This document shows, piece after piece, positions 1-64,000 of a stretch of DNA of 64,000 bases (its first letter is position 1; each line of letters begins with the position of its first letter). The translations under genes were made by a program, and so were the position numbers. The stretch comes from Candidatus Syntrophocurvum alkaliphilum (GTDB lineage: Bacteria; Bacillota; Syntrophomonadia; Syntrophomonadales; Syntrophomonadaceae). The DNA lies in contig NZ_CP046457.1 of the NCBI RefSeq assembly GCF_009734445.1, forward strand, positions 1,420,001 through 1,484,000. Direction: 5' to 3'. The notes below the pieces were generated by a model that was given only the letters and a program-made list of their open reading frames with translations, ran no database searches and was not told the DNA's origin.

Positions 1-165
1 GCTGAGCTAACTTGTTTATCACGCCACTCATCGGTCTTTATCTCGTTTTGGCTTAGCACTTATTATCTAAGATGAAATTTTATTTATTATTCGGGACTTA
101 GATAAACAAGTTAGCTCAGCCTTAAGTATTTTTGTAGTTACTTTTTGCAGAAGAATCAAACTTAA
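1..165. repeat. Long-hairpin repeat, copy 1
   Basis: Positions 1-20 and 101-120 form a perfect 20-bp inverted repeat around an 80-nt loop; because position 1 is the window edge the stem may extend further. The loop end (tattcgggactta) and about 45 nt after the right arm recur in the element at 39837-39946. It lies just 3' of hrcA. No coding potential is seen. It is either a small mobile repeat or a family of structured RNA elements; function unknown. Confidence 0.75.
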
Positions 166-187
166 TTTTTCACTAAAAAGATGGAAT

Positions 188-1213
188 TTAAAAGCGCTCT
201 TTTATAATCTGTTCAACAATGGCTCGTACTGATTCAATTGTACCTGCTGCTTTCCAGTATTCCATACGAACAGGACCTATAAGTCCTATTTTCCCCATTT
301 CACTAGAAGTTTTATATCCTGCAAAAACTAGGCTCATCTCTTTAATTTCATCTATTTCATTTTCTTTGCCTATCTTTATATTGACTTCGTCATTAACGTC
401 ATTTGGTATTGATTCTATTAAGCCACCATCTTCATCTAAAATTGATAACATACGTTTAAGTTTTTCTATATCTTTAAATTCAGGTTCATTTAAAATATTT
501 AGTGAGCCACTTACAATAAGCCTTTGTTCTTCTGAATTTGTTAAAAAGTTATCTAATACTTCTAGAGCCGTATCTATAACTTGTCTTCGGTTTAATAATT
601 CATTTCTTAACGTTTGCATATCATTTCGACTCATTTGATTTAAACTTTTACCTTTAAAAGTTTGACTAAATACTTCCCCAATAATTTTCAAATCATCTGC
701 ACCTATATATTCAGGCACATCAATTTTTCTGTGCAAAATAAGTCCTGCTTCAGTAACTATTAAAAGTAAAGCTTCACCGTTGCTTAGCGGCATTAATTGT
801 AAAAATTTAAATTTACTAAACTTTACTGAAGGTACAATAATAAATGATGTATAACGTGTTATTTGAGATATAAATTGCCCAACTTTTTGAACTACCTCAT
901 TCCACTCATATATATTTTCAGTTAATACTTTATGCAGCAACTCAATCTCTTCATTACAAAGGGTTTCCTTCTCCATCATACAATCAACAAAATATCTAAA
1001 ACCTAATTCAGAAGGAATCCTACCAGCTGATGTATGTGGTTGTTCAAGGTAACCCATATCTTCTAAATCCGCCATTTCATTCCTAACTGTTGCCGCACTA
1101 ATTTTTAGATTATGCTTTTTTTTAATTGCTCGTGAACCAACTGGTTCTGCAGTATTAACATAATCTTTAATAATTGATTCTAGTATGGATTTCTTCCTAT
1201 CATCAAGTATCAT
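188..1213 (-). CDS. hrcA: Heat-inducible transcription repressor HrcA
   Basis: HrcA binds CIRCE operators and represses class I heat-shock genes (dnaK and groE operons). The N-terminal winged helix is visible: residues about 5-70 include the [12 protein letters not shown] helix, the [14 protein letters not shown] recognition region and [11 protein letters not shown]; the rest is the GAF-like dimerisation domain. The start is ATG 1213 (MILDDRKK). An upstream in-frame codon at 1237 lies inside the CIRCE operator and cannot be the natural start. The 341-aa length is normal. A perfect CIRCE and a promoter sit just upstream, so autoregulation is expected. grpE-dnaK normally follow and would lie beyond the left edge (inference). 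Confidence 0.95.
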
Positions 1214-1230
1214 CCCAACCACCCACTCTG

Positions 1231-1257
1231 TTAGCACTCTCTGCTGTTGAGTGCTAA
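1231..1257 (-). promoter_or_regulatory. CIRCE operator
   Basis: TTAGCACTC, 9-nt spacer, GAGTGCTAA: a perfect match to the CIRCE consensus, which HrcA binds. It lies between the hrcA promoter (1273-1301) and the hrcA start, so HrcA should repress its own operon. Confidence 0.97.
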
Positions 1258-1272
1258 TGTATGTTTAATAAA

Positions 1273-1301
1273 AAAATATCACCTGAAAAATTCTTTGTCA
1301 A
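1273..1301 (-). promoter_or_regulatory. hrcA promoter (sigma-A type)
   Basis: On the minus strand TTGACA (1296-1301), 17-nt spacer, TATTTT (1273-1278). It is downstream of the hemW stop and immediately upstream of CIRCE, so hrcA has its own heat-shock promoter rather than relying on read-through from lepA-hemW. Confidence 0.75.
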
Positions 1302-1308
1302 GTTCTCT

Positions 1309-2457
1309 TCAACCTAGAAATTGACAAAAAACGGAGTTTGAAAGAAAATACCCTTCTTTTGTAAGAAAAAGATATCCATCCTTATAATTTAACAAGTTAT
1401 TTTCAATACATTTGTCAATAATTTTTTTATATTTAACCAATATATCTTGGTTAAATCTATTTAAAAAGTCACTTCTATTAATTCCTTTTGTTTTTCTTAA
1501 CCCTAAAATTATGGCATCTACTAATAGTTCGTCCTCAGTCATAGTTTCTAATATTTGTTCCTTGCTTCGACCTGTTTTGTTGACTTGATCTATATAATTT
1601 ATATAGTTAGTTTCATTCATAATTCTTTTGTTATCAATAAAACTAACAGCTCCAGCCCCAAATCCTAAATAGTATCTAGCATCCCAATAAATTAGGTTGT
1701 GTTTACTTTCAAATCCACTACAAGCAAAATTTGATATTTCATAATGCTTGAAGCTATTGCTCTGTAGATATTCTATGCATTTATAATACATTTGTGATTC
1801 AAAAAGTTGATCTAGTAATTGTAGTTCATTTTTTTCAACTTTTTTTCCTAAAACTGTATTCGGCTCTAGTTGTAATAAATAAGTGGATATATGCTTGGGG
1901 CTACAATCTATAGCTAATTTTAAATTTTTTATCCAATCATTTAAACTTTGGTTGGGTAATCCATAAATTAAATCTATGTTAAAGTTGTCAAATGTTTTAT
2001 GCAGATTCTCTACCACATTATAAATGTCTTTAGTGCTATGAATTCTACCCAAAAGCTCTAATTCTTTAGAAAAAAAACTCTGCACTCCTAATGATATACG
2101 ATTTACTCCTGCTTGTTTAATACTTATTAACTTAGTCAAATCTAAGCTCTGAGGGTTCGCCTCCATGGTAATTTCTGAGTTGCTATCTACTTTGTAATAG
2201 TTTTTTATCGTATTAAGCATCATATTAAGTTGGTCACTACTTAATAGGCTAGGTGTTCCCCCCCCTATATATATGCTTTCTATACTTGTATAACTAAAAT
2301 CTTGGCTTTTGGTTTTTAATTCATATATTAAACATTTTAAATAATCATTTAGTATTTCTTCATCTTTTAAAGAGACTGAATAAAAATCACAATAAAAGCA
2401 TTTTTGTACGCAAAAAGGGATATGTATATATATCCCTTTTTTAGTTTCCTTAATCAT
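1309..2457 (-). CDS. hemW: Radical SAM protein HemW (heme chaperone)
   Basis: HemW is a radical-SAM protein related to oxygen-independent coproporphyrinogen oxidase HemN, now regarded as a heme chaperone/insertase. Near the N-terminus [15 protein letters not shown] holds the CxxxCxxC cluster motif followed by D-F, as in HemW rather than the CxC of true Hem[10 protein letters not shown] is the SAM-binding glycine motif. The C-terminal HemN-type domain spans about residues 300-382. Its ATG overlaps the lepA stop by 8 nt, so lepA-hemW are coupled. Length 382 aa is normal. Confidence 0.93.
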
Positions 2458-4249
2458 TTTCTATATCTAAAACTGTCATAAAAGCATCTCTAGGCACTTC
2501 AATGTGTCCAATTTGCTTCATGCGTTTTTTTCCTTCTTTTTGTTTTTCTAAAAGTTTTTTCTTACGGGTAATATCTCCACCATAACACTTTGCCAAAACA
2601 TCTTTTCTAATAGCTTTTACCGTTTCTCTTGCAATAATTTTACTTCCAATTGTCGCTTGTATTGATACTTCATACATTTGTCGCGGTATTATTTTGCGAA
2701 GTTTTCCTGCAATTGATCTAGCTCTATAATATGCTTTTTCTCTATGAGCTATAAAACTTAAAGCATCTACCGTTTCCCCGTTTAATAATATATCTAATTT
2801 AACTAAATCAGAAACCTCATAACCACTTATTTCATAATCTAAAGAAGCATAACCTCTAGTTCTTGATTTAAGAGCATCAAAGAAATCATAAAGAATTTCT
2901 GATAATGGTAACTTATAAGATACTATTACTCTAAGAGGGGTTATATATTCCATATTTATAAAGTTACCTCTTTTATCTTGGCAAAGCTCCATTACTGTTC
3001 CAACGTAATCATTTGGAACCATTATTGATGCTTTAACATATGGCTCTAAAACACTATCAATTTTTTGTGCACTAGGCCAATCAGTGGGATTTTGAATATA
3101 TTCTTCTTCTCCATCAGTTAATACAACTTGGTATATTACACTTGGAGCTGTGGCTAATAAGTTAAGATCATACTCTCTTTCTAATCGCTCGCGAATAATC
3201 TCCATGTGTAAAAGCCCTAAAAAGCCACATCTAAAACCAAAACCTAAAGCTTCAGAACTATCAGGTTCATAATGTAATGATGCATCATTTAGCTTTAATT
3301 TATCTAAAGCATCTCTTAATTTTTCAAAATCGTTATTTTCTAGAGGGTATAAACCACAGAAAACAACTGGTTTGACTTCTTTATACCCAGGCAAAGCACT
3401 TTCAGCAGGATTTCCAGCACTTGTGATAGTATCACCAACCTTGGTATCCCCTACATTTTTTATTCCTGCAGCTAAATAACCAACTTCTCCTGCTTTTAGT
3501 TGATCAACCTGAGTCATATAAGGTGATAATACACCTATTTCACTAACTTCAAACTCTTTACCCGTTGACATCATCTTAATCATGTCACCTTTTTTTAAAG
3601 TACCAGAATCAATCCTAATATAAGATATTGCTCCTTTATATGAGTCAAAATATGAATCAAATATTAAAGCCTTTAATGAATCGTTTTCGTTTCCAACAGG
3701 TGGTGGAACATTTTCCACAATAGCTTCGAGTACATCCTCAATACCAGTGCCTAATTTAGCCGAAATAGGTATAATCTCTTCTTTACTTAGACCTATTACA
3801 TTTTCAATTTCATCTTTTACACCTTCAACATCCGCACCAGGTAAGTCTATCTTATTAGCAACACCTATCATTTCTAAGTTTAAATCCATAGCCATATATA
3901 CATTAGCTAAAGTTTGTGCTTCAATTCCTTGAGAAGCATCTACTACTAATAGTGCCCCTTCACATGCTGCTAAACTCCTAGATACTTCATAAGAAAAATC
4001 AACATGACCGGGTGTATCAATTAAATTTAACAAATATTCATTTCCATCTTTAGCAGTATAATTAAACCTAACAGGTTGCAATTTTATAGTAATTCCCTTT
4101 TCTCTTTCTAAATCCATTTTGTCTAAAAATTGCTCTTTCATTTCACGTTCAGTCAAAGTATTTGTAAACTCTAACAAACGATCAGCAAGAGTAGACTTCC
4201 CGTGGTCTATGTGAGCTATGATACTGAAATTTCTAATGCGTTCTTGCAA
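2450..4249 (-). CDS. lepA: Elongation factor 4 (LepA)
   Basis: Ribosome-associated GTPase that back-translocates or remodels stalled elongation complexes. G1 is AHIDHGKST (residues about 11-19), followed by DTPGHVDF and NKIDLPGA. Domains II, III, V and the LepA-specific C-terminal domain (ending near [15 protein letters not shown]) are complete. The chosen start is TTG 4249 ([11 protein letters not shown]), 7 nt after GGAGG. A longer in-frame ATG at 4294 would place the Shine-Dalgarno inside the gene. Length 599 aa is typical. It is transcribed with hemW. Confidence 0.95.
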
Positions 4250-4378
4250 GTGTAACCCTCCATAAGGAAAATATATAATCTTATTTATCTGCACTATTAT
4301 ACATTATTTTAATAAAGGTATCCAGTAAACCATTATGCATTAACTATATAATTACATAGTTAAGTTATATTTAGCATT

Positions 4379-4400
4379 AAAAAAAGCTCCCTAGGGAGCA
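4379..4400 (-). terminator. Rho-independent terminator after the spoIIP operon
   Basis: The self-complementary stem at 4386-4399 (GCTCCC/GGGAGC) is followed on the minus strand by seven T. It closes the spoIIP / YqxA-like unit before lepA. Confidence 0.75.
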
Positions 4401-4430
4401 TAGTTGGATTTAGTTAGAGTGCTAAAAGAA

Positions 4431-4733
4431 TTAATAAAGAAAAACAGCATAAAAAATATTCCATATTTTTAACATGTGATTTTTCACAGCCTCATATCCA
4501 CTTAAAGTGTACTCCTTAACAATGGTTATAAACTTTTGGCTAGTTTCTTTTTCTAAAGTATATATTTCCCCTAAGAAAGCTACATTTAAATCATGGTTTT
4601 CCAAAGCAACACTTATAATAGGACCTCTATTTTCCAAAACTAAGCTATTAATAGCTTGATTACTTACATTAAGACCTAATATGGTTATAACTATTACTAC
4701 AAAGACTAAAAATAATTGCCATATATTGAACAC
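4431..4733 (-). CDS. Small membrane protein downstream of spoIIP (YqxA/DUF3679-like position)
   Basis: 100 aa with one N-terminal membrane segment (about residues 5-24) and an extracytoplasmic part with mixed charge. No catalytic motif is seen. It starts 3 nt after the spoIIP stop, so the two are co-transcribed. In Bacillus the gene after spoIIP is yqxA (DUF3679), also a small anchored protein of unknown function; this may be the counterpart, but I call it from position and layout rather than clear sequence identity. A terminator follows. Confidence 0.6.
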   Translation of the reverse strand: MFNIWQLFLVFVVIVITILGLNVSNQAINSLVLENRGPIISVALENHDLNVAFLGEIYTLEKETSQKFITIVKEYTLSGYEAVKNHMLKIWNIFYAVFLY

Positions 4734-4736
4734 AAA

Positions 4737-5774
4737 TTATATTTCCTCCTTTAAAACCTCAACTAAAACCTCTGTAAAAAGCTCTCCTGCATAATCTGCT
4801 TCATCGTAACTATTATATTCCGTTCCCATCTCTAGTAACAGCGCGCGGGGATGGTATTCTTGGTTATAAGTTCCAGGCTTGGTTGTTATTCCTTTTATTA
4901 AATCAGGATACATTTCTTGTCCTTTGTGATATAGCTTTTGAGCAAATTGCAAATTTCTTCTCCAATTTGGGTGCGGTGTACGTTCATCGGTACCTACTAT
5001 AATTAATATTTGTGCACTTTTTCTGCCATCAAACTCTACCGTTGTAGCTGTATTAAGTCCAGGAATACTATCTCTGTGTACATCAAATACAGCTATTACA
5101 TTATCATGATTTGATAGAAATTGAGTTACTGTTTCACGAGAGTTAGTGTAGCTTCTACTATATTGGGGATAGTCATGTATCGTATCATCAAAAACTGCAT
5201 TAATACCATACTCTTTCAATTTAACCGCCATATTTTCAGCAACATTATTTACAAAACCTCGCTCACCATCTACTCTTGCTGTACCACTTTCACGAACATA
5301 GGTTTCCGCACTATGAGTACAATAATAAAACACTTTATACCCTGATAAATCACCTTTTAATTTAGGCTGATTAATTTTAGGTAAAGATATAACCGGAGTC
5401 GGAGTACTATCATCTTTATCTTTATTCCCCTCATTTATTTCCTTATTAATTACTCCACTACTAGCATGAGCTAAAATTTGCAAGTTAGCAATAATGAGAT
5501 TTTCCGGTTTTAAAAATGCAAAGATAGAATCACTAACTTTATCGTAATTACCCGACATAGCAATGTTTAGTTCTCCTATTAAACTTTCTCCTTGTTCATT
5601 ACTAATTTGAAGTCCAGAAAAAGGCATCAATAAAGTGTTTCTTGGTTCAATATTTTGAACCCTATTCATAAAATAATTATTAATATCTGTGCTTACTCCA
5701 ATAATGGTTATAAGTATAAATAATTGAATTAAAAAAACACCTTTTAAGAATGCTAAAAAATTTTCTTTTTTCAT
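4737..5774 (-). CDS. spoIIP: Stage II sporulation protein P
   Basis: SpoIIP is a peptidoglycan amidase/endopeptidase that, with SpoIID and SpoIIM, degrades septal wall so the mother cell can engulf the forespore. There is an N-terminal membrane anchor at about residues 8-28, then a low-complexity linker (ENKDKDDSTPTPV type). The amidase-3-like catalytic domain carries YYCTHSAETY, FDVHRDSIPG and LLLEMGTEYNS (Zn ligands H, H, E). The start is ATG 5774 (MKKENFLAF), after GGGGTGG; a longer ATG at 5801 is less likely. gpr, which often lies next to it, is not present here. Confidence 0.93.
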   Translation of the reverse strand: MKKENFLAFLKGVFLIQLFILITIIGVSTDINNYFMNRVQNIEPRNTLLMPFSGLQISNEQGESLIGELNIAMSGNYDKVSDSIFAFLKPENLIIANLQILAHASSGVINKEINEGNKDKDDSTPTPVISLPKINQPKLKGDLSGYKVFYYCTHSAETYVRESGTARVDGERGFVNNVAENMAVKLKEYGINAVFDDTIHDYPQYSRSYTNSRETVTQFLSNHDNVIAVFDVHRDSIPGLNTATTVEFDGRKSAQILIIVGTDERTPHPNWRRNLQFAQKLYHKGQEMYPDLIKGITTKPGTYNQEYHPRALLLEMGTEYNSYDEADYAGELFTEVLVEVLKEEI

Positions 5775-5881
5775 CCTGTCCACCCCTTTATCGGATGTCA
5801 TTTTAATATTATGGTGGACAAGTATTTTTTAGAACAAATTTGAATTAAATAATAAGCTTTTTTTAAATTATTAGCTTTTTA

Positions 5882-5910
5882 TTGCAATTTATATTCGCAA
5901 ATGCTATAGT
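5882..5910 (+). promoter_or_regulatory. rpsT promoter
   Basis: TTGCAA (5882-5887), 17-nt spacer, TATAGT (5905-5910), about 38 nt upstream of the rpsT start codon. This is a good sigma-A match. Confidence 0.65.
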
Positions 5911-5947
5911 ATTTCTGTTAGCTTTACGCAAATAAGGAGGTGACAGA

Positions 5948-6217
5948 GTGGCTGTTAAAGGAAAAACACCTGCTAAAAGAGCAAGAAAAGCAGAAGAAAA
6001 CAGACTAAGGAATAAAGTCTATAAAACTAGGCTTAAAAATAGTATTAAAAAATATGAAATTGCTTTAAGCAATAATGATGAAGAAGCAGCAAAAGAAAAC
6101 TTAATTCAAACAATTTCAGTTATAGACAAGTGCGTTAGCAAAGGAGTACTTCATAAAAATACCGCTGCTCGGAAAAAATCAGCTTTAACTAAAGCATTAA
6201 ATAAAGCAAGCTACTAA
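5948..6217 (+). CDS. rpsT: 30S ribosomal protein S20
   Basis: Primary 16S rRNA binding protein of the small subunit. 89 aa, strongly basic, with the family pattern KGKTPAKRARKAEENRLRNK at the N-terminus and HKNTAARKKSALTKA at the C-terminus. The start is GTG after AAGGAGGTG. It stands alone, divergent from spoIIP and convergent with holA, with its own promoter and terminator. In many Firmicutes rpsT sits between holA and the spoIIP/lepA group, as here. Confidence 0.96.
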   Translation: MAVKGKTPAKRARKAEENRLRNKVYKTRLKNSIKKYEIALSNNDEEAAKENLIQTISVIDKCVSKGVLHKNTAARKKSALTKALNKASY

Positions 6218-6223
6218 ACATAT

Positions 6224-6249
6224 AACCTGTCAAAATGACAGGTTTTTTT
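6224..6249 (+). terminator. rpsT terminator
   Basis: AACCTGTC / GACAGGTT stem with a 5-nt loop and a T run. It touches the 3' end of the converging holA gene. Confidence 0.85.
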
Positions 6250-7216
6250 ATTTACATAGACCTACTAGAAGGGTTTCCATTACAAGTTTTTCGTCACTAC
6301 TAGTTGTTTTTAGCAGGATATCTGTTTTAAGCAGTTCTTCAAAAACAATCCTTATTTCTTCCCAAGAGAAGGTTTGAGTTTTAGCCATCATTTTTCTAAT
6401 CACAAAACTCTTCATCCCAGATTCTTGTTCAACTTTTTCTTTTGAAAACCCTAATTCTTTATAATATTTAACTTTAGAAAAATCAACAAACTGTCTGGTT
6501 ATCATATATAAAATAAAAACAGGATGACTTCCCTGTAATATTAGTTTATTAAAAGCAGTAATTGATTGATTTAAATCACGGTCAAAAATTGCGTCTGTTA
6601 ATCTAAAAATATTTATTTCCTCGCGACTTTCTAATTCATATTCTATATCTTGATAATTAATTTCTTTATTGTAGTTGATTAAACATATTTTATCTATCAA
6701 ATTTTTTATGTAATACATATCATTCTTGCTATTAGCAATTATAGCTGCTGCTTTTGGAGTTATTGTTTTGCCACGAGTATTAAGATCGTTTTCCATCCAA
6801 TTAACAAGAAAATCTTTAGTAGGTTTTTGACAATTTATTATTTGGGCATTTTCGTTAATTAACTTAGCAATTGAATTTGTCTTGTTGTATTCAAGTGCTG
6901 TTATAATTAGTGCCTGCTGTTGATATTCTTTATTAAGATATGATTTTAATACCTGATATATTTCATCTATTTTTTTATTTTTGCGCGAAGCTTTATTTAA
7001 CCACCAAGGCTTTTTTATTATAACAATTCTATGTAATGAAAAAAGAGAGCTATATTCTAGTGAATGAGCTAACTCTAAAGGCCCTAATTCATCAGCTTCT
7101 AGATAAATTATTTCAGATTCATCTTCATACAGTTTTTCTATATCTTCAATTTTATTTTCAATTGCTTTATCAAGCAAATAAACATCTTCTCCCCAAATAA
7201 AATAAATAGGTTTCAC
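6248..7216 (-). CDS. holA: DNA polymerase III subunit delta
   Basis: Clamp-loader delta subunit, which opens the beta clamp. The N-terminus KPIYFIWGEDVYLLDKAI is the degenerate AAA+ start of HolA/YqeN; the middle contains INIFRLTDAIFDRD, and the C-terminal collar domain ends the protein. The start is GTG 7216 (MKPIYFIWG), 9 nt after GGAGG; the upstream ATG at 7246 would contain this ribosome site. Length 322 aa is normal. It converges with rpsT. Confidence 0.88.
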   Translation of the reverse strand: MKPIYFIWGEDVYLLDKAIENKIEDIEKLYEDESEIIYLEADELGPLELAHSLEYSSLFSLHRIVIIKKPWWLNKASRKNKKIDEIYQVLKSYLNKEYQQQALIITALEYNKTNSIAKLINENAQIINCQKPTKDFLVNWMENDLNTRGKTITPKAAAIIANSKNDMYYIKNLIDKICLINYNKEINYQDIEYELESREEINIFRLTDAIFDRDLNQSITAFNKLILQGSHPVFILYMITRQFVDFSKVKYYKELGFSKEKVEQESGMKSFVIRKMMAKTQTFSWEEIRIVFEELLKTDILLKTTSSDEKLVMETLLVGLCK

Positions 7217-7319
7217 TATACTTACCCTCCATCTATTAATACCCAATAGTTTATAATTTAAAAAATATTGTACACAGTAATTATATCAATGATTGCTTTT
7301 TAAGTTAATTATTAGTCTA

Positions 7320-7328
7320 TGTTATAAT
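7320..7328 (+). promoter_or_regulatory. Extended -10 promoter for the FAD dehydrogenase
   Basis: TGTTATAAT matches an extended -10 (TGnTATAAT); no good -35 is seen. It lies about 95 nt upstream of the TTG start at 7423. Confidence 0.35.
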
Positions 7329-7422
7329 TTAATTATTAAAACATATTATATAATGATGCTTTATAATGATGCTTTTTTTCTTGCCCTTATATAATTTTTC
7401 TGGATTAGTTAGGAGGGGTAAT

Positions 7423-8814
7423 TTGTCAACTTATGATGCAATAATTGTTGGATCTGGACCTGCAGGTATTTTTGCTGCTCGTGAACTAATTAAAAATAAT
7501 GAATTAAATATTCTATTAATAGAAAAAGGTAGTACTGTAGAAAAAAGAAAATGTCCAATTAGTGTTGATGCTAATAGCTGTATTAACTGCAACCCTTGTT
7601 CTATTATGAGTGGCTGGGGAGGAGCTGGTGCTTTTTCTGATGGTAAACTTACATTAACTACTGAATTTGGAGGATGGTTAGATTCATATATCGGAAAAGA
7701 AAAATTGCAACATCTTATTAATTATGTTGATGAAATTTATGTAAACCATGGAGCACCAGATAGAGTTTTTGGTACAAATGATGAAGTTGTTGAAGATTTA
7801 GTCCAAAGAATTTCTAAATCTAATCTCAAACTAATTCCAGCTAAAATTAGACATATGGGTACAGAAAACACTTTAAATGTTCTAAAAAACATGAAAAAAG
7901 ATTTGGAAAAAAAGATCACCATTAAAACTGGGGAGTTTGTTGAAGAACTATTAATAAAAGAAAATAAAGTTTATGGAGTAAAAACAAAAAAAGATACTTA
8001 CTATTCTGAAATAATCGTATGTGCTCCAGGTCGAGATGGAGCTGAGTGGTTTTTTGATCAAGCACAAAAAAATAATCTCAAATTAAGTAACAATCAAGTT
8101 GATATAGGTGTAAGGGTTGAAATCCCTGCAATTACATTAAAAGAATTTACAGATAGTATATGGGAACCTAAGATTATTTATTATTCCAAAAAATTTGATG
8201 ACATTGTTAGAACTTTTTGCGTAAATCCTAACGGATATGTAGTAATGGAAAATACAAATAATGTAGTTACAGTAAATGGACACGCTTTTGCAGATTCAAA
8301 AAACAAAAGCACTAACACTAACTTTGCTCTTTTACTAAGTCAAGAATTTACCGAGCCATTTGACAAGCCAATTCTTTATGGTCGTTTTATTGCTAGTTTA
8401 GCTAATATGTTAAGTGGGAGTATTATTGTACAAAGATATGGTGATCTTAAGCGTGGTAGACGTTCTACATATAATAGAATTAAAAAAGGTATTGTAGAGC
8501 CTACTTTAAAAGGAGCAGTTCCTGGAGACCTATCATTAGTTCTTCCTCACCGCTATATGGTTGGTATCAAGGAATGTCTTGAAGCTCTTGATAAAGCAAT
8601 TCCGGGTGTTGCATCAGATCATACACTCCTTTATGGAATAGAGGCTAAGTTCTATTCTGCTCGTCCCAAGTTAGATAATAGTTTGAAAACAGAAATAGAT
8701 GGCTTATGGGCAATAGGCGATGGAGCTGGAGTAACAAGAGGGCTAATTCAAGCTAGTGTCTCAGGTGTAATTGCTGCTAGGTCAATTTTAGACAAAAAAG
8801 ATGAGGCAAACTAG
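7423..8814 (+). CDS. FAD-dependent dehydrogenase (COG2509 type)
   Basis: Flavoprotein with an N-terminal dinucleotide fold, IIVGSGPAGIFAARELI (residues about 7-23), and a C-terminal FAD contact, LWAIGDGAGVTRGLIQA (about 425-441). Between residues about 45 and 65 it has four cysteines (CPIS...CINCNPC) next to SGWGGAGAFSDGKL, a pattern typical of this uncharacterised family. Substrate unknown. The start is TTG 7423, 7 nt after AGGAGG; the ATGs at 7366 and 7369 precede that site. It is a single-gene unit converging on the hemerythrin gene. Confidence 0.85.
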   Translation: MSTYDAIIVGSGPAGIFAARELIKNNELNILLIEKGSTVEKRKCPISVDANSCINCNPCSIMSGWGGAGAFSDGKLTLTTEFGGWLDSYIGKEKLQHLINYVDEIYVNHGAPDRVFGTNDEVVEDLVQRISKSNLKLIPAKIRHMGTENTLNVLKNMKKDLEKKITIKTGEFVEELLIKENKVYGVKTKKDTYYSEIIVCAPGRDGAEWFFDQAQKNNLKLSNNQVDIGVRVEIPAITLKEFTDSIWEPKIIYYSKKFDDIVRTFCVNPNGYVVMENTNNVVTVNGHAFADSKNKSTNTNFALLLSQEFTEPFDKPILYGRFIASLANMLSGSIIVQRYGDLKRGRRSTYNRIKKGIVEPTLKGAVPGDLSLVLPHRYMVGIKECLEALDKAIPGVASDHTLLYGIEAKFYSARPKLDNSLKTEIDGLWAIGDGAGVTRGLIQASVSGVIAARSILDKKDEAN

Positions 8815-8848
8815 CACTATAGCTTTATATTAATATAGTTGATTATCA

Positions 8849-8888
8849 AATAACGCAAACAAGAGCTTAATCTCTTGTTTGCGTTATT
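8849..8888. terminator. Perfect bidirectional hairpin shared by two converging genes
   Basis: A 17-bp perfect stem (8849-8865 with 8872-8888) with a 6-nt loop. The right arm encodes the last codons and stop of the bacteriohemerythrin gene, so the coding end and the terminator share sequence. T runs on either side are weak. Confidence 0.7.
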
Positions 8889-9265
8889 AGTTTATCTGCC
8901 CCTAAGATATGTTTATCTATCCAATCAATAATAAAGTCTAAGACCTCTAACAAGTACTGATCTTGTGCATCATCAACAGCTTCTAAATCAATGTTATTAA
9001 TTTTTTCAATAAAATCATCATGGCTTACTTTGTGAGACAAAAACTTCTTATATCCTATTTCCTTCATTAAGTTTTCTTCTGTTTCAAAATGATAAATTGT
9101 ATAATTTTTTAGCTCTTCTAAAATATTTGCTATATCATCATACTTATCTATGCGAAATTCATCTTTTAAAACAGCATAAGCTCTGCCTGCTATTTCAAAT
9201 AATTTTTTATGCTGTTCGTCAATTTGATTAATACCTAACTCATATTCTTTTTTCCATTTAATCAT
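8867..9265 (-). CDS. Bacteriohemerythrin
   Basis: Di-iron O2-binding four-helix protein, 132 aa. The signature ligands are visible: WKKEYELGINQIDEQHKKLF (first His, and HxxxF), YHFETEENLM (His, and E at +4), LSHKVSHDDF (His), and IDWIDKHILGAD (HxxxxD). Single domain without fused signalling parts, so it is probably an oxygen scavenger or shuttle, which fits an anaerobe. The start is ATG after AAGGGGGA. Confidence 0.93.
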   Translation of the reverse strand: MIKWKKEYELGINQIDEQHKKLFEIAGRAYAVLKDEFRIDKYDDIANILEELKNYTIYHFETEENLMKEIGYKKFLSHKVSHDDFIEKINNIDLEAVDDAQDQYLLEVLDFIIDWIDKHILGADKLITQTRD

Positions 9266-9346
9266 TAGCGAATCCCCCTTACTATATTAATCTTAAATAA
9301 TATCTTACCTAAAAATATAGTAATTGAGAAGGATTTGTATTTACTA

Positions 9347-10744
9347 CTACCATTTTAACCAAGCCCATATTCTTTGAAGAAGATATCCTTGTTTAAATAA
9401 CATAAAAACCGTAACTCTATTGCTTTTTTCTAACTGTCTCCATAAATAAATAAAGAAAGGAATTGCAACAACAACCGATAAAAGCTCAGACAAGGAAAAT
9501 GCATACCAAACTCCATTTAAATCTAAATACTGCGGAAGAATTAATAATAAAGGAATAAATATAATGAGCTGACGTATAAGTGATAACCACATTGCTATCA
9601 TACCTTTACCAAGAGCTTGAAAAACAGTATTTAAAATAACCAGTGGCCCTATTAGTGGCATAAAAAGTGTTGCAATCTGCAAGCACTTCACACCTACTAG
9701 TGTAAGTGCAGGATCATCTGAAAAGAAACTAATTATCCAAGTAGCATTATATTGAATTATTGTCCAAGCTATACCTAATAGTATAAAAGATATAGCTGAG
9801 GCCTTTAGAATAGTTTCTTTTACCCGATCATTATTACCAGATCCATACGCAAAGCCAGCTATTGGCATAGTGCCTTGAGAAAGACCAAAAATGGGCATAT
9901 AAACTAAAGAGCGAATTCGCAAAAATATCCCCAATGCAGCAACAGAAGTATAGCTATATCCTGCTAAAATACGATTTAATAATATCATTATAAATACACC
10001 AGCAATTTCCATAATCATAGTTGGTATGCCTACTTTATATATTCCTAAAATCACTCGTAAGCTAGGCTTAAAGTTTTTAAATGACCATGTTAATAAATCT
10101 CTTCTCTTTAAGATTATAATAATAATCATGGTTGATGCCGTAGCTTGTGCTAATACTGTCGCTATTGCAGCACCCTGTATCCCTAAGCCTGGTATTGGTC
10201 CAAAACCAAACATAAATATAGGATCAAATAATACATTTAAGGCTATACCTAACAATGCTACTAGCATTGGAATTAAAGTATTTCCCTCTCCCTGAATTAT
10301 ATTTCCTACCATCATGGGAATAAATATAAATACACATCCAAGTAGTATCACTGTTAAGTATTGTTTGCTTAATAAAAATATATCTGGGCCACAACCAAGA
10401 AAAAATAATATATTATCTATATATTTAAGTCCAAAAAACAGAAATAATATACCGTATAATACTGCTATTATAATCCCATGCCATGCAATATTATCAGCAT
10501 GTTTAACATCTCCTCTACCTAGGGTTCTAGATATTAAAGATGTTAAGCCGATCCCAGTTGCTGAACCCACTGAAATTATTAATAAATTTACTGGCAAGGA
10601 AAGTGTCAAGGCGGCAAGAGCAGTTGGCCCCAGCTTAGCTACAAAGTATGTATCTATTAAACTAAACATTGCATATAGCATCATTCCAGCCATAGCAGGA
10701 AATGATAATTTAGCTAATAGTAATCCCACACTATCATGAGCCAA
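9347..10744 (-). CDS. MATE family efflux transporter
   Basis: 465 aa with about 12 membrane helices in two pseudo-repeats, each opening with a MATE-type motif (LSFPAMAGMMLYAMFSLIDTYFVAKLG; later KVGIPTMIMEIAGVFIMILLN). Such proteins export cationic drugs or metabolites using Na+ or H+ gradients; the substrate cannot be told from sequence. The start is TTG 10744 with AAGGG just upstream. No regulator is adjacent. Confidence 0.9.
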   Translation of the reverse strand: MAHDSVGLLLAKLSFPAMAGMMLYAMFSLIDTYFVAKLGPTALAALTLSLPVNLLIISVGSATGIGLTSLISRTLGRGDVKHADNIAWHGIIIAVLYGILFLFFGLKYIDNILFFLGCGPDIFLLSKQYLTVILLGCVFIFIPMMVGNIIQGEGNTLIPMLVALLGIALNVLFDPIFMFGFGPIPGLGIQGAAIATVLAQATASTMIIIIILKRRDLLTWSFKNFKPSLRVILGIYKVGIPTMIMEIAGVFIMILLNRILAGYSYTSVAALGIFLRIRSLVYMPIFGLSQGTMPIAGFAYGSGNNDRVKETILKASAISFILLGIAWTIIQYNATWIISFFSDDPALTLVGVKCLQIATLFMPLIGPLVILNTVFQALGKGMIAMWLSLIRQLIIFIPLLLILPQYLDLNGVWYAFSLSELLSVVVAIPFFIYLWRQLEKSNRVTVFMLFKQGYLLQRIWAWLKW

Positions 10745-10810
10745 ATTTTCCCTTTTAATTGTAATCTCTCCCTCCTCATAAAAACTATGTCTAAAGAGGA
10801 AGGAATATAT

Positions 10811-13114
10811 TTAATAATTTATAGCATTTTTTTCCATGTTTGTTATGAACGTTTCTATTTCTAATGTATTACCATCAATCTTAAACTTTATTGCTCCATT
10901 TTTATCAGTACGGTAAACATTTATATTTTTTTGTTCTAAAACATCTAGGGTAGCCTGACCCGGATGATTAAACCTATTATTCTCACCTACAGATATAACT
11001 CCATAAACAGGGTTAATTGTTTCATAAAATTCTGCAACTGCTGATGTGTTGCTTCCATGATGTGGCACTTGAGTTGCAATAACTGATGGCAACTGCTCTT
11101 GTCTTAATAAAACTTCGATAGCTTCTCTTTCTATATCCCCTGTTAAAAGCATAGAAAAACCCTTGTATTTAAGATGTAATACTACCGATTGATTATTGTA
11201 CTCACTGTTAATAAAGTCTTCTAATCCTGGATGCAATACCTTTATATTAAAATCTTCTTCTATATTAAGAACCATTCCTCTAGTCAAAGGTACTACAGAT
11301 ATACGGTTTGTTTTAGCTGTTTCCTTTATAAAATTGTACTCTTCTACATCAACTAATTTTTTCGGTAGGCCTATATATTCAACCGGAACAGTTGAGACTA
11401 CTGATTCTAATCCTTTTAAATGATCGATATGTGGATGAGTATTAATAGCCATAAAAAGCTCACTAACTCCTCTGTCATAAAGATACGGTAATACGGTATA
11501 AGAAGCCACATCTGAAAAATGGCTTCCTCCACCATCAACAATAATAAACTTACCCCCTGGACTTTTTATAAGAATGCTATCACCCTGCCCCACATCTATG
11601 AATACAACCTCTAATACACCTTTATTTTGTACACTAGGCGGTATATAAAAACTACCAATAAACAATGATATAACTAACAAACCAGAAGCTAAAACTTTTT
11701 TATTACTCCTAATTAAACCTCGAGCAATAACTAATAAACCTACATAATATAATAAAACTGCTAATACAGACGGCGAAGAAACACGACTAAAGGCATTAGG
11801 TATACCCTTAAAGACATCAACCATATACAAAATTATTTCTATACATAACCCTGCGGGATATACAAAAATACTAGCCATTGTTTGAAACAGTGGTGCAATC
11901 ACTATCCCTAAAAAACCAAGAATAACCGTAGCTCCAGTAAGATAAGAAATAAAAATATTGCTTAATAATGCTATAGGAGTAAAAAGATTAAAATAATATG
12001 CTACTAAAGGTAAGACCGCAATTTGAGCACATAAAGGCACTAAAAGCAAATCAATTATTTTAGAATCTTTGTTAATTGCCTGTCGAATAAGAGGAAATAT
12101 GTATATTAACCCAAAAGTAGCTAGAAAGGATAATTGAAATGATATCTTAAATATTGAATATATATCCATAACCATTATTAAAATTCCTGCTAAACCCCAA
12201 GCATTTAATAAACTATTATCACTTTTTGAATAATAGGCTATAAGGCCAATAGAACCCATAATAAAGGCTCTTGTTACCGATATAGGCCAACCGACTACCG
12301 AACAGTAAAAAAACATGACTGCTATAGTAATAAAAACTCTCAAACCTGGGGCTAAGTTAAAAAGAGATGTAATCCATATACTAATTAATAATATAAAACC
12401 TATGTGTAACCCCGATACAGCAAATATATGCACAATGCCGGTTTTCTGAAAATCTTCATATTGCTCTGCAGGTAACTCATGCCTCATCCCTAGTAACATC
12501 CCAAGCATTACCGAAGACTGCTGTTCAGGTAATATATCCTTTATAAACTCCTGTGACTCAGTTCTAAAATTATGAACAATCTCCTGATAACCACTATTGT
12601 TTTGAATAACCACAATATCAGATGGTTTTTCAACTGCTGCTATGTAAAAAACATTTTCATGCTTTAAAAAACGGGGATAATCAAAATTACCTGGATTAGT
12701 TGGAGGATTAGGAGAGTTAAGATCTGCCTTTAGTTTAACTGTATCACCCTTACCAACTTCGGTAGGAAAATAGCAAACAACCCTAAATCTTTGTAAATAT
12801 GGGCTATCATGATTAGTATTTATAAAAAAGATAGTTCTATCCTCATTGATAATAGGATGAGTATCAACCTTACCAGTTAAAGTAGCATTTTCGATAGGAG
12901 CTAAATTTTCAGGAGGGTCAACTGTGGTTAAATTATAATAAAAAGTACCAACAACAAATACTAGAATTAATGCAATTCTAATACTTTTAAATGGCTTTAA
13001 AAGCAAAACTAAATATATTATCACAACAGCTATTAATGCTTTAAATCCAAAAAAACTACTTAGTATAATACTAAGAGCAAACACAATAAAACTAGCAAAC
13101 CATATTGGAACCAT
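10811..13114 (-). CDS. comEC: Competence channel protein ComEC/Rec2
   Basis: Membrane channel that carries single-stranded DNA across the cytoplasmic membrane during transformation. 767 aa. The N-terminal DUF4131 part has four or so membrane segments, followed by an OB-like segment. The competence domain carries the HIFAVSGLHIGF signature and many helices. The C-terminal metallo-beta-lactamase-like domain has FIDVGQGDSILI, INTHPHIDHLKG and VPHHGSNTS. The gene looks intact. Its 5' end and upstream DNA are duplicated at 15598-15774. comEA, normally adjacent, is about 9 kb away. Confidence 0.94.
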   Translation of the reverse strand: MVPIWFASFIVFALSIILSSFFGFKALIAVVIIYLVLLLKPFKSIRIALILVFVVGTFYYNLTTVDPPENLAPIENATLTGKVDTHPIINEDRTIFFINTNHDSPYLQRFRVVCYFPTEVGKGDTVKLKADLNSPNPPTNPGNFDYPRFLKHENVFYIAAVEKPSDIVVIQNNSGYQEIVHNFRTESQEFIKDILPEQQSSVMLGMLLGMRHELPAEQYEDFQKTGIVHIFAVSGLHIGFILLISIWITSLFNLAPGLRVFITIAVMFFYCSVVGWPISVTRAFIMGSIGLIAYYSKSDNSLLNAWGLAGILIMVMDIYSIFKISFQLSFLATFGLIYIFPLIRQAINKDSKIIDLLLVPLCAQIAVLPLVAYYFNLFTPIALLSNIFISYLTGATVILGFLGIVIAPLFQTMASIFVYPAGLCIEIILYMVDVFKGIPNAFSRVSSPSVLAVLLYYVGLLVIARGLIRSNKKVLASGLLVISLFIGSFYIPPSVQNKGVLEVVFIDVGQGDSILIKSPGGKFIIVDGGGSHFSDVASYTVLPYLYDRGVSELFMAINTHPHIDHLKGLESVVSTVPVEYIGLPKKLVDVEEYNFIKETAKTNRISVVPLTRGMVLNIEEDFNIKVLHPGLEDFINSEYNNQSVVLHLKYKGFSMLLTGDIEREAIEVLLRQEQLPSVIATQVPHHGSNTSAVAEFYETINPVYGVISVGENNRFNHPGQATLDVLEQKNINVYRTDKNGAIKFKIDGNTLEIETFITNMEKNAINY

Positions 13115-13189
13115 ATCATTACTTCCTAATTAAATTTTCAAGCCAACAATATACCTTAAGATTCTAGGTTTGCTATAATTTTCCTGCAA
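13014..13189. repeat. Direct repeat A (comEC 5' end), left copy
   Basis: About 175 bp covering the first 33 codons or so of comEC plus 75 bp upstream. It recurs in the same orientation at 15598-15774 with about five mismatches. The pair bounds a 2.4 kb accessory segment. Confidence 0.93.
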
Positions 13190-13286
13190 GAATGGTGGAA
13201 TTTTTTGCATCTTCTTACAGATCTCCTTTGACTGTAAATAAAGATTATATTATCGACAGCGTAATAGAAATAAACAAGGAGAAAAG

Positions 13287-13456
13287 ATGAATGCCAAAAA
13301 TACTAAAGCAACTATTAATATAAAAGCTTTTTGTTAAAGGGAAAATTATACATTATAAAGAAAGGTATTATAAATTATAAAAAAGATGAAAAAGATTTAG
13401 AAGCAAAAAGAGAAATTTTAAAAGAAATAAAAAATATACGTTCAAATTTAAATTAA
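13287..13456 (+). pseudogene. Frameshifted small ORF
   Basis: ATG 13287 follows a good AAGGAGA site and reads 16 codons to a stop just after a TTTTT run. Slipping frame at that run continues through basic, coiled-coil-like sequence (KKDEKDLEAKREILKEIKNI) to a stop at 13456, giving about 56 residues in total. It looks like one small gene with an indel in the T run, or one using programmed slippage. Protein not recognised. Confidence 0.35.
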
Positions 13457-13504
13457 AAAACTGTAAGACATAAATTAGAAAAAAATAAAGGGGGATTACA
13501 TCTA

Positions 13505-14050
13505 GTGACTGACCACAGGCATTCGGAAATACATATTGAATGCAAGGGTACGTTAACACTTGACGATTTTAAAAGTTTTAGTTTTTATAAAAGAAAAAAG
13601 TTTCTTTTTACTTATACGTTATGTTCGTTTGCATTGGTTTTCTTATTGTATACTTTCTTACATAAAATAATTTCACCAGAATTTTATTCCACATCAATAG
13701 CATTAATTATCTCTTTATTTGGTACTGTAATTATTTATATTATAGGAATAACAACACTTAGTTCTGCTGCTAAAAAAGAATACTATAGTGATAAAGTTTT
13801 ACAAAACGAAAAAAAGTTTGCAATAGGAAACAAAGGCATAAAAATAACCTCCGAAAAAACAAGCACAGAGTCATTTTTAGCATGGAATGATTTTGCTTCT
13901 GCTCACGAATATAAAGATTTATTTATGTTGAATTTATCACTGAATAAAGCAGTTGTAATTCACAAAAGATTTTTTTACTCTAATGAAGATATTAACACCT
14001 TTAAAACACTTATAAAAGAAAACATACCACAAAATAATTTTATAATTTAA
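13505..14050 (+). CDS. YcxB-like membrane protein
   Basis: 181 aa with two membrane segments at about residues 38-58 and 66-90. A C-terminal soluble part (EKKFAIGNKGIKITSEKTSTE, then LAWNDFASAHEYKDLFML) resembles the YcxB-like C-terminal domain found in small Firmicutes membrane proteins of unknown function. The start is GTG 13505 after AAAGGGGGA. It lies inside the segment bounded by the comEC direct repeats and points opposite to its neighbours, consistent with acquired DNA. Confidence 0.6.
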   Translation: MTDHRHSEIHIECKGTLTLDDFKSFSFYKRKKFLFTYTLCSFALVFLLYTFLHKIISPEFYSTSIALIISLFGTVIIYIIGITTLSSAAKKEYYSDKVLQNEKKFAIGNKGIKITSEKTSTESFLAWNDFASAHEYKDLFMLNLSLNKAVVIHKRFFYSNEDINTFKTLIKENIPQNNFII

Positions 14051-14403
14051 TTAACAATTAGAACAGCTACAAAAATACAAAAACTAATTATTTTGAAACC
14101 AGAGGATTTTAACACTCCACAGCACCTCCGCTACCTTTAATGTATAAAGTATTTTGCAACAGCACAACACATATCTATTAGCAGTAATTATTTTAGGACT
14201 GAAAGTTTACTTAATAGATTATGATAAATCTTTTGAATCTCATGACATTATACTAATCTCCTATATCAATATTATATAAATAACTCATACTTTCATTGCT
14301 TGTTGCTAGAAAATAATTATAAGAGGTTAATTTTATGTATTAATATACTTGGAATAAAAATATTGAGTGAACTACTCACGTGACATACACTCTCGCTATT
14401 AAA
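14051..14403. other. Intergenic region, no intact gene
   Basis: About 350 bp of A/T-rich sequence. A short open frame on the plus strand (about 14177-14281, hydrophobic then charged) has no start or ribosome site and may be a relic. A short hairpin at about 14404-14434 (AATGAAAAG/CTTTTCATT) overlaps the 3' end of the next gene and may terminate it. Nothing else is seen. Confidence 0.4.
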
Positions 14404-14423
14404 ATGAAAAGTTTAAAAATATA

Positions 14424-14765
14424 TTACTTTTCATTAACACTTGTTCTTGCAAATGTAGAAGGTGAGAATGAAACCTCATAATGACCTTCAAGTTCTTTTT
14501 GCACTTGTTTTGTTAGAAGTAACCCTTGTTTATTATGTTCTTCTTCAAGTTTGATTCCATTATGGGCGATTTCATCATTATCCCAATCTATCCATTCACC
14601 ATACCTCTCTACCCATTTCCATAATTTCGACTTCAAATCAAGTGAAATCGAAAAATCTTCTATGTCGAGATTACATCCACAATGTTTGCACCAAATTGGA
14701 TCTGCACCTACATCTGCTTCTACCTTCAAGTTATAAGTTTCTTTTTGTTCGCAAAGACATTTCAT
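14424..14765 (-). CDS. Hypothetical small cysteine-motif protein
   Basis: 113 aa from ATG 14765 (MKCLCEQKE). The cysteines form CLC near the N-terminus and WCKHCGCNL about 25 residues later, resembling a zinc ribbon. The remainder is acidic and tryptophan-rich (LWKWVERYGEWIDWDND). A longer TTG start at 14783 is possible, but it overlaps the GGAGG that would serve ATG 14765. I do not recognise a characterised family. It sits within the insert between the comEC direct repeats. Confidence 0.6.
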   Translation of the reverse strand: MKCLCEQKETYNLKVEADVGADPIWCKHCGCNLDIEDFSISLDLKSKLWKWVERYGEWIDWDNDEIAHNGIKLEEEHNKQGLLLTKQVQKELEGHYEVSFSPSTFARTSVNEK

Positions 14766-14845
14766 ATACCTAATAGCCTCCAAGTTTTTAAAATTTCTTA
14801 TTCCATAGACCTACTCGTTAGTTCAATAATAATTATTTCAAATAT

Positions 14846-14893
14846 TAAAAAGTATAACTCATACTTTTCTGTTAGAAAATATGAGTTATACTT
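14846..14893 (-). terminator. Long hairpin terminator after the MNT gene
   Basis: The 14-bp perfect outer stem (14850-14863 with 14880-14893) extends inward by six more pairs around a 3-nt loop. A T run follows on the minus strand. It would end transcription from the MNT/HEPN-remnant unit. Confidence 0.65.
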
Positions 14894-14951
14894 AAAATTA
14901 TATTCAATTACAATTGAACAGTCCTTTTCCATGTATCGTTATACGAGATGA

Positions 14952-15035
14952 TTAATGGCACAATTTCCTCACCATTTTGACTATTACTATCTTAACGCCC
15001 GCATCTATGTGCTGTGCACTTGCTAAATTATCCAT
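14952..15035 (-). pseudogene. Truncated partner ORF of the MNT gene (possible HEPN remnant)
   Basis: ATG 15035 overlaps the MNT stop by 8 nt and follows a GGAAGG site, so it was translationally coupled. It begins MDNLASAQHIDAG and stops after 27 residues. MNT nucleotidyltransferases are usually paired with a HEPN protein of about 110-140 aa, so this is probably the broken start of that partner. Too little remains to prove it. Confidence 0.4.
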
Positions 15036-15351
15036 AGAGCACCCTACCTTCCTGCGCTATTTGACGCTCTATAGATGGAATATACTTTCGTTGATTAAAT
15101 TTATTTTTCTTGCTAACTATCACATCTACAGGCATTGTTTTTTTATCTCTAATTGCTTTGTTTATCAGTTTCATTGCATCAATTTCTCGAATATTAGCAT
15201 CCTCTTTTATTACAACAAAAATATCTAAGTCTGAGTCAGCATGTGGTATACCAGTTGCATATGAACCAAAAAGAAATATCTGCTCCACTGGAACAATTCC
15301 TGTAATAATGTCTGTAAGCATTTCTAATTCTTCCTGTATTCTTTGATCCAA
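15028..15351 (-). CDS. MNT-domain nucleotidyltransferase (MntA-like antitoxin)
   Basis: 107 aa minimal nucleotidyltransferase: FLFGSYATGIPHADSDLDIFVVI contains the GSxxxG and DxD motif, and PVDVIV supplies the third acidic residue. In MntA-HepT modules this enzyme AMPylates and silences a HEPN RNase. The chosen start is TTG 15351, 8 nt after GGAGG; GTG 15366 is in frame but overlaps that site. The expected HEPN gene is reduced to a 27-codon stub, so the module is probably not functional as a toxin-antitoxin pair. Confidence 0.8.
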   Translation of the reverse strand: MDQRIQEELEMLTDIITGIVPVEQIFLFGSYATGIPHADSDLDIFVVIKEDANIREIDAMKLINKAIRDKKTMPVDVIVSKKNKFNQRKYIPSIERQIAQEGRVLYG

Positions 15352-15463
15352 ACTCAACACCTCCACTTACTTCTCAGTTTCCAAATATCATTTCAACTGC
15401 CTTATATACCCATTGTACCACAATATGGAAATTTCATCTCTATCCTGAATCATAATTATATCT

Positions 15464-15597
15464 TCAACTTTTAGTTTGAAATTCATTCAACAAATGGACT
15501 ACAATATCCTCCTTATGAAAACGAGCAAAAGTTCCAAGCAAATAAGTACCCAACTCTGCTAAAATAGCATTTTCTTGCTCTAAAGAAAAAGGTGGTT
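15464..15597 (-). pseudogene. Gene fragment fused to the comEC duplication
   Basis: An open minus-strand frame of about 44 codons ends at a TGA (15464-15466) and has no start. It begins exactly where homology to comEC ends, so the junction cuts into it. The residues (FSLEQENAILAELGTYLLG, then FARFHKEDIVVHLLNEFQ) look protein-like but are not recognised. It marks a recombination breakpoint. Confidence 0.4.
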
Positions 15598-15699
15598 CTA
15601 TATTATTACAACAGCTATAAATGCTTTAAAACCAAAAAAACTACTTAGTATAATACTAAGAGCAAACACAATAAAACTAGCAAACCATATTGGAACCAT
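15598..15699 (-). pseudogene. Truncated duplicate of the comEC start
   Basis: ATG 15699 reads the same first 32 or so residues as ComEC (MVPIWFASFIVFALS), then hits TAG at 15598-15600 where the duplication ends. The real comEC is intact at 10811-13114. No function is expected. Confidence 0.85.
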
Positions 15700-15774
15700 A
15701 TCATTACTTCCAAATTAAATTTTCAAGCCAACAATATACCTTAAGATTCTAGGTTTGTTATAATTTTCCTGCAA
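15598..15774. repeat. Direct repeat A (comEC 5' end), right copy
   Basis: Second copy of the sequence at 13014-13189, about 97% identical, same orientation, 2.58 kb away. Together the copies frame an accessory insert. Confidence 0.93.
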
Positions 15775-15874
15775 AATTAGGAAGAAGGAGACAGCAGACT
15801 GTGCGAGAAACAACATTAGCTTTCACACGTTTGACGTCCCTTGTGTCTGACTTTTGAGTTATTGACTCGTTCTT

Positions 15875-18568
15875 CTACAAGATTTTTCTCATAATATATT
15901 TTTCTGCTTCAACTATGAAGAAAACAAACAGTCCACCAATAAGGGGAATTAACCAAGCATGTGCTGTTAATGGAGCAGTTCCAAAAAGAGTATTCATAAA
16001 AGGTGCATATGTAAACATTAACTGTAATGCAATTAGTACAGCTACCGCAACAAATACATATTTATTATTAAAGAAATCATTACTAATACTAGTTTCATTT
16101 AATTTTTTAGAGTTAAATAAATAAAATAGCTGTGCAGCTACTAGCATATTAACTGCAATAGTGCGATTAGTATCAATATCGTTCCCACCCATTAATGAAT
16201 ATGAGTATGCTAATGCAGTTAACCCGGCAACTAAAATAGAAACAAATGTTATACGCCATAAAAAGTATCCTCCAAGAATAGGCTCATCCGGTTCACGTGG
16301 CGGAAGTTGCATTACTTTTTTCTCCATGGGTTCTACTGAAAGAGCTAGGGCAAGTGTAACTGCAGTGACCATGTTAACCCATAAGATCTGTACAGGCGTA
16401 ATAGGTAAAGTTACTCCAATTAACACTGCTCCCATTAATACAAGGGCTTCTGCACCATTTGTTGGAAGCAAAAAGAGAATAGTTTTTCTTATGTTGTCAT
16501 ATACAGTTCTTCCCTCTTCCACAGCATTTACTATAGAAGCAAAGTTATCATCTGTAAGAATAATCTCGGAGGCATCTTTTGATACCTCTGTACCTTTAAT
16601 CCCCATGGCAATGCCCATATTAGCCCTTTTTAGGGCAGGAGCATCATTTACTCCATCCCCAGTCATTGCACATAACTCATTATTTGCTTGAAGAGCTTTT
16701 ACTAACCTTAACTTATGGGCAGGATCAGTTCTAGCAAATACATTATGGGTCATTACTACTTTTTTTAATTCTTCATCATCAAGCTTTTCAATCTCAGAAC
16801 CCATTACAACATCTTTATTCTCACCAATACCAAGTTTATTTGCTATTGCTTGAGCTGTAATTGCATGATCTCCTGTAATCATTATTACGCGTATTCCTGC
16901 TTTTTTACACTCTTCTATGGACGTAAAAGCCTCGTCTCGCGGTGGATCTATAATCCCAATTAGACCAAGAAAAATTAAATTATTGTTTTTAAGTTCATTC
17001 TCATTTAAATTGTCAATAGAACCATCAACTTTGGCATATGCTGCAGCCATAAGTCGCTCGCCCTGGCTAGCGATTGACTCCATCTGTTTTTTCCAATATT
17101 CATGATCTATCTCCTGCTCACCATCTTGGGTTAACTGCTTACTACACATATCTATAATTCTCTCTGGTGCTCCTTTTAAAAAGATATAATTATTATCTTC
17201 ATCTTGATTTAATGTAGCCATATATTTATTATCAGATTCAAAAGGAATAGAATCGACCCGCTTTGGATTGTAATCCTTTAATCCAGCCTTATAAGAAAGT
17301 GTCTGTAACGCTCCCTCTGTAGCAGTGCCAACAACTTTCCATTCGCGATCTTCTGCCTTCTTTATTTGAGAATCATTACAGGCACGAACACATTGAACTA
17401 GTTTTTTAAAGACTGTTTCACGATTAATATCTATCTGTTCATCATTTTTATATATCATTCCTTCAGGTTTATACCCTGAACCTTCAATTTCATACCTCTG
17501 TTCTGCTGTAACTATAGTCTTTGCAGTCATTTCATTTCTTGTCAGTGTTCCAGTTTTATCTGAGCATATTACTTTCACAGAACCTAAAGTCTCAACTGAA
17601 GGTAAACGTCGAATGATAGCATTTCTTTTTGCCATCTGTTGCACACCAATAGCTAAAGTAATGGTCATTATTGCAGGCAAGCCCTCAGGTATCGATGCGA
17701 CTACAAGTCCAATCGAGGCCATAAATAATTCTACATAGGTATAATCTCTAAAATAATATCCGAATGCAAAAAAGGTAACTGCTATAACAATAATAAATAC
17801 CGATAGTATTTTTCCAAATCTATCAATTTTTTGTAGAAGTGGAGTAGTTATTTCCTCGACCTCATCCATCATTTGCGTGATTTTACCAATTTCTGTCCTT
17901 TGTCCAGTTGCTACAACTATACCTGTTGCTTCGCCATATGTAACTAATGTACCTGAATATGCCATGTTCTTACGGTCACCTAGGACAACATCTTCATTTA
18001 CTGTATCAGTAATTTTCTTTACATCAGTAGACTCACCTGTTAAAGGTGATTCTTCAACTCTAAAGTTCTTAGCTTTTACAATCCTCACATCTGCTGGAAC
18101 CTTATCTCCAGAGCTTAATATAACTATATCTCCAAGTACAAGTTCTTCAGCATTTATCTTTTGTCTATTTGAATCCCTTATAACTAAAGCTTCCAGTGAA
18201 AGCATTTTTTTAATTCCTTCTAGGGCTTCTTCGGCTCTGCCTTCTTGTACAAAACCTATAATTGCATTAACAATAACAACAGCTAGAATTACAAATGTAT
18301 CTACCCAGTGATTCATAAATGCTGTAACCACTGCTGCTACTATAAGTAAGTATATTAACACATTATGAAACTGAACTAACAATCGCATCAAAGCACTTCG
18401 CTTTTTTCCTTCTGGTAATTTATTTTCCCCAAATTCTTCTAGACGATTTTTTACTACATCCTCTGCTAAACCTGTTTCAATTGATGTATTTAAGCCTTTT
18501 TCGACTGATGCAACATCTAAACTATGCCATTTTTCATCTTTTATATTTTCTTCTTTTAATTCTGCCAT
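15875..18568 (-). CDS. Cation-transporting P-type ATPase (P2 type, Ca2+-ATPase-like)
   Basis: 897 aa. The order is: cation_ATPase_N domain (WHSLDVASVEKGLNTSIETGL), TM1-2, actuator domain with VEESPLTGES (TGES), TM3-4 with SIPEGLPA, phosphorylation site CSDKTGTLTRNEM, nucleotide domain with KGAPE, hinge MTGDGVNDAPALK, and a six-helix C-terminal region. PEGLP in TM4 suggests a Ca2+ or Na+/K+-type P2 pump, but the ion is not certain. The chosen start is ATG 18568 (MAELKEENI) after GGAAGGA; ATG 18655 is an alternative. It is a monocistronic gene within the accessory stretch between comEA and comEC. Confidence 0.9.
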   Translation of the reverse strand: MAELKEENIKDEKWHSLDVASVEKGLNTSIETGLAEDVVKNRLEEFGENKLPEGKKRSALMRLLVQFHNVLIYLLIVAAVVTAFMNHWVDTFVILAVVIVNAIIGFVQEGRAEEALEGIKKMLSLEALVIRDSNRQKINAEELVLGDIVILSSGDKVPADVRIVKAKNFRVEESPLTGESTDVKKITDTVNEDVVLGDRKNMAYSGTLVTYGEATGIVVATGQRTEIGKITQMMDEVEEITTPLLQKIDRFGKILSVFIIVIAVTFFAFGYYFRDYTYVELFMASIGLVVASIPEGLPAIMTITLAIGVQQMAKRNAIIRRLPSVETLGSVKVICSDKTGTLTRNEMTAKTIVTAEQRYEIEGSGYKPEGMIYKNDEQIDINRETVFKKLVQCVRACNDSQIKKAEDREWKVVGTATEGALQTLSYKAGLKDYNPKRVDSIPFESDNKYMATLNQDEDNNYIFLKGAPERIIDMCSKQLTQDGEQEIDHEYWKKQMESIASQGERLMAAAYAKVDGSIDNLNENELKNNNLIFLGLIGIIDPPRDEAFTSIEECKKAGIRVIMITGDHAITAQAIANKLGIGENKDVVMGSEIEKLDDEELKKVVMTHNVFARTDPAHKLRLVKALQANNELCAMTGDGVNDAPALKRANMGIAMGIKGTEVSKDASEIILTDDNFASIVNAVEEGRTVYDNIRKTILFLLPTNGAEALVLMGAVLIGVTLPITPVQILWVNMVTAVTLALALSVEPMEKKVMQLPPREPDEPILGGYFLWRITFVSILVAGLTALAYSYSLMGGNDIDTNRTIAVNMLVAAQLFYLFNSKKLNETSISNDFFNNKYVFVAVAVLIALQLMFTYAPFMNTLFGTAPLTAHAWLIPLIGGLFVFFIVEAEKYIMRKIL

Positions 18569-18753
18569 AAGATAATATTCCTTCCCTTTAGTAGTAGATG
18601 TATTAATACTGGCTTTTATAATTATTGTCTTCAAGCTAATATTCTTCAGTGTCAATGCAGCTATTCCAGTTAAAACTCATCTTATATTATTTACTTAAAT
18701 AGGCTCTTTATTACCAAATAAATTACTTTAATTTTGCAAGGCACAATAAAAAC

Positions 18754-18782
18754 TGAGTCAAAGGGGACGGTTCTTAAAGGGT
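18754..18782. repeat. REP palindrome, right end of the RAYT unit (degenerate)
   Basis: GAGTCAAAGGGGACGGTTCTT is one arm plus tip of the REP found at 19675, 20614 and 21903. The second arm is degenerate here. It lies downstream of the RAYT gene. Confidence 0.7.
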
Positions 18783-18803
18783 TCAATCGGAAGTTTTGCG
18801 ATT

Positions 18804-18847
18804 AAAAAGCTCAAAGCCTAGCTAAAAGCAGGTATTTGAGCTTTTTT
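18804..18847 (-). terminator. RAYT gene terminator
   Basis: AAAAAGCTCAAA pairs with TTTGAGCTTTTTT across a 19-nt loop and directly follows the stop codon on the minus strand. Confidence 0.65.
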
Positions 18848-19628
18848 AAGAGTTACTTATTATTCTTTGGATGGTATTTCTATTAATGTCTAATACATCT
18901 GAAAGATCTCTAATTGATAGGCTTGTACTTTCTTTTAAATTAATTATTAATTCATTCCTTAATCCTTTTTCTAGTTGTTTAAAATCTTGTGTGTGTTTAC
19001 CATGCTTGTATAAAAAATCTGTAGTTATTTTTTTAGCATATTCTTTTTCTTCCTCTTTATCATTTATATCTATAAACCTATCTTCGTTATCACTAATTGA
19101 AAAAGCTTTGAATTCCATCAAAGCTTCATTAGTATCATCTGCAAACATAGTTAATATTCTCTCTTTATCTACTGTTACACTATTTTTCTTTCCTGTTATT
19201 TGTCTATAGCTACTCCAAATATATTCCTCTGGGTGATTTACCATTCTAGCTTTAACTGGATTATTATGTACATATCTAATAGCTGCCATTAGATAATAAT
19301 CACTCTCAATAGCTTCACTTTTGTACCTATCTTGAAATAAGTGACCAGAGCGATAGTATTTCTTATTAAAGTAGTATGCATATCCACCGTTTATCCTCTG
19401 CATTATTTTTGATATGCCTTCTTCCCCTTCATCTATAATTAAGTGTAAATGATTAGTCATTAAGCAATAAGCAAGATACGAATAGTTTTTGTCTAATTGC
19501 TTTCGTCTTAATATATTTAAAAAGGTAGTCTTATCTTCATCATCTAAAAATATATTTCTTTTCTCAATTCCTCTGCACATTATATGATAGACCCTAGTAT
19601 TACTAAGCTTTCTCTTTACTCGAGGCAT
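18846..19628 (-). CDS. REP-associated tyrosine transposase (RAYT, Y1 family)
   Basis: Single-strand HUH/Y1 transposase related to IS200 TnpA, thought to mobilise REP palindromes. CLMTNHLHLIID carries the HxH pair; LFQDRYKSEAIESD holds the probable catalytic tyrosine; RYVHNNPVKARMV is the RAYT signature. Residues after 180 end in a helix-turn-helix-like LSIRDLSDVLDINRNTIQRI. 260 aa from ATG 19628 (MPRVKRKLS); ATG 19643 is also possible. REP palindromes flank it at 18754 and 19675, and a deleted copy of the same gene lies at 20438-20584. Confidence 0.88.
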   Translation of the reverse strand: MPRVKRKLSNTRVYHIMCRGIEKRNIFLDDEDKTTFLNILRRKQLDKNYSYLAYCLMTNHLHLIIDEGEEGISKIMQRINGGYAYYFNKKYYRSGHLFQDRYKSEAIESDYYLMAAIRYVHNNPVKARMVNHPEEYIWSSYRQITGKKNSVTVDKERILTMFADDTNEALMEFKAFSISDNEDRFIDINDKEEEKEYAKKITTDFLYKHGKHTQDFKQLEKGLRNELIINLKESTSLSIRDLSDVLDINRNTIQRIISNS

Positions 19629-19674
19629 GTTTCTCATCTCCATTTTTGTTTAAATATACCAAATAAAATAAAAA

Positions 19675-19716
19675 GAGTCAAAAGGAACCGTCCCCTTTGA
19701 CTGTCCCCTTTGACTC
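19675..19716. repeat. REP palindrome, left end of the RAYT unit
   Basis: GAGTCAAAAGGAACCGTCCCC and on to TTTGACTC, with the right arm segment (GTCCCCTTTGACT) tandemly duplicated. Same family as the copies at 20614 and 21903. Confidence 0.85.
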
Positions 19717-19738
19717 TTTAAATATAATTTGCTTTTTT

Positions 19739-20332
19739 CTAATAAGTTTCTACGAATAATTCAAAATGAGATGTTGGATGTATACATGCTGGACACTTTT
19801 CAGGTGCTCCTTCTCCTTCATGAACATATCCACAATTACCACATTTCCATTGAACTTTTTCATCTTTCTTAAACACTTTATTTTGCTCAATATTTTCAGC
19901 TAGTTTGTTAAATCTTATCTCATGGCTTTTTTCAGCAGATGCGATCATTCTAAAAGCTACTGCAATATCTTGGAAGCCTTCTTCTTCAGCAACATCTGCA
20001 AATACAGGATATAAATCTGTCCATTCTTCATTTTCACCACTGGCAGCTGCTTTTAAGTTATCTAAAGTTGTGCCTTGTGCTGCTGGAAAACTATCCTTGA
20101 TTTCAATTGTAGTAGGTAGTTCACCTTCAAAACCTTGAAGTAGGAATTTGTAAAACCTTTTTGCATGTTCCTTTTCATTATCAGCAGTTTCAATAAAAAT
20201 ATTTCTTATTTGTTTATAACCTTCCTTATCAGCTATAGCTGCATAATAAGTATAACGATTTCTCGCTTGGGACTCACCTGCAAACGCCTTCATTAGATTT
20301 TCAGCTGTTTTTGTTCCTTTTAAACTTTTCAT
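19739..20332 (-). CDS. rbr: Rubrerythrin
   Basis: Non-heme di-iron peroxidase that reduces H2O2 in anaerobes. The N-terminal erythrin domain holds the di-iron ligands (AFAGESQARNRYTYYA; ADNEKEHAKRFY; VAEEEGFQDIAVAF; SAEKSHEIRF). The C-terminal rubredoxin-like domain has WKCGNCGYVHEG and CPAC for the Fe(Cys)4 site. 197 aa, normal length. The start is ATG after GGGAGGG. It is a single gene surrounded by REP elements. Confidence 0.95.
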   Translation of the reverse strand: MKSLKGTKTAENLMKAFAGESQARNRYTYYAAIADKEGYKQIRNIFIETADNEKEHAKRFYKFLLQGFEGELPTTIEIKDSFPAAQGTTLDNLKAAASGENEEWTDLYPVFADVAEEEGFQDIAVAFRMIASAEKSHEIRFNKLAENIEQNKVFKKDEKVQWKCGNCGYVHEGEGAPEKCPACIHPTSHFELFVETY

Positions 20333-20437
20333 TAATAAACCCTCCCATAGTTATTGTAATGATTTCAATTTTGTTTTTGTTATAATTATTTTAAAATATT
20401 TATACTAACTAGTCAATAGTTAAGAAATACTTTTAAA

Positions 20438-20584
20438 TTATATGCCAAAACAAGTCAAAGAGGCAGTTCCCTTTAACTTGTCATCTAAAATAAATGCCTT
20501 TTTTTCATTCCCTCTACACATAATATGATAGACTTTGCTACTGCTAAGCTGTCTCTTTACTCTAGGTACATTTATAATCTTCAT
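20438..20584 (-). pseudogene. RAYT transposase remnant inside a REP-bounded mini-element
   Basis: A 48-codon frame starts at ATG 20584. Residues 6-30 or so (VPRVKRQLSSSKVYHIMCRG) match the N-terminus of the RAYT at 18846-19628, then run straight into a REP palindrome at 20451-20481. All catalytic parts are missing. With REP copies on both sides (20451 and 20614) it resembles an internally deleted, non-autonomous derivative of the full unit. Confidence 0.85.
20451..20481. repeat. REP palindrome (diverged)
   Basis: CAAGTCAAAGAGGCAGTTCC followed by CTTTAACTTG: the same fold and arm ends as the REP at 20614 but with several substitutions in the tip. It forms one end of the remnant element. Confidence 0.7.
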
Positions 20585-20613
20585 TTTTTAATAAAAATGT
20601 ACCCGAAAAGAAA

Positions 20614-20646
20614 GTGAGTCAAAAGGAACCGTCCCCTTTGACTCAC
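20614..20646. repeat. REP palindrome
   Basis: GTGAGTCAAAAGGAACCGTC and CCCTTTGACTCAC: near-perfect palindrome between the remnant RAYT and the lipoprotein gene. It may also terminate the lipoprotein transcript, which ends at 20661. Confidence 0.85.
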
Positions 20647-20660
20647 CTTGGATTCTCTAT

Positions 20661-21125
20661 TTAATCGTCGTCTTTAACAACATTAACTGAAATAGGTGGG
20701 GTTTCATATTCTATTTTGTTATCATGAAATAATTGAAAAACAACATCAGTTTGTCCTTCTTGTTCACCAATAATGTGAACATGATCTCCATGATTATCAA
20801 AACTTACGATATTTTCATCAGCATCTCTAGCATAGTCTACACGCAAATCATAGTGCTTGCCATCAAGCTCAATCACTACTTCATTTTTCTCAACATATGC
20901 ACCAAGAGAAATATTCTCACCTTTTTGAATCACAGGTAATCCACCATGCCAATGATCAACATGAATATATGCTGTAACTTCGTCAGCACTGCGATAAATA
21001 ATTTCAAAGATTATTCCCTCTTCATCATGATGATGTTCATTTTGCTTTACTGTCTCTTCTACACAACCAACAACAATTAACATTCCAAGTAGTAATACTG
21101 TTAGTAACATAAATCTTTTTTTCAT
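20661..21125 (-). CDS. Histidine-rich lipoprotein, putative metal binding
   Basis: 154 aa. It has a signal peptide with lipobox (LIVVGC, cysteine at residue 21) followed by NEHHHDEEG. Further histidines recur in pairs through the body (HVDHWHGG, GKHYD, NHGDHVHI, LFHD), suggesting a surface metal-binding protein; the metal is unknown. The start is ATG after a run of C/A on the plus strand (GGGGGTATTTTT on the coding strand). No transporter gene is adjacent. An upstream hairpin (21166-21205) lies in its leader, and a cobalamin riboswitch sits 550 nt upstream behind two hairpins. Confidence 0.65.
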   Translation of the reverse strand: MKKRFMLLTVLLLGMLIVVGCVEETVKQNEHHHDEEGIIFEIIYRSADEVTAYIHVDHWHGGLPVIQKGENISLGAYVEKNEVVIELDGKHYDLRVDYARDADENIVSFDNHGDHVHIIGEQEGQTDVVFQLFHDNKIEYETPPISVNVVKDDD

Positions 21126-21165
21126 TAAAAATACCCCCTTAAATTTTTGTTTTGTTCATTGCGAC

Positions 21166-21205
21166 CTACATAATAATGATATGTTACCTTCTCATTATGT
21201 TGTAG
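21166..21205 (-). other. Leader hairpin upstream of the lipoprotein gene
   Basis: 14-nt arms (21166-21179 with 21192-21205), 12 of 14 paired, between a G/C-richer structured stretch and the ribosome site of the lipoprotein gene. Possible 5' UTR structure; no known riboswitch consensus is recognised. Confidence 0.35.
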
Positions 21206-21568
21206 TTCGACTTGGAAAATCTCTATAATTAGCCCGGAGATTAAACCCGCCACATGATTAAATTTATAGTAAATACAAAGCAGTTAGATAATCATAGATT
21301 AAAGGTGATGACTTAAAAAACAATGTATTTTAACTATAAATGTAGTGTGCTATACCCTAAGGTACTTAGGGTTATGATACAGTGTTGATTATGCCTTATT
21401 TAGTTGCTTTCTCAGATGTATTTAGTTCTATAAAATCATTTTTGCAGTATGTAATAATCAACTCTATCAAACACAAATTAATCAATATATTTTTTTCCTG
21501 TGTTACTAATAAAAGGGCTATAAATTATTAGTCATTAAATTTATATGGCAACTAATAGTAATAAAACT
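21206..21568. other. Intergenic region without a gene
   Basis: About 360 bp with no supported reading frame on either strand. Near 21225-21250 a small stem (AATCTC/GAGATT) is present. This is where a gene controlled by the cobalamin riboswitch would be expected; I see no coding remnant. Confidence 0.5.
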
Positions 21569-21605
21569 AAAACCCCGGCCTTCATTGTTACTAAGCCGGA
21601 GTTTT
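21569..21605 (-). terminator. Second hairpin downstream of the riboswitch
   Basis: AAAACCCCGGC pairs with GCCGGAGTTTT (one mismatch); T-rich on both strands. It would stop any transcript that escapes the riboswitch terminator. Confidence 0.6.
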
Positions 21606-21611
21606 AATACA

Positions 21612-21640
21612 TAAAAAACGCCACAATAAATTAAGCGACG
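21612..21640 (-). terminator. Riboswitch expression-platform terminator
   Basis: CGTCGC pairs with GTGGCG (two G-U pairs) followed by six T on the minus strand, 35 nt after the aptamer end. It could be the regulated terminator of the cobalamin riboswitch. Confidence 0.55.
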
Positions 21641-21674
21641 CATTTTTGCGACCAGCCCTTTCACCCGAAGGGGA

Positions 21675-21835
21675 ATGTAGCAACACTCAGGCAGGTCTTC
21701 TGGCTTACAATCATCATCTCCCCCTCCTTCCCAGCTTTTCGCCAGTGGATTGATGGGTTCGACTCATGCTTACAGCGACGGGATCGCACCGGACTTTCAC
21801 CGATTTCCCTCTTCGTCCTTTATGGACACCTGAAT
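21675..21835 (-). promoter_or_regulatory. Cobalamin (B12) riboswitch
   Basis: The minus strand shows the conserved aptamer core: GGAAATCGGTGAAAGTCCG, then CGATCCCGTCGCTGTAAGC, and the B12-box GCCAGAAGACCTGCC at 21689-21704. These are the hallmark blocks of the cobalamin class, which represses B12 synthesis or cobalt/B12 uptake genes when adenosylcobalamin binds. It reads toward lower coordinates, but two terminator hairpins and 490 nt without a gene follow, so no obvious target remains. Confidence 0.93.
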
Positions 21836-21902
21836 GTTTGTTAATTTTTTCCATTTTACCATAATTTTTACATAGTGTCTATTTTTATTTTTCAAAAAAA
21901 GA

Positions 21903-21938
21903 AACCGAGTCAAAAGGAACCGTCCCCTTTGACTCGGT
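21903..21938 (-). repeat. REP palindrome doubling as comEA terminator
   Basis: Perfect arms AACCGAGTCAAA / TTTGACTCGGTT around the conserved tip. The first base of the comEA stop codon lies within the palindrome, and on the minus strand it is followed by a long T run, so it should act as a terminator. Confidence 0.85.
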
Positions 21939-22540
21939 TAACGTACGGTTATGTCATTTTTTATATTATTAAAGATTGCATCACCTATACCACTTACATT
22001 TTTTATTTCTTCTATACTAGAAAAGTTGCCGCTTGAAGTACGATGGTCTATTATTCTATTAGCTAGGGCAGGGCCTATACCAGTTAGGCTTTCTAGCTCA
22101 TTAGCTGTTGCTCTATTTATATTTATTTTTGAGGTACCAATATTAAACCCTGGTGAAAAAGCATCTATTATTTCTTCGTCACTATTTTTTGATGGAACAA
22201 TAATAGTTTCCCCATCAGATAAAAAGCCTGCCATATTTATATGATCAACATTAGCACTTTCTAAGGGAACAGCAAGCTCAACAGCTTCATATATCCGAGA
22301 GTGTTCTTTGAGTTTGTATACTCCTTTATTTTGAACTTCTCCAGTAACATATACTTCAATATATATATCTTCTTCGATTTTTTCGCTTGGCTGTTCTTGT
22401 TCAATAACTAGTTCGTTAAGGTCTAATTCATCTTTATTAGACGAATTAGATATATCACCATATTTAAACCCAGCAAAAAAAACTATTAATAAAACTAGTA
22501 TACCACCAGCTAAAATATATTGCTTTTTGTGTAATTCCAT
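21938..22540 (-). CDS. comEA: Competence protein ComEA
   Basis: Membrane-anchored DNA receptor for transformation. N-terminal anchor at about residues 8-25; SLBB-type domain (YVTGEVQNKGVYKLKEHSRI) at about 60-125; C-terminal helix-hairpin-helix pair (INRATANELESLTGIGPALA, then IEEIKNVSGIGDAIF) at about 138-200. 200 aa, normal. In most Firmicutes it precedes comEC directly; here 9 kb of accessory DNA separates them. The gene ends in a REP palindrome. Confidence 0.94.
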   Translation of the reverse strand: MELHKKQYILAGGILVLLIVFFAGFKYGDISNSSNKDELDLNELVIEQEQPSEKIEEDIYIEVYVTGEVQNKGVYKLKEHSRIYEAVELAVPLESANVDHINMAGFLSDGETIIVPSKNSDEEIIDAFSPGFNIGTSKININRATANELESLTGIGPALANRIIDHRTSSGNFSSIEEIKNVSGIGDAIFNNIKNDITVR

Positions 22541-22606
22541 AACTATTCACCCATTAGTATAATTCTACCTTTACTGTCATTTTCCTACTGGTTTTGTTAA
22601 TTTGTA

Positions 22607-22643
22607 TAAAAAAAGAGCTCAATTATAAAAAATTGAGCTCTTT
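22607..22643 (-). terminator. Terminator of the DUF1540 gene
   Basis: AAAGAGCTCAATT / AATTGAGCTCTTT 13-bp stem with a T run on the minus strand. Confidence 0.88.
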
Positions 22644-22666
22644 AAAAGTTATTTTAGTTTTAGATA

Positions 22667-22843
22667 TTAAGATTTCTTTTGATAGCTTGAACACATACTT
22701 TCATCTTCAGGACTACCATTATGCACATGGCTACATGGAGAAACTTGAATACCATCTAGTGTACAAGCATTTCCATTTACATCATTGTAAGAACAGCTAT
22801 TAACTGTACAGTTTATAGCTTGCTTTCCTTTTTGACCACCCAT
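22667..22843 (-). CDS. DUF1540 domain-containing small cysteine protein
   Basis: 58 aa from ATG 22843 after GGAGGGATAAAT. It starts MGGQKGKQAINCTVNSCSYN and has five cysteines, in the pattern INCTVNSCSY, NACTLDGIQVSPC and SMCSSYQKK. This spacing matches DUF1540, a short Firmicutes domain of unknown function, probably metal or disulfide stabilised. It has its own strong terminator and lies between comEA and the insertion sequence. Too short for usual ORF cut-offs, but ribosome site, motif and terminator support it. Confidence 0.85.
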   Translation of the reverse strand: MGGQKGKQAINCTVNSCSYNDVNGNACTLDGIQVSPCSHVHNGSPEDESMCSSYQKKS

Positions 22844-22949
22844 ATTTATCCCTCCATTTCTTTAATATATATTATTTTTTGCTTAAAGCATTTTTTTATT
22901 CGTGATATTATATTGTACTTAATTAATGATTAACACGTTAGCGTAAAAT

Positions 22950-24478
22950 TACTGTAGGAAAAAAACAAAAGAGAATAACTCCCTTGTGATAGAATTTAAG
23001 TTAATCAAAAAAACCAAAAACACACAAGAAAGGAGCTATTCTCATGGATAAAATTATACATGAAATATTGGGAAAAATCATTCGAGATAACACTAAAAAT
23101 TTAGAAAATCTATTTACTAATCATAAGAGTATTTCAGACTTCATATTACAAACAAAGAAAATGTTAGATGAAGTAGGTGTCTTACTTGTAGAACAAGCAT
23201 TTGAATTAGCTGATGAAATGATTAAAGAATCAGTATGGCGTAAAGAAAATTGGTATATACAGCGTAATAATGATAATAAATCACTAACAACAATATTTGG
23301 TGTAGTTAACTACAATAGAACTTACTATAAAAATAAACACGATAACTCTTACAGTTATCTATCAGATGAAGCTTTAGGCATTGACCCACACCAGCGAATG
23401 GATTTATCTATGAAATCACAATTGATTGAAAGAACACTAGATTTATCCTATAAAAAAAGTGGTGAGAGTGTAGCTGAAAGTGTAATCATAAGTGATCAAA
23501 GCGTAATGAATAGTATCAGAGAGTTAGGAAGTGTTGAAAATACTTCAGCTAAGATTACAAAAGAAAAAAAGCAGCTAAAAACACTTTACATAGAAGCTGA
23601 TGAAGATCATGTGCCAATGCAAGATGGAAGTAATAGAGAAATGAGATTAGTATATGTTCATGAAGGTAAAGAAAAAGTTAATAAAGATAGATATAAACTT
23701 ATAAACTGTCGGTATTTTTCAGGAGAATACAATGATAGTGAAGAACTATGGTTAGAAGTTGCAGAATACTTAGATAAAGCCTATGACATAGATAAAGTTG
23801 AAAAAATATACTTGTCAGGTGATGGGGCACAGTGGATTAAAGAAGGTTTGAATTGGATAAAAGGCAGTCTTTTTGTTTTAGATAAATTTCATCTTGCTAA
23901 ATATATAAAAACAGCAACTGGACATATGCCACATTTAGAATCTATGCTATGGAATTATATAAACGAACAAAATAAAATATATGTTGAGGATTTATTAGAC
24001 GCGATTATAAAAGAAACTGAAAGTGAGACTAAGAAAAAAAGTATTAAACAATCTAAAAAATATATACTAAATAACTGGGAAGGAATAAAAAGGCAATATG
24101 ATGCAGACTACATAGGTTGTAGTGCTGAAAGCCATGTAAGTCACATATTATCCTCAAGATTAAGTTCTAGACCAAAGGGTTGGAGTAGAGTAGGTGCAGA
24201 TCAAATGGCAAGATTAAGAGCTTTTAATGCAAACAAAGGCGACATTTATGAATTAATGAAAAATAAGAAAAAAGAAAATCAAAAGGAAAGAAACAAAGCT
24301 AAAATAAGTAAAAAAATAATAAGAAATAAACTAAATACTAGTACTTATGGACAAATAGATAATATTACAATCTTAAATACTGGTAAACGTACTTGGGCAA
24401 GAGAATTCCTTAAATCCATACGTGGTGCTTAATTATCTTTTTAGTAGGGAGATTTCTTTTTTAAATTTTCCTACAGTA
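22950..24478 (+). mobile_element. ISLre2-family insertion sequence
   Basis: 1.53 kb element with terminal inverted repeats beginning TACTGTAGGAAAA (22950 onward, and the complement ending at 24478), enclosing a single transposase gene. No clear target-site duplication is seen in the flanks. It sits 30 bp upstream of the leuS promoter without breaking it. Confidence 0.85.
23044..24432 (+). CDS. ISLre2 family transposase (UPF0236)
   Basis: 462 aa, full length for the family. Recognisable parts are LTTIFGVVNYNRTYYKNK near residue 85, YIEADEDHVPMQDGS with the acidic pair near residue 185, LSGDGAQWIKEGL near 260 with LDKFHLAKYI following, and SHVSHILSSRLSSRPKGWS near the C-terminus. The frame is uninterrupted, so it could be active. 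The start is ATG after AAGGAG. It lies alone between the element's inverted repeats. Confidence 0.93.
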   Translation: MDKIIHEILGKIIRDNTKNLENLFTNHKSISDFILQTKKMLDEVGVLLVEQAFELADEMIKESVWRKENWYIQRNNDNKSLTTIFGVVNYNRTYYKNKHDNSYSYLSDEALGIDPHQRMDLSMKSQLIERTLDLSYKKSGESVAESVIISDQSVMNSIRELGSVENTSAKITKEKKQLKTLYIEADEDHVPMQDGSNREMRLVYVHEGKEKVNKDRYKLINCRYFSGEYNDSEELWLEVAEYLDKAYDIDKVEKIYLSGDGAQWIKEGLNWIKGSLFVLDKFHLAKYIKTATGHMPHLESMLWNYINEQNKIYVEDLLDAIIKETESETKKKSIKQSKKYILNNWEGIKRQYDADYIGCSAESHVSHILSSRLSSRPKGWSRVGADQMARLRAFNANKGDIYELMKNKKKENQKERNKAKISKKIIRNKLNTSTYGQIDNITILNTGKRTWAREFLKSIRGA

Positions 24479-24507
24479 TATTGACACTATCATTAACACT
24501 GTATTTG

Positions 24508-24536
24508 TTGACTTTCGCATAGAATTGTCTTATAAT
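24508..24536 (+). promoter_or_regulatory. leuS leader promoter
   Basis: TTGACT (24508-24513), 17-nt spacer, TATAAT (24531-24536). It drives the T-box leader, the embedded tRNA-Ala and leuS. Confidence 0.85.
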
Positions 24537-24561
24537 TGCTTATGGTAAAAATTTAATAAAA

Positions 24562-24866
24562 AAGGCACAGAACCGGAATAGTAGGTAGTCAAAATCAGAG
24601 AGTCGTTGGGTGGTGTGAAACGACATAAATCTACTGAACTCGCCGGGGAGCTTTACAGGTGAATTTAGTAATCTGTAACGGTAATAACCGTTATCTTTAA
24701 TTAAGTTGGACATTAAGTGGGGCTATGGCGCAGTTGGGAGCGCGCTTGAATGGCATTCAAGAGGTCGTGGGTTCGAATCCCACTAGCTCCACCATTAATA
24801 TATGGTCAAACAGGGTGGTACCGCGGGTAATACTCTCGTCCCTGATAAAGGATGAGGGTTTTTTTG
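24562..24866 (+). promoter_or_regulatory. T-box leader of leuS (interrupted by a tRNA gene)
   Basis: Stem I shows the T-box pattern (AGAGAG followed by GGTGGTGTGAAA) and a specifier loop GAACTCGCC with the leucine codon CTC at 24639-24641, matching the downstream leuS. Stem III is AACGGTAATAACCGTT. The antiterminator T-box AGGGTGGTACCGCG is at 24812-24825, and the terminator pairs CTCGTCC (24835-24841) with GGATGAG (24850-24856) followed by T7. Uncharged tRNA-Leu should allow read-through. Unusually, a full tRNA-Ala gene (24719-24794) lies between stem III and the antiterminator. Confidence 0.93.
24719..24794 (+). tRNA. tRNA-Ala (GGC anticodon), nested in the leuS T-box leader
   Basis: 76 nt with encoded CCA. 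The acceptor GGGGCTA pairs with TAGCTCC and contains G3-U70, the alanine identity pair. D-arm GCGC/GCGC, anticodon arm CTTGA-ATGGCAT-TCAAG (anticodon GGC), T-arm GTGGG-TTCGAAT-CCCAC, discriminator A then CCA. All stems are intact. It has no promoter of its own and should be made as part of the leuS leader. An ATG in it (24725) opens a false N-terminal extension of leuS. Confidence 0.96.
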
Positions 24867-24898
24867 TTTTTTCTGAATCAATTAAGGAGGCGATATTC

Positions 24899-27373
24899 TT
24901 GAGTAAATATGATTTTAAAGCTATTGAAAGCAAATGGCAAAGCTACTGGGAAGAAAATAATTTTTATAAAGTTTCAAAAGATGTTAATAAACCCAAATAT
25001 TATGATTTAGAAATGTTTCCTTATCCATCGGGTAAATTACATATGGGACATGTGCGCAACTATGCTATTGGTGATGTTATTGCGCGTTTTAAGAGTATGA
25101 ATGGTTTTAATGTTCTTCATCCTATGGGGTGGGACGCCTTTGGTTTACCTGCAGAAAATGCCGCTATTCAACATGGACATCCTCCAGCTGAGTGGACTTA
25201 TGAAAATATAGAAAACATGAAAGAACAGCTTAAGACATTGGGTCTTAGTTATGATTGGGACAGAGAAATTGCTACTTGTAGTCCTGATTATTATAAGTTT
25301 ACTCAATGGATGTTTTTAAAACTATATGAAAATGATTTAGCATACAAAAAGAAAGCAGCTGTAAATTGGTGTCCTTCCTGTCAAACTGTTTTAGCTAACG
25401 AACAGGTTGTTGATGGTGAATGCGAGCGCTGTGATAATGTAGTTGATAAAAAGCAATTAGAGCAATGGTTTTTCAAAACTACAAATTATGCAGAACGTTT
25501 ATTAAATGACTTAGAAATATTAGAAGGTTGGCCTGAAAAAGTTAAAACTATGCAGAAAAACTGGATAGGCAAAAGTGAAGGCTGTGAGTTTTCTATGAAA
25601 ATTGAAAATACAGATGAAGAAATATCCGTTTTCACTACCAGACCTGATACTGTTTTTGGTGTTACATATATGGTATTAGCACCTGAACACCCTCTTGTTG
25701 AAAAAGTATCTAAAGGCCTAAAGGAAGAAAGTAATGTAAAAGAGTTTATAAATAAAATGCAGTTTGTTAGTGATGTTGCTAGAACATCTGATGAAACTGA
25801 AAAAGAGGGAGTCTTTACTGGTGCATATGCTATTAATCCATTAAATAATGAAAGAGTTCCTATTTGGATTGCAAACTATGTTTTAATGGATTATGGAACA
25901 GGTGCTATTATGGCCGTACCAGCTCACGATCAAAGAGATTTTGAATTTGCAAGAAAATACGATATTCCAATTAGAGTTGTTATTAAAGGTGAAGAAACAC
26001 CTATAGATGCTGATGAATTAACTGAAGCCTATGCCGAAGACGGTATTATGGTTAATTCAGGACAATTTGATGGTTTAACAGTAGAGGAAGGCAAAAAGCA
26101 AATCATTCGATTTATGGAAGATGAAAAAATAGGTAAAGGTACTATAAATTATAGATTACGTGACTGGTTAATATCTAGACAACGTTATTGGGGAACCCCT
26201 ATTCCCATTATTTATTGTAATGACTGTGGTGCTGTACCTGTGCCAGAAAAAGAACTACCTGTTATACTTCCAACAGATGTTGAATTTAAACCTTCAGGTG
26301 AATCTCCACTTAATTATGTAGAAAGCTTTTACAAAACAACATGTCCTACATGTAATCAAGAGGCGCGTCGCGAAACTGATACTATGGATACATTTGTTGA
26401 TTCATCATGGTATTTCACCCGCTACTGTGATCCAAAAAATGCTAATTTGCCTTTTGATAAAGATATAGCTAATTATTGGATGCCAGTTGATCAATATATT
26501 GGTGGGGTTGAACACGCAATACTCCATCTAATGTATGCAAGGTTCTTTACTAAATTCTTATATGACATTAAAATGATTGATTATCAAGAACCATTTACAA
26601 ACCTCCTTACTCAAGGAATGGTTTTAAAAGATGGTGCAAAAATGTCAAAATCTAAAGGTAATGTAGTTAGTCCTGAAGATATTATTAATAATTACGGTGC
26701 AGATACCGCTAGGTTATTTATACTTTTTGCTTCACCTCCAGAACGAGATCTTGAGTGGAGTGATCAAGCAGTAGAAGGCTGCTACCGCTTTTTAAACCGT
26801 GTATATAGAATTATTAATGAATTTGCGCCAATTATTAAAGATATTAAGCTAGAAAGCACAATTGTACCAAAAGACGAAAGTGCTAAAGAACTAAGATATA
26901 AAGCTCACACAGCTATAAAAAAGGTTACAGATGATGTTGAACAACGCTTTAATTTCAATACAGCTATAAGTGCTGTTATGGAGCTTACAAATGCTCTAAT
27001 CCAATATAAAGATAATAAAGACTATGATTTAAGTGTAGTTAGAGAATCAGCTGAGACTATAGTACTATTGTTAAGTCCATTTACACCACATATTTGTGAA
27101 GAATTATGGGATGTAATTGGAAATAAAGAAAGTGTACATTTACAATCATGGCCTACTTATGAAGAAGATGCATTAGTACAAGAAGAAGTAGAAATAGTTA
27201 TTCAGTTAAGCGGAAAAGTTAGGGATCGTATAAAAGTACCTATAGATGCCTCAGAGAGTGAATTGCGGCAAATTTCTCTAGAAAATGCCAAAATTAAGGA
27301 GTTGACAAAAGATAAAAACATCGTCAAAATAATAGTAATACCACAAAAGCTTGTGAATGTAGTAGCTAAGTAA
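24899..27373 (+). CDS. leuS: Leucyl-tRNA synthetase
   Basis: Class I synthetase, 824 aa. HIGH-type motif [14 protein letters not shown] near residue 40-50, zinc-like cluster CPSCQ...CERC around 160, CP1 editing domain ([20 protein letters not shown] near 240), KMSKS motif ([12 protein letters not shown]) near 580, anticodon-binding domain and a C-terminal LeuS tail. The start is TTG 24899 after AGGAGG; the frame is open further upstream through the leader and tRNA, but that is not coding. Regulated by the T-box leader. Confidence 0.97.
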
Positions 27374-27386
27374 TGGGTTGCCAATA

Positions 27387-27914
27387 ATGTGTTGGTATTT
27401 ATTTTACTCCCCCTGGGGTTGGGCCGCGGTTAATTGCGACAAAAAAACCTTGAGCGCCATGGTTTTGCCCACCCCCTCCCCCTTTTACACATTTTCATAT
27501 ATAAATAAATTTTCAAAAACCGAGGATATCCCTCGGAAATTTGTATTTAATCATAATATAAAGATAATTAAACAAATACAGTCTTATTTTAAGGGTGAAG
27601 TAATTTTAAATTGGGATGTTAATCTCAACCTAGATAAATTACCAGTTTTTACACAAAAAGTATTAAATTGCGTTTGTTCCATACCCTATGGAGAAACTAG
27701 AACTTATAGTGACATTGCGCATTGCATAGGACTCCCAAATTCTTATAGAGCAATTGGACAAGCCTTAAAACGCAACCCGATTCCATTAATTATACCTTGT
27801 CATCGCGTACTGTCTAAAAACGGTATTGGAGGCTTTTCAGCCCCTGGTGGTGTGCAATTTAAAATGCAATTGTTAGAGTTGGAAAGAAAGGGAAGAAGTT
27901 ATCTTTTGTTCTAA
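27387..27914 (+). CDS. ogt: Methylated-DNA--protein-cysteine methyltransferase
   Basis: Suicide DNA-repair protein that removes O6-alkyl groups from guanine. The C-terminal domain has IPYGETRTYSDIA, SYRAIGQALKRNP and the active site IPCHRVLSKNG with the acceptor cysteine, then GGFSAPGG. The N-terminal domain FYSPWGWAAVNCDKKTLSAM is present. 175 aa from ATG 27387; TTG 27378 is also in frame, and no strong ribosome site precedes either, so coupling to leuS (stop at 27373) is likely. The first 100 nt are markedly G/C-rich for this genome. Confidence 0.9.
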   Translation: MCWYLFYSPWGWAAVNCDKKTLSAMVLPTPSPFYTFSYINKFSKTEDIPRKFVFNHNIKIIKQIQSYFKGEVILNWDVNLNLDKLPVFTQKVLNCVCSIPYGETRTYSDIAHCIGLPNSYRAIGQALKRNPIPLIIPCHRVLSKNGIGGFSAPGGVQFKMQLLELERKGRSYLLF

Positions 27915-27931
27915 GATCACTTCTTCATAAT

Positions 27932-28279
27932 CTAATGTTTTACATATATTTCTTTGGCATCGCCCCATAGATTTTCTAATTCATAATATTCTCTTTCCTC
28001 ATATCTTAATATATGAAGGATTACTGAACTAAAATCCAGAACAACCCATTTGTTTTCTCTTTGACCCTCTTTTCTATTAGGAATTATTCCTTGATCTCTC
28101 ATTTTTTTCTCAATTTTTTCAGCTATACTTTTTACATGTATAACACTACGTCCACTAGCAATTATAAAGCAGTCAGCTATAATTGTTACATCACTAACAT
28201 CAAGAATAGTTATATCATCAGCTTTTTCCTCTTCAAGTATATCTGCGATTTGATTAATCAGCTCTTTTTCTTTAATCAT
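27932..28279 (-). CDS. rsfS: Ribosome silencing factor RsfS
   Basis: Binds L14 and blocks subunit joining during nutrient limitation. 115 aa DUF143 protein with the family stretch ADDITILDVSDVTIIADCFI, then GRSVIHVKSIAEKIEKKM, and the C-terminal WVVLDFSSVILHILRYEEREYYELENLW. The start is ATG after AGGAGG. It is the last gene of nadD-yqeK-rsfS, the usual Firmicutes order, and converges with ogt. Confidence 0.95.
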   Translation of the reverse strand: MIKEKELINQIADILEEEKADDITILDVSDVTIIADCFIIASGRSVIHVKSIAEKIEKKMRDQGIIPNRKEGQRENKWVVLDFSSVILHILRYEEREYYELENLWGDAKEIYVKH

Positions 28280-28374
28280 TAATTCCCTCCTAAAAATTAT
28301 AAATAATATTTTTATGAGTATAGTTCTTGTATTTTAAATAAATAGTACTTTAAATTAATAAACATTTTATTCCT

Positions 28375-28974
28375 TTATTTTAAATTAAATTCATTTTCCT
28401 TGTAGTTTTTCCACAAAAAGTGATTTCTAGCTTTTATACTGCGTGGATGAATTATTCGTTTTTGATCAATGCAATACAAAATTGTGGAGTTAAGCCCATA
28501 TAACATAGCTTCATCTAAGTTGCGCATTGCTAAACATTTTAGTCTTTCTAAACCTGGGTAATCCCTACCTGGTTCTATCATGTCTGCTAAAAAAATTATT
28601 TTTTCTAAATCAGACATTTCTTCTGATCCTAAAGTATGCAATTCAACTGCCCTTAGGAGTTCTTTATCTTTAATATTTAATTCTTCTTTTATTAAAAAGC
28701 TACCTACTGGTGCATGTAAAAGATCAGGTACTAATCTTTCAACTTCATCTTCTATAATGTCATTTAGTTCAGCAATTTTTAATAGTTCATCACTAGGTAT
28801 ACCTTTTGCATAGTCATGAAGCAAACCAGTAATATAAGCTTTTTTAGTATCTATACCAAATTTATAAGCCATTTCCTCAGCAACTTTCGCTACTTCCACC
28901 GAGTGATTAAAACGTCTATAGGAAAGTTTAAATTTTATTATATTTACCGCATCTTTTGCATTAATCATTTCCAT
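28375..28974 (-). CDS. yqeK: HD-domain protein YqeK (diadenosine tetraphosphate hydrolase)
   Basis: 199 aa HD-superfamily hydrolase: RRFNHSVEVAKVAEEMA (first His), GLLHDYAKGIPSDEL (HD), LLHAPVGSFL and VELHTLGSEEMSDLEKIIFLADMIEP complete the metal-binding set. YqeK proteins cleave Ap4A symmetrically. The start at ATG 28974 overlaps the nadD stop by 14 nt, showing translational coupling. Confidence 0.93.
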   Translation of the reverse strand: MEMINAKDAVNIIKFKLSYRRFNHSVEVAKVAEEMAYKFGIDTKKAYITGLLHDYAKGIPSDELLKIAELNDIIEDEVERLVPDLLHAPVGSFLIKEELNIKDKELLRAVELHTLGSEEMSDLEKIIFLADMIEPGRDYPGLERLKCLAMRNLDEAMLYGLNSTILYCIDQKRIIHPRSIKARNHFLWKNYKENEFNLK

Positions 28975-29587
28975 TCTGTCCTTTATATAGATTATGCTTT
29001 TTTATATATTCCTCTACTAATCTAGGAAGTAAATATTTGATGGTTTTATTTTGCTGCACCCTATCTCTTATATCAGTGGAAGATATATCCATTCCAGGTA
29101 TTTCTAGAAACTCTATGCTTTCCCAAAAGTTGCTTGGCAAATTATTAAAGCATTGATCGTTTTGATTCAACTCATAGCCTGGACGAGTAACAATAATAAA
29201 TTTACACATTGCTATTAATTCATCTAAGTTTTTCCATGTATTAATAAATAACAATGCATCTACTCCCATTATAAAATAAATTTCTGCTTCCTCATATCTA
29301 GTTGCAAAATATTTTACAGTATCAACCGTATAAGAATAACCCTGGCGTTCCATTTCTAATGTAGAAACTTCAAAAAACATGTTTTCTTGCGTTGCTAATT
29401 TAACCATATTATAACGATGATTACTATCTAAAACGTTAACATTATCTTTATGAGGAGGACGTGCAGAAGGAATAAATATTATTCTATCTAAATCAAATTC
29501 ATGTCTAGCATATTCCCCAGCAATTAAATGTCCAAAATGAATAGGATCAAAAGTACCCCCTAAAATACCTATAGCCTTATTTTTCAT
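28961..29587 (-). CDS. nadD: Nicotinate-nucleotide adenylyltransferase
   Basis: Converts nicotinate mononucleotide and ATP to deamido-NAD in NAD synthesis. The N-terminus IGILGGTFDPIHFGHL holds the GGTFDPxHxGH motif; FIPSARPPHK and the C-terminal ISSTDIRDRV (ISSTxIR) are present. The chosen start is ATG 29587 (MKNKAIGIL); an upstream codon at 29617 would add ten unconserved residues. 208 aa is normal. First gene of the nadD-yqeK-rsfS unit. Confidence 0.95.
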   Translation of the reverse strand: MKNKAIGILGGTFDPIHFGHLIAGEYARHEFDLDRIIFIPSARPPHKDNVNVLDSNHRYNMVKLATQENMFFEVSTLEMERQGYSYTVDTVKYFATRYEEAEIYFIMGVDALLFINTWKNLDELIAMCKFIIVTRPGYELNQNDQCFNNLPSNFWESIEFLEIPGMDISSTDIRDRVQQNKTIKYLLPRLVEEYIKKHNLYKGQNGND

Positions 29588-29693
29588 TATTATCACCAAC
29601 TCACTATTATAGCGCATTATTTAAGAATCTAAGGATAATAATAACTTCCACCAGATAAAATTGCAAATTTAAGGTCATTGTCGAAAATTGAAG

Positions 29694-29723
29694 GTGACAG
29701 GTGCCAGGAAGAAGATTTATAAT
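29694..29723 (+). promoter_or_regulatory. Promoter of the YkgJ-like gene
   Basis: GTGACA (29694-29699), 18-nt spacer, TATAAT (29718-29723), 32 nt upstream of the start codon. Confidence 0.5.
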
Positions 29724-29755
29724 GGTAACAATCGTGCTAAGAAAGGGTAATTATA

Positions 29756-30376
29756 ATGGAAAAAGAAATTAATTTAATTTTTTATAATAAGGGACTTAGG
29801 AGCTATATAGAAGTAGATTTATGTTCAGAATGTCCTCGACAAGATTACAAGGGCTGTTGCGGGTTTTATTCACCTGTATTCTATCCAACTGATTTTGCAT
29901 TTTTACTAGAGAATCAACCTGATATTATCGACTCAATATTTAGTTTTGAAGATATAACTATTCTTGATTCTTCAGTAACAGTAAATAACAAAAAAGATGG
30001 AGATAGTTATTTATGTCGTTTTCATACTAAAGAAAAAGGATGCATACTCCCCCAACATTTAAGAGAATCTATATGTCGCCATTTTGTATGTCCGGGAATT
30101 GATTGGCAGAATAATGAGAAGTTACAAGATTGGAAAGAGTTTTTTGATAAACTATCGGATTATGAAATAGATTTAAATAACAATATAGCAAATATTTTAA
30201 AGCAAAAGGGATTATCTCTTAGAAACCCTAATACTAGAGAAGAATTTTTTAATGAATTACAAAAAACTTATAAAGAAGAAATAAAATCTCCCCCTAAATT
30301 TTTAACCTCTTTTCCTGAATCATACCACGCTAAACTTAATATAAAAATTAAATATAAAGAAGAATGGCCATTATAG
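29756..30376 (+). CDS. YkgJ-family cysteine-cluster protein
   Basis: 206 aa with eight or so clustered cysteines: CSECPRQ, GCCGFYSPVFYPTDF, CRFHTKEKGCILPQHLRESICRHFVCPG. This is the CxxC/CC...C pattern of the YkgJ (putative zinc or iron-chelating) family; biochemical role unknown. Monocistronic with its own promoter, start ATG after AAAGGG. A 12-bp hairpin at 30384-30422 follows. Confidence 0.75.
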   Translation: MEKEINLIFYNKGLRSYIEVDLCSECPRQDYKGCCGFYSPVFYPTDFAFLLENQPDIIDSIFSFEDITILDSSVTVNNKKDGDSYLCRFHTKEKGCILPQHLRESICRHFVCPGIDWQNNEKLQDWKEFFDKLSDYEIDLNNNIANILKQKGLSLRNPNTREEFFNELQKTYKEEIKSPPKFLTSFPESYHAKLNIKIKYKEEWPL

Positions 30377-30383
30377 TCAAGGG

Positions 30384-30422
30384 CACGGGAAATCACGAGG
30401 ACGGTTCTTTTGATTTCCCGTG
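30384..30422. repeat. REP-like hairpin with a different stem
   Basis: Perfect 12-bp stem CACGGGAAATCA / TGATTTCCCGTG around a 15-nt loop that contains GGACGGTTCTTT, the tip found in the REP palindromes near the RAYT gene. It sits between two converging genes and may terminate both. Confidence 0.65.
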
Positions 30423-30432
30423 ATTTCTATTT

Positions 30433-31686
30433 CTACCTTACGTGTCCATCTCCATAGATTATAAATTTGTTGGTTGTAAGCTCTTGTAGTCCCATTGGGC
30501 CACGTGCATGGAGTTTTTGGGTGCTTATGCCCATTTCAGCACCAAAACCAAATATGTTTCCATCGGTAAATCTAGTAGAGGCGTTTGCAAAAACGGCTGC
30601 CGCATCGACTCCTGCCATAAATGTACGTACATTTGAATAGTTTTCACTTACTATCGCTTCACTATGACCAGTGCCATAAGTATTGATATGATTAATTGCT
30701 TCATTTAAGCTTTTTACAACTTTTATAGCAATTGTTAATTCTAGGTACTCTTCATGCCAGTCATCTTCAGTCGTTGGCATAACATCACTAACTATTTTTT
30801 GGGTTAGGTTGCAACCTTTTAGTGTTACATTTGCTTTTCTTAAGTCATTTACTATAGTTGGTAAATATTCTTGGGCTATTTTTTCATGTACTAATAATTT
30901 CTCAGCTGCATTACATACCGATGGTCTTTGCACTTTAGCATTATAGGCTATATTTCTAGCTTTTTCTATATTTGCATATTCATCAGCATATACATGACAA
31001 TTCCCCATACCAGTCATAATTATAGGAACCTTAGCGTTTTCTAAAACCGCTTTTTTTAGTCCTATCCCACCACGTGGTATTAAAACATCAACATATTCAT
31101 GCATTTTCATTAATAAAACTGCAGCTTCTCTATCTAGGCTATCAATTAATTGTATTGCTCCCTCTGGGATCCCACTTTCTAAAGCTGCATCAGATATAAT
31201 TTGAGTTATTATTCTGTTTGAATTTAATGCTTCTTCTCCACCCCGTAAAATAATGGCATTACCAGCTTTTAAACATAACCCTGCAGCATCAGCAGTAACA
31301 TTTGGTCTTGATTCATATATTATTCCAATTACTCCAATAGGGACTCTTACTCTACCAACTTCTAAGCCATTTGGCCTTCTAGTTATTCCTATTACTTCTC
31401 CTACTGGATCAGGTAATGCTACTATTTCTCTTAAACCATCAGCCATATCTTTTATTCTCTGTTCATTAAGAGCTAGTCTATCAAGAAGTGCTGAGGTTAA
31501 TCCCATTTCCTTACCTGCTTTTAAGTCTTTTTCATTAGCAACAATTATTGCTTCACTCTTTTCCTCTAGTTTATCTGCCATATATAATAAAGCATTATTT
31601 TTTTGATTTGTTGACATAGTAGCCAAATTTCTAGAGGCACTTTTAGCTTTTTTTCCTTGTTCAATTAACATTTGATTAACATCCAT
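30433..31686 (-). CDS. proA: Gamma-glutamyl phosphate reductase
   Basis: NADPH-dependent second step of proline synthesis. 417 aa aldehyde-dehydrogenase-fold protein with VPIGVIGIIYESRPNVT, GNAIILRGGEEALNSN, the catalytic cysteine region RPSVCNAAEKLL and the C-terminal FGFGAEMGISTQKLHARGPM. The start is ATG 31686 (MDVNQMLIE) after AAGGGGG; an upstream ATG at 31725 overlaps proB and is unlikely. Co-transcribed with proB, 23 nt apart. Confidence 0.96.
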   Translation of the reverse strand: MDVNQMLIEQGKKAKSASRNLATMSTNQKNNALLYMADKLEEKSEAIIVANEKDLKAGKEMGLTSALLDRLALNEQRIKDMADGLREIVALPDPVGEVIGITRRPNGLEVGRVRVPIGVIGIIYESRPNVTADAAGLCLKAGNAIILRGGEEALNSNRIITQIISDAALESGIPEGAIQLIDSLDREAAVLLMKMHEYVDVLIPRGGIGLKKAVLENAKVPIIMTGMGNCHVYADEYANIEKARNIAYNAKVQRPSVCNAAEKLLVHEKIAQEYLPTIVNDLRKANVTLKGCNLTQKIVSDVMPTTEDDWHEEYLELTIAIKVVKSLNEAINHINTYGTGHSEAIVSENYSNVRTFMAGVDAAAVFANASTRFTDGNIFGFGAEMGISTQKLHARGPMGLQELTTNKFIIYGDGHVR

Positions 31687-31709
31687 AATAATAAACCCCC
31701 TTGTTAACT

Positions 31710-32834
31710 TTAGTTTTTTATCCACAAGTTATTTCTGTGAATTACTTCATCATAATCTTTTTCACCCAGCATCTTTTCAATTTCACTAGTCTTTTTACCT
31801 GCTATTTTTTTAATCTGAAACGCATTGTAATTAACCATGCCTCGTGCAATTTCATAGCCCTTTGTAGAGCAAACCGCAACTATCATTCCTCTTTCAAAGT
31901 CACCTTCTACTTCTTTTATTCCTGATGGCAAAAGACTTTTCCCCTTTTTAAGTAGAGCCTGCTCTGCTCCTTCATCAACAATTACTTTTCCATGGGTAAC
32001 AGAAGCAAATGCTATCCATTTCTTTCTAGCATGCATTTTCTCTTCTTTAGGTACAAAAACGGTCCCTAAGCTATCGCCATTTATTATTTTAAATATCACA
32101 TTTTCAATTTCACTATTAGCAATTACCATAGGAACACCTGCAGCCATACATATATTGGCTGCCTTAAGCTTAGTTAACATGCCACCACTAGAAAACTTTG
32201 TCCCCCTAGTTTTAGAGCTTTCTTCCATATTAACAGTTATTTCATTAACTTCATTTAATAATTTCGCTTCTTTATTAACTCTAGGATCACTATCATAGAG
32301 TCCGTCAACATCAGATAATATCATAAGTAAATCTGCATTTACAATTGTAGCTACCATAGCGGATAAAGTATCATTATCACCGAATTTTATCTCATCAACA
32401 GCTACAGTATCATTCTCATTAATAATTGGTATAACATTCATATTAATTATCGCAAGCAATGCATTTGTAGCATTTAAGTATCTAATCCGTTCATCCATAT
32501 CTTCCCGAGTAAGAAGCACCTGAGCTACAGTTTTTCCATATTCTGCAAAAATCTTTTCATATAAATGTAATAAAGCACCTTGCCCAATAGCAGCTAAAGC
32601 TTGTTTTTCAGGAATTGTACGTGGTATTTTTTTAAGCCCCATACGAGTTGACCCTACACCAATAGCTCCTGAAGTCACTAACAAAACCTCAATATCACGA
32701 TTATGTAAATCAGATATCTCCCTTATAATTCTCTCAATCCGATAGAGATTAAGCTGTCCATTTTCATGAGTTAAAGTGCTTGTACCAACTTTTATTACAA
32801 TTCTTTTAGCATTATTAAAATTTTTTCTAATCAT
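31710..32834 (-). CDS. proB: Glutamate 5-kinase
   Basis: First step of proline synthesis. 374 aa: amino-acid-kinase domain (RIVIKVGTSTLTHENGQLN; LLVTSGAIGVG; PIINENDTVAVDEIKFGDND; DVDGLYDSDPR) and a C-terminal PUA domain (about residues 280-365, HGKVIVDEGAEQALLKKGKS). Feedback inhibition by proline is usual for the family. The start is ATG 32834 (MIRKNFN) after GGAGAGAG; a longer ATG at 32882 overlaps obg. Confidence 0.96.
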   Translation of the reverse strand: MIRKNFNNAKRIVIKVGTSTLTHENGQLNLYRIERIIREISDLHNRDIEVLLVTSGAIGVGSTRMGLKKIPRTIPEKQALAAIGQGALLHLYEKIFAEYGKTVAQVLLTREDMDERIRYLNATNALLAIINMNVIPIINENDTVAVDEIKFGDNDTLSAMVATIVNADLLMILSDVDGLYDSDPRVNKEAKLLNEVNEITVNMEESSKTRGTKFSSGGMLTKLKAANICMAAGVPMVIANSEIENVIFKIINGDSLGTVFVPKEEKMHARKKWIAFASVTHGKVIVDEGAEQALLKKGKSLLPSGIKEVEGDFERGMIVAVCSTKGYEIARGMVNYNAFQIKKIAGKKTSEIEKMLGEKDYDEVIHRNNLWIKN

Positions 32835-32859
32835 AATTCTACTCTCTCCAATGAAAAAC

Positions 32860-34119
32860 TTATTCACTATATTCAAACTCAATATTCCCTATTATAACAA
32901 CATCACCTTCTTGTATGCCTTTATCTTTCAAGGCATCTTCCAATCCCATTGTATCAATTGTTCTTTGGAATCTTTTTACTGCTTCATCATTATCAAAGTT
33001 AGTTATTGCTATTAACTTTTCAATTCTTTCACCAGAAACTAAATATATCCCATTTATAACTTCAATTTCAAAAGGCACTTCCTCTTTATATTTTCTGACC
33101 ACTCTTTCTTCACCCACATATTTCTCTATAGGTACACTTTCCACTAGTTCGTAAGCCTTTTCTATTAAAATATCTACACCCTCACCTGTTACAGCTGAAA
33201 TTTTGAAAAGCTTATCATTAAAGTTCTCTTCAAGTTCTTTTATGTTTTCCTTAGCTTCTGCTACATCCATTTTATTAGCAACAATAAGGTAAGGTCGCTT
33301 TAATAAATCTTCATTAAACATCTCTAACTCAAATCTTAAAGTATTATAATCGTCCATAACATTTCTTCCATCTATTTGAGCCGCATCCAATATAAAAATT
33401 AGCACCCTTGTTCTTTCTATATGTTTTAAAAAGTCATGTCCAAGTCCAGTTCCTTGGTGAGCCCCTTCTATTAAACCCGGTATATCAGCTATGACAAAAG
33501 AGTTTTTATTTTTAGTTTCAACAACACCTAAATTAGGCACTAGGGTGGTAAAAGGATAATCAGCTATTTTGGGACGTGCTGCCGATACCTTAGAGATCAA
33601 GGTTGATTTACCTGCATTAGGAAAACCGACTAATCCGACATCAGCTAATAGTTTAAGCTCTAATCTAATCCATCTTTCTTCACCTGGAAACCCATTTTCA
33701 GCAAATGAGGGAGCTTTATTAGTAGATGTAGAGAAACGAGCATTACCTTTACCTCCACGTCCTCCATTAGCTATAACTAGTTCCTGATTTGGTTCCGTAA
33801 AATCAGCTATAACTTCATCTGTATCATCATCCTTAACAATTGTACCTACAGGTACCTTTATAATTAAATCTTCTCCTTTAGCACCATGCATGTTTTTACC
33901 TTGACCATGGGCACCGCGTTTTGCTTTAAAATGCTTCTTATATTTAAAATCCATAAGAGTTCTTAAGCCTTCATCTGATATAAATATAATGTCACCACCA
34001 CGACCACCATCTCCACCGGCTGGTCCTCCCATAGGGACATATTTTTCACGCCGAAAAGCAGTGATACCATTGCCTCCATCACCTGCTTTTAAGTATATTT
34101 TAGCTTCATCAACAAACAT
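32860..34119 (-). CDS. obg: GTPase Obg/CgtA
   Basis: Ribosome-assembly and stress/sporulation GTPase. 419 aa: glycine-rich Obg fold (MFVDEAKIYLKAGDGGNGI), G domain (GFPNAGKSTLI, DIPGLIEGAHQG, NKMDVAEA), and the C-terminal OCT domain (about residues 340-419). The start is ATG after AGGAG. Preceded by the spo0B-like gene and followed by proBA, a common Firmicutes order. Confidence 0.97.
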   Translation of the reverse strand: MFVDEAKIYLKAGDGGNGITAFRREKYVPMGGPAGGDGGRGGDIIFISDEGLRTLMDFKYKKHFKAKRGAHGQGKNMHGAKGEDLIIKVPVGTIVKDDDTDEVIADFTEPNQELVIANGGRGGKGNARFSTSTNKAPSFAENGFPGEERWIRLELKLLADVGLVGFPNAGKSTLISKVSAARPKIADYPFTTLVPNLGVVETKNKNSFVIADIPGLIEGAHQGTGLGHDFLKHIERTRVLIFILDAAQIDGRNVMDDYNTLRFELEMFNEDLLKRPYLIVANKMDVAEAKENIKELEENFNDKLFKISAVTGEGVDILIEKAYELVESVPIEKYVGEERVVRKYKEEVPFEIEVINGIYLVSGERIEKLIAITNFDNDEAVKRFQRTIDTMGLEDALKDKGIQEGDVVIIGNIEFEYSE

Positions 34120-34133
34120 TAACTCACTCCTAG

Positions 34134-34586
34134 TTAAATAAACAATCGTATAATTCTACTTTCTTTTTCAAAAGTAAACTTCATTTTTACATCATTTGAA
34201 TCAATTGAATCTTTTGATATGTCAAGTTCAACTACCATATCTTCATTAATATCAATATTATTATCATTTATCAAAGATTTAAGACTATTAATTGGCTCAT
34301 TATCTCTTTTTATTATTTCAAAACAATTACTATCAATATTGCTATATACTAAGTTAACACCAATATTTCTTGCTAGTAAAAGCTGTTCGTAAAAATATAA
34401 TGATGCTTCAGGGTTGTCTAAGGAAAAAATTATTTTTTCAGCATTCATTTCATCAATTATTTGACCTATATACTCTTTTACATGTTCAGGTCTTCCTAAT
34501 TCTAAATAACCATTTAGAACCTGTAAATGATTACCAAAATCATGTCTTGCTCGTTTTATCAAAGAGACTGTTTTCAAATAGTCCAC
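34134..34586 (-). CDS. spo0B: Spo0B-like sporulation phosphotransferase
   Basis: 150 aa. The N-terminal helical hairpin holds RARHDFGNHLQVLNGYLELG, with the phospho-accepting histidine as in Spo0B, then a degenerate kinase-like C-terminal half. Spo0B passes phosphate from Spo0F to Spo0A in Bacillus; many Clostridia lack Spo0F, so the partner here is open. Position between rpmA and obg matches B. subtilis. The start is probably GTG 34586 (MDYLKTVSL), 8 nt after AAAGGGG; ATG 34604 is an alternative. Confidence 0.78.
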   Translation of the reverse strand: MDYLKTVSLIKRARHDFGNHLQVLNGYLELGRPEHVKEYIGQIIDEMNAEKIIFSLDNPEASLYFYEQLLLARNIGVNLVYSNIDSNCFEIIKRDNEPINSLKSLINDNNIDINEDMVVELDISKDSIDSNDVKMKFTFEKESRIIRLFI

Positions 34587-34622
34587 TATCTCAACCCCTT
34601 TCATAACTTACCTAATAATAGC

Positions 34623-34650
34623 AAAAACCTCTGGAAAACTCCAGAGGTTT
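34623..34650 (-). terminator. Terminator after rpmA
   Basis: AAACCTCTGGA / TCCAGAGGTTT stem with a T run on the minus strand. It separates the ribosomal-protein unit from spo0B-obg. Confidence 0.85.
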
Positions 34651-34674
34651 GAAAATCTAGGTTGCTTATAGGTA

Positions 34675-34968
34675 TTACATTGTCACAGTATCAACTGGAT
34701 AAACACTAACTAGTTTTTTGTTTTTACCTTTTCTTTCGAATTTTACAACACCGTCAGCTACAGCAAACAAAGTATCATCTTTACCTATCATAACATTTTT
34801 ACCAGGATGTATTTTAGTACCTCTTTGTCTAACTAGTATATTACCTGAAGTTACATTATTACCATCGTATCTTTTAACACCTAGTCTTTTGGACTCACTG
34901 TCTCGGCCGTTCTTTGAACTACCAACACCTTTTTTCTGAGCAAATAATTGCAAATCCATTCTAATCAT
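34675..34968 (-). CDS. rpmA: 50S ribosomal protein L27 (with cleavable N-terminal extension)
   Basis: 97 aa. Begins [20 protein letters not shown]: the Firmicutes-type extension that Prp removes before L27 enters the ribosome, exposing the N-terminus that reaches the peptidyl-transferase centre. The core [20 protein letters not shown] is typical. The start is ATG 34968, 7 nt after AGGAGG, overlapping the end of prp. It is followed by a terminator. Confidence 0.97.
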
Positions 34969-35299
34969 TATTACACCTCCTAATTACAACTTCAACATAA
35001 TCAGAGTATGAATCTTGCAATGAAATTAATCCTAATTCCATTGTAGATAAAATTATTTGTGCTTTTTCTATATCTTCCTTAACTAAGTTGACTGGAAGAT
35101 TACATTCTAAAAAACCATTTTCTATTTTATAGATTGGTTCGACAGGCAAATGCTTAATTAAGCCAATTAAAGCGGTTTGAGTAATTGCTGATACTCCAGC
35201 ACAGTATATATCTTCCCCTTGCTCAGCATAACCCGCATGACCTGTAACTTTAAAAGAATTTATTTTGTCATTGTTATAAGTTATTGTAACTTGAATCAT
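34961..35299 (-). CDS. prp: Ribosomal-processing cysteine protease Prp
   Basis: 112 aa (YsxB family). The active-site histidine lies in [14 protein letters not shown] and the cysteine in [13 protein letters not shown], the family arrangement. It cleaves the L27 N-terminal extension encoded by the next gene. Its ATG overlaps the rplU stop by one base and its end overlaps rpmA by 8 nt, so rplU-prp-rpmA are translated as one coupled unit. Confidence 0.95.
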
Positions 35300-35616
35300 T
35301 AACCTTCAATCTTTTCAATTTTTATCTTGGTATATGGTTGACGGTGACCTTGTTTTCTTTGATAGTTTTTTCTACGTTTGTACTTAAATACAACTATCTT
35401 TTTGTTTTTACCTTGCTCAATTACTTCTGCATTTACTTTTGTACCGCTCAAGTAAGGATCACCGATTTTGATTTCACCATTACCATTGCTTACTACTAGT
35501 ACATTGTCAAAAGTAATTTTCTCGCCTGCTTCTACATCAAGCTTTTCGATTTTAAGGATATCACCTTCTGCTACCCTATACTGTTTACCGCCAGTTTCAA
35601 TTACTGCGTACATCAT
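35299..35616 (-). CDS. rplU: 50S ribosomal protein L21
   Basis: 105 aa 23S rRNA-binding protein with [20 protein letters not shown], and the C-terminal [20 protein letters not shown]. Two adjacent ATGs after GAGGTG leave the start ambiguous by one residue. It is preceded by a structured leader and a sigma-A promoter and heads rplU-prp-rpmA. Confidence 0.97.
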
Positions 35617-35635
35617 TACACCTCACATTCTATAA

Positions 35636-35715
35636 GACTCGCCAGCAAAGGCAGGTTTTATATTAAAACCATTTTTAGCCCGTACTGTGCGGTTGCAAAA
35701 ATGTGCAACCCAAAT
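35636..35715 (-). promoter_or_regulatory. L21 leader (ribosomal-protein autoregulatory RNA)
   Basis: The 5' UTR of rplU contains GGTTGCA/TGCAACC, CCGCACAGTACGGG and GGTTTTAATATAAAACC stems, then the TGCCTTTGCTGGCGAG segment. This resembles the L21 leader seen before rplU in Firmicutes, which is thought to let L21 control its own operon. Assigned by position and motif; no covariance model was run. Confidence 0.65.
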
Positions 35716-35718
35716 AAG

Positions 35719-35747
35719 AAAATAACATATATACTGAATTAAGTCAA
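35719..35747 (-). promoter_or_regulatory. rplU operon promoter
   Basis: On the minus strand TTGACT (35742-35747), 17-nt spacer, TATTTT (35719-35724), directly upstream of the L21 leader and just past the end of the RNase G gene. Confidence 0.75.
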
Positions 35748-35785
35748 GCAAGTTATAGCTCACAGCTTTGCTTCATTCTATATCA

Positions 35786-37195
35786 TTACTGAGTATATAT
35801 GTTATAATCTGAAATGCTTAAGTCTTCATTAACTTTAAACTTAATTACTTTGCCAGTTTTCTTTTGTATATATTCTAGATTTTTTTCATCATTTTGAATA
35901 TTTTGCACTAATTGTTCATTACCCTCACATACTATTTCATCATTTTCTACATAATGCATATTAGCTAACTTTCTTTTTACTTCACATACTAATGCAAATA
36001 AATTTATAGTTTTACCTCTGCCATGACAAGTAATGCAGTCATCAGTAAAGAATTCTGAAACACCATAGCGAGATTTTTTCCTAGTCATTTCTAGAAAACC
36101 AAGTCCAGTCATTCCAATAACTCTAGTATGAGCTTTATCTTTTTCTAATTCTTTCTTTAACACATATAAAATTTCATTTTCATTATCTTTATTTTTCATA
36201 TCTATAAAATCTATTAAAATGATTCCACCAATACTTCTTAATCTTAATTGTCTAGGAATCTCAACAGCTGCTTCTAAATTTAGCTTATAAACAGTTTCCT
36301 CAAAATCATTTTTTCCTGTATATTTACCACTATTTACATCTATTACTGTCATCGCTTCTGTGTCATCAAAAATTAAAAAACCACCATTTTTCAGCCATAC
36401 TTTGCGTCTAAGAGCACGCCTAATATCCTTTTCTAAACTATATTTTTCAAAAAGATCACCTTCATCATAATGTACGATAAACTCATAAGGGTTTATTTTA
36501 GAATGTAATTTTTTATTTATTTTTTCTTTAAGTTTTAGATTGTTTATTATAATTTTACGAAGGTTCCCATCTAAGTAATCTCTTAATGTTCTCTCAATTA
36601 CATCAATATCTTCATATATTAGATTAGGTGATTTATTTTTATTAAACCGTATATATATTTCTTGCCATTCGTCTAACAAATCATTTAATTCTTCAATTAT
36701 TTCATCATCATCCGCTTCTAAGCAAGCTGTTCTTAAAATCACCCCTACATTTTCAGGCTTTTTTTCTTCGATTAAATTACGAAGATTGTTTCTCCTTTCA
36801 TTATTTGTAATTTTTCTAGATATAGAAACTTCATTTTGATAAGGTAATAAAACAATTAAATGACCAGGTATAGTTATCTGTCCAGTTACTCTCGCTCCTT
36901 TTTCAGAAAAAGGCTCTTTTTTCACTTGAACTAAAACATCCTGTCCACTCTTAATGCTAGCTGGTCCTTTCTGAGGCCCTGGCAGATCACCAAAATATAA
37001 AAAAGCATTCTTGCTTAATCCAATATCTACAAAAGCACACGAAAGACCAGGAAGAATATCTTTTACCTTCCCTTTATAAATATTACCTACATTTTCATTG
37101 GGATTTGCCCAAAACACTTCTACTACTCTTTCATCTTCTAAAATAGCAACTCTTGTTTCCCATGGATATATCTCTGCAATAATATCTCGTAACAA
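35786..37195 (-). CDS. rng: Ribonuclease E/G family endoribonuclease
   Basis: 469 aa. S1-like domain near residues 37-120 (GNIYKGKVKDILPGLSCAFVDIG), then the catalytic RNase H/DNase I-like part with DVNSGKYTGKND and LIDFIDMKNKDN (Mg2+ aspartates), and a zinc-link cysteine pair in DDCITCHGRGKTI. Length fits RNase G, without the RNase E C-terminal scaffold. It processes rRNA and mRNA. The start is TTG, 3 nt from the preceding gene, and the order (radical SAM pair - rng - rplU) is conserved in Clostridia. Confidence 0.94.
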   Translation of the reverse strand: MLRDIIAEIYPWETRVAILEDERVVEVFWANPNENVGNIYKGKVKDILPGLSCAFVDIGLSKNAFLYFGDLPGPQKGPASIKSGQDVLVQVKKEPFSEKGARVTGQITIPGHLIVLLPYQNEVSISRKITNNERRNNLRNLIEEKKPENVGVILRTACLEADDDEIIEELNDLLDEWQEIYIRFNKNKSPNLIYEDIDVIERTLRDYLDGNLRKIIINNLKLKEKINKKLHSKINPYEFIVHYDEGDLFEKYSLEKDIRRALRRKVWLKNGGFLIFDDTEAMTVIDVNSGKYTGKNDFEETVYKLNLEAAVEIPRQLRLRSIGGIILIDFIDMKNKDNENEILYVLKKELEKDKAHTRVIGMTGLGFLEMTRKKSRYGVSEFFTDDCITCHGRGKTINLFALVCEVKRKLANMHYVENDEIVCEGNEQLVQNIQNDEKNLEYIQKKTGKVIKFKVNEDLSISDYNIYTQ

Positions 37196-37197
37196 AC

Positions 37198-37878
37198 CTA
37201 TTTCACCTTCTCAAGTGGATTGTAAAAATAATTTCCTTCTTTAACAAAATTTCCATACCTAAATAAGTCTACAATATTATCTTTATTTAGTCCAAAATCA
37301 ATAATAACTGTTTCTAATTCATCATATCTAACATTTATTTCATCACCTGTACTCACCCATATGTTTATAATAACAGAATCTTTAGTTTGAAGCATATTAA
37401 TTGAATAAATACCAGGTCTTATATCTTTAATAACATTTTTTTTCTTTCCTTTTCCTTGAACTTTAATTTCTTTAGAGTTAATTATTTGTGAAACTATTTG
37501 CTCTAAGTTTTTTTTGGTATCATTAACTACAATCGAATAACAAGCAGAATTTATTATTTTCATTAAGGATGGTGCTTTAGCATTGATTTCCATACACTGA
37601 TTAATTTTTAAATTATCTGGTAATGTGTTATTCATTTTACTTATAAATTCATTTGGCTGTAAATATTCTTTAAGCTCTAAATCAAAATACTCTCTCTCCC
37701 CCCAAACACCAACAGGTAAAACAGTACCCATAGATAACTTTACATTTGGATTATAGCCACCACCTAAAGCATATGGAATATCAGCGCGTCTAAGCGCTCT
37801 TTTCATTAAATTTATCATATCTAAATTACCGAGGAATCGAAGCTCAGGACCAACTTTATATTCTACTCTCAGCCGCAT
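37198..37878 (-). CDS. DUF2344 / TIGR03936 radical-SAM-associated protein
   Basis: 226 aa beginning with YKVGPELRFLGNLDMINLMKRALRRADIPYA and NPNVKLSMGTVLPVG, diagnostic of this family, which accompanies or fuses to TIGR03960 radical SAM proteins. Function unknown, although the constant link to rng, rplU and rpmA suggests RNA or ribosome modification. It overlaps the radical SAM gene by 23 nt. Confidence 0.88.
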   Translation of the reverse strand: MRLRVEYKVGPELRFLGNLDMINLMKRALRRADIPYALGGGYNPNVKLSMGTVLPVGVWGEREYFDLELKEYLQPNEFISKMNNTLPDNLKINQCMEINAKAPSLMKIINSACYSIVVNDTKKNLEQIVSQIINSKEIKVQGKGKKKNVIKDIRPGIYSINMLQTKDSVIINIWVSTGDEINVRYDELETVIIDFGLNKDNIVDLFRYGNFVKEGNYFYNPLEKVK

Positions 37879-39715
37879 TTTTGCCTTCCTCCTCTATTTC
37901 CATTTCAACTTCAAATGAAGGGCATATTCCACAACCTACACAGCCAACATCTCTACAGTTAGGAGTTTGTGCCTCTTGTATCGCCTTTTCATTTTCTATT
38001 TGTAAATATTTTTCACTTACACCAATATCTATAAAATCCCACGGCGTAATTTCTTCATAGCTTCTTTTTCTTACTGTATAAAAGTTAGGATCAATATAAT
38101 GTTCTTTAAAAGATTCTAACCAAGGCTCAAATTTAAAATATTCTGACCAACCATCAAACTTGCATCCCTTTTGCCAAGCACTATGTATTACTCGAGCAAT
38201 TTGACGATCACCTCGGGAAAAAACACCTTCTAAATAGCTTGTTCTACTATCACTAAAGCTTAGTTTAACATTTTTTCTCTTTTTAGATTTCAAATATTTC
38301 TTCTTGGCTTCTATTTCTTCCATACTATCTTGTAGATGCCATTGAAAAGGCGTATGAGCCTTTGGTACAAAATTTGATAAACTAGCTCTAATCTCAATGT
38401 TTTTCTTGGCATGTTCTTTTCCAATAGCTCTTATTTTATCAATCAAAATCAGTATTCCATTTAAGTCTTCTTCTGTTTCAGTAGGTAATCCTAACATAAA
38501 GTAAAATTTTAATGATAGCCAACCTGATTTAAATGCTGCTTCAACTGCCTTAAAAAGGTCATCTTCATTTACATTTTTATTAATGACATTACGAAGTCTC
38601 TGAGTTCCAGCTTCTAGAGCTAATGTCAATGTAGTTTTACGTACTTTTTGCACTTCATTAGCTAGTTCTATTGAGAAAGCATCAACTCTAAGGGAAGGTA
38701 ATGAAACACCTATACCTTTATCACCATATTGTTCTATTAAATCTTTAACTAGTTTATCTACTCTAGAATAATCAAGTGTGCTTAATGAGCTTAGAGATAT
38801 TTCATCAAAACCTGTATTACAAAGTTGATTTTGTGCTTGTTCCTTGAGAGTATTTAAACCTTTTTCTCTCACTGGCCTATAAACCGTCCCTGCGTGGCAA
38901 AAACGGCATGCCCTATGACAACCCCTCATCACTTCTAATACTGCTCTATCATGAACTACTTCCATATAGGGTACAATGGGTTTGTCAGGAAAATAGGATT
39001 CATCAAAGTTTTTAACGATTCTTTTTCGTACTGTTGTGGGCACAGACTCTATATTGGGCTTAAAGCTATTAATTGTACCATCAGTATTATACTCTACTGA
39101 ATATAAACTTGGCACATAAACCCCTTCTACTTGTGAAAGTTTAATTAATTTATCATAACGACTTAATTGTTTATTTTGGTACAATTCATCCAAAAAATCT
39201 GGCAATAGCTCTTCACCGTCACCTATCAAAAAAGCATCAAAAAAATCAGCAAATGGCTCCGGATTGAATACTACTGGTCCCCCCGCGATAACTATTGGAT
39301 GCTCTTCGCCTCTTTGAGTATTGAATATGGGAACATCACCTAAGTTAAGCATGTTTAATACATTAGTAATAGATAATTCATATTGAAGTGAGAAGCCTAT
39401 AACATCAAATTGACAAATAGGCTTATACGATTCTAGGGAATATAATGGTATATCATCCTCTCTCATTACTTTTTCCATATCAGGCCATGGTGCAAATGTT
39501 CTTTCCATTATGTGATTAGTTTTTTCATTTATTAAACCATAGAGAATTTTGCTTCCCACATGTGACATACCTACTTCATAGACATCAGGAAAAGCAAAAA
39601 CCATTTTAATTTGAGCTTTATCCCAATCCTTTTTTATTATATTTATTTCATTGCCTGTATATCTTGCTGGTTTTGATACTTTTGGCAATATATTTTTAAA
39701 TAATTTGTCTTTCAT
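37856..39715 (-). CDS. TIGR03960 family B12-binding radical SAM protein
   Basis: 619 aa. The N-terminal half has a cobalamin-binding-like fold (MVFAFPDVYEVGMSHVG, GFSLQYELS, VIAGGPVVFNPEPFADFFD). The radical SAM motif is MRGCHRACRFCHAGTVYRP (CxxxCxxC). The C-terminal part ends with a CRDVGCVGCGICPSF cysteine cluster, possibly a second iron-sulfur site. The start is ATG 39715 (MKDKLFKN), 6 nt after GGAGG; a longer ATG at 39736 contains that site. Substrate unknown. Confidence 0.88.
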   Translation of the reverse strand: MKDKLFKNILPKVSKPARYTGNEINIIKKDWDKAQIKMVFAFPDVYEVGMSHVGSKILYGLINEKTNHIMERTFAPWPDMEKVMREDDIPLYSLESYKPICQFDVIGFSLQYELSITNVLNMLNLGDVPIFNTQRGEEHPIVIAGGPVVFNPEPFADFFDAFLIGDGEELLPDFLDELYQNKQLSRYDKLIKLSQVEGVYVPSLYSVEYNTDGTINSFKPNIESVPTTVRKRIVKNFDESYFPDKPIVPYMEVVHDRAVLEVMRGCHRACRFCHAGTVYRPVREKGLNTLKEQAQNQLCNTGFDEISLSSLSTLDYSRVDKLVKDLIEQYGDKGIGVSLPSLRVDAFSIELANEVQKVRKTTLTLALEAGTQRLRNVINKNVNEDDLFKAVEAAFKSGWLSLKFYFMLGLPTETEEDLNGILILIDKIRAIGKEHAKKNIEIRASLSNFVPKAHTPFQWHLQDSMEEIEAKKKYLKSKKRKNVKLSFSDSRTSYLEGVFSRGDRQIARVIHSAWQKGCKFDGWSEYFKFEPWLESFKEHYIDPNFYTVRKRSYEEITPWDFIDIGVSEKYLQIENEKAIQEAQTPNCRDVGCVGCGICPSFEVEMEIEEEGKNAAESRI

Positions 39716-39771
39716 TTTTTTCCTCCATAACTCCAAATATTAGTATTATGATACCACATATGATAATTTAG

Positions 39772-40032
39772 AATTATGAATTATAAATTTTTAATTTTGA
39801 TTTCAATGCGAAAAGTTAAACTTAAATTATGGAATCGGCTGACCAAACCTGTTTATCACGCCTTGCTATTCGGGACTTAGATAAACATGCTTGCTCAGCC
39901 TTAAGTTTTTTGTAGTTGCTTTTTGCAACAGAATCAATTTTTAATTAATAAAAAAAGCATAGCTTTCCTTTTCGTTATAAAAAGAGAACAATATTTCTCT
40001 TCCACAATTAAGAATTAAAAATTCATAATTAT
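39772..40032. repeat. Composite element with terminal inverted repeats (MITE-like)
   Basis: A/T-rich arms at about 39772-39801 and 40003-40032 are inverted repeats of one another (shared core AATTATGAATT, then TTTTTAATT). Between them is copy 2 of the long-hairpin repeat (39837-39946). The right arm ends 2 nt before the spoIVFB stop codon. There is no open reading frame. It fills the 319-bp gap between two genes. Confidence 0.55.
39837..39946. repeat. Long-hairpin repeat, copy 2
   Basis: 21-nt arms (39837-39857 with 39880-39900), 18 paired, with a 22-nt loop that keeps both ends of the copy 1 loop (acgcc and tattcgggactta) but lacks its middle. The 45 nt after the right arm also match copy 1 (TTTTTGTAGTT, CTTTTTGCA, AGAATCAA). 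Confidence 0.85.
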
Positions 40033-40034
40033 CT

Positions 40035-40895
40035 TTAACAATCTCCTAGTTTAAGGTTCGGTCCTTTTGTCAAGAGCAATTCTATTAGTTCTGCTTCTGT
40101 TTTCATTGCTACTACTTGGTGGTTATCATCAATTACTACTACAATGAGATAAAAGTTAGGTCTAGTATTATTAAGTAGTTGCTTTACTGTTACATCATAA
40201 TTACTTACTATTTGCCGTGCTGGTAAATAACCGTTTTTTGATAAATCTTGCTTTTTATTTACTAAAAAACGCATAAATGCATATGCTAATAACTTGCCCT
40301 CACGGTGAGCTGCCCAGAACAAAAATACTCCTAAAACAATGAAATTAATTCCAGTATTGTGAAAGTAAGTTTGGTATGAGCCATATCCAATTAATGCTAA
40401 TGCAAAAACTTTTCCCAGAAGCGATAACCATTCTGTAGCTTTTTTATAACCTATTAATGTTGATAATAATGCCCGTACAACTTTGCCTCCATCAAGAGGA
40501 ATAATAGGAATTAGGTTAAATATCCCTAATAATGCATTAATCTTAACAAGTAAACTAAGGTAGGTTGAATTGATAGAAGGATTCAGAAAATATAAAATAC
40601 CGGCAAGAGATAGGCTTATTATTGGCCCTGCCAGTGCTACATATATTTCTTTTTCGGGATCTAATCCCATAAAACTTTCTATTTTTGCTTGACCACCAAA
40701 AGGAAAAAGCTCTACTTCAATAACTTTTATTCCCATTAATTTAGCAACAATAATATGTGCTAATTCATGAATAATAACAGCAGAAAATATTATAAAAACT
40801 TCTATTAGCAAGCCTAAAAGGCCATATAGAATACATAAGAAAAGTAAAACAGGGTTAATTTTAAATGTAATCCCGGCTATACTAGCAAGCTTCAT
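40035..40895 (-). CDS. spoIVFB: Stage IV sporulation protein FB (M50 intramembrane metalloprotease)
   Basis: Cleaves pro-sigma-K in the mother cell. 286 aa, about six membrane helices; the zinc site HELAH is in VIIHELAHIIVAKLMG (residues about 43-47), and the third ligand in NLIPIIPLDGGKVVRALLS. A C-terminal CBS-like segment (about 225-280) follows. The start is ATG 40895, 5 nt after spoIVFA, so the protease and its inhibitor are coupled. Confidence 0.93.
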   Translation of the reverse strand: MKLASIAGITFKINPVLLFLCILYGLLGLLIEVFIIFSAVIIHELAHIIVAKLMGIKVIEVELFPFGGQAKIESFMGLDPEKEIYVALAGPIISLSLAGILYFLNPSINSTYLSLLVKINALLGIFNLIPIIPLDGGKVVRALLSTLIGYKKATEWLSLLGKVFALALIGYGSYQTYFHNTGINFIVLGVFLFWAAHREGKLLAYAFMRFLVNKKQDLSKNGYLPARQIVSNYDVTVKQLLNNTRPNFYLIVVVIDDNHQVVAMKTEAELIELLLTKGPNLKLGDC

Positions 40896-40900
40896 TTTTT

Positions 40901-41497
40901 TTATTCAAATATACTAAGTGGGTTTAATGGCCCATCCTGATTTCTTAATTCGAAATAGAATTTTGTAGAAGTCTTTCCTAAATATTCACTAGGTTCAACA
41001 ACAGAATTTTCTTTTACAAGAACTTCTTTTATACCACCGTAAATTGTAAACAGATAATCATTATGCTGAACTTTTACTTTACGTTCATCACTAGCACCTG
41101 TTATTTCAACAACAGTTCCCCTAAGAACAGGTTTAACAAGTGTATTATCTTCAACTGCAAATAATACACCCGGTGAAAACTCCTGTCTATTTTTTTCACT
41201 GTTCCAGTACCAACCATAGCTTTTTTCTATAGATTCAAAGTTGCATGGAATTTGTATTACATTAGCATTGGATGAACCAGCTGGTACTGCCACATTAGAT
41301 ATATCATCATCCTTGTTTTGTTGTTCTCTATTAGTAAAAACAGCTACGACTTGCTCTATACGATCATCATCTTGCATAATATAACTTAATGTAGACTCAA
41401 CATAGTCTTTACTAAAGTGATTTGTTTCCATTATTAATGCAACTATAGTTACAAGAACTATAACAAGAAGCATTCTTATCTTAAAACTTCTTAACAT
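40901..41497 (-). CDS. spoIVFA: Stage IV sporulation protein FA
   Basis: 198 aa. N-terminal membrane helix (about residues 7-25), linker, then an M23/LytM-like domain (GVLFAVEDNTLVKPVLRGTVV, HNDYLFTIYGGIKEVLVKENS, YFELRNQDGPLNP) without the full metal-ligand set. SpoIVFA anchors and inhibits SpoIVFB and is the target of SpoIVB and CtpB. Directly precedes spoIVFB. Confidence 0.87.
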   Translation of the reverse strand: MLRSFKIRMLLVIVLVTIVALIMETNHFSKDYVESTLSYIMQDDDRIEQVVAVFTNREQQNKDDDISNVAVPAGSSNANVIQIPCNFESIEKSYGWYWNSEKNRQEFSPGVLFAVEDNTLVKPVLRGTVVEITGASDERKVKVQHNDYLFTIYGGIKEVLVKENSVVEPSEYLGKTSTKFYFELRNQDGPLNPLSIFE

Positions 41498-41610
41498 ATT
41501 TATCCCACCTTTATATTTAAACTAAGCAGTAATAAAAACAATTTTAGTATTTTATTTGCTTACTAATATATAGTAACAATGCTATATTTTATGACCGTAT
41601 AATTATATTT

Positions 41611-41637
41611 AAGGCCTGAGCATTATACTCAGGCCTT
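41611..41637. terminator. Hairpin between rodA and spoIVFA
   Basis: AAGGCCTGAG / CTCAGGCCTT, perfect 10-bp stem with a 7-nt loop. A T run follows only on the plus strand, so on the minus strand it may be a weak terminator for rodA. Confidence 0.5.
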
Positions 41638-41694
41638 ATTTTTATGGGTTAATTTTTCTTTATTTGATTTCTATTTAAGGATAAATAACGAATA

Positions 41695-42831
41695 TTAAAA
41701 CACAATTTTTTTCCCTCTTATATTTATACTTAGTATTAATCCTACTGCTATAAGGTTACTTAACATATTACTACCTCCATAACTAATAAAAGGCAAAGGT
41801 ATACCTGTTATTGGCATTATACCAATACTCATACCAATATTTTCCACAACATGAAATAACCACATAGCACAAATGCCAGTTGCTACTAGGGTCCCATATA
41901 AATCTCGCGAATTTGCAGCTATATACAATACTCTAACTAGCAGAAAACCAAACAACATAATAATAGTCGCTCCACCAATAAACCCTAACTCCTCAGCAAT
42001 AACAGCAAAAATAAAATCAGTATGATGTTCAGGCAAAAATCTGAGTTGGACTTGTGTTCCTTCAAATAAACCTTGTCCTGTAAGACCACCAGACCCTACA
42101 GCAACCAATGACTGAATAGTATTCCATCCAGCTCCTCTACCACCTTGTCCATCTTCGTAAGGATTAGCAAAGGCTGTTAACCGATTTAATTGGTAATCAT
42201 CCATTGGTATCCATGTATCAAATTTAAAATGCATAAAAAGCGTAAGACTTATTAGTAAAACACCTGTTACTAGTAATGAAACTAATATTTTGGGATTAGC
42301 TCCAGCAATAAACATCATAATTAATGTAATTGCTATAAAAACTAACGATGTTCCTAAGTCCGGCTGCGCCATAATTAAAAGAGTAGGAATTCCCATATAA
42401 ACAAAACAAGGGATAAATTGACCTATAGAATTAAGAGAACCTCTGCGCCTATTTAAAAAATCAGCAAAAGAAAGAATTATAAATATTTTAACAAACTCAG
42501 TAGGCTGAATTGCTGGTAAAAATGCAATTTGAATCGCTCTAGTACTACCTTTCACTTCATCTCCAATAAAAAGTATAGCTATTAAAGTAATAATAGATAC
42601 AGCATATAAAATACGGCTATATCTCCCTAGCTGAGTATAGTCATATCGAATTATAAAAATTATTGCTACAACCCCTATCAAAGTAGCAAATAATTGATTT
42701 TTTAAAAATGAGTAGGGGTCACTTGAAAGTCCATAGGTTGCACTAGTTAGAGTTACAAGACCTATAAGTATTATTAAAGATAATGCTATTATAAAAGGTT
42801 TATCTGTAAATTTTAAACGTTTACCATTCAA
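41695..42831 (-). CDS. rodA: Rod-shape SEDS glycosyltransferase RodA
   Basis: 378 aa, about ten membrane helices, peptidoglycan polymerase of the elongation machinery. SEDS signatures: IQIAFLPAIQPTEFVKIFII, MAQPDLGTSLVFIAI, LPEHHTDFIFAVIAEELGF and GIPLPFISYGGSNML. The start is TTG 42831, 8 nt after GGAGG. It lies after minCDE rather than beside mrdA; RodA pairs functionally with the class B PBP encoded at 44904-46970. Confidence 0.92.
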   Translation of the reverse strand: MNGKRLKFTDKPFIIALSLIILIGLVTLTSATYGLSSDPYSFLKNQLFATLIGVVAIIFIIRYDYTQLGRYSRILYAVSIITLIAILFIGDEVKGSTRAIQIAFLPAIQPTEFVKIFIILSFADFLNRRRGSLNSIGQFIPCFVYMGIPTLLIMAQPDLGTSLVFIAITLIMMFIAGANPKILVSLLVTGVLLISLTLFMHFKFDTWIPMDDYQLNRLTAFANPYEDGQGGRGAGWNTIQSLVAVGSGGLTGQGLFEGTQVQLRFLPEHHTDFIFAVIAEELGFIGGATIIMLFGFLLVRVLYIAANSRDLYGTLVATGICAMWLFHVVENIGMSIGIMPITGIPLPFISYGGSNMLSNLIAVGLILSINIRGKKIVF

Positions 42832-42929
42832 TATCTTGTCCTCCCTGTGCTAATTATAAGTGTTATAAAAACGTAATGTCTATAGTTTAAATTTAGCCAA
42901 TAAGAAATAATATTACTATTACATTACAT

Positions 42930-42957
42930 AAAAAAAAGGCGTTTTTACGCCTTTTTA
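42930..42957 (-). terminator. Terminator after minE
   Basis: AAAAAGGCGT / ACGCCTTTTT stem with long T runs. It separates minCDE from rodA. Confidence 0.8.
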
Positions 42958-42995
42958 AAAAAATTGTTTTTTTTAATTATAAATATACCTTTAGC

Positions 42996-43271
42996 TTATT
43001 GATTAACAGCTCTTTTAAATCCCTTTACTGGAATGTTAGCTACTAAGGCTATAGAATTATCCTCATTAGACAAGTCAACTGATATTGCATCATCATCAAT
43101 ATCCATATATTCTCTTATTACTTTAATAATGTCTTCCTTCATTTGGTTAAAAAATTCTGGAGTAACTGATGCTCTATCATGGACTAAAACTAGTCTTAAT
43201 CTTTCTTTTGCAAGCTCTTTGCTACCAGCTGATTCCTTTCCGAAAAATTTGTTCAAAACATCCAAAAACAT
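42996..43271 (-). CDS. minE: Cell division topological specificity factor MinE
   Basis: 91 aa. N-terminal membrane-targeting/MinD-binding part (MFLDVLNKFFG, AKERLRLVLVHDRASVTPEFFNQMKEDII) and the dimerisation domain. It stimulates MinD ATPase and drives Min oscillation. Its presence alongside spore genes indicates a MinCDE system rather than only MinCD/DivIVA, as in several Clostridia. Last gene of minCDE. Confidence 0.95.
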   Translation of the reverse strand: MFLDVLNKFFGKESAGSKELAKERLRLVLVHDRASVTPEFFNQMKEDIIKVIREYMDIDDDAISVDLSNEDNSIALVANIPVKGFKRAVNQ

Positions 43272-43285
43272 TTAACCTCCTCCTC

Positions 43286-44086
43286 TTACCTAGCTAACTT
43301 AAGCATCTTCTTAAATCTGTCTACAAACTTCATAGATTCGTCTAAGGCTGCTATTGGGACTTCTTCTCCTGTCACTCGCCTTGCAATACGCTTATAAGCC
43401 CCTCCTGCTCTAGAGCTATTTTCAAGTACTGCTGGTTCCCCCCTATTAGTTGATATTACAATCGTTTCATCTTCAGGAACAACTCCTACTAAGTCAATTG
43501 ATAGAATATCAATAATATCATCAATATCCATCATGTCACCTTGCTTAACCATTTTACTTCTAAGTCGATTAATAATCAGATTAGAACTTTTTAATCCAGC
43601 TGCTTCAATCAAACCAATTATACGGTCTGCATCCCTTACCGCAGACACTTCAGGAGTAGCAACAATAATAGCATGGTCTGCACCTGCTATTGCATTTTTA
43701 AAACCTTGTTCAATGCCAGCAGGACAATCTACTAAAATAAAATCAAAATCTTTTCTTAATTCATTAGTTAAGTTCTTCATTTGATGAGGTGTAACAGAAT
43801 TTTTATCCTTAGTTTGAGCTGCCGGAAGAAGATATAAACCATCAAAACGTTTGTCCTTAATTAATGCTTGTTTTAATTTACAGTTGCCATTAACAACATC
43901 AACAATATCAAAAACTATTCTATTCTCTAACCCCATTACTACATCTAAATTTCTCAACCCAATATCAGTGTCAACAAGAACTACTTTTTTATCCATCATT
44001 GCTAAGGCTGTACCTAAGTTAGCTGTTGTAGTAGTTTTACCTACACCACCTTTACCTGAAGTAATAACTAAAACTTTACTTTTCAT
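43286..44086 (-). CDS. minD: Septum site-determining ATPase MinD
   Basis: 266 aa ParA-type ATPase with deviant Walker A SGKGGVGKTTTTANLG, switch regions VVLVDTDIGLRNLDVVMG and FILVDCPAGIEQGF, and the C-terminal amphipathic membrane-targeting helix FVDRFKKMLKLAR. It recruits MinC to the poles and is driven off by MinE. Between minC and minE with short gaps. Confidence 0.97.
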   Translation of the reverse strand: MKSKVLVITSGKGGVGKTTTTANLGTALAMMDKKVVLVDTDIGLRNLDVVMGLENRIVFDIVDVVNGNCKLKQALIKDKRFDGLYLLPAAQTKDKNSVTPHQMKNLTNELRKDFDFILVDCPAGIEQGFKNAIAGADHAIIVATPEVSAVRDADRIIGLIEAAGLKSSNLIINRLRSKMVKQGDMMDIDDIIDILSIDLVGVVPEDETIVISTNRGEPAVLENSSRAGGAYKRIARRVTGEEVPIAALDESMKFVDRFKKMLKLAR

Positions 44087-44102
44087 TTGTTAAGCCCCCA
44101 TT

Positions 44103-44744
44103 TCATATTTTTAACTTTTCAATTACTACCTTCCCACTTTTAATCCGGGCTCGTTCCGGATTATCTACTATTATTTTTTCTCCATCTGGAGGTCTAGTTA
44201 TATGGTTTGCAATTCTTAATTGAGTAGGACTTAATCTATACGCTGTTATAACCGCTGTTTCATCTCCAAAGCAACCTGCGTGAGCCATCCCCCTTAATGA
44301 TCCCATAACCAATATATTGCCACCTGCAATCACCTCCGCACCTGGATTAATGTCCCCTAGAATTACAATATTCCCTTCATTAAAAAATTTTTGACCTGAC
44401 CTTAAGTGTCTGTTAATCAATATGGTATTTTCGTAATAAGGAATTTCATCAAAAATATTTTCTTCTATATTAACTCTTTCCTCTTTTTTAGTTTCTTCAT
44501 TGCTATTTATAATATCTTTTAAATGAAAACCATAGTTTAATAGTATGTCCTCAATTTCCCTAAGCTGCCGATGAGTTAGTCTTCTATTCCCTATATTAAT
44601 AATTACTTGTGTTCCTATATGTCCTTCCCCAAAAGCTTCTAACCGGTTTGCTAAATTATCTTTTAATTCGTAAAAGGTAGCTACAGATTTTAAGTCAACG
44701 ATAACTTCTCCTTCTTTATTTTTAAATGCTTGTTGTATTGACAT
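44103..44744 (-). CDS. minC: Septum site-determining protein MinC
   Basis: 213 aa. Variable N-terminal FtsZ-inhibitory domain (about residues 1-100) and the conserved beta-helical C-terminal domain (ILINRHLRSGQKFFNEGNIV, GDINPGAEVIAGGNILVMGSLRG, AHAGCFGDETAVI) that binds MinD. First gene of minCDE, with a promoter just upstream. Confidence 0.95.
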   Translation of the reverse strand: MSIQQAFKNKEGEVIVDLKSVATFYELKDNLANRLEAFGEGHIGTQVIINIGNRRLTHRQLREIEDILLNYGFHLKDIINSNEETKKEERVNIEENIFDEIPYYENTILINRHLRSGQKFFNEGNIVILGDINPGAEVIAGGNILVMGSLRGMAHAGCFGDETAVITAYRLSPTQLRIANHITRPPDGEKIIVDNPERARIKSGKVVIEKLKI

Positions 44745-44798
44745 GGAATGGCCCCCCTATTTTTGGAAAAATGACTTTCCATCTTTGCTTTCCTCATA

Positions 44799-44827
44799 AT
44801 TCTATAGTTTACATTTTTTTCCTTCAA
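44799..44827 (-). promoter_or_regulatory. minC promoter
   Basis: On the minus strand TTGAAG (44822-44827), 17-nt spacer, TAGAAT (44799-44804). It lies right after the mrdA terminator, so minCDE can be transcribed independently of the mre genes. Confidence 0.6.
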
Positions 44828-44842
44828 TGAAAAATAAAAAAT

Positions 44843-44870
44843 TAGGGGAAATCATCACTAATTTCCCCTA
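44843..44870 (-). terminator. Terminator after mrdA
   Basis: TAGGGGAAAT / ATTTCCCCTA 10-bp stem followed by a T-rich run on the minus strand. Confidence 0.85.
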
Positions 44871-44903
44871 TTAAAGTCGTTTTGCTATAAGAAAATTATG
44901 CTT

Positions 44904-46970
44904 TTATTCGTCAATGCTAATGTCGAAATTTAATTGGTCCTCATCAGCTAAATGGTCTACAATGCCAAAGTATTGCTCAAAAACATCTTTAGCAACCTGT
45001 CCGGCTGACCCACCACCACTTTGCCCATATTCTACTACCCCAGCAAAAGCTATTTCAGGATCATCATAAGGTGCAAAAGCTATAAATACACCATGAAATT
45101 CTTTTAGTTGTTCATCTCCAGCTCTACCTGTTTCCGCTGTACCAGTCTTTGCAGCTACTGGGACATCCTCTGGAAAGTGATGAAACAAATGATAAGCTGT
45201 TCCACCAGGTCTAGCTACTTCCCACATAGCTCTTCTAGTTTCTGCAATATTATACGGTGAAACATCTGCTTTATTAATAACACTAGGTTTAGTTTCTTTT
45301 AAAACTGTACCATCTGGAGATAGAATCCTACTTACGATATAAGGTCGCATTAGATTTCCACCATTAGCTATAGTACTCGTATAATTAGCAAGTTGCAAAA
45401 CAGTAAAGTCATTGGATCCTTGACCAATAGAAACATTAAATGTATCAAAAGCCTGCCAAGTTGTGTTAAAATTAAAATCAATTTGGTATTGAGCCTCTAA
45501 CTGTGCTTTTTCGTTTCTGTATTGTCTTTCTAATCGACTTAGTTCATCTTCATCTTCAGCATTTCTATATAGTTCTTCATATTTATCCTCTAGTTGCTCA
45601 CGACGAAAATCATATTGTCTATCAGTTAGTATTTGATTAATTTCTTGTTTCCACTCTGGTGTTGGCATTAACCCTTTAGCTTCATGAGGCAAATCAACAT
45701 TAGTTCTTTCTCCTAATCCAAATTCTTTAGCAACTCTAATTATTTCTTCCTTATTTGCTCTTCTCCCTATTTCTTGAAAATATACATTACATGATGTTCC
45801 CATCCCTGAATAATAATCTACATTACCATGAACTCCAGTACATCTAATATACGGAGCTATCCAATATCTCCCTTGACAATTAACATAATCATCTACAGAA
45901 GTATGACTGTGTTCTGCATCAAGAGCAGCCATGCCAGTTATAGGTTTAAAAGTTGATCCAGGTGGATAGGTTACCTGTAAAAATCTATTTAATGATGCTC
46001 CAGGGTCCATCGGATCATAGGTTTCGGTTTGTGGAAAGTAATAACTAGCTTTTTCTTGATTTATATCACCTTTCCAATCATCAGGATACATTTGGGGATA
46101 ACTGACAGCTGAAAGAATTTCTCCTGTTTTAACATTCATTACTACAGCAGATCCAACCTTAGCTTTAGGGTTACGCTGTTCTTGAAGGTTATTTAAGATT
46201 TCTTCCATACTATTTTCCATAACTTGTTGTAATTCTAAATCTAAAGTTAACTGCAAATTATTCCCAGGTATTGGTTCAAGAGTAACTAACTCGCCCACAG
46301 GTCTACCTCTAGCATCAACTTCAACTCTTCTAGCTCCAGCCTTTCCTCTTAATTCATCTTCATATTGTTTTTCTATCCCTGATTTACCTATAAGACTATT
46401 CATAGTGTAAAAATCACTATCAACTCGTTCTAATTCTTCTTTGCTGATTGAATGTATATATCCTAGCACATGTCCAGCTAAACCTTCATGAGGGTAATCA
46501 CGAAATGGCTCAACTAAGATCATCACACCAGGTAGATTTTGCCGGTTTTCTTCAATTTGTACTACTAAATCCCAAGGTATATCCCTTATTATTGTAATAG
46601 GTTCAAAAAGCCTAAACCTCTGGTTATCAATTTTATCTTGGATATATTCTGGTGTTACTTCTGGAAAGTAGTCTATTAGTATATCCGAAAGTTCCTCTAT
46701 AATCAGACTGTGGTCTTCAATGCCAGTGTAAGTTATGCTTACTGTATAAACTAACTGATTTGCTGCTAAAATCTCACCTTGATTAGCATAAATTTCCCCA
46801 CGCGTAGGCTGTATAGACAATAACCGTATTCGATTTTCTTTAGCTTGGGTTTCAAAAATTTCGCTCTGAAATAATTGTACAACAGCAAGTCTAACACACA
46901 ATATAGCTATAAGTGCAATAATTATATATTTAAAAACTTTGATGTTCTTTTTGAAAACTTCTGGTTTCAT
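44904..46970 (-). CDS. mrdA: Penicillin-binding protein 2 (elongation transpeptidase)
   Basis: 688 aa class B PBP. Membrane anchor at residues about 12-32; dimerisation region (IQPTRGEIYANQG); transpeptidase domain with the active-site serine in YPPGSTFKPITGMA, the SxN motif in GMGTSCNVYF and KTG in VAAKTGTAETG. An acidic/charged coiled insertion occurs around residues 460-510 (DRQYDFRREQLEDKYEELYR). It works with RodA and MreBCD, and ends the mreBCD-mrdA run. Confidence 0.93.
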   Translation of the reverse strand: MKPEVFKKNIKVFKYIIIALIAILCVRLAVVQLFQSEIFETQAKENRIRLLSIQPTRGEIYANQGEILAANQLVYTVSITYTGIEDHSLIIEELSDILIDYFPEVTPEYIQDKIDNQRFRLFEPITIIRDIPWDLVVQIEENRQNLPGVMILVEPFRDYPHEGLAGHVLGYIHSISKEELERVDSDFYTMNSLIGKSGIEKQYEDELRGKAGARRVEVDARGRPVGELVTLEPIPGNNLQLTLDLELQQVMENSMEEILNNLQEQRNPKAKVGSAVVMNVKTGEILSAVSYPQMYPDDWKGDINQEKASYYFPQTETYDPMDPGASLNRFLQVTYPPGSTFKPITGMAALDAEHSHTSVDDYVNCQGRYWIAPYIRCTGVHGNVDYYSGMGTSCNVYFQEIGRRANKEEIIRVAKEFGLGERTNVDLPHEAKGLMPTPEWKQEINQILTDRQYDFRREQLEDKYEELYRNAEDEDELSRLERQYRNEKAQLEAQYQIDFNFNTTWQAFDTFNVSIGQGSNDFTVLQLANYTSTIANGGNLMRPYIVSRILSPDGTVLKETKPSVINKADVSPYNIAETRRAMWEVARPGGTAYHLFHHFPEDVPVAAKTGTAETGRAGDEQLKEFHGVFIAFAPYDDPEIAFAGVVEYGQSGGGSAGQVAKDVFEQYFGIVDHLADEDQLNFDISIDE

Positions 46971-46981
46971 TTAGCTCTCCC

Positions 46982-47476
46982 CTATTGTCCACTTAACAAA
47001 CCTTTTTTTGACGAATAATAGTACCAAATATAAATTGGAATAGATAATAAAGCATTATATAAAGTTTGATATAATAAAGTTAAAAATAATACTTGGTCTA
47101 TATTTAAAACTTGAATAGTTATAGTTGATATTATAACTAAAATAAAAGTATTCATAATTGTTCCTACAATTATAGATAAAACTCCTACAAAAATATTTTC
47201 ATTAAAAACAATAACTTGTAATCTACCAATTAAATATGCAGTCAATGCTTTCGCTAAAGCATTAATTCCAATAAAGCGCCCCATATATAAGTCTTCAAGC
47301 AAACCACAATAAAACCCATAAACTGCACTCTTTTTAGCATCATTAAACAAAGCATAAAAAACCACAAAAACTAAGACAAGATCCGGTATAACACCTTTTA
47401 TACTGTATTCACCAAAAAATGTGGATTGCAAAAATATAGCTATAAATGGCAATAAGATAAGAATTAAATAACGCAA
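46982..47476 (-). CDS. mreD: Rod shape-determining protein MreD
   Basis: 164 aa, five predicted membrane helices, beginning YLILILLPFIAIFLQSTFFG. Family features are KGVIPDLVLVFVVFYALF and GFYCGLLEDLYMGRFIGINAL. Membrane scaffold of the elongasome. It sits 6 nt after mreC and 11 nt before mrdA, and its identity rests on both sequence and position. Confidence 0.92.
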   Translation of the reverse strand: MRYLILILLPFIAIFLQSTFFGEYSIKGVIPDLVLVFVVFYALFNDAKKSAVYGFYCGLLEDLYMGRFIGINALAKALTAYLIGRLQVIVFNENIFVGVLSIIVGTIMNTFILVIISTITIQVLNIDQVLFLTLLYQTLYNALLSIPIYIWYYYSSKKGLLSGQ

Positions 47477-47482
47477 ACAACC

Positions 47483-48343
47483 CTACTCCTCTTCACCCTC
47501 TTCTTCCTCTATTAACGGTGCATAATCGTTTATTACTAGAACTTCTTCAAGTTTATCAAAAGCCACAGCCGGTATTACTGATGCTGAAAGCAACAATCCA
47601 TTTGGCTCGGTTGTTATTTTATTTATATATCCAATCAATATTCCTTTCGGATATATTTCTGACAAACCTGAAGTGATGACTCGGTCACCTTCTTCAACAT
47701 CAGAATAATAGGGAATATTTACCATTCTTAAAGATAAGTTATCTCCAGTTCCTTCTACTATACCATTAGTTTCTCTAGTTTCTTGTAAAATTGAACCTAC
47801 TGCTATTTCTCTGTCAGTAATTAAATACACCTGAGAATTATTATTACTAACATTCATTACTCTGCCCACTAGACCATCAGCATTGATAACAGCCATGTTT
47901 TTCTCTATTCCATGTTTTGCACCTTTATTGATAGTTAAAGTTTTATACCAATTATTAGGACTTCTTGCTATAACCCTTGCTGGTATAAAATCATACCTAT
48001 CTTGACTATCATCAATAAATTCAACTATTTGCCTTAGTCTAATAACTTCTGCTTCAAACTCTTTTAATTGCTGATTTTCTATTTTTAATTCTTGTATATC
48101 CATACGCAAATCATCTATTTCTTGCATAAGGTGTCTTCTTTCAGTAAATACATAATTAAAACCAGCTATATAATCAGTTAACTCATTCATCCCTCTTTGT
48201 AGCGGAGCAAATGCATCTCCAGTAATTTGTTCTATAAATGTTATTTCCTCTCTATCAGAAGATGTAGCAGTAATCATGACTAATATCAGAATTAATGTAA
48301 CAGTAACTATCCACAATACTTTATTTTTGATTAACTTTAACAA
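47483..48343 (-). CDS. mreC: Rod shape-determining protein MreC
   Basis: 286 aa. N-terminal membrane helix (about 8-26), coiled coil (about 65-105, MQEIDDLRMDIQELKIENQQ), then the beta-rich domain with ARVIARSPNNWYKTLTINKG, MAVINADGLVGRVM and GDRVITSGLSEIYPKGI. Extracellular elongasome scaffold. The C-terminus is strikingly acidic (EEEEGEEE). Confidence 0.94.
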   Translation of the reverse strand: MLKLIKNKVLWIVTVTLILILVMITATSSDREEITFIEQITGDAFAPLQRGMNELTDYIAGFNYVFTERRHLMQEIDDLRMDIQELKIENQQLKEFEAEVIRLRQIVEFIDDSQDRYDFIPARVIARSPNNWYKTLTINKGAKHGIEKNMAVINADGLVGRVMNVSNNNSQVYLITDREIAVGSILQETRETNGIVEGTGDNLSLRMVNIPYYSDVEEGDRVITSGLSEIYPKGILIGYINKITTEPNGLLLSASVIPAVAFDKLEEVLVINDYAPLIEEEEGEEE

Positions 48344-48361
48344 TTCTCCTCACCCGATTTT

Positions 48362-49384
48362 TTAAAAAGATTTTTTAGGTGTTATTAATACCCTTTTTAA
48401 TACTTCAATATTTTCCAAAACTTTTCCAGTACCATTAGCCACCGCAAAAAGTGGATCTTCACATACATAAACTGGCATTTCAGTTTCATTACTAATTAAT
48501 TTATCTAACCCTCTTAATAACGCACCACCACCAGCCATTACAATCCCTCTATCCATTATATCAGAGGCTAGTTCTGGAGGAGTTTTTTCTAGGCAAACCT
48601 TTATCCCTTCGATAATGTGCTCTACTGGCTCCTTAAGTGCTTGTTGAATTTCATCAGAAGAAACCTTTACTGTTTTAGGTAAACCATTAACTAAATCACG
48701 TCCTCGCACTTCATAAAACTCTTCAGGCCCTTCCCAAAGTGCTGAACCTATACTAATTTTTATGTCTTCTGCAGTCCTCTCGCCAACAAGTAGGTTATAG
48801 TTTTTTCTAAGATGCTGAATAATAGATGTATCCATTTCATCTCCTGCAATCCTTACAGATTTAGCGGTCACTACACCTCCAAGTGAAATTACAGCAACTT
48901 CAGTTGTACCTCCACCTATGTCAACTATTAGATTACCTGTTGGTTCATGCACAGGTAATCCTGCTCCTATAGCTGCAGCCATAGGCTCTTCTATAAGATA
49001 AGCCTCTTTTGCTCCTCCTTGCAATGCAGCTTCTCGTACTGCTCTCTCTTCTACAGTAGTACATCCTGTTGGTATGCTTATTATTACTCTTGGTTTAGTA
49101 AATGGTGTCCTTTGTCCTAAGGCCTTAGTAATAAAGTATTTAAGCATGGCTTGAGTTATATCAAAATCAGCTATTACCCCATCTTTCATTGGTCGTATGG
49201 CAATTATATTTCCAGGTGTTCTTCCAATCATTTGTTTCGCTTCATCTCCAACTGCTAAAACATCACCATTATCGTTCTGGATAGCCACAACAGAAGGCTC
49301 TGTAAAAACAACTCCTTTTCCCTTTAAATGAACTAAAGTATTTGCTGTTCCTAAATCTATTCCCATGTCTTTTCCAAAAATCAC
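48362..49384 (-). CDS. mreB: Rod shape-determining actin homologue MreB
   Basis: 340 aa actin-fold ATPase: [19 protein letters not shown] (phosphate 1), [33 protein letters not shown] (phosphate 2) and [14 protein letters not shown] (adenosine). It organises lateral wall synthesis. The start is GTG 49384 after GGGAGG. It follows radC, as in most Firmicutes. Confidence 0.97.
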
Positions 49385-49410
49385 TTTTAATATCCTCCCT
49401 AAATCTCTCT

Positions 49411-50094
49411 TTAAATTAATCCTTTTTCTTTCAGGCTATTATATTTTAATTCACCAATAATTATATGATCTAATACTTCTATCCCTAATATTTTACCAGC
49501 TTCAATAAGCCTTTGTGTAACATTAATATCTTCCAAACTTGGTGTTGGATCACCACTTGGATGATTATGTATCAAAATAATGGAAGCTGCACTTCTTTTA
49601 ACCGCTGTCTTAAATACCTCACGTGGATGAACTATTGAGCTATGTAAACCACCTATAGAAACATCCTGCATAAATAATAGTCCACCTTTGCGATCTAAGT
49701 ACATAACTCTAAAATGTTCGCGATCAAAATAACGCATTTCTTCCATAACAATATTTTTTACATCCTCGGGTGATTTTATTGGTATTTTTTCCTGAACCGT
49801 TAAAGCTATTCTTCGTCCTAATTCCATAGAAGCTTTTATGCTTACTGCTTTTGCTAATCCTATACCCTTTATATTCATTAATTCTTCTAAACTAGCCTCT
49901 TTAAGGTATCTTAAACCACCGTGAAATGCTAATATATTATGTGCTAAATCTATAGCACTTAAATTTTTTGTACCCATGCCCAAAATTATAGCTAATAATT
50001 CTGCATCATTTAGGCTAAACTCATCTTTGTTTATTAGTTTTTCTCTAGGCCTCATGTCCTCTGGCATGTCCTTTATAGTAACTTTGTAGTCCAT
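49411..50094 (-). CDS. radC: RadC family JAB-domain protein
   Basis: 227 aa. N-terminal helix-hairpin-helix ([22 protein letters not shown]) and C-terminal JAB/MPN metalloprotease-like domain with [19 protein letters not shown] (HxH...D zinc motif). Despite its name, a DNA-repair role is unproven. It overlaps maf by 50 nt in a different frame and precedes mreB. Confidence 0.93.
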
Positions 50095-50686
50095 TAACCC
50101 TACCTTCTCCCCCCATTAGATTAACCCCCTGAGATATAAGCAATTCATATAACCTATGTAACGGCAAACCAACTACATTAAAATAGCACCCTTCAATTTT
50201 TTTTATAAATACAGAAGCAAAACCCTGAATGCCATAAGCCCCCGCCTTATCCATAGGTTCCCCTGTTTTTATATAAAAATCTATTTCTTCATTAGTTAAG
50301 CTTTTAAAGTGAACCATAGTTTTTTCAACTATTACTAGTTCATTATCTAAGTCTTTATTTATTAAACATAAACCAGTTTGAACTTCATGAATATTATTAG
50401 ATAGGGTTTTAAGCATAGCTTTAGCACTGTCTCTATTAAAAGGTTTTCCAAGTATCTGTCCATTTAATACAACAATAGTATCAGCTGAAATAATAATTCC
50501 ACTTTCTACTTTATTTGCTATATGACGTCCTTTTAGTATTGCTAACTTTTGGACAAGTTCATCTGGAGAATTTGCAGTTAAACCTTCCTCATTAATACCA
50601 GCAGGAATCACTTCAAATTCTAATCCTATCTTAATTAGAAGTTCCTTTCTTCGTGGAGATTGTGATGCTAATATAATTCTTGGCAA
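50045..50686 (-). CDS. maf: Maf family nucleoside triphosphate pyrophosphatase
   Basis: 213 aa. SQSPRRKELLIKIGLEF at the N-terminus and IISADTIVVLNGQILGKP, GIQGFASVFIKKIEGCYFNVVGLPL are family signatures. Maf hydrolyses dTTP/UTP and modified nucleotides and is linked to septum inhibition. The start is TTG 50686 after AAGGTG. The C-terminus runs 50 nt into radC, an unusually long overlap that argues for tight coupling. Confidence 0.94.
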   Translation of the reverse strand: MPRIILASQSPRRKELLIKIGLEFEVIPAGINEEGLTANSPDELVQKLAILKGRHIANKVESGIIISADTIVVLNGQILGKPFNRDSAKAMLKTLSNNIHEVQTGLCLINKDLDNELVIVEKTMVHFKSLTNEEIDFYIKTGEPMDKAGAYGIQGFASVFIKKIEGCYFNVVGLPLHRLYELLISQGVNLMGGEGRVNGLQSYYKGHARGHEA

Positions 50687-50704
50687 AACTACACCTTCTT
50701 TTAC

Positions 50705-51016
50705 TTAAAGTTTTCTAAAAGCAAGAAAAGCTAAAATGAAACCTATAATAGTAAAAATATTTATATGCAACATAAAACCAAATGTTAAGGTAAACACTTG
50801 TAAATCCATAGTAAATGGTGGTAACCCAACACTTTGTGCATTCCCTAAAATATTCATTTGTGGCCATAGCTTAACTATAGCATCTCCTATAAAACCTCCA
50901 ACAATTCCACCTATAGCTAAAAGCAATAATAATATCTGCCATGAGGTCCTTGACCTTCCACCCACAACCCTACCTCCATTTTTTTCAAGTTTAGCATTAG
51001 TATTTCTTGAAAACAA
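50705..51016 (-). CDS. DUF4321 membrane protein
   Basis: 103 aa with two membrane helices (about residues 27-48 and 80-100) and an intervening loop rich in small residues (GGIVGGFIGDAIVKLWPQ). Matches the small DUF4321 family found next to maf in Clostridia; function unknown. The start is TTG 51016 after AAAGGTG. Ends 19 nt before maf. Confidence 0.75.
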   Translation of the reverse strand: MFSRNTNAKLEKNGGRVVGGRSRTSWQILLLLLAIGGIVGGFIGDAIVKLWPQMNILGNAQSVGLPPFTMDLQVFTLTFGFMLHINIFTIIGFILAFLAFRKL

Positions 51017-51057
51017 GATAACACCTTTAATAAAGATACTATCATAAAAAACACAAA

Positions 51058-51084
51058 AAAAAGCCCTCTTTAAGAGAGCTTTTA
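51058..51084 (-). terminator. rex terminator
   Basis: AAAGCTCTCTT / AAGAGGGCTTT stem with one mismatch and eight T on the minus strand. Confidence 0.75.
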
Positions 51085-51091
51085 AATATTT

Positions 51092-51721
51092 TTACTTATG
51101 AAACGATAGATTAAAACTCAAAACCTCTAAATTGACTGATAAATCAACATTTCTAAGAATAATTTCATTAGGAACTCTTAATACATTCGGTGAAAAATTT
51201 AAAATTGCTTTAGCACCCGCTTTTATTAAATCATCTGTAACTACTTGAGCAACTGATCCTGGAACAGTTATTACACCTATTTCTACATTGTTTTCTTTAA
51301 CTTTCTTACTAAGTAAATCAATATGCTCTACCTCAATATCCATGAGCTTTTTACCTATTATGGCTTCATCTATATCTAAAATAGCAGTTATATTAAATCC
51401 TCTATCAATAAATCCTTGATATGTTGCTAAAGCTGAACCTAACTTTCCTGCTCCTATAATTATAACATTCCATTTTTCATCTAAGCCCAATATTTCCATT
51501 AAATGATTAAAAAGCTCTTCTACATTGTATCCTACACCACGAGTACCAAACTCACCAAAATAAGCTAAATCCTTTCTAACTTGCGCAGAACCTACGCCAA
51601 CCCCATTTGCAATTTCTCCAGAAGAAATTGTTTGAGTACCATTTTCTATTAGTTTCTGCAGATACCTAGAATAAATTGACAACCTCATAACAGTAGCTTC
51701 AGGTATTTTATAAGCTTTCAA
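51092..51721 (-). CDS. rex: Redox-sensing transcriptional repressor Rex
   Basis: 209 aa. N-terminal winged helix (IPEATVMRLSIYSRYLQKLI, VGSAQVRKDLAYFGEFGTRGVGY) and C-terminal Rossmann domain (VIIIGAGKLGSALATYQGF) that senses the NADH/NAD ratio and controls fermentation genes. The start is TTG 51721 (MKAYKIPEA), 7 nt after GAGGAG; an ATG at 51745 would include this site. A Rex-like half-palindrome overlaps its own promoter. Confidence 0.95.
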   Translation of the reverse strand: MKAYKIPEATVMRLSIYSRYLQKLIENGTQTISSGEIANGVGVGSAQVRKDLAYFGEFGTRGVGYNVEELFNHLMEILGLDEKWNVIIIGAGKLGSALATYQGFIDRGFNITAILDIDEAIIGKKLMDIEVEHIDLLSKKVKENNVEIGVITVPGSVAQVVTDDLIKAGAKAILNFSPNVLRVPNEIILRNVDLSVNLEVLSFNLSFHK

Positions 51722-51768
51722 GCTTCCACTCCTCTTCTTAATCATTTATAACTGTTATTGTATCATAT

Positions 51769-51786
51769 TTGTGAAAAATTTAATAA
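51769..51786 (-). promoter_or_regulatory. Candidate Rex operator at the rex promoter
   Basis: TTGTGAAAAATTTAATAA: left half equals the Rex site TTGTGAA, right half is degenerate. It falls in the spacer just upstream of a TACAAT -10 for rex, where a repressor would act. Autoregulation is inferred only. Confidence 0.35.
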
Positions 51787-51843
51787 TGTTTTTATTAGAA
51801 TATTATAAATTAATATTATTTTTATCATTCTATCTGGATTTTA

Positions 51844-52833
51844 TTAAAAAAGCTTACTAATTATTTCAAACATTGCTATAGCCACAAAAGCTGAAGAAGG
51901 AATTGTTATAACCCAAGCTGCTATAATTTGAATTGCTACCTGCCACCTAACCCCCTTTGCACGTTTAACTGTTCCTGCACCCACTATAGAAGAGGAAACT
52001 ATATGAGTAGTACTTACAGGTGCACCTAATAAAGTTGCTGAATATATTACAATTGATGAAGTAAAATCAGAAGCAAACCCATTAATTGGTTCTATTTTAA
52101 ATATTTTTGAGCCTACAGTTTTTATAATTCTCCATCCACCTTGTGCTGTTCCTAATGCCATTGCAGAAGCACAAGCAACCTTAACCCATAAAGGCACTTC
52201 AAAAACAGTTATTATCCCAGCCCCAAACAACACCATAGTAATTATCCCCATCGATTTTTGCGCATCGTTTGAACCATGTGCAAAGGCTACCATACATGCT
52301 GATAAAACCTGTAGCTTTCTGAACTTATTATTTGTTTTTAAAGGTGAGTGATTTTTAAATAGCCAAAAAAAAACGGCCATAAAAATTCCGCCTACTAAAA
52401 AACCTACAACGGGTGATATTATTAATCCTGCAAAGATTTTCACAAAGCCTAACCACTTTACTTGAGTAACTCCATAGCCAGCTATAACTCCACCTACTAT
52501 ACCACCAATCAGTGCATGTGAAGCACTACTTGGTATACCTAAGTACCAAGTAAAAGTGTTCCAGAAAATTGCTGCAGATAGAGCAGCTATAATAACTATA
52601 GGGGTTACAAGGTCAGGAGAGACAAGGCTTGTTCCAATAGTAATTGCTACGGCTGTGCCACTTAAAGCACCTAAAAAATTAAAAACTGCTGCTAAAATCA
52701 CAGCCATTCTTGGGCTTAAAGCCTGGGTGGCAACAGATGTAGCAACAGCGTTTGCTGTATCTTGGAATCCGTTTGTAAAGTCAAATATTAGTGCTAATAT
52801 TATTGGGATAAGTACTAGTGTAATACTAAACAT
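51844..52833 (-). CDS. pit: Low-affinity inorganic phosphate transporter (PiT)
   Basis: 329 aa, about ten membrane helices. The two PiT signatures are present: FDFTNGFQDTANAVATSVAT at the N-terminus and AFAHGSNDAQKSMGIITM mid-protein. Transports phosphate (or metal-phosphate) with H+ or Na+. The start overlaps the DUF47 gene by 8 nt, the usual pairing. Confidence 0.93.
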   Translation of the reverse strand: MFSITLVLIPIILALIFDFTNGFQDTANAVATSVATQALSPRMAVILAAVFNFLGALSGTAVAITIGTSLVSPDLVTPIVIIAALSAAIFWNTFTWYLGIPSSASHALIGGIVGGVIAGYGVTQVKWLGFVKIFAGLIISPVVGFLVGGIFMAVFFWLFKNHSPLKTNNKFRKLQVLSACMVAFAHGSNDAQKSMGIITMVLFGAGIITVFEVPLWVKVACASAMALGTAQGGWRIIKTVGSKIFKIEPINGFASDFTSSIVIYSATLLGAPVSTTHIVSSSIVGAGTVKRAKGVRWQVAIQIIAAWVITIPSSAFVAIAMFEIISKLF

Positions 52834-53458
52834 ATTTGACAGTTATAGCTTTAACAACATTACTGACATTTTCACAATAATCAAAGGTTGTTTCGAGATG
52901 TTCATATATTTCCTTCCATTTTATAATATCAATAACATTTTCAGTTTTATCAAATAGGATTGCTATACCTGTTCTATACAAGTAATCACCCTCCTGTTCA
53001 AATAAACGTATTTTATCACACTGCTCAAGAATTTGGTCATGATTGGAACGTAGTTTTCTAAGATGTGTCATAGCCTCTCTAATTTCATCAGTAGCTTCTT
53101 CTAAAACACTAACTAATTTTAATATATGTTTTTCTCTAGGATGGCCAGCTTTATAAAGAACTATTTTGTCCATAGTACCATGTATGTGGTCAAGTATATT
53201 ATCTAATTCTTGAGTTAAATTTATTATATCCTCCCTATCAAAAGGAGGCATATATGTATTATTAATTTGTTTAATTGTGGTTGCAAATATTTGGTCACCA
53301 CGATGTTCTAAGTCTAATAGTTTTTCTAGTGTTTTAATTGGATCGTGCTTTTCCTCAAAATAAGTTTTTAATATTTTTGATGCTTCACAGATAATATCTG
53401 CCATTTCTTCAAAGTATTCGTAAAATCTTTCATCACGTGGTTTTAGTCTAAAAACCAA
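52826..53458 (-). CDS. DUF47 PhoU-like accessory protein of the Pit transporter
   Basis: 210 aa, all helical, PhoU-like; LEHRGDQIFATTIKQINNTYM, PPFDREDIINLTQELDNILD and LFEQEGDYLYRTGIAILF are metal-binding-type repeats (E/DxxxD). DUF47 proteins are thought to regulate the partner Pit channel. The start is TTG 53458 (MVFRLKPRD), 7 nt after AGGAGG; the frame opens earlier (53488), but that contains the ribosome site. Confidence 0.9.
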   Translation of the reverse strand: MVFRLKPRDERFYEYFEEMADIICEASKILKTYFEEKHDPIKTLEKLLDLEHRGDQIFATTIKQINNTYMPPFDREDIINLTQELDNILDHIHGTMDKIVLYKAGHPREKHILKLVSVLEEATDEIREAMTHLRKLRSNHDQILEQCDKIRLFEQEGDYLYRTGIAILFDKTENVIDIIKWKEIYEHLETTFDYCENVSNVVKAITVKYV

Positions 53459-53542
53459 ATTTATACCTCCTAAAATATCACTATGCAATACTTTGTAAAT
53501 TTATTATAACAAACACCTAAAAATACTACTGTTAATAAATTG

Positions 53543-54859
53543 TTAATTTTGTACAAATAATTGTCTTGCTTCACTCAATAAATAGAATGAACCTGCTATT
53601 AGAAGATATTCGCCTGTTCCCACCAAACTAAATCCTTTTTCAACTGCTCGTTGTATATTTTCTTCTACTATAAATTTAATATGCGGAAATTCCTGTTGCC
53701 AAATAAAGGCTATATTATGCCAATTACTAGACCTATGACTCTTAGGTTTCGTAATTATACAAATTTTTGTTTTGTTCCCCAATGGTTTTAAGTTTTCTTG
53801 GATATCCTTATCATCAAGAAATCCACATACTAAAACTTTCTTTTTATTAGGTAGCAATGTCTCAAGTGATCTTGCTAAAGCCTGTGACCCTTGTGGATTA
53901 TGAGCAACATCAACTATTACAAGAGGATTATTACTAACTATCTCTAAACGACCGGGGTGTTTTAATGAAGGGAATGTTTTAGCTATTATTTCATTAGTAA
54001 TCTTATACCCATTGTTTTTTAGTATTTCTAATACTAAAATGGAGACAGAAATATTGGTAAGCTGGAAATCCCCTAGTAACGAAATTTTAACCGATTCTAT
54101 ATTAATACTTAATCCTTTAATATCAATAGTAAATCCGGATAAATCTGGGGGTTTAAGAAGTTTTATTTTTATTTCATTGGCATGAAATAAGCGTGCATTT
54201 AATTGTGTCGCCCTTTTCCTTATAACACTAAGTGCATCATCATTTATTTCCCCAGTTACTACTGGTACATTTGTTTTTATTATACCCGCTTTGTTATGTG
54301 CAATCTCCTTTAAGGTATCACCTAAATATTGAGTATGATCACACCCTATGCTTGTTATAACAGATACTAAAGGAGATTCAATTACATTTGTTGAATCATA
54401 TATTCCACCCATACCCACTTCTAAAATAGCTATATCTACCTTGTAATCTTTAAAACACTTTAAGGCTATAGCAGTCAATATTTCAAACTCAGTAGGATAC
54501 TCATGACCTTCATCCTCTAGACTTTTTGCATGATTTTTAACATTATACAAATAGTCCATAAGTATACTAGGCTCTATTTCATATTCATTAATAGTTATTC
54601 TTTCAAAATACGAGTATAGATGGGGTGAAGTAAATCTACCCACTTTATATCCCGCAGCTGATAAAACACTTCCAACTATTAGCGATGTAGAACCCTTTCC
54701 ATTAGTACCCGCAATATGTATACATTTTAGGTCCCGTTCTGGATTCCCAAGTTTTTTCAGTAACTGCTTAATCCTGTCTAATCCCGGCTTGCTTCCAAAT
54801 AAACTTAATTCTGCAAGCTCCTTTTCTACTTGCCTTTTAATATCTGTAGACGATTTAAT
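53543..54859 (-). CDS. folC: Folylpolyglutamate synthase / dihydrofolate synthase
   Basis: Adds glutamate to folates. ATP P-loop IHIAGTNGKGSTSLIVG at about residues 60-76, then VGRFTSPHLYSYFERI, IAILEVGMGGIYDSTN and VVTSIGCDHTQYLGDTL-type motifs, C-terminal ligase domain with IVDVAHNPQGSQ. Odd point: the frame is open back to 54892 but has no ATG, GTG or TTG before 54643, which lies after the P-loop. Full-length FolC must start at a rare codon, ATT 54859 (AGAGGG upstream) or ATT 54841, both within the valS 3' end. 438 or 432 aa would be normal. Confidence 0.85.
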   Translation of the reverse strand: MKSSTDIKRQVEKELAELSLFGSKPGLDRIKQLLKKLGNPERDLKCIHIAGTNGKGSTSLIVGSVLSAAGYKVGRFTSPHLYSYFERITINEYEIEPSILMDYLYNVKNHAKSLEDEGHEYPTEFEILTAIALKCFKDYKVDIAILEVGMGGIYDSTNVIESPLVSVITSIGCDHTQYLGDTLKEIAHNKAGIIKTNVPVVTGEINDDALSVIRKRATQLNARLFHANEIKIKLLKPPDLSGFTIDIKGLSINIESVKISLLGDFQLTNISVSILVLEILKNNGYKITNEIIAKTFPSLKHPGRLEIVSNNPLVIVDVAHNPQGSQALARSLETLLPNKKKVLVCGFLDDKDIQENLKPLGNKTKICIITKPKSHRSSNWHNIAFIWQQEFPHIKFIVEENIQRAVEKGFSLVGTGEYLLIAGSFYLLSEARQLFVQN

Positions 54860-57477
54860 ATACCCTCTTTCTTTAAATTTGCTTCTTGTGCTTTAGCCTT
54901 TTCTTTTTCAATAACTTCTGCTGGTGCACGAGATATAAAGTTTTCATTATTTAACTTTGCATTTGCCTTTTCATAATCTTTAAGTGAATTGTTTAATTCT
55001 TTTTCAAGTCTAGCTATTTCCTTTTTTACATCAATTATTCCTTCTAATGGCACATATATCTCCGCAAACGCAGTCACTGCTGATGCAGCTTGTCCTGGCT
55101 TATTTTCGAGTTTATTTACTACTTCTACATTTAACATATTAGCCAAATCTAAAATGTAATCTTTATTTGCTTCTACATTTTCTCTTTTTGTTTCATCAGG
55201 TATTACAATTATACTAGATATTTTAGAGCTTGGATTTACATTGAATTCAGCTCTTATATTTCTAGTAAGCCTAATTAATCGCATTAAATCATTCATGTTT
55301 TCCACTGCAACATCATCTATTAATTGGTTATTTACTATTGGCCATCTGTCTAACATAATTGTATTATTATGACCCGGTAAGTTTTGATATATTTCTTCAG
55401 TAATAAATGGCATAAATGGATGAAGAAGTTTTAAAATGCCCATTAAGGTATTTCTTAATACATTTTTTACTACTAGCTTTTCTTTAGTGTTATTATTAAA
55501 CAACCTTGGTTTTGCCAGTTCTATATACCAGTCACAAAACTCGTCCCAGATAAATTCATAAAGCCCACTTGCAGCCTCACCTATATCATAGCTTTCTAAT
55601 AACTTTGTTACCTGTTCAGCTTTAGTATTAAATCTAGAAATAATCCATTTATCCACTAGTTCAAGTTCATCATAGTTTATATCAATTTCCTTAAAATCAT
55701 CGAGATTCATAAGAACAAACCTAGAAGCATTCCAAATTTTATTAGCAAAGTTACGTGTATTTTCTACCTTCTCCCAATGAAAACGCACATCATTACCAGG
55801 AGTAACACCAGTTATAAGTGAAAAGCGCAAGGTATCTGCACCATATTTATCTATTACCTCAATTGGATCAATACCATTATCAAGAGATTTACTCATTTTT
55901 CTTCCTTGTCCATCTAGAATCAAACCATGAATATTAACATCTCTAAAAGGGACATCATCAGTATGCTCTATACCAGAAAATATCATCCTAGCTACCCAGA
56001 AGAAAATTATGTCCCTGCCAGTAACTAGAACACTAGTTGGATAAAAACATTCTATATCTTTAGTACTTTCTGGCCATCCTAAGGTTGAAAAAGGCCATAA
56101 GGCACTACTAAACCAAGTATCAAGAACATCTTCATCCTGTATTAGCTGTAGTGAATCACATTGATTACAGTTTGCTGGATCTTCCTTACTACAAATAACT
56201 TCTCCACATTCTTGGCAGTACCAAACAGGAATTCTATGTCCCCACCATAACTGACGAGAAATACACCAATCTCTTATATTCTCCATCCAATTAATATATG
56301 TTTTGGTAAATCGCTCCGGGATAAAATTTATTTCACCATTTTCTACTTTCTCTATAGCAGGTTTTGCCAGTGGTTCCATTTTAACAAACCATTGCTTTGA
56401 AACCATTGGTTCAATGATATTAGCACAGCGTTGACAATGTCCAAGTGAATGCATATGATCATCAATATTTATTAATAGTTCTTGATCCTTTAATATTTCA
56501 ATTAGTTTCTTACGACATTCATATCGATCCATTCCTTTAAAAATCCCAGCATTATCATTCATTTTAGCAGTTTCATCCATTACAACTAATTGTTCTAAAT
56601 TATGTCTTAATCCCATTTCAAAATCATTAGGATCATGAGCCGGTGTAACTTTAACTACACCTGTTCCGAAATCTTTATCTACATACTCATCTGCAAAAAT
56701 AGGTATTTTTCTGTTGATTATTGGAAGTATAACCTGTTTTCCTATAAGATGGTTGTATCTATCATCTTCTAAATGTATAGCAACACCAGTATCCCCTAGC
56801 ATTGTTTCCGGTCTTGTAGTAGCTACAACCACGTATTCATTACTATCCTCAATAGGGTATTTAATATGCCATAAATGGCCATCGTTTTCTTCATGTTCAA
56901 CTTCAATATCTGATAGAGCTGTTTGACACTTAGGGCACCAATTAATTATGTAATCACCTTGATAAATAAGCCCGTCTTCATACAAGTTTACAAAAACCTC
57001 TCGTACCGCTCTAGAACAACCCTCATCCATAGTAAATCTCTCCCTAGTCCAATCACAAGAAGAGCCTAGTAAGCAAAGCTGATTTGTTATCCTATCACCA
57101 TAAAGATTTTTCCATTCCCATACTTTTTCTAAAAACTTTTCTCTGCCTAGCTCATGCTTGTTTAAACCTTCTTGAGCTAAAGATTCTTCAACTCTCGCCT
57201 GAGTTGCGATGCCTGCATGATCAGTACCTGGAAGCCATAACGTATTATAGCCTTGCATTCTTCGCCAACGGGTTAAAATATCTTGTATAGTATTATCTAA
57301 TGCATGTCCTAAATGTAGAGATCCTGTTACATTTGGTGGTGGCATGACTATAGAAAACGGTTCTTTTGTATAATCATTATCTGGAGTAAAACAATTATTT
57401 TCCATCCAAAATTTATACCATTTTCCTTCAACATTTGATGAATTGTATACAGTAGGCAAACTATGATTATTAGACAT
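54826..57477 (-). CDS. valS: Valyl-tRNA synthetase
   Basis: 883 aa class I synthetase. PPPNVTGSLHLGHALDN (HIGH) near residue 40, editing domain with TTRPETMLGDTGVAIH, GRKMSKSLDNGIDP (KMSKS) near 527, anticodon-binding domain, and a C-terminal coiled coil (VKKEIARLEKELNNSLKDYE). The start is ATG 57477 (MSNNHSLPT), 9 nt after AGGAGG; ATG 57495 would encode the ribosome site. No T-box was found upstream. Its 3' end overlaps the probable folC start. Confidence 0.97.
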   Translation of the reverse strand: MSNNHSLPTVYNSSNVEGKWYKFWMENNCFTPDNDYTKEPFSIVMPPPNVTGSLHLGHALDNTIQDILTRWRRMQGYNTLWLPGTDHAGIATQARVEESLAQEGLNKHELGREKFLEKVWEWKNLYGDRITNQLCLLGSSCDWTRERFTMDEGCSRAVREVFVNLYEDGLIYQGDYIINWCPKCQTALSDIEVEHEENDGHLWHIKYPIEDSNEYVVVATTRPETMLGDTGVAIHLEDDRYNHLIGKQVILPIINRKIPIFADEYVDKDFGTGVVKVTPAHDPNDFEMGLRHNLEQLVVMDETAKMNDNAGIFKGMDRYECRKKLIEILKDQELLINIDDHMHSLGHCQRCANIIEPMVSKQWFVKMEPLAKPAIEKVENGEINFIPERFTKTYINWMENIRDWCISRQLWWGHRIPVWYCQECGEVICSKEDPANCNQCDSLQLIQDEDVLDTWFSSALWPFSTLGWPESTKDIECFYPTSVLVTGRDIIFFWVARMIFSGIEHTDDVPFRDVNIHGLILDGQGRKMSKSLDNGIDPIEVIDKYGADTLRFSLITGVTPGNDVRFHWEKVENTRNFANKIWNASRFVLMNLDDFKEIDINYDELELVDKWIISRFNTKAEQVTKLLESYDIGEAASGLYEFIWDEFCDWYIELAKPRLFNNNTKEKLVVKNVLRNTLMGILKLLHPFMPFITEEIYQNLPGHNNTIMLDRWPIVNNQLIDDVAVENMNDLMRLIRLTRNIRAEFNVNPSSKISSIIVIPDETKRENVEANKDYILDLANMLNVEVVNKLENKPGQAASAVTAFAEIYVPLEGIIDVKKEIARLEKELNNSLKDYEKANAKLNNENFISRAPAEVIEKEKAKAQEANLKKEGILNRLQILKGK

Positions 57478-57630
57478 ATATATAAACCTCCTCATTAAAT
57501 CTATATAATAATATTATTTACCATTATTGCTACATTTTAAATTGTACTTAAAAACACTACTGGTGTGCAAGTTATATAGTCACTTCTTGTTAAAGACAGT
57601 AATTGGTGTAGTGTTAATCCAAGTGAGCAT

Positions 57631-58410
57631 TTATAAGGAGAGTAATACATGATGTCTATTTTTACGTGTTATTCCACCTAATTCTTCTACTGTAACTCGC
57701 CCTTTTCCACGTACTGATATAAGATCTTTTTCATTAACTATATGTGAATTTTTTATAATAGTCTTTTGATTCACTTTTACATACTCACCGCTTATAAGCC
57801 GAGAAGAATCTGACCTGGGCATATTAAAAGCTGCTGATACTACTGCATCTAAACGTAGTGAAGGTATCGTGGTTTTTATATATTTTTTTCCTGGATTTAT
57901 GTACTCAAATTCCCCAAAAAATTGTTGCAAACGAACAGTAAGTTTCTTAACTTTAGTTAAGTTTATAATTATATAATCTACAAGCAAAGAATCCACAAAT
58001 AGATATGCACTACCATTTTGTATAACTATATCCCCTAACTTTTCACGCTTAATACCTAAATTAAGTAGTGCTCCTAGGTAATCACGATGTTCTAAATAAC
58101 CATTTTTACCTATTGGTTTAATTTCAATACATTTAATTAAGTTATCTGGGTTTTCTTGCCATTGAGGAGATATAATTAAGCGTTTTCTTTCTGCTTCTGA
58201 AAAACCACCATAAAAAAAATAATCAAAGTTAGTGTTTTTAATATAATTTATTACTAATGAGGCTAGCTCTTGCTGCCTAAGGTCTAAAAAATCACTAACT
58301 ACTACATTACCTCTAGAAGCCTGTTTACATAAATCTTGAATTCTAGAAATTAGTATTTTTTCTTCCACATTTTGCACCTGTGTCAAAATAAAATTGTTTA
58401 TTTTAATCAC
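57631..58410 (-). CDS. ylmH: YlmH-type S4 RNA-binding protein
   Basis: 259 aa. N-terminal part with LDLRQQELASLVINYI and FYGGFSEAERKRLIISP; C-terminal S4 domain (LRLDAVVSAAFNMPRSDSSR, LISGEYVKVNQKTI). Related YlmH proteins act in ribosome-quality control and lie in division clusters (with sepF and divIVA) in Bacillus; here it is upstream of valS instead. The start is ATG 58410. Confidence 0.88.
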   Translation of the reverse strand: MIKINNFILTQVQNVEEKILISRIQDLCKQASRGNVVVSDFLDLRQQELASLVINYIKNTNFDYFFYGGFSEAERKRLIISPQWQENPDNLIKCIEIKPIGKNGYLEHRDYLGALLNLGIKREKLGDIVIQNGSAYLFVDSLLVDYIIINLTKVKKLTVRLQQFFGEFEYINPGKKYIKTTIPSLRLDAVVSAAFNMPRSDSSRLISGEYVKVNQKTIIKNSHIVNEKDLISVRGKGRVTVEELGGITRKNRHHVLLSL

Positions 58411-58548
58411 CTACTTTTATTGACTCTTAAATTTTATTATATATACGTTATAGTAGATTGCTTTCTAACACATTTTTAAGGTATATTGAAGTAGTGTTTA
58501 ACTATATGCTAATCTTAACATGTAAAAAATATAAGTGGGTGAAGATTT

Positions 58549-59808
58549 ATGAGTACAAAAGATATAGGTAGAAATGATCCTTGCCCTTGTGGAAGTGGGA
58601 AAAAGTATAAAAAATGTTGCTTAGAATTAAAGGACATAGTTGATGTGCCTGTAGATGATACATTTAACTTTTATAATCAATTACTATCTGTTCTAAAGCT
58701 AAAGCTTGATAGTTATTACAATACTGAAATAAAAAAACACCGTAAAGATTCTCTATCTCGCTTTGTGAGATTTACTGTAGATAAAGATTTATCCCAAGAT
58801 AATGAATCTTTTTATTCTGACTGGCTCTGGTTTGATAAGCCTTTTAAAAACAATCAGAGTTTAGGTTGTTTATATATGAATGAAAATGGGAAATATATTG
58901 AAGATAAACTTTTAAACTGCTTAAACTCTTTAAACAACTCCTATTTATCCGTTTTTAAAGCTGTTAAATCTAAGGATAAGTCATTGTTTGTCTATGATAT
59001 TATCTTAGAAAAAGATTATAGCTTAGTTTTAAAAGAACCTTTAGAGTTAGACCTTTTTAAAAATGACATCCTACTATTAGGAAGAATTTTAACAATTGAT
59101 GATGTCAATATGTTTTCAGGTATGGTATTAATGCTTAAAAATGAAAATAATCAAGAAGCTTTTATTAAAAACCATATAAAATACCTTAGTGATTTACACC
59201 CAAGAGAAAGCTTAATCGAAATATTAAAAGAAAAAGCTGATATAGTTTATGGCATATTTGATCATGCATGTAGAAAGAAATTTATAAATTTAAATGATAT
59301 TCGTTTAGCAAGCTTAGATGAAGATAAATATTTATCTTTGATCGAAATACTAGATAAGTCTGATCAGATAGAATTTGTTCATGATATTAATAATTATAAA
59401 TGGTATAAACCTAAAGAAGATAAGTATGGTTATGTTAGAATAGCACTACAAAGTGATAAAGTTATTTTGTCTGCTGATGTATTAGAAGATATAACTTATC
59501 TACAAGACCTCATAGCAAACACTATTAATCCTAAAGAATTTATTTTAATCAGCAGTTTCTTTTCTGCTAAACCGCCTGACGCTAAATATAACCAAGTTTG
59601 GTTTGATATATTAAAAGACCAAGAAACAGAAGCATGGTTAAATGCGCCACACAGTGAATTCGAAAATAAAACACCTCTTGAATTATTACAAGAAGATAAA
59701 GGAAAAACTGAATTAAAGAATATGATTAATTCCTTGTATAACTCAGTTAGTGATGAACAAAAAGAATTATTAGAATATATGTTACAAAGAATAGAAAAAA
59801 CCTCATAA
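58549..59808 (+). CDS. SEC-C metal-binding motif protein
   Basis: 419 aa. The N-terminus [20 protein letters not shown] (residues 7-26) is a zinc-binding SEC-C motif as at the SecA C-terminus. The remaining 390 residues are hydrophilic, rich in Asp/Lys/Leu, with no domain I recognise; a C-terminal part near 345-400 ([32 protein letters not shown]) resembles the tail of other SEC-C/MbcA-like proteins. Opposite strand to its neighbours, with its own terminator. The start is ATG after GTGGGTG. Confidence 0.7.
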
Positions 59809-59814
59809 ATATAT

Positions 59815-59855
59815 ACCCGTTGTTTTAAGATATATAATCTAACAACGGGTTTTTT
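59815..59855 (+). terminator. Terminator of the SEC-C gene
   Basis: ACCCGTTGTT / AACAACGGGT 10-bp stem followed by six T; it abuts the ysxC stop on the opposite strand. Confidence 0.9.
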
Positions 59856-60434
59856 CTAGCCAATTATCTCTGATATTGCTTCTTTTACCTCACTTACTCC
59901 TTCACCGTTTTGCGCTGAAAAGCAAATTGGCTCAAAATCTAAGTTAAGATTCAATTTTATTGGTTTAAGATGTTTTAATCTAGCACCTTTAGAAATTTTG
60001 TCTGCTTTAGTTACTACAACTAAAACAGGTAGACCAAAATGTAGTAACCATTCTTGCATTAAAATATCATCTTCACTAGGTGGGTGTCTGATATCAATTA
60101 ATTGTATTACTCCTTTTAACTGTTTGCGTTGACTTAGATATTTTTCAATCATTTTTTTCCATTTTGCTTTTTCAGTTTTGGATACTTTTGCATATCCATA
60201 ACCCGGTAGATCTACAAAATAAAATTCATTATTTATAATATAGTAGTTTATGGTCCGGGTTTTACCTGGTGTTGAACTTGATTTAGCTAAATTTTTTCTA
60301 TTTACAACCTTATTAATTAAGGATGATTTTCCTACATTTGATCTCCCAACTAAAGCAATTTCAGGCATATCTTCTTCTGGCAAAGATTTAATATCAACAA
60401 AAATGCCTGCTAATTCTGCTGTTTTAATATTCAC
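59856..60434 (-). CDS. ysxC: Ribosome biogenesis GTPase YsxC/EngB
   Basis: 192 aa small GTPase needed for 50S assembly: G1 GRSNVGKSSLINKV, G2 TPGKTRTINYY, G3 DLPGYGYAKVS, G4 TKADKISKG, G5 CFSAQNGEGV. Normal length. Directly downstream of lonA (13 nt gap), as in Bacillus lonA-ysxC. Confidence 0.97.
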   Translation of the reverse strand: MNIKTAELAGIFVDIKSLPEEDMPEIALVGRSNVGKSSLINKVVNRKNLAKSSSTPGKTRTINYYIINNEFYFVDLPGYGYAKVSKTEKAKWKKMIEKYLSQRKQLKGVIQLIDIRHPPSEDDILMQEWLLHFGLPVLVVVTKADKISKGARLKHLKPIKLNLNLDFEPICFSAQNGEGVSEVKEAISEIIG

Positions 60435-60447
60435 TTACTTTCACACC

Positions 60448-62790
60448 TTACTTTTCTTGATCAGAATTTACAAGCGTATTTGATAAAACTTCATCCATAT
60501 GGCCAACCAAGACAATCTTAATTTTTTTCTTAACATTTTCAGGTATTTCATCTAAGTCTTTTTTGTTATCTTGAGGTAATATAACTGTGTTAATTCCAGC
60601 CCTATGAGCAGCTAAAACTTTTTCTTTTATTCCACCTATAGGTAAAACTCTACCTCTTAAAGTTATTTCACCAGTCATTGCTACATCATTTCTAACAGCA
60701 ATATTAGACATAGCTGAAGCTAGTGCAGTAGCGATAGTAATACCTGCAGATGGACCATCTTTAGGAATTGCACCTTCAGGCACATGTATATGAACATCAT
60801 AGTTTTCTATAATTTCAGTTGTAATACCTAATTCTTCTGCTTTAGCTTTAACATATGTTAATCCAGCTTGGGCAGACTCCTTCATAACATCGCCTAGCTT
60901 CCCAGTTAAAGTAAGCTTTCCTTTTCCCTTTAATAGTGCTATTTCTATAGATAATATATCTCCACCAGTTTCTGTCCATGCTAATCCCGTAGCTACTCCT
61001 ACTTGTTTTTCTTTTTCTGCCATGCCATATCTATATTTAGGTATTCCCAAAAACTTAGGGATATTATTAGCTGTAATGTTTATAGATGTCTTTTTATCCT
61101 TAACTACTTCACGCGCTACTTTACGACAAGCTGATGCTATCTGTCTTTCTAAGTTTCTTACACCAGCCTCTCTTGTGTATTCTCTAATAATTTTTCGAAG
61201 CGCTCCTTCTGAAATATTAATATTATCAATTTTTAATCCATGTTCTTTTATTTGTTTGGTAACTAGATATTCATTTGCAATACATACTTTATCTTCTTCT
61301 GTATAACCTGCTATTTCTATAACTTCCATTCTATCTAACAACGCTCTTGGTATATTATAAGTTGAATTAGCAGTAGTAATAAACATTACTTTCGATAAAT
61401 CAAATGATGTTTCTAAGTAATGATCACTAAATGTTGAGTTTTGCTCTGGATCTAAAACTTCTAATAATGCAGATGCTGGATCTCCTCTAAAATCCATAGT
61501 CATTTTATCAATTTCATCTAAAAGAAAAACTGGATTTCGAGAACCCGCCTGCTTCATTCCTTGTATAACTCTTCCTGGCATTGAACCTACATACGTTCTT
61601 CTGTGCCCTCTTATTTCTGCTTCATCTCGCACACCACCTAGTGACATGCGTACAAATTTACGCCCTAGTGAACGTGCAACTGATTTTCCCAATGAAGTTT
61701 TACCAACACCAGGAGGCCCAACTAAGCATAATATTGGTCCTTTCATTTTCTTTGCTAGTTTACGTATAGCCAAATATTCAATTATTCTTTCCTTTGGTTT
61801 TTCTAAACCATAATGATCTTCATCTAAAATTCTTTCAGCTACATTTAAATCCAACCTATCTCTTGTCTCTATTGACCAAGGCAAAGAGAGCATCCAGTCT
61901 AAATAATTTCTTACTACAACTGCTTCTGCAACCATTGGGGGCATTTTTTCTAATCTTTCTAGTTCTTTGGTCACTTTATCTAAAGCATCTTTAGGCAGTT
62001 TAGCTTTGTCTATCCGCTCTCTAAGTTCTTCTAATTCGTTAGCTTTATCGTCTTTTTCACCTAGTTCTTTTTGTATAGCTTTCATTTGCTCTCTTAAATA
62101 ATATTCTTTTTGAGATTTTTCCATCTGCTTACGTACTCGAACATTTATCTTTCTTTCTAACTCTAAAACTTCCATTTCTTTAGCAATTATTTCGCATAAA
62201 AATTCGAGGCGTTTAACAATATCTAATGCCTCTAATATTTCTTGTTTTTCTGTTATTTTTAAATTTAGATGAGAAGCAACTACATCAGCTAACCTACCAG
62301 GTTCATCAATTGCTACAACCGAAACAACCGTTTCGGGTGATATTTTTTTGCTCATTCGAACATATTGTTCAAATTCATGAATTAGAGTTCGCATTAAGGC
62401 TTCAGTTTCAGAAGTTTTCTTGTCTTCAATATCCTTATGTTCGTCTATTTCAACTTCAATAAACTGATCATTAGATATATATTCTTTAAGTATAGAGCGG
62501 TGTAGTCCTTCGACTAATACACGCATTGTTCCACCAGGCATTTTTAACACCTGTTTAATTTCTGCTACAGTACCTACTTGATAAATATCTTCTATAGAAG
62601 GATCATCAGTTTGCGCTTCTTTTTGTGTTGCTAGAAAAATTTCCTTTTTATCTAACATCGCTTCTTCTATAGCATTTATAGATTTTTTCCTTCCCACATC
62701 TAGATGAATAACTGTATATGGAAAAACAATTACACCTCTAAGTGGTAACATTGGTATTTGACGATAAGTTTTTTCATTTTCCTGCTGCAA
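60448..62790 (-). CDS. lon: ATP-dependent protease LonA
   Basis: 780 aa. N-terminal LAN substrate domain ([20 protein letters not shown]), coiled-coil segment, AAA+ module with Walker [15 protein letters not shown] near residue 355 and Walker [11 protein letters not shown], and the C-terminal protease with the catalytic serine in [15 protein letters not shown] near residue 680 and the lysine in [14 protein letters not shown]. It degrades misfolded and regulatory proteins. Sits between lonB and ysxC. Confidence 0.97.
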
Positions 62791-62887
62791 AAAAACACCT
62801 CCAGCAAATTATATTCTACTATATATTGGTCATTATCAGCAAGAACGGGATTTTTAAAGATATTTTAATAAATATATTAATAACTTA

Positions 62888-64000
62888 TTATAACGAAACC
62901 TTTTGAACATTTGTATTATTTTCAACTACAATATGATTAAAAACTTCATTGATATCAGTAACCGGAACAATTTTTATATCTTCAAACTCATCAAATATAC
63001 TTAAGTAATTATCTTTAGGAATAAGCACTTTTGCTATACCTGCTTTTCTAGCTGCTTCAATTTTACTTACTACACCCCCTACAGGCTTAACCTTACCCTG
63101 TACTGATATTTCCCCGGTCATAGCTATCAAATTATTAACTTTTAAGTTTTTACAAGCTGAATAAATTGCTGTAGCTATAGTAATTCCTGCTGAAGACCCA
63201 TCTATTGGAGTCCCTCCGGGAAAATTTATATGAATGTCATAATTCTTATAATTTAAATTAAAATTATTTTTTAATGTAGTTAATACATTTTCTATCGAGC
63301 CTTTAGCCATACTTTTACGCCTTATTGTTCTTTCCCTTCCTCCCACTTCTTCCTCTTCAATTATCCCAGTTACAGTCCAAGTTCCTTTTTCATTGACAGC
63401 GCGTTGTGCAGATGCTTCAACTTCAATTAGTGTTCCAGTATTAGCACCGTAAACTGCCAACCCGCTAACAACACCAACTAAAGGTTCATTTTGTGGCCTA
63501 ATATCAACTCTAGGAGTAAATCTCCCATTATTTAATACTTTTTCAATTATATTTAAATCAATAATTGTCTTTTTTTCAATCATTGCAATACCTGAAGCTA
63601 ACTGTACAATATTTACAGCCTCTCTACCATTACTAGCATATTTAATCATTTCTTCTAGTGCATCATCTTTTATTTCAAAATTCACCTTGTTTATCGCATT
63701 TAAGGTTATTGATTTAATGTCATCTTTATCTAAAGGCTTGAAAAAAACTTCTAAACATCTTGATCTTAAAGCTGGTGGAATTTCTTCAGGCGTTCTTGTT
63801 GTAGCTCCTATTAATCTAAAATCTGCTGGAAGTCCATTTTTAAAAATATCATGTATATACAAAGGTATATTTTTATCATTTTCTGAATAATATGCACTTT
63901 CTAAAATTACTTTTCTATCCTCTAATACTTTAAGTAATTTATTCATTTGGACTGAATGTAATTCACCTATTTCATCAATGAACAACACCCCTCCGTGAGC
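62888..64000 (-). CDS. lonB: ATP-dependent protease LonB (5' end beyond window)
   Basis: 371 codons reach the window edge without a start. LFIDEIGELHSVQMNKLLKVLE is Walker B; RLIGATTRTPEEIPPALRSR is sensor 1 and the arginine finger; the protease domain has [20 protein letters not shown] (catalytic Ser) and GGVVSKIEAARKAG (catalytic Lys). Walker A and the N-terminus lie off the window. LonB is a Lon paralogue tied to spore development in Bacillus. Tandem lonB-lonA is the common order. Confidence 0.94.
   Translation of the reverse strand, partial: AHGGVLFIDEIGELHSVQMNKLLKVLEDRKVILESAYYSENDKNIPLYIHDIFKNGLPADFRLIGATTRTPEEIPPALRSRCLEVFFKPLDKDDIKSITLNAINKVNFEIKDDALEEMIKYASNGREAVNIVQLASGIAMIEKKTIIDLNIIEKVLNNGRFTPRVDIRPQNEPLVGVVSGLAVYGANTGTLIEVEASAQRAVNEKGTWTVTGIIEEEEVGGRERTIRRKSMAKGSIENVLTTLKNNFNLNYKNYDIHINFPGGTPIDGSSAGITIATAIYSACKNLKVNNLIAMTGEISVQGKVKPVGGVVSKIEAARKAGIAKVLIPKDNYLSIFDEFEDIKIVPVTDINEVFNHIVVENNTNVQKVSL

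What the first reader, a model, noticed from the sequence alone, without database searches (positions are those of the whole stretch)
24562..24898. A complete tRNA-Ala gene sits inside the leuS T-box riboswitch
Seen: between T-box stem III and the antiterminator lies a 76-nt tRNA-Ala(GGC) with all arms, G3-U70 and encoded CCA; promoter, CTC specifier, AGGGTGGTACCGCG box, terminator and leuS surround it. Known: T-box leaders bind a separate uncharged tRNA, here tRNA-Leu, to choose between antitermination and termination. Inference: the tRNA would be made on every initiation, even when leuS is attenuated, and RNase P/Z cleavage would cut the sensor away from the antiterminator, so processing could compete with regulation. 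The design would tie alanine tRNA supply to a leucine-starvation switch. I know of no described nested arrangement like this, but I could not search.
Basis: partly seen in the sequence, partly recalled or inferred. Interest (0 to 1): 0.88.

Follow-up and report, generated by a model that had tools for sequence, protein, structure and literature searches.

The report
tRNA-Ala gene capping a T-box riboswitch
The RNA switch that turns on the leucyl-tRNA synthetase gene during leucine starvation carries inside one of its own hairpins the cell's only gene for a different tRNA (alanine, GGC), and this arrangement recurs in Clostridia, Chloroflexota and several other bacterial phyla, so one transcript seems to serve as both a sensor and a tRNA precursor.

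Summary
A complete tRNA-Ala(GGC) (24719-24794) lies inside a T-box leader (24559-24846, Rfam 124.9 bits) upstream of leuS. The flanks form stem III itself, bounded by the RRRNG and AA motifs of the discriminator. The same nesting occurs in 31 of 37 family genomes, and at least 45 of 398 phylum genomes. It is also in Chloroflexota (14 of 151) and in records titled Thermomicrobiota, Armatimonadota, Coprothermobacterota and Caldisericota. It is always Ala-GGC, and leuS follows (or an operon containing it) wherever the contig reaches. Stem III arms covary across the tRNA (77% paired against 58% with shuffled partners). The nested gene is the only Ala-GGC gene in the complete genome, and in nearly all nested genomes checked. 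Other leuS T-boxes of the phylum have small stem III loops instead. Best explanation: a dual-purpose leader. One promoter makes a transcript that always contains tRNA-Ala, upstream of the attenuator; the T-box decides only whether leuS follows; maturation later removes the tRNA. Processing and expression are inferred, not shown. No description was found in the open-access library.

The parts
24508..24536 (+). Promoter of the leader: TTGACT, 17-nt spacer, TATAAT
   Evidence: 11 of 12 matches; the only + strand promoter-like site in 24400-24960; similar sites 120-330 nt upstream of the tRNA in 99 of 125 nested loci, only 7 in the 120 nt next to the tRNA.
24559..24846 (+). T-box leader (RF00230), tRNA-Ala nested in it
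   Evidence: 124.9 bits, model 1-219 complete, E 2.9e-27.
24639..24641 (+). Specifier codon CTC (Leu), in GAA-CTC-G
   Evidence: CTC in 97 nested leaders by simple pattern and visible in most of the rest listed; tRNA-Leu(GAG), ending ACCA, is encoded at G000:C1:1620719-1620804.
24703..24708 (+). Purine motif 5' of stem III (RRRNG type, here AAGTTG)
   Evidence: Read; motif defined in PMC7583486 and PMC7778990; conserved in the nested leaders.
24709..24716 (+). Stem III, 5' strand (GACATTAA)
   Evidence: Pairs with 24795-24807 around the tRNA; covariation across 100 distinct arm pairs.
24719..24794 (+). tRNA-Ala, anticodon GGC, G3-U70, CCA encoded; the genome's only Ala-GGC gene
   Evidence: compensatory acceptor and anticodon stem changes among relatives.
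24795..24807 (+). Stem III, 3' strand (TTAATATATGGTC)
   Evidence: fold; followed by the conserved AA at 24808-24809.
24812..24825 (+). T-box AGGGTGGTACCGCG, 5' side of the antiterminator; TGGT pairs with tRNA ACCA
   Evidence: T at the fourth bulge position in 132 of 134 nested leaders.
24835..24843 (+). CTCGTCCCT, 3' side of the antiterminator, shared with the terminator
24832..24866 (+). Intrinsic terminator (attenuator), stem 24832-24859 and T-run
24899..27373 (+). leuS, leucyl-tRNA synthetase, 824 aa, TTG start after AGGAGG
   Evidence: TIGR00396.

Best explanation
This is a dual-purpose leader: a leucine-sensing transcriptional T-box whose stem III is capped by a functional tRNA-Ala(GGC). 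One promoter drives the whole unit. Shown by sequence and comparison: a complete T-box with Leu specifier, a complete tRNA in the loop of stem III, paired and covarying stem III arms, usually single-copy tRNA status, and broad conservation. Inferred: each transcript yields tRNA-Ala, because the tRNA precedes the attenuator. tRNA-Leu(GAG) binds the specifier and T-box bulge. If uncharged, the antiterminator forms and leuS is transcribed; if charged, transcription stops about 70 nt after the tRNA. The tRNA folds as an independent domain on stem III, so the discriminator can work. RNase P and 3' nucleases later cut at the unpaired spacers and release the tRNA. That also strips stems I and II from the leuS mRNA. 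Terminated leaders are therefore not waste but tRNA precursors.
For: T-box and tRNA both complete at one place. Own genome: 38 tRNAs, a single Ala-GGC, the other Ala being TGC. In 40 nested phylum genomes searched, 39 match an Ala-GGC pattern; 37 have exactly one hit, the nested one, and one further genome has a second hit that does not look like a tRNA. Stem III arms 77.2% paired over 6 positions against 57.8 +/- 1.4% (maximum 62.2% in 2000 shuffles), with many pair types. tRNA stems change by compensation, and G3 is present in 134 of 134. Base -1 is T in 98 of 133 against about 19% T upstream, which fits RNase P preference (preference from own knowledge; counts). Spacers of mostly 3-9 nt remain between stem III and the tRNA on the 5' side. 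Promoter-like sites lie upstream of the T-box, rarely next to the tRNA. Homologous leuS T-boxes in other families have small stem III loops at the same place. Where the T-box was lost (G006, G013), the tRNA survives alone with a promoter-like site.
Against: No expression, processing or binding data were available. In the window itself stem III has a mismatch or bulge, and its perfect run is only 3 bp. 20 of 134 leaders have fewer than 4 perfect pairs by the anchor method. The full-length minimum-energy fold does not show the T-box architecture, as is common for single-sequence folding. Some leaders far from Bacillota fall below Rfam's T-box cut-off (46-78 bits against 93), so their switch function is less certain.
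Confidence: 0.7

Rival explanations
1. Regulated maturation: the state of the T-box (tRNA-Leu bound or not, stem III clamped or loose) changes access of RNase P and 3' nucleases to the nested tRNA, so tRNA-Ala(GGC) output responds to leucine charging, and processing in turn limits how long the switch can act.
For: The tRNA sits in the discriminator hairpin, which is part of the aminoacylation sensor (PMC7583486). Its ends lie close to stem III, with short spacers. The pairing is very old and always Ala with Leu.
Against: No data on processing. T-box decisions are made during transcription, probably before most processing. The flexible spacers suggest access in either state.
Confidence: 0.2
2. 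Frozen passenger: a tRNA gene landed once in a permissive loop of an ancestral leuS T-box. Because it was the only Ala-GGC gene, it could not be lost; the nesting itself has no regulatory value. (Compatible with the molecular steps of the best explanation; it differs on why the nesting is kept.)
For: Stem III loops vary freely in ordinary T-boxes (PMC7583486). Single-copy status explains retention. T-box and tRNA can separate without loss of the tRNA (G006, G013).
Against: Long retention across phyla, when a second tRNA copy elsewhere would free it, hints at some benefit.
Confidence: 0.4
3. The tRNA is a non-functional structural cap or pseudogene that only stabilises stem III.
For: It folds on stem III.
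Against: Usually the only Ala-GGC gene of the genome; all arms, G3-U70 and T-loop kept with compensatory changes; CCA directly encoded in 102 of 134.
Confidence: 0.03
4. Artefact: misassembly or chance pattern.
For: Some nested records are draft metagenome bins.
Against: Closed single-contig genome, named strains, conserved across phyla with covariation.
Confidence: 0.005

Closest known systems
Transcriptional T-box riboswitch with stems I, II, IIA/B, III (RF00230), leuS type
   Same: Stem I with AGAGA-type motif, Leu CUC specifier, pseudoknot stem IIA/B region, RRRNG-stem III-AA, T-box bulge TGGT, terminator.
   Different: The apical loop of stem III is a whole tRNA gene for another amino acid; no such case was met in the papers read (PMC2494555, PMC7778990, PMC7583486).
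T-boxes with insertions in stem III or helix A2, and tandem T-boxes (reviewed in PMC7583486)
   Same: Extra domain inserted in the discriminator.
   Different: Those insertions are described as having unknown structure and function; here the insert is a recognisable, single-copy tRNA gene.
tRNA genes cotranscribed with mRNAs and released by RNase P (own knowledge)
   Same: tRNA embedded in an mRNA transcript, to be cut out.
   Different: Here the tRNA is within the regulatory fold, upstream of the attenuator, so its synthesis should not depend on read-through.
T-box leader mRNA processing in Bacillus (own knowledge; processing of the B. subtilis glutamyl-tRNA synthetase transcript is in the reference list of PMC2494555)
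   Same: Cleavage of the leader may shape the stability of the synthetase mRNA.
   Different: The predicted cutters here are tRNA maturation enzymes, at tRNA ends.

Membership tests
T-box riboswitch (RF00230) | Covariance-model match over the full model | tested here: met
   Window 124.9 bits, cut-off 93, positions 1-219; nine distant or sister loci also above cut-off, ten more at E 5e-7 or better but below cut-off.
T-box riboswitch (RF00230) | Specifier codon matching the amino acid of the downstream gene | tested here: met
   CTC (Leu) upstream of leuS.
T-box riboswitch (RF00230) | T-box bulge UGGN complementary to the cognate tRNA 3' end | tested here: met
   TGGT; tRNA-Leu(GAG) ends ACCA.
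T-box riboswitch (RF00230) | RRRNG-stem III-AA discriminator motif | tested here: met
   Near-standard in the window (AAGTTG, one extra T); AA at fixed distance from GGTGG in 131 leaders.
T-box riboswitch (RF00230) | Alternative terminator and antiterminator | tested here: met
   CTCGTCCCT shared; terminator with T-run.
T-box riboswitch (RF00230) | tRNA-dependent antitermination | not testable with these tools
   Needs a transcription assay.
Functional tRNA-Ala | All arms, anticodon GGC, G3-U70, A73 | tested here: met
Functional tRNA-Ala | Sole gene for its anticodon in the genome | tested here: met
   38 tRNAs, one Ala-GGC, one Ala-TGC.
Functional tRNA-Ala | Expressed, matured and charged | not testable with these tools
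   Needs RNA data.
Two-codon T-box (second specifier GCC for the nested tRNA) | Conserved GCC overlapping the specifier loop | tested here: not met
   The G of GCC is A in 9 leaders (CTCACC), and other leaders read CTCGTCC or CTCGCTC; CC pairs in the base of stem I.

The most novel reading that the evidence does not exclude
The nested tRNA is a working part of the switch: leucine charging, sensed by the T-box, controls maturation of the only tRNA-Ala(GGC), so one RNA couples leucine status both to leuS transcription and to decoding of GCC/GCU alanine codons.
Probability: 0.18. Interest if true: 0.93.

Novelty: new variant of a known kind. Interest (0 to 1): 0.82.

Why it matters
It shows a regulatory RNA that contains a probably essential structured RNA gene inside its sensing domain and appears to have kept both jobs across several phyla. 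It breaks the usual split between a riboswitch leader, discarded after use, and a stable-RNA gene: attenuated transcripts would still be productive. It gives a natural test of how modular the T-box discriminator is, since stem III tolerates a whole tRNA as its cap, and of how RNase P processing and cotranscriptional regulation share one RNA. It also warns annotators: the tRNA interrupts the T-box model, and an open frame runs from inside the tRNA into leuS.

Tried and rejected
(1) Misassembly: rejected. (2) Chance motif match: rejected; control patterns read backwards gave no hit in 398 genomes. (3) GCC after CTC as an Ala specifier for the nested tRNA: rejected, not conserved. (4) Own promoter for the tRNA between stem III and the tRNA: no room in the window, and promoter-like sites in the 120 nt before the tRNA in only 7 of 125 loci. 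(5) Other nested tRNA types: the collection scan was open to any tRNA T-loop. 160 of 164 ARAGORN-positive loci are Ala-GGC; the four others (Ser, Gly, Pro, Lys) showed no CGTCCC partner and no leuS. (6) My first leuS query was out of frame; redone. (8) RNAfold of the full leader was not informative. Subscription papers were not covered, so absence is not proof of novelty.

Full report
OBSERVATION. The window holds one tRNA, tRNA-Ala(GGC) at 24719-24794. Rfam places a complete T-box leader at 24559-24846 (124.9 bits) with the tRNA as an internal insertion. A near-consensus promoter (24508-24536) and one terminator (24832-24859) bound the unit. The next gene, TTG 24899 to 27373, is leuS. The finding is correct, with one refinement: the tRNA lies within stem III, not after it. 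Rfam's stem III strands are on both sides of the insertion, and folding 24700-24812 pairs GAC and ATTAA with TTAAT and GTC around the tRNA (z -2.5).

SPREAD. blastn of the leader against 60 relatives gave matches that span tRNA and T-box throughout the family. ARAGORN and tblastn show tRNA-Ala(GGC), T-box and leuS in that order. My count is 31 of 37 family genomes nested, with one more (G022) interrupted by an element. In the phylum sample, 46 of 398 genomes match a pattern of any tRNA T-loop followed by a T-box core; one of these (G067) has no tRNA, so 45 is the count, with no hits to the reversed control. The pattern is strict, so this is a lower bound: G065 is nested but was missed. Of these, 95 carry tRNA-Ala(GGC) beside a T-box core: Bacillota 42, Chloroflexota 35, Thermomicrobiota 8, Armatimonadota 3, Coprothermobacterota 2, Caldisericota 1, and a few oddly titled bins. 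Chloroflexota: 14 of 151 genomes match the pattern. Ten distant or divergent loci tested at relaxed threshold all match T-box at E 5e-7 or better.

SPECIFICITY. The nested tRNA was always Ala-GGC. Wherever the contig reached far enough, the downstream gene was leuS, or a branched-chain aminotransferase-like or acyl-CoA-synthetase-like gene followed by leuS in some cases (identified by sequence resemblance). The specifier is CTC. The cognate tRNA-Leu(GAG) is encoded in the genome and ends ACCA, matching TGGT. Only one of the ten T-boxes of this genome carries a tRNA.

STRUCTURE AND SELECTION. 134 distinct nested leaders share the layout RRRNG - stem III 5' - spacer - tRNA - spacer - stem III 3' - AA - NN - GGGTGGTACCGCG. 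With anchors chosen without regard to pairing, the arms are 77.2% paired over six positions. With 3' arms shuffled among leaders the mean is 57.8% (sd 1.4, maximum 62.2%), and several positions show four or more standard pair types. Shuffling does not remove relatedness, so the significance is not a strict probability, but the register control (77% in register against 51% and 36% one off) agrees. The tRNA itself shows compensatory acceptor and anticodon-stem changes and keeps G3 everywhere. Base -1 is T in 98 of 133. Both RNAs are thus under selection at once.

COPY NUMBER. The complete genome has 38 tRNAs, with Ala-GGC once (nested) and Ala-TGC once, next to Ile-GAT. In 40 nested genomes, 39 matched an Ala-GGC pattern. 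37 had a single hit, the nested one. G359 has a second hit that does not look like a tRNA, and G379 a second one on another contig.

COMPARATORS AND NATURAL BREAKS. Other phylum members have leuS T-boxes with a small stem III hairpin where the tRNA would be (G049, G050, G060). In G006 and G013 leuS has no T-box and tRNA-Ala stands alone behind a promoter-like site. In G022, T-box stem I and an intact tRNA are followed by a phage-integrase-like reading frame (Pfam Phage_int_SAM_4, E 2e-5, just below its cut-off), while another contig holds 47 bp of the tRNA's 3' part, the T-box core and leuS. An element seems to have integrated in the nested tRNA and cut the sensor from its gene. G037 keeps only a degraded 3' tRNA part before the T-box core.

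HISTORY. A LeuS tree of nested loci separates mostly by phylum (9 changes of label, least possible 6, shuffled mean 26.5). That fits an old arrangement inherited largely by descent, with some possible transfers. Un-nested LeuS were not included, so single origin is not tested.

MECHANISM. Shown: anatomy, conservation, covariation, usual single copy. Inferred: every initiated transcript that passes the tRNA yields a tRNA-Ala precursor, whatever the leucine state, because the tRNA lies before the attenuator; the T-box then decides on leuS. Stem III is required for aminoacylation sensing (PMC7583486), so the tRNA must be tolerated as its cap. Excision by RNase P and 3' nucleases would open the cap but could leave the short stem III duplex. 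Whether processing is timed, blocked or informative for the switch is open.

LITERATURE. Ten searches of the open-access library and text searches in T-box surveys, databases and reviews (PMC2494555, PMC7778990, PMC7583486, PMC4919913) gave no mention of a nested tRNA gene. The review notes unexplained insertions in every T-box domain. Subscription papers were not searched, so priority is likely but not certain.

Noticed in passing
L044 (G022:C109) 1112-1644 and L049/L301 (G022:C41): An integrase-bearing element appears to have inserted into the nested tRNA-Ala of a relative: one contig has T-box stem I, intact tRNA and an integrase-like frame; another has a 47-bp copy of the tRNA 3' part, the T-box core and leuS. 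The sensor is thus cut from leuS.
   Followed up: partly
L304 (G037:C9): Upstream of leuS only a degraded 3' part of tRNA-Ala precedes the T-box core; stem I and the tRNA 5' half are missing. A possible second case of disruption.
   Followed up: partly
L251 (G006:C14) 1483-1558; L253 (G013:C174) 1556-1631; L259 (G032) 2296-2371: In three family members tRNA-Ala(GGC) stands alone behind a promoter-like site without a T-box. In G006 it lies beside a gene resembling, by eye, the window's helix-hairpin-helix protein, but Pfam gave no hit for its first 70 residues.
   Followed up: partly
window 24725-27373: An open frame starts at an ATG inside the tRNA and runs in frame through the T-box into leuS (882 aa), which could mislead gene callers.
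   Followed up: no
window 23044-24432: ISLre2 family transposase directly upstream of the leuS leader promoter, between it and a helix-hairpin-helix protein gene (21938-22540, minus strand).
   Followed up: partly
window 21673-21848 (minus), gene 20661-21125 (minus): Cobalamin riboswitch whose next gene in the same direction is a small histidine-rich lipoprotein-like protein without a Pfam family above cut-off; possibly a cobalt- or corrinoid-related protein.
   Followed up: no
window 35625-35704 (minus): Ribosomal protein L21 leader (RF00559, 56.8 bits).
   Followed up: no
L139, L161 (Coprothermobacterota, Caldisericota): Nested leaders match the T-box model over only about 237-239 nt including the tRNA, so stem I appears shortened; T-box scores are 70-73 bits, below the Rfam cut-off.
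   Followed up: partly
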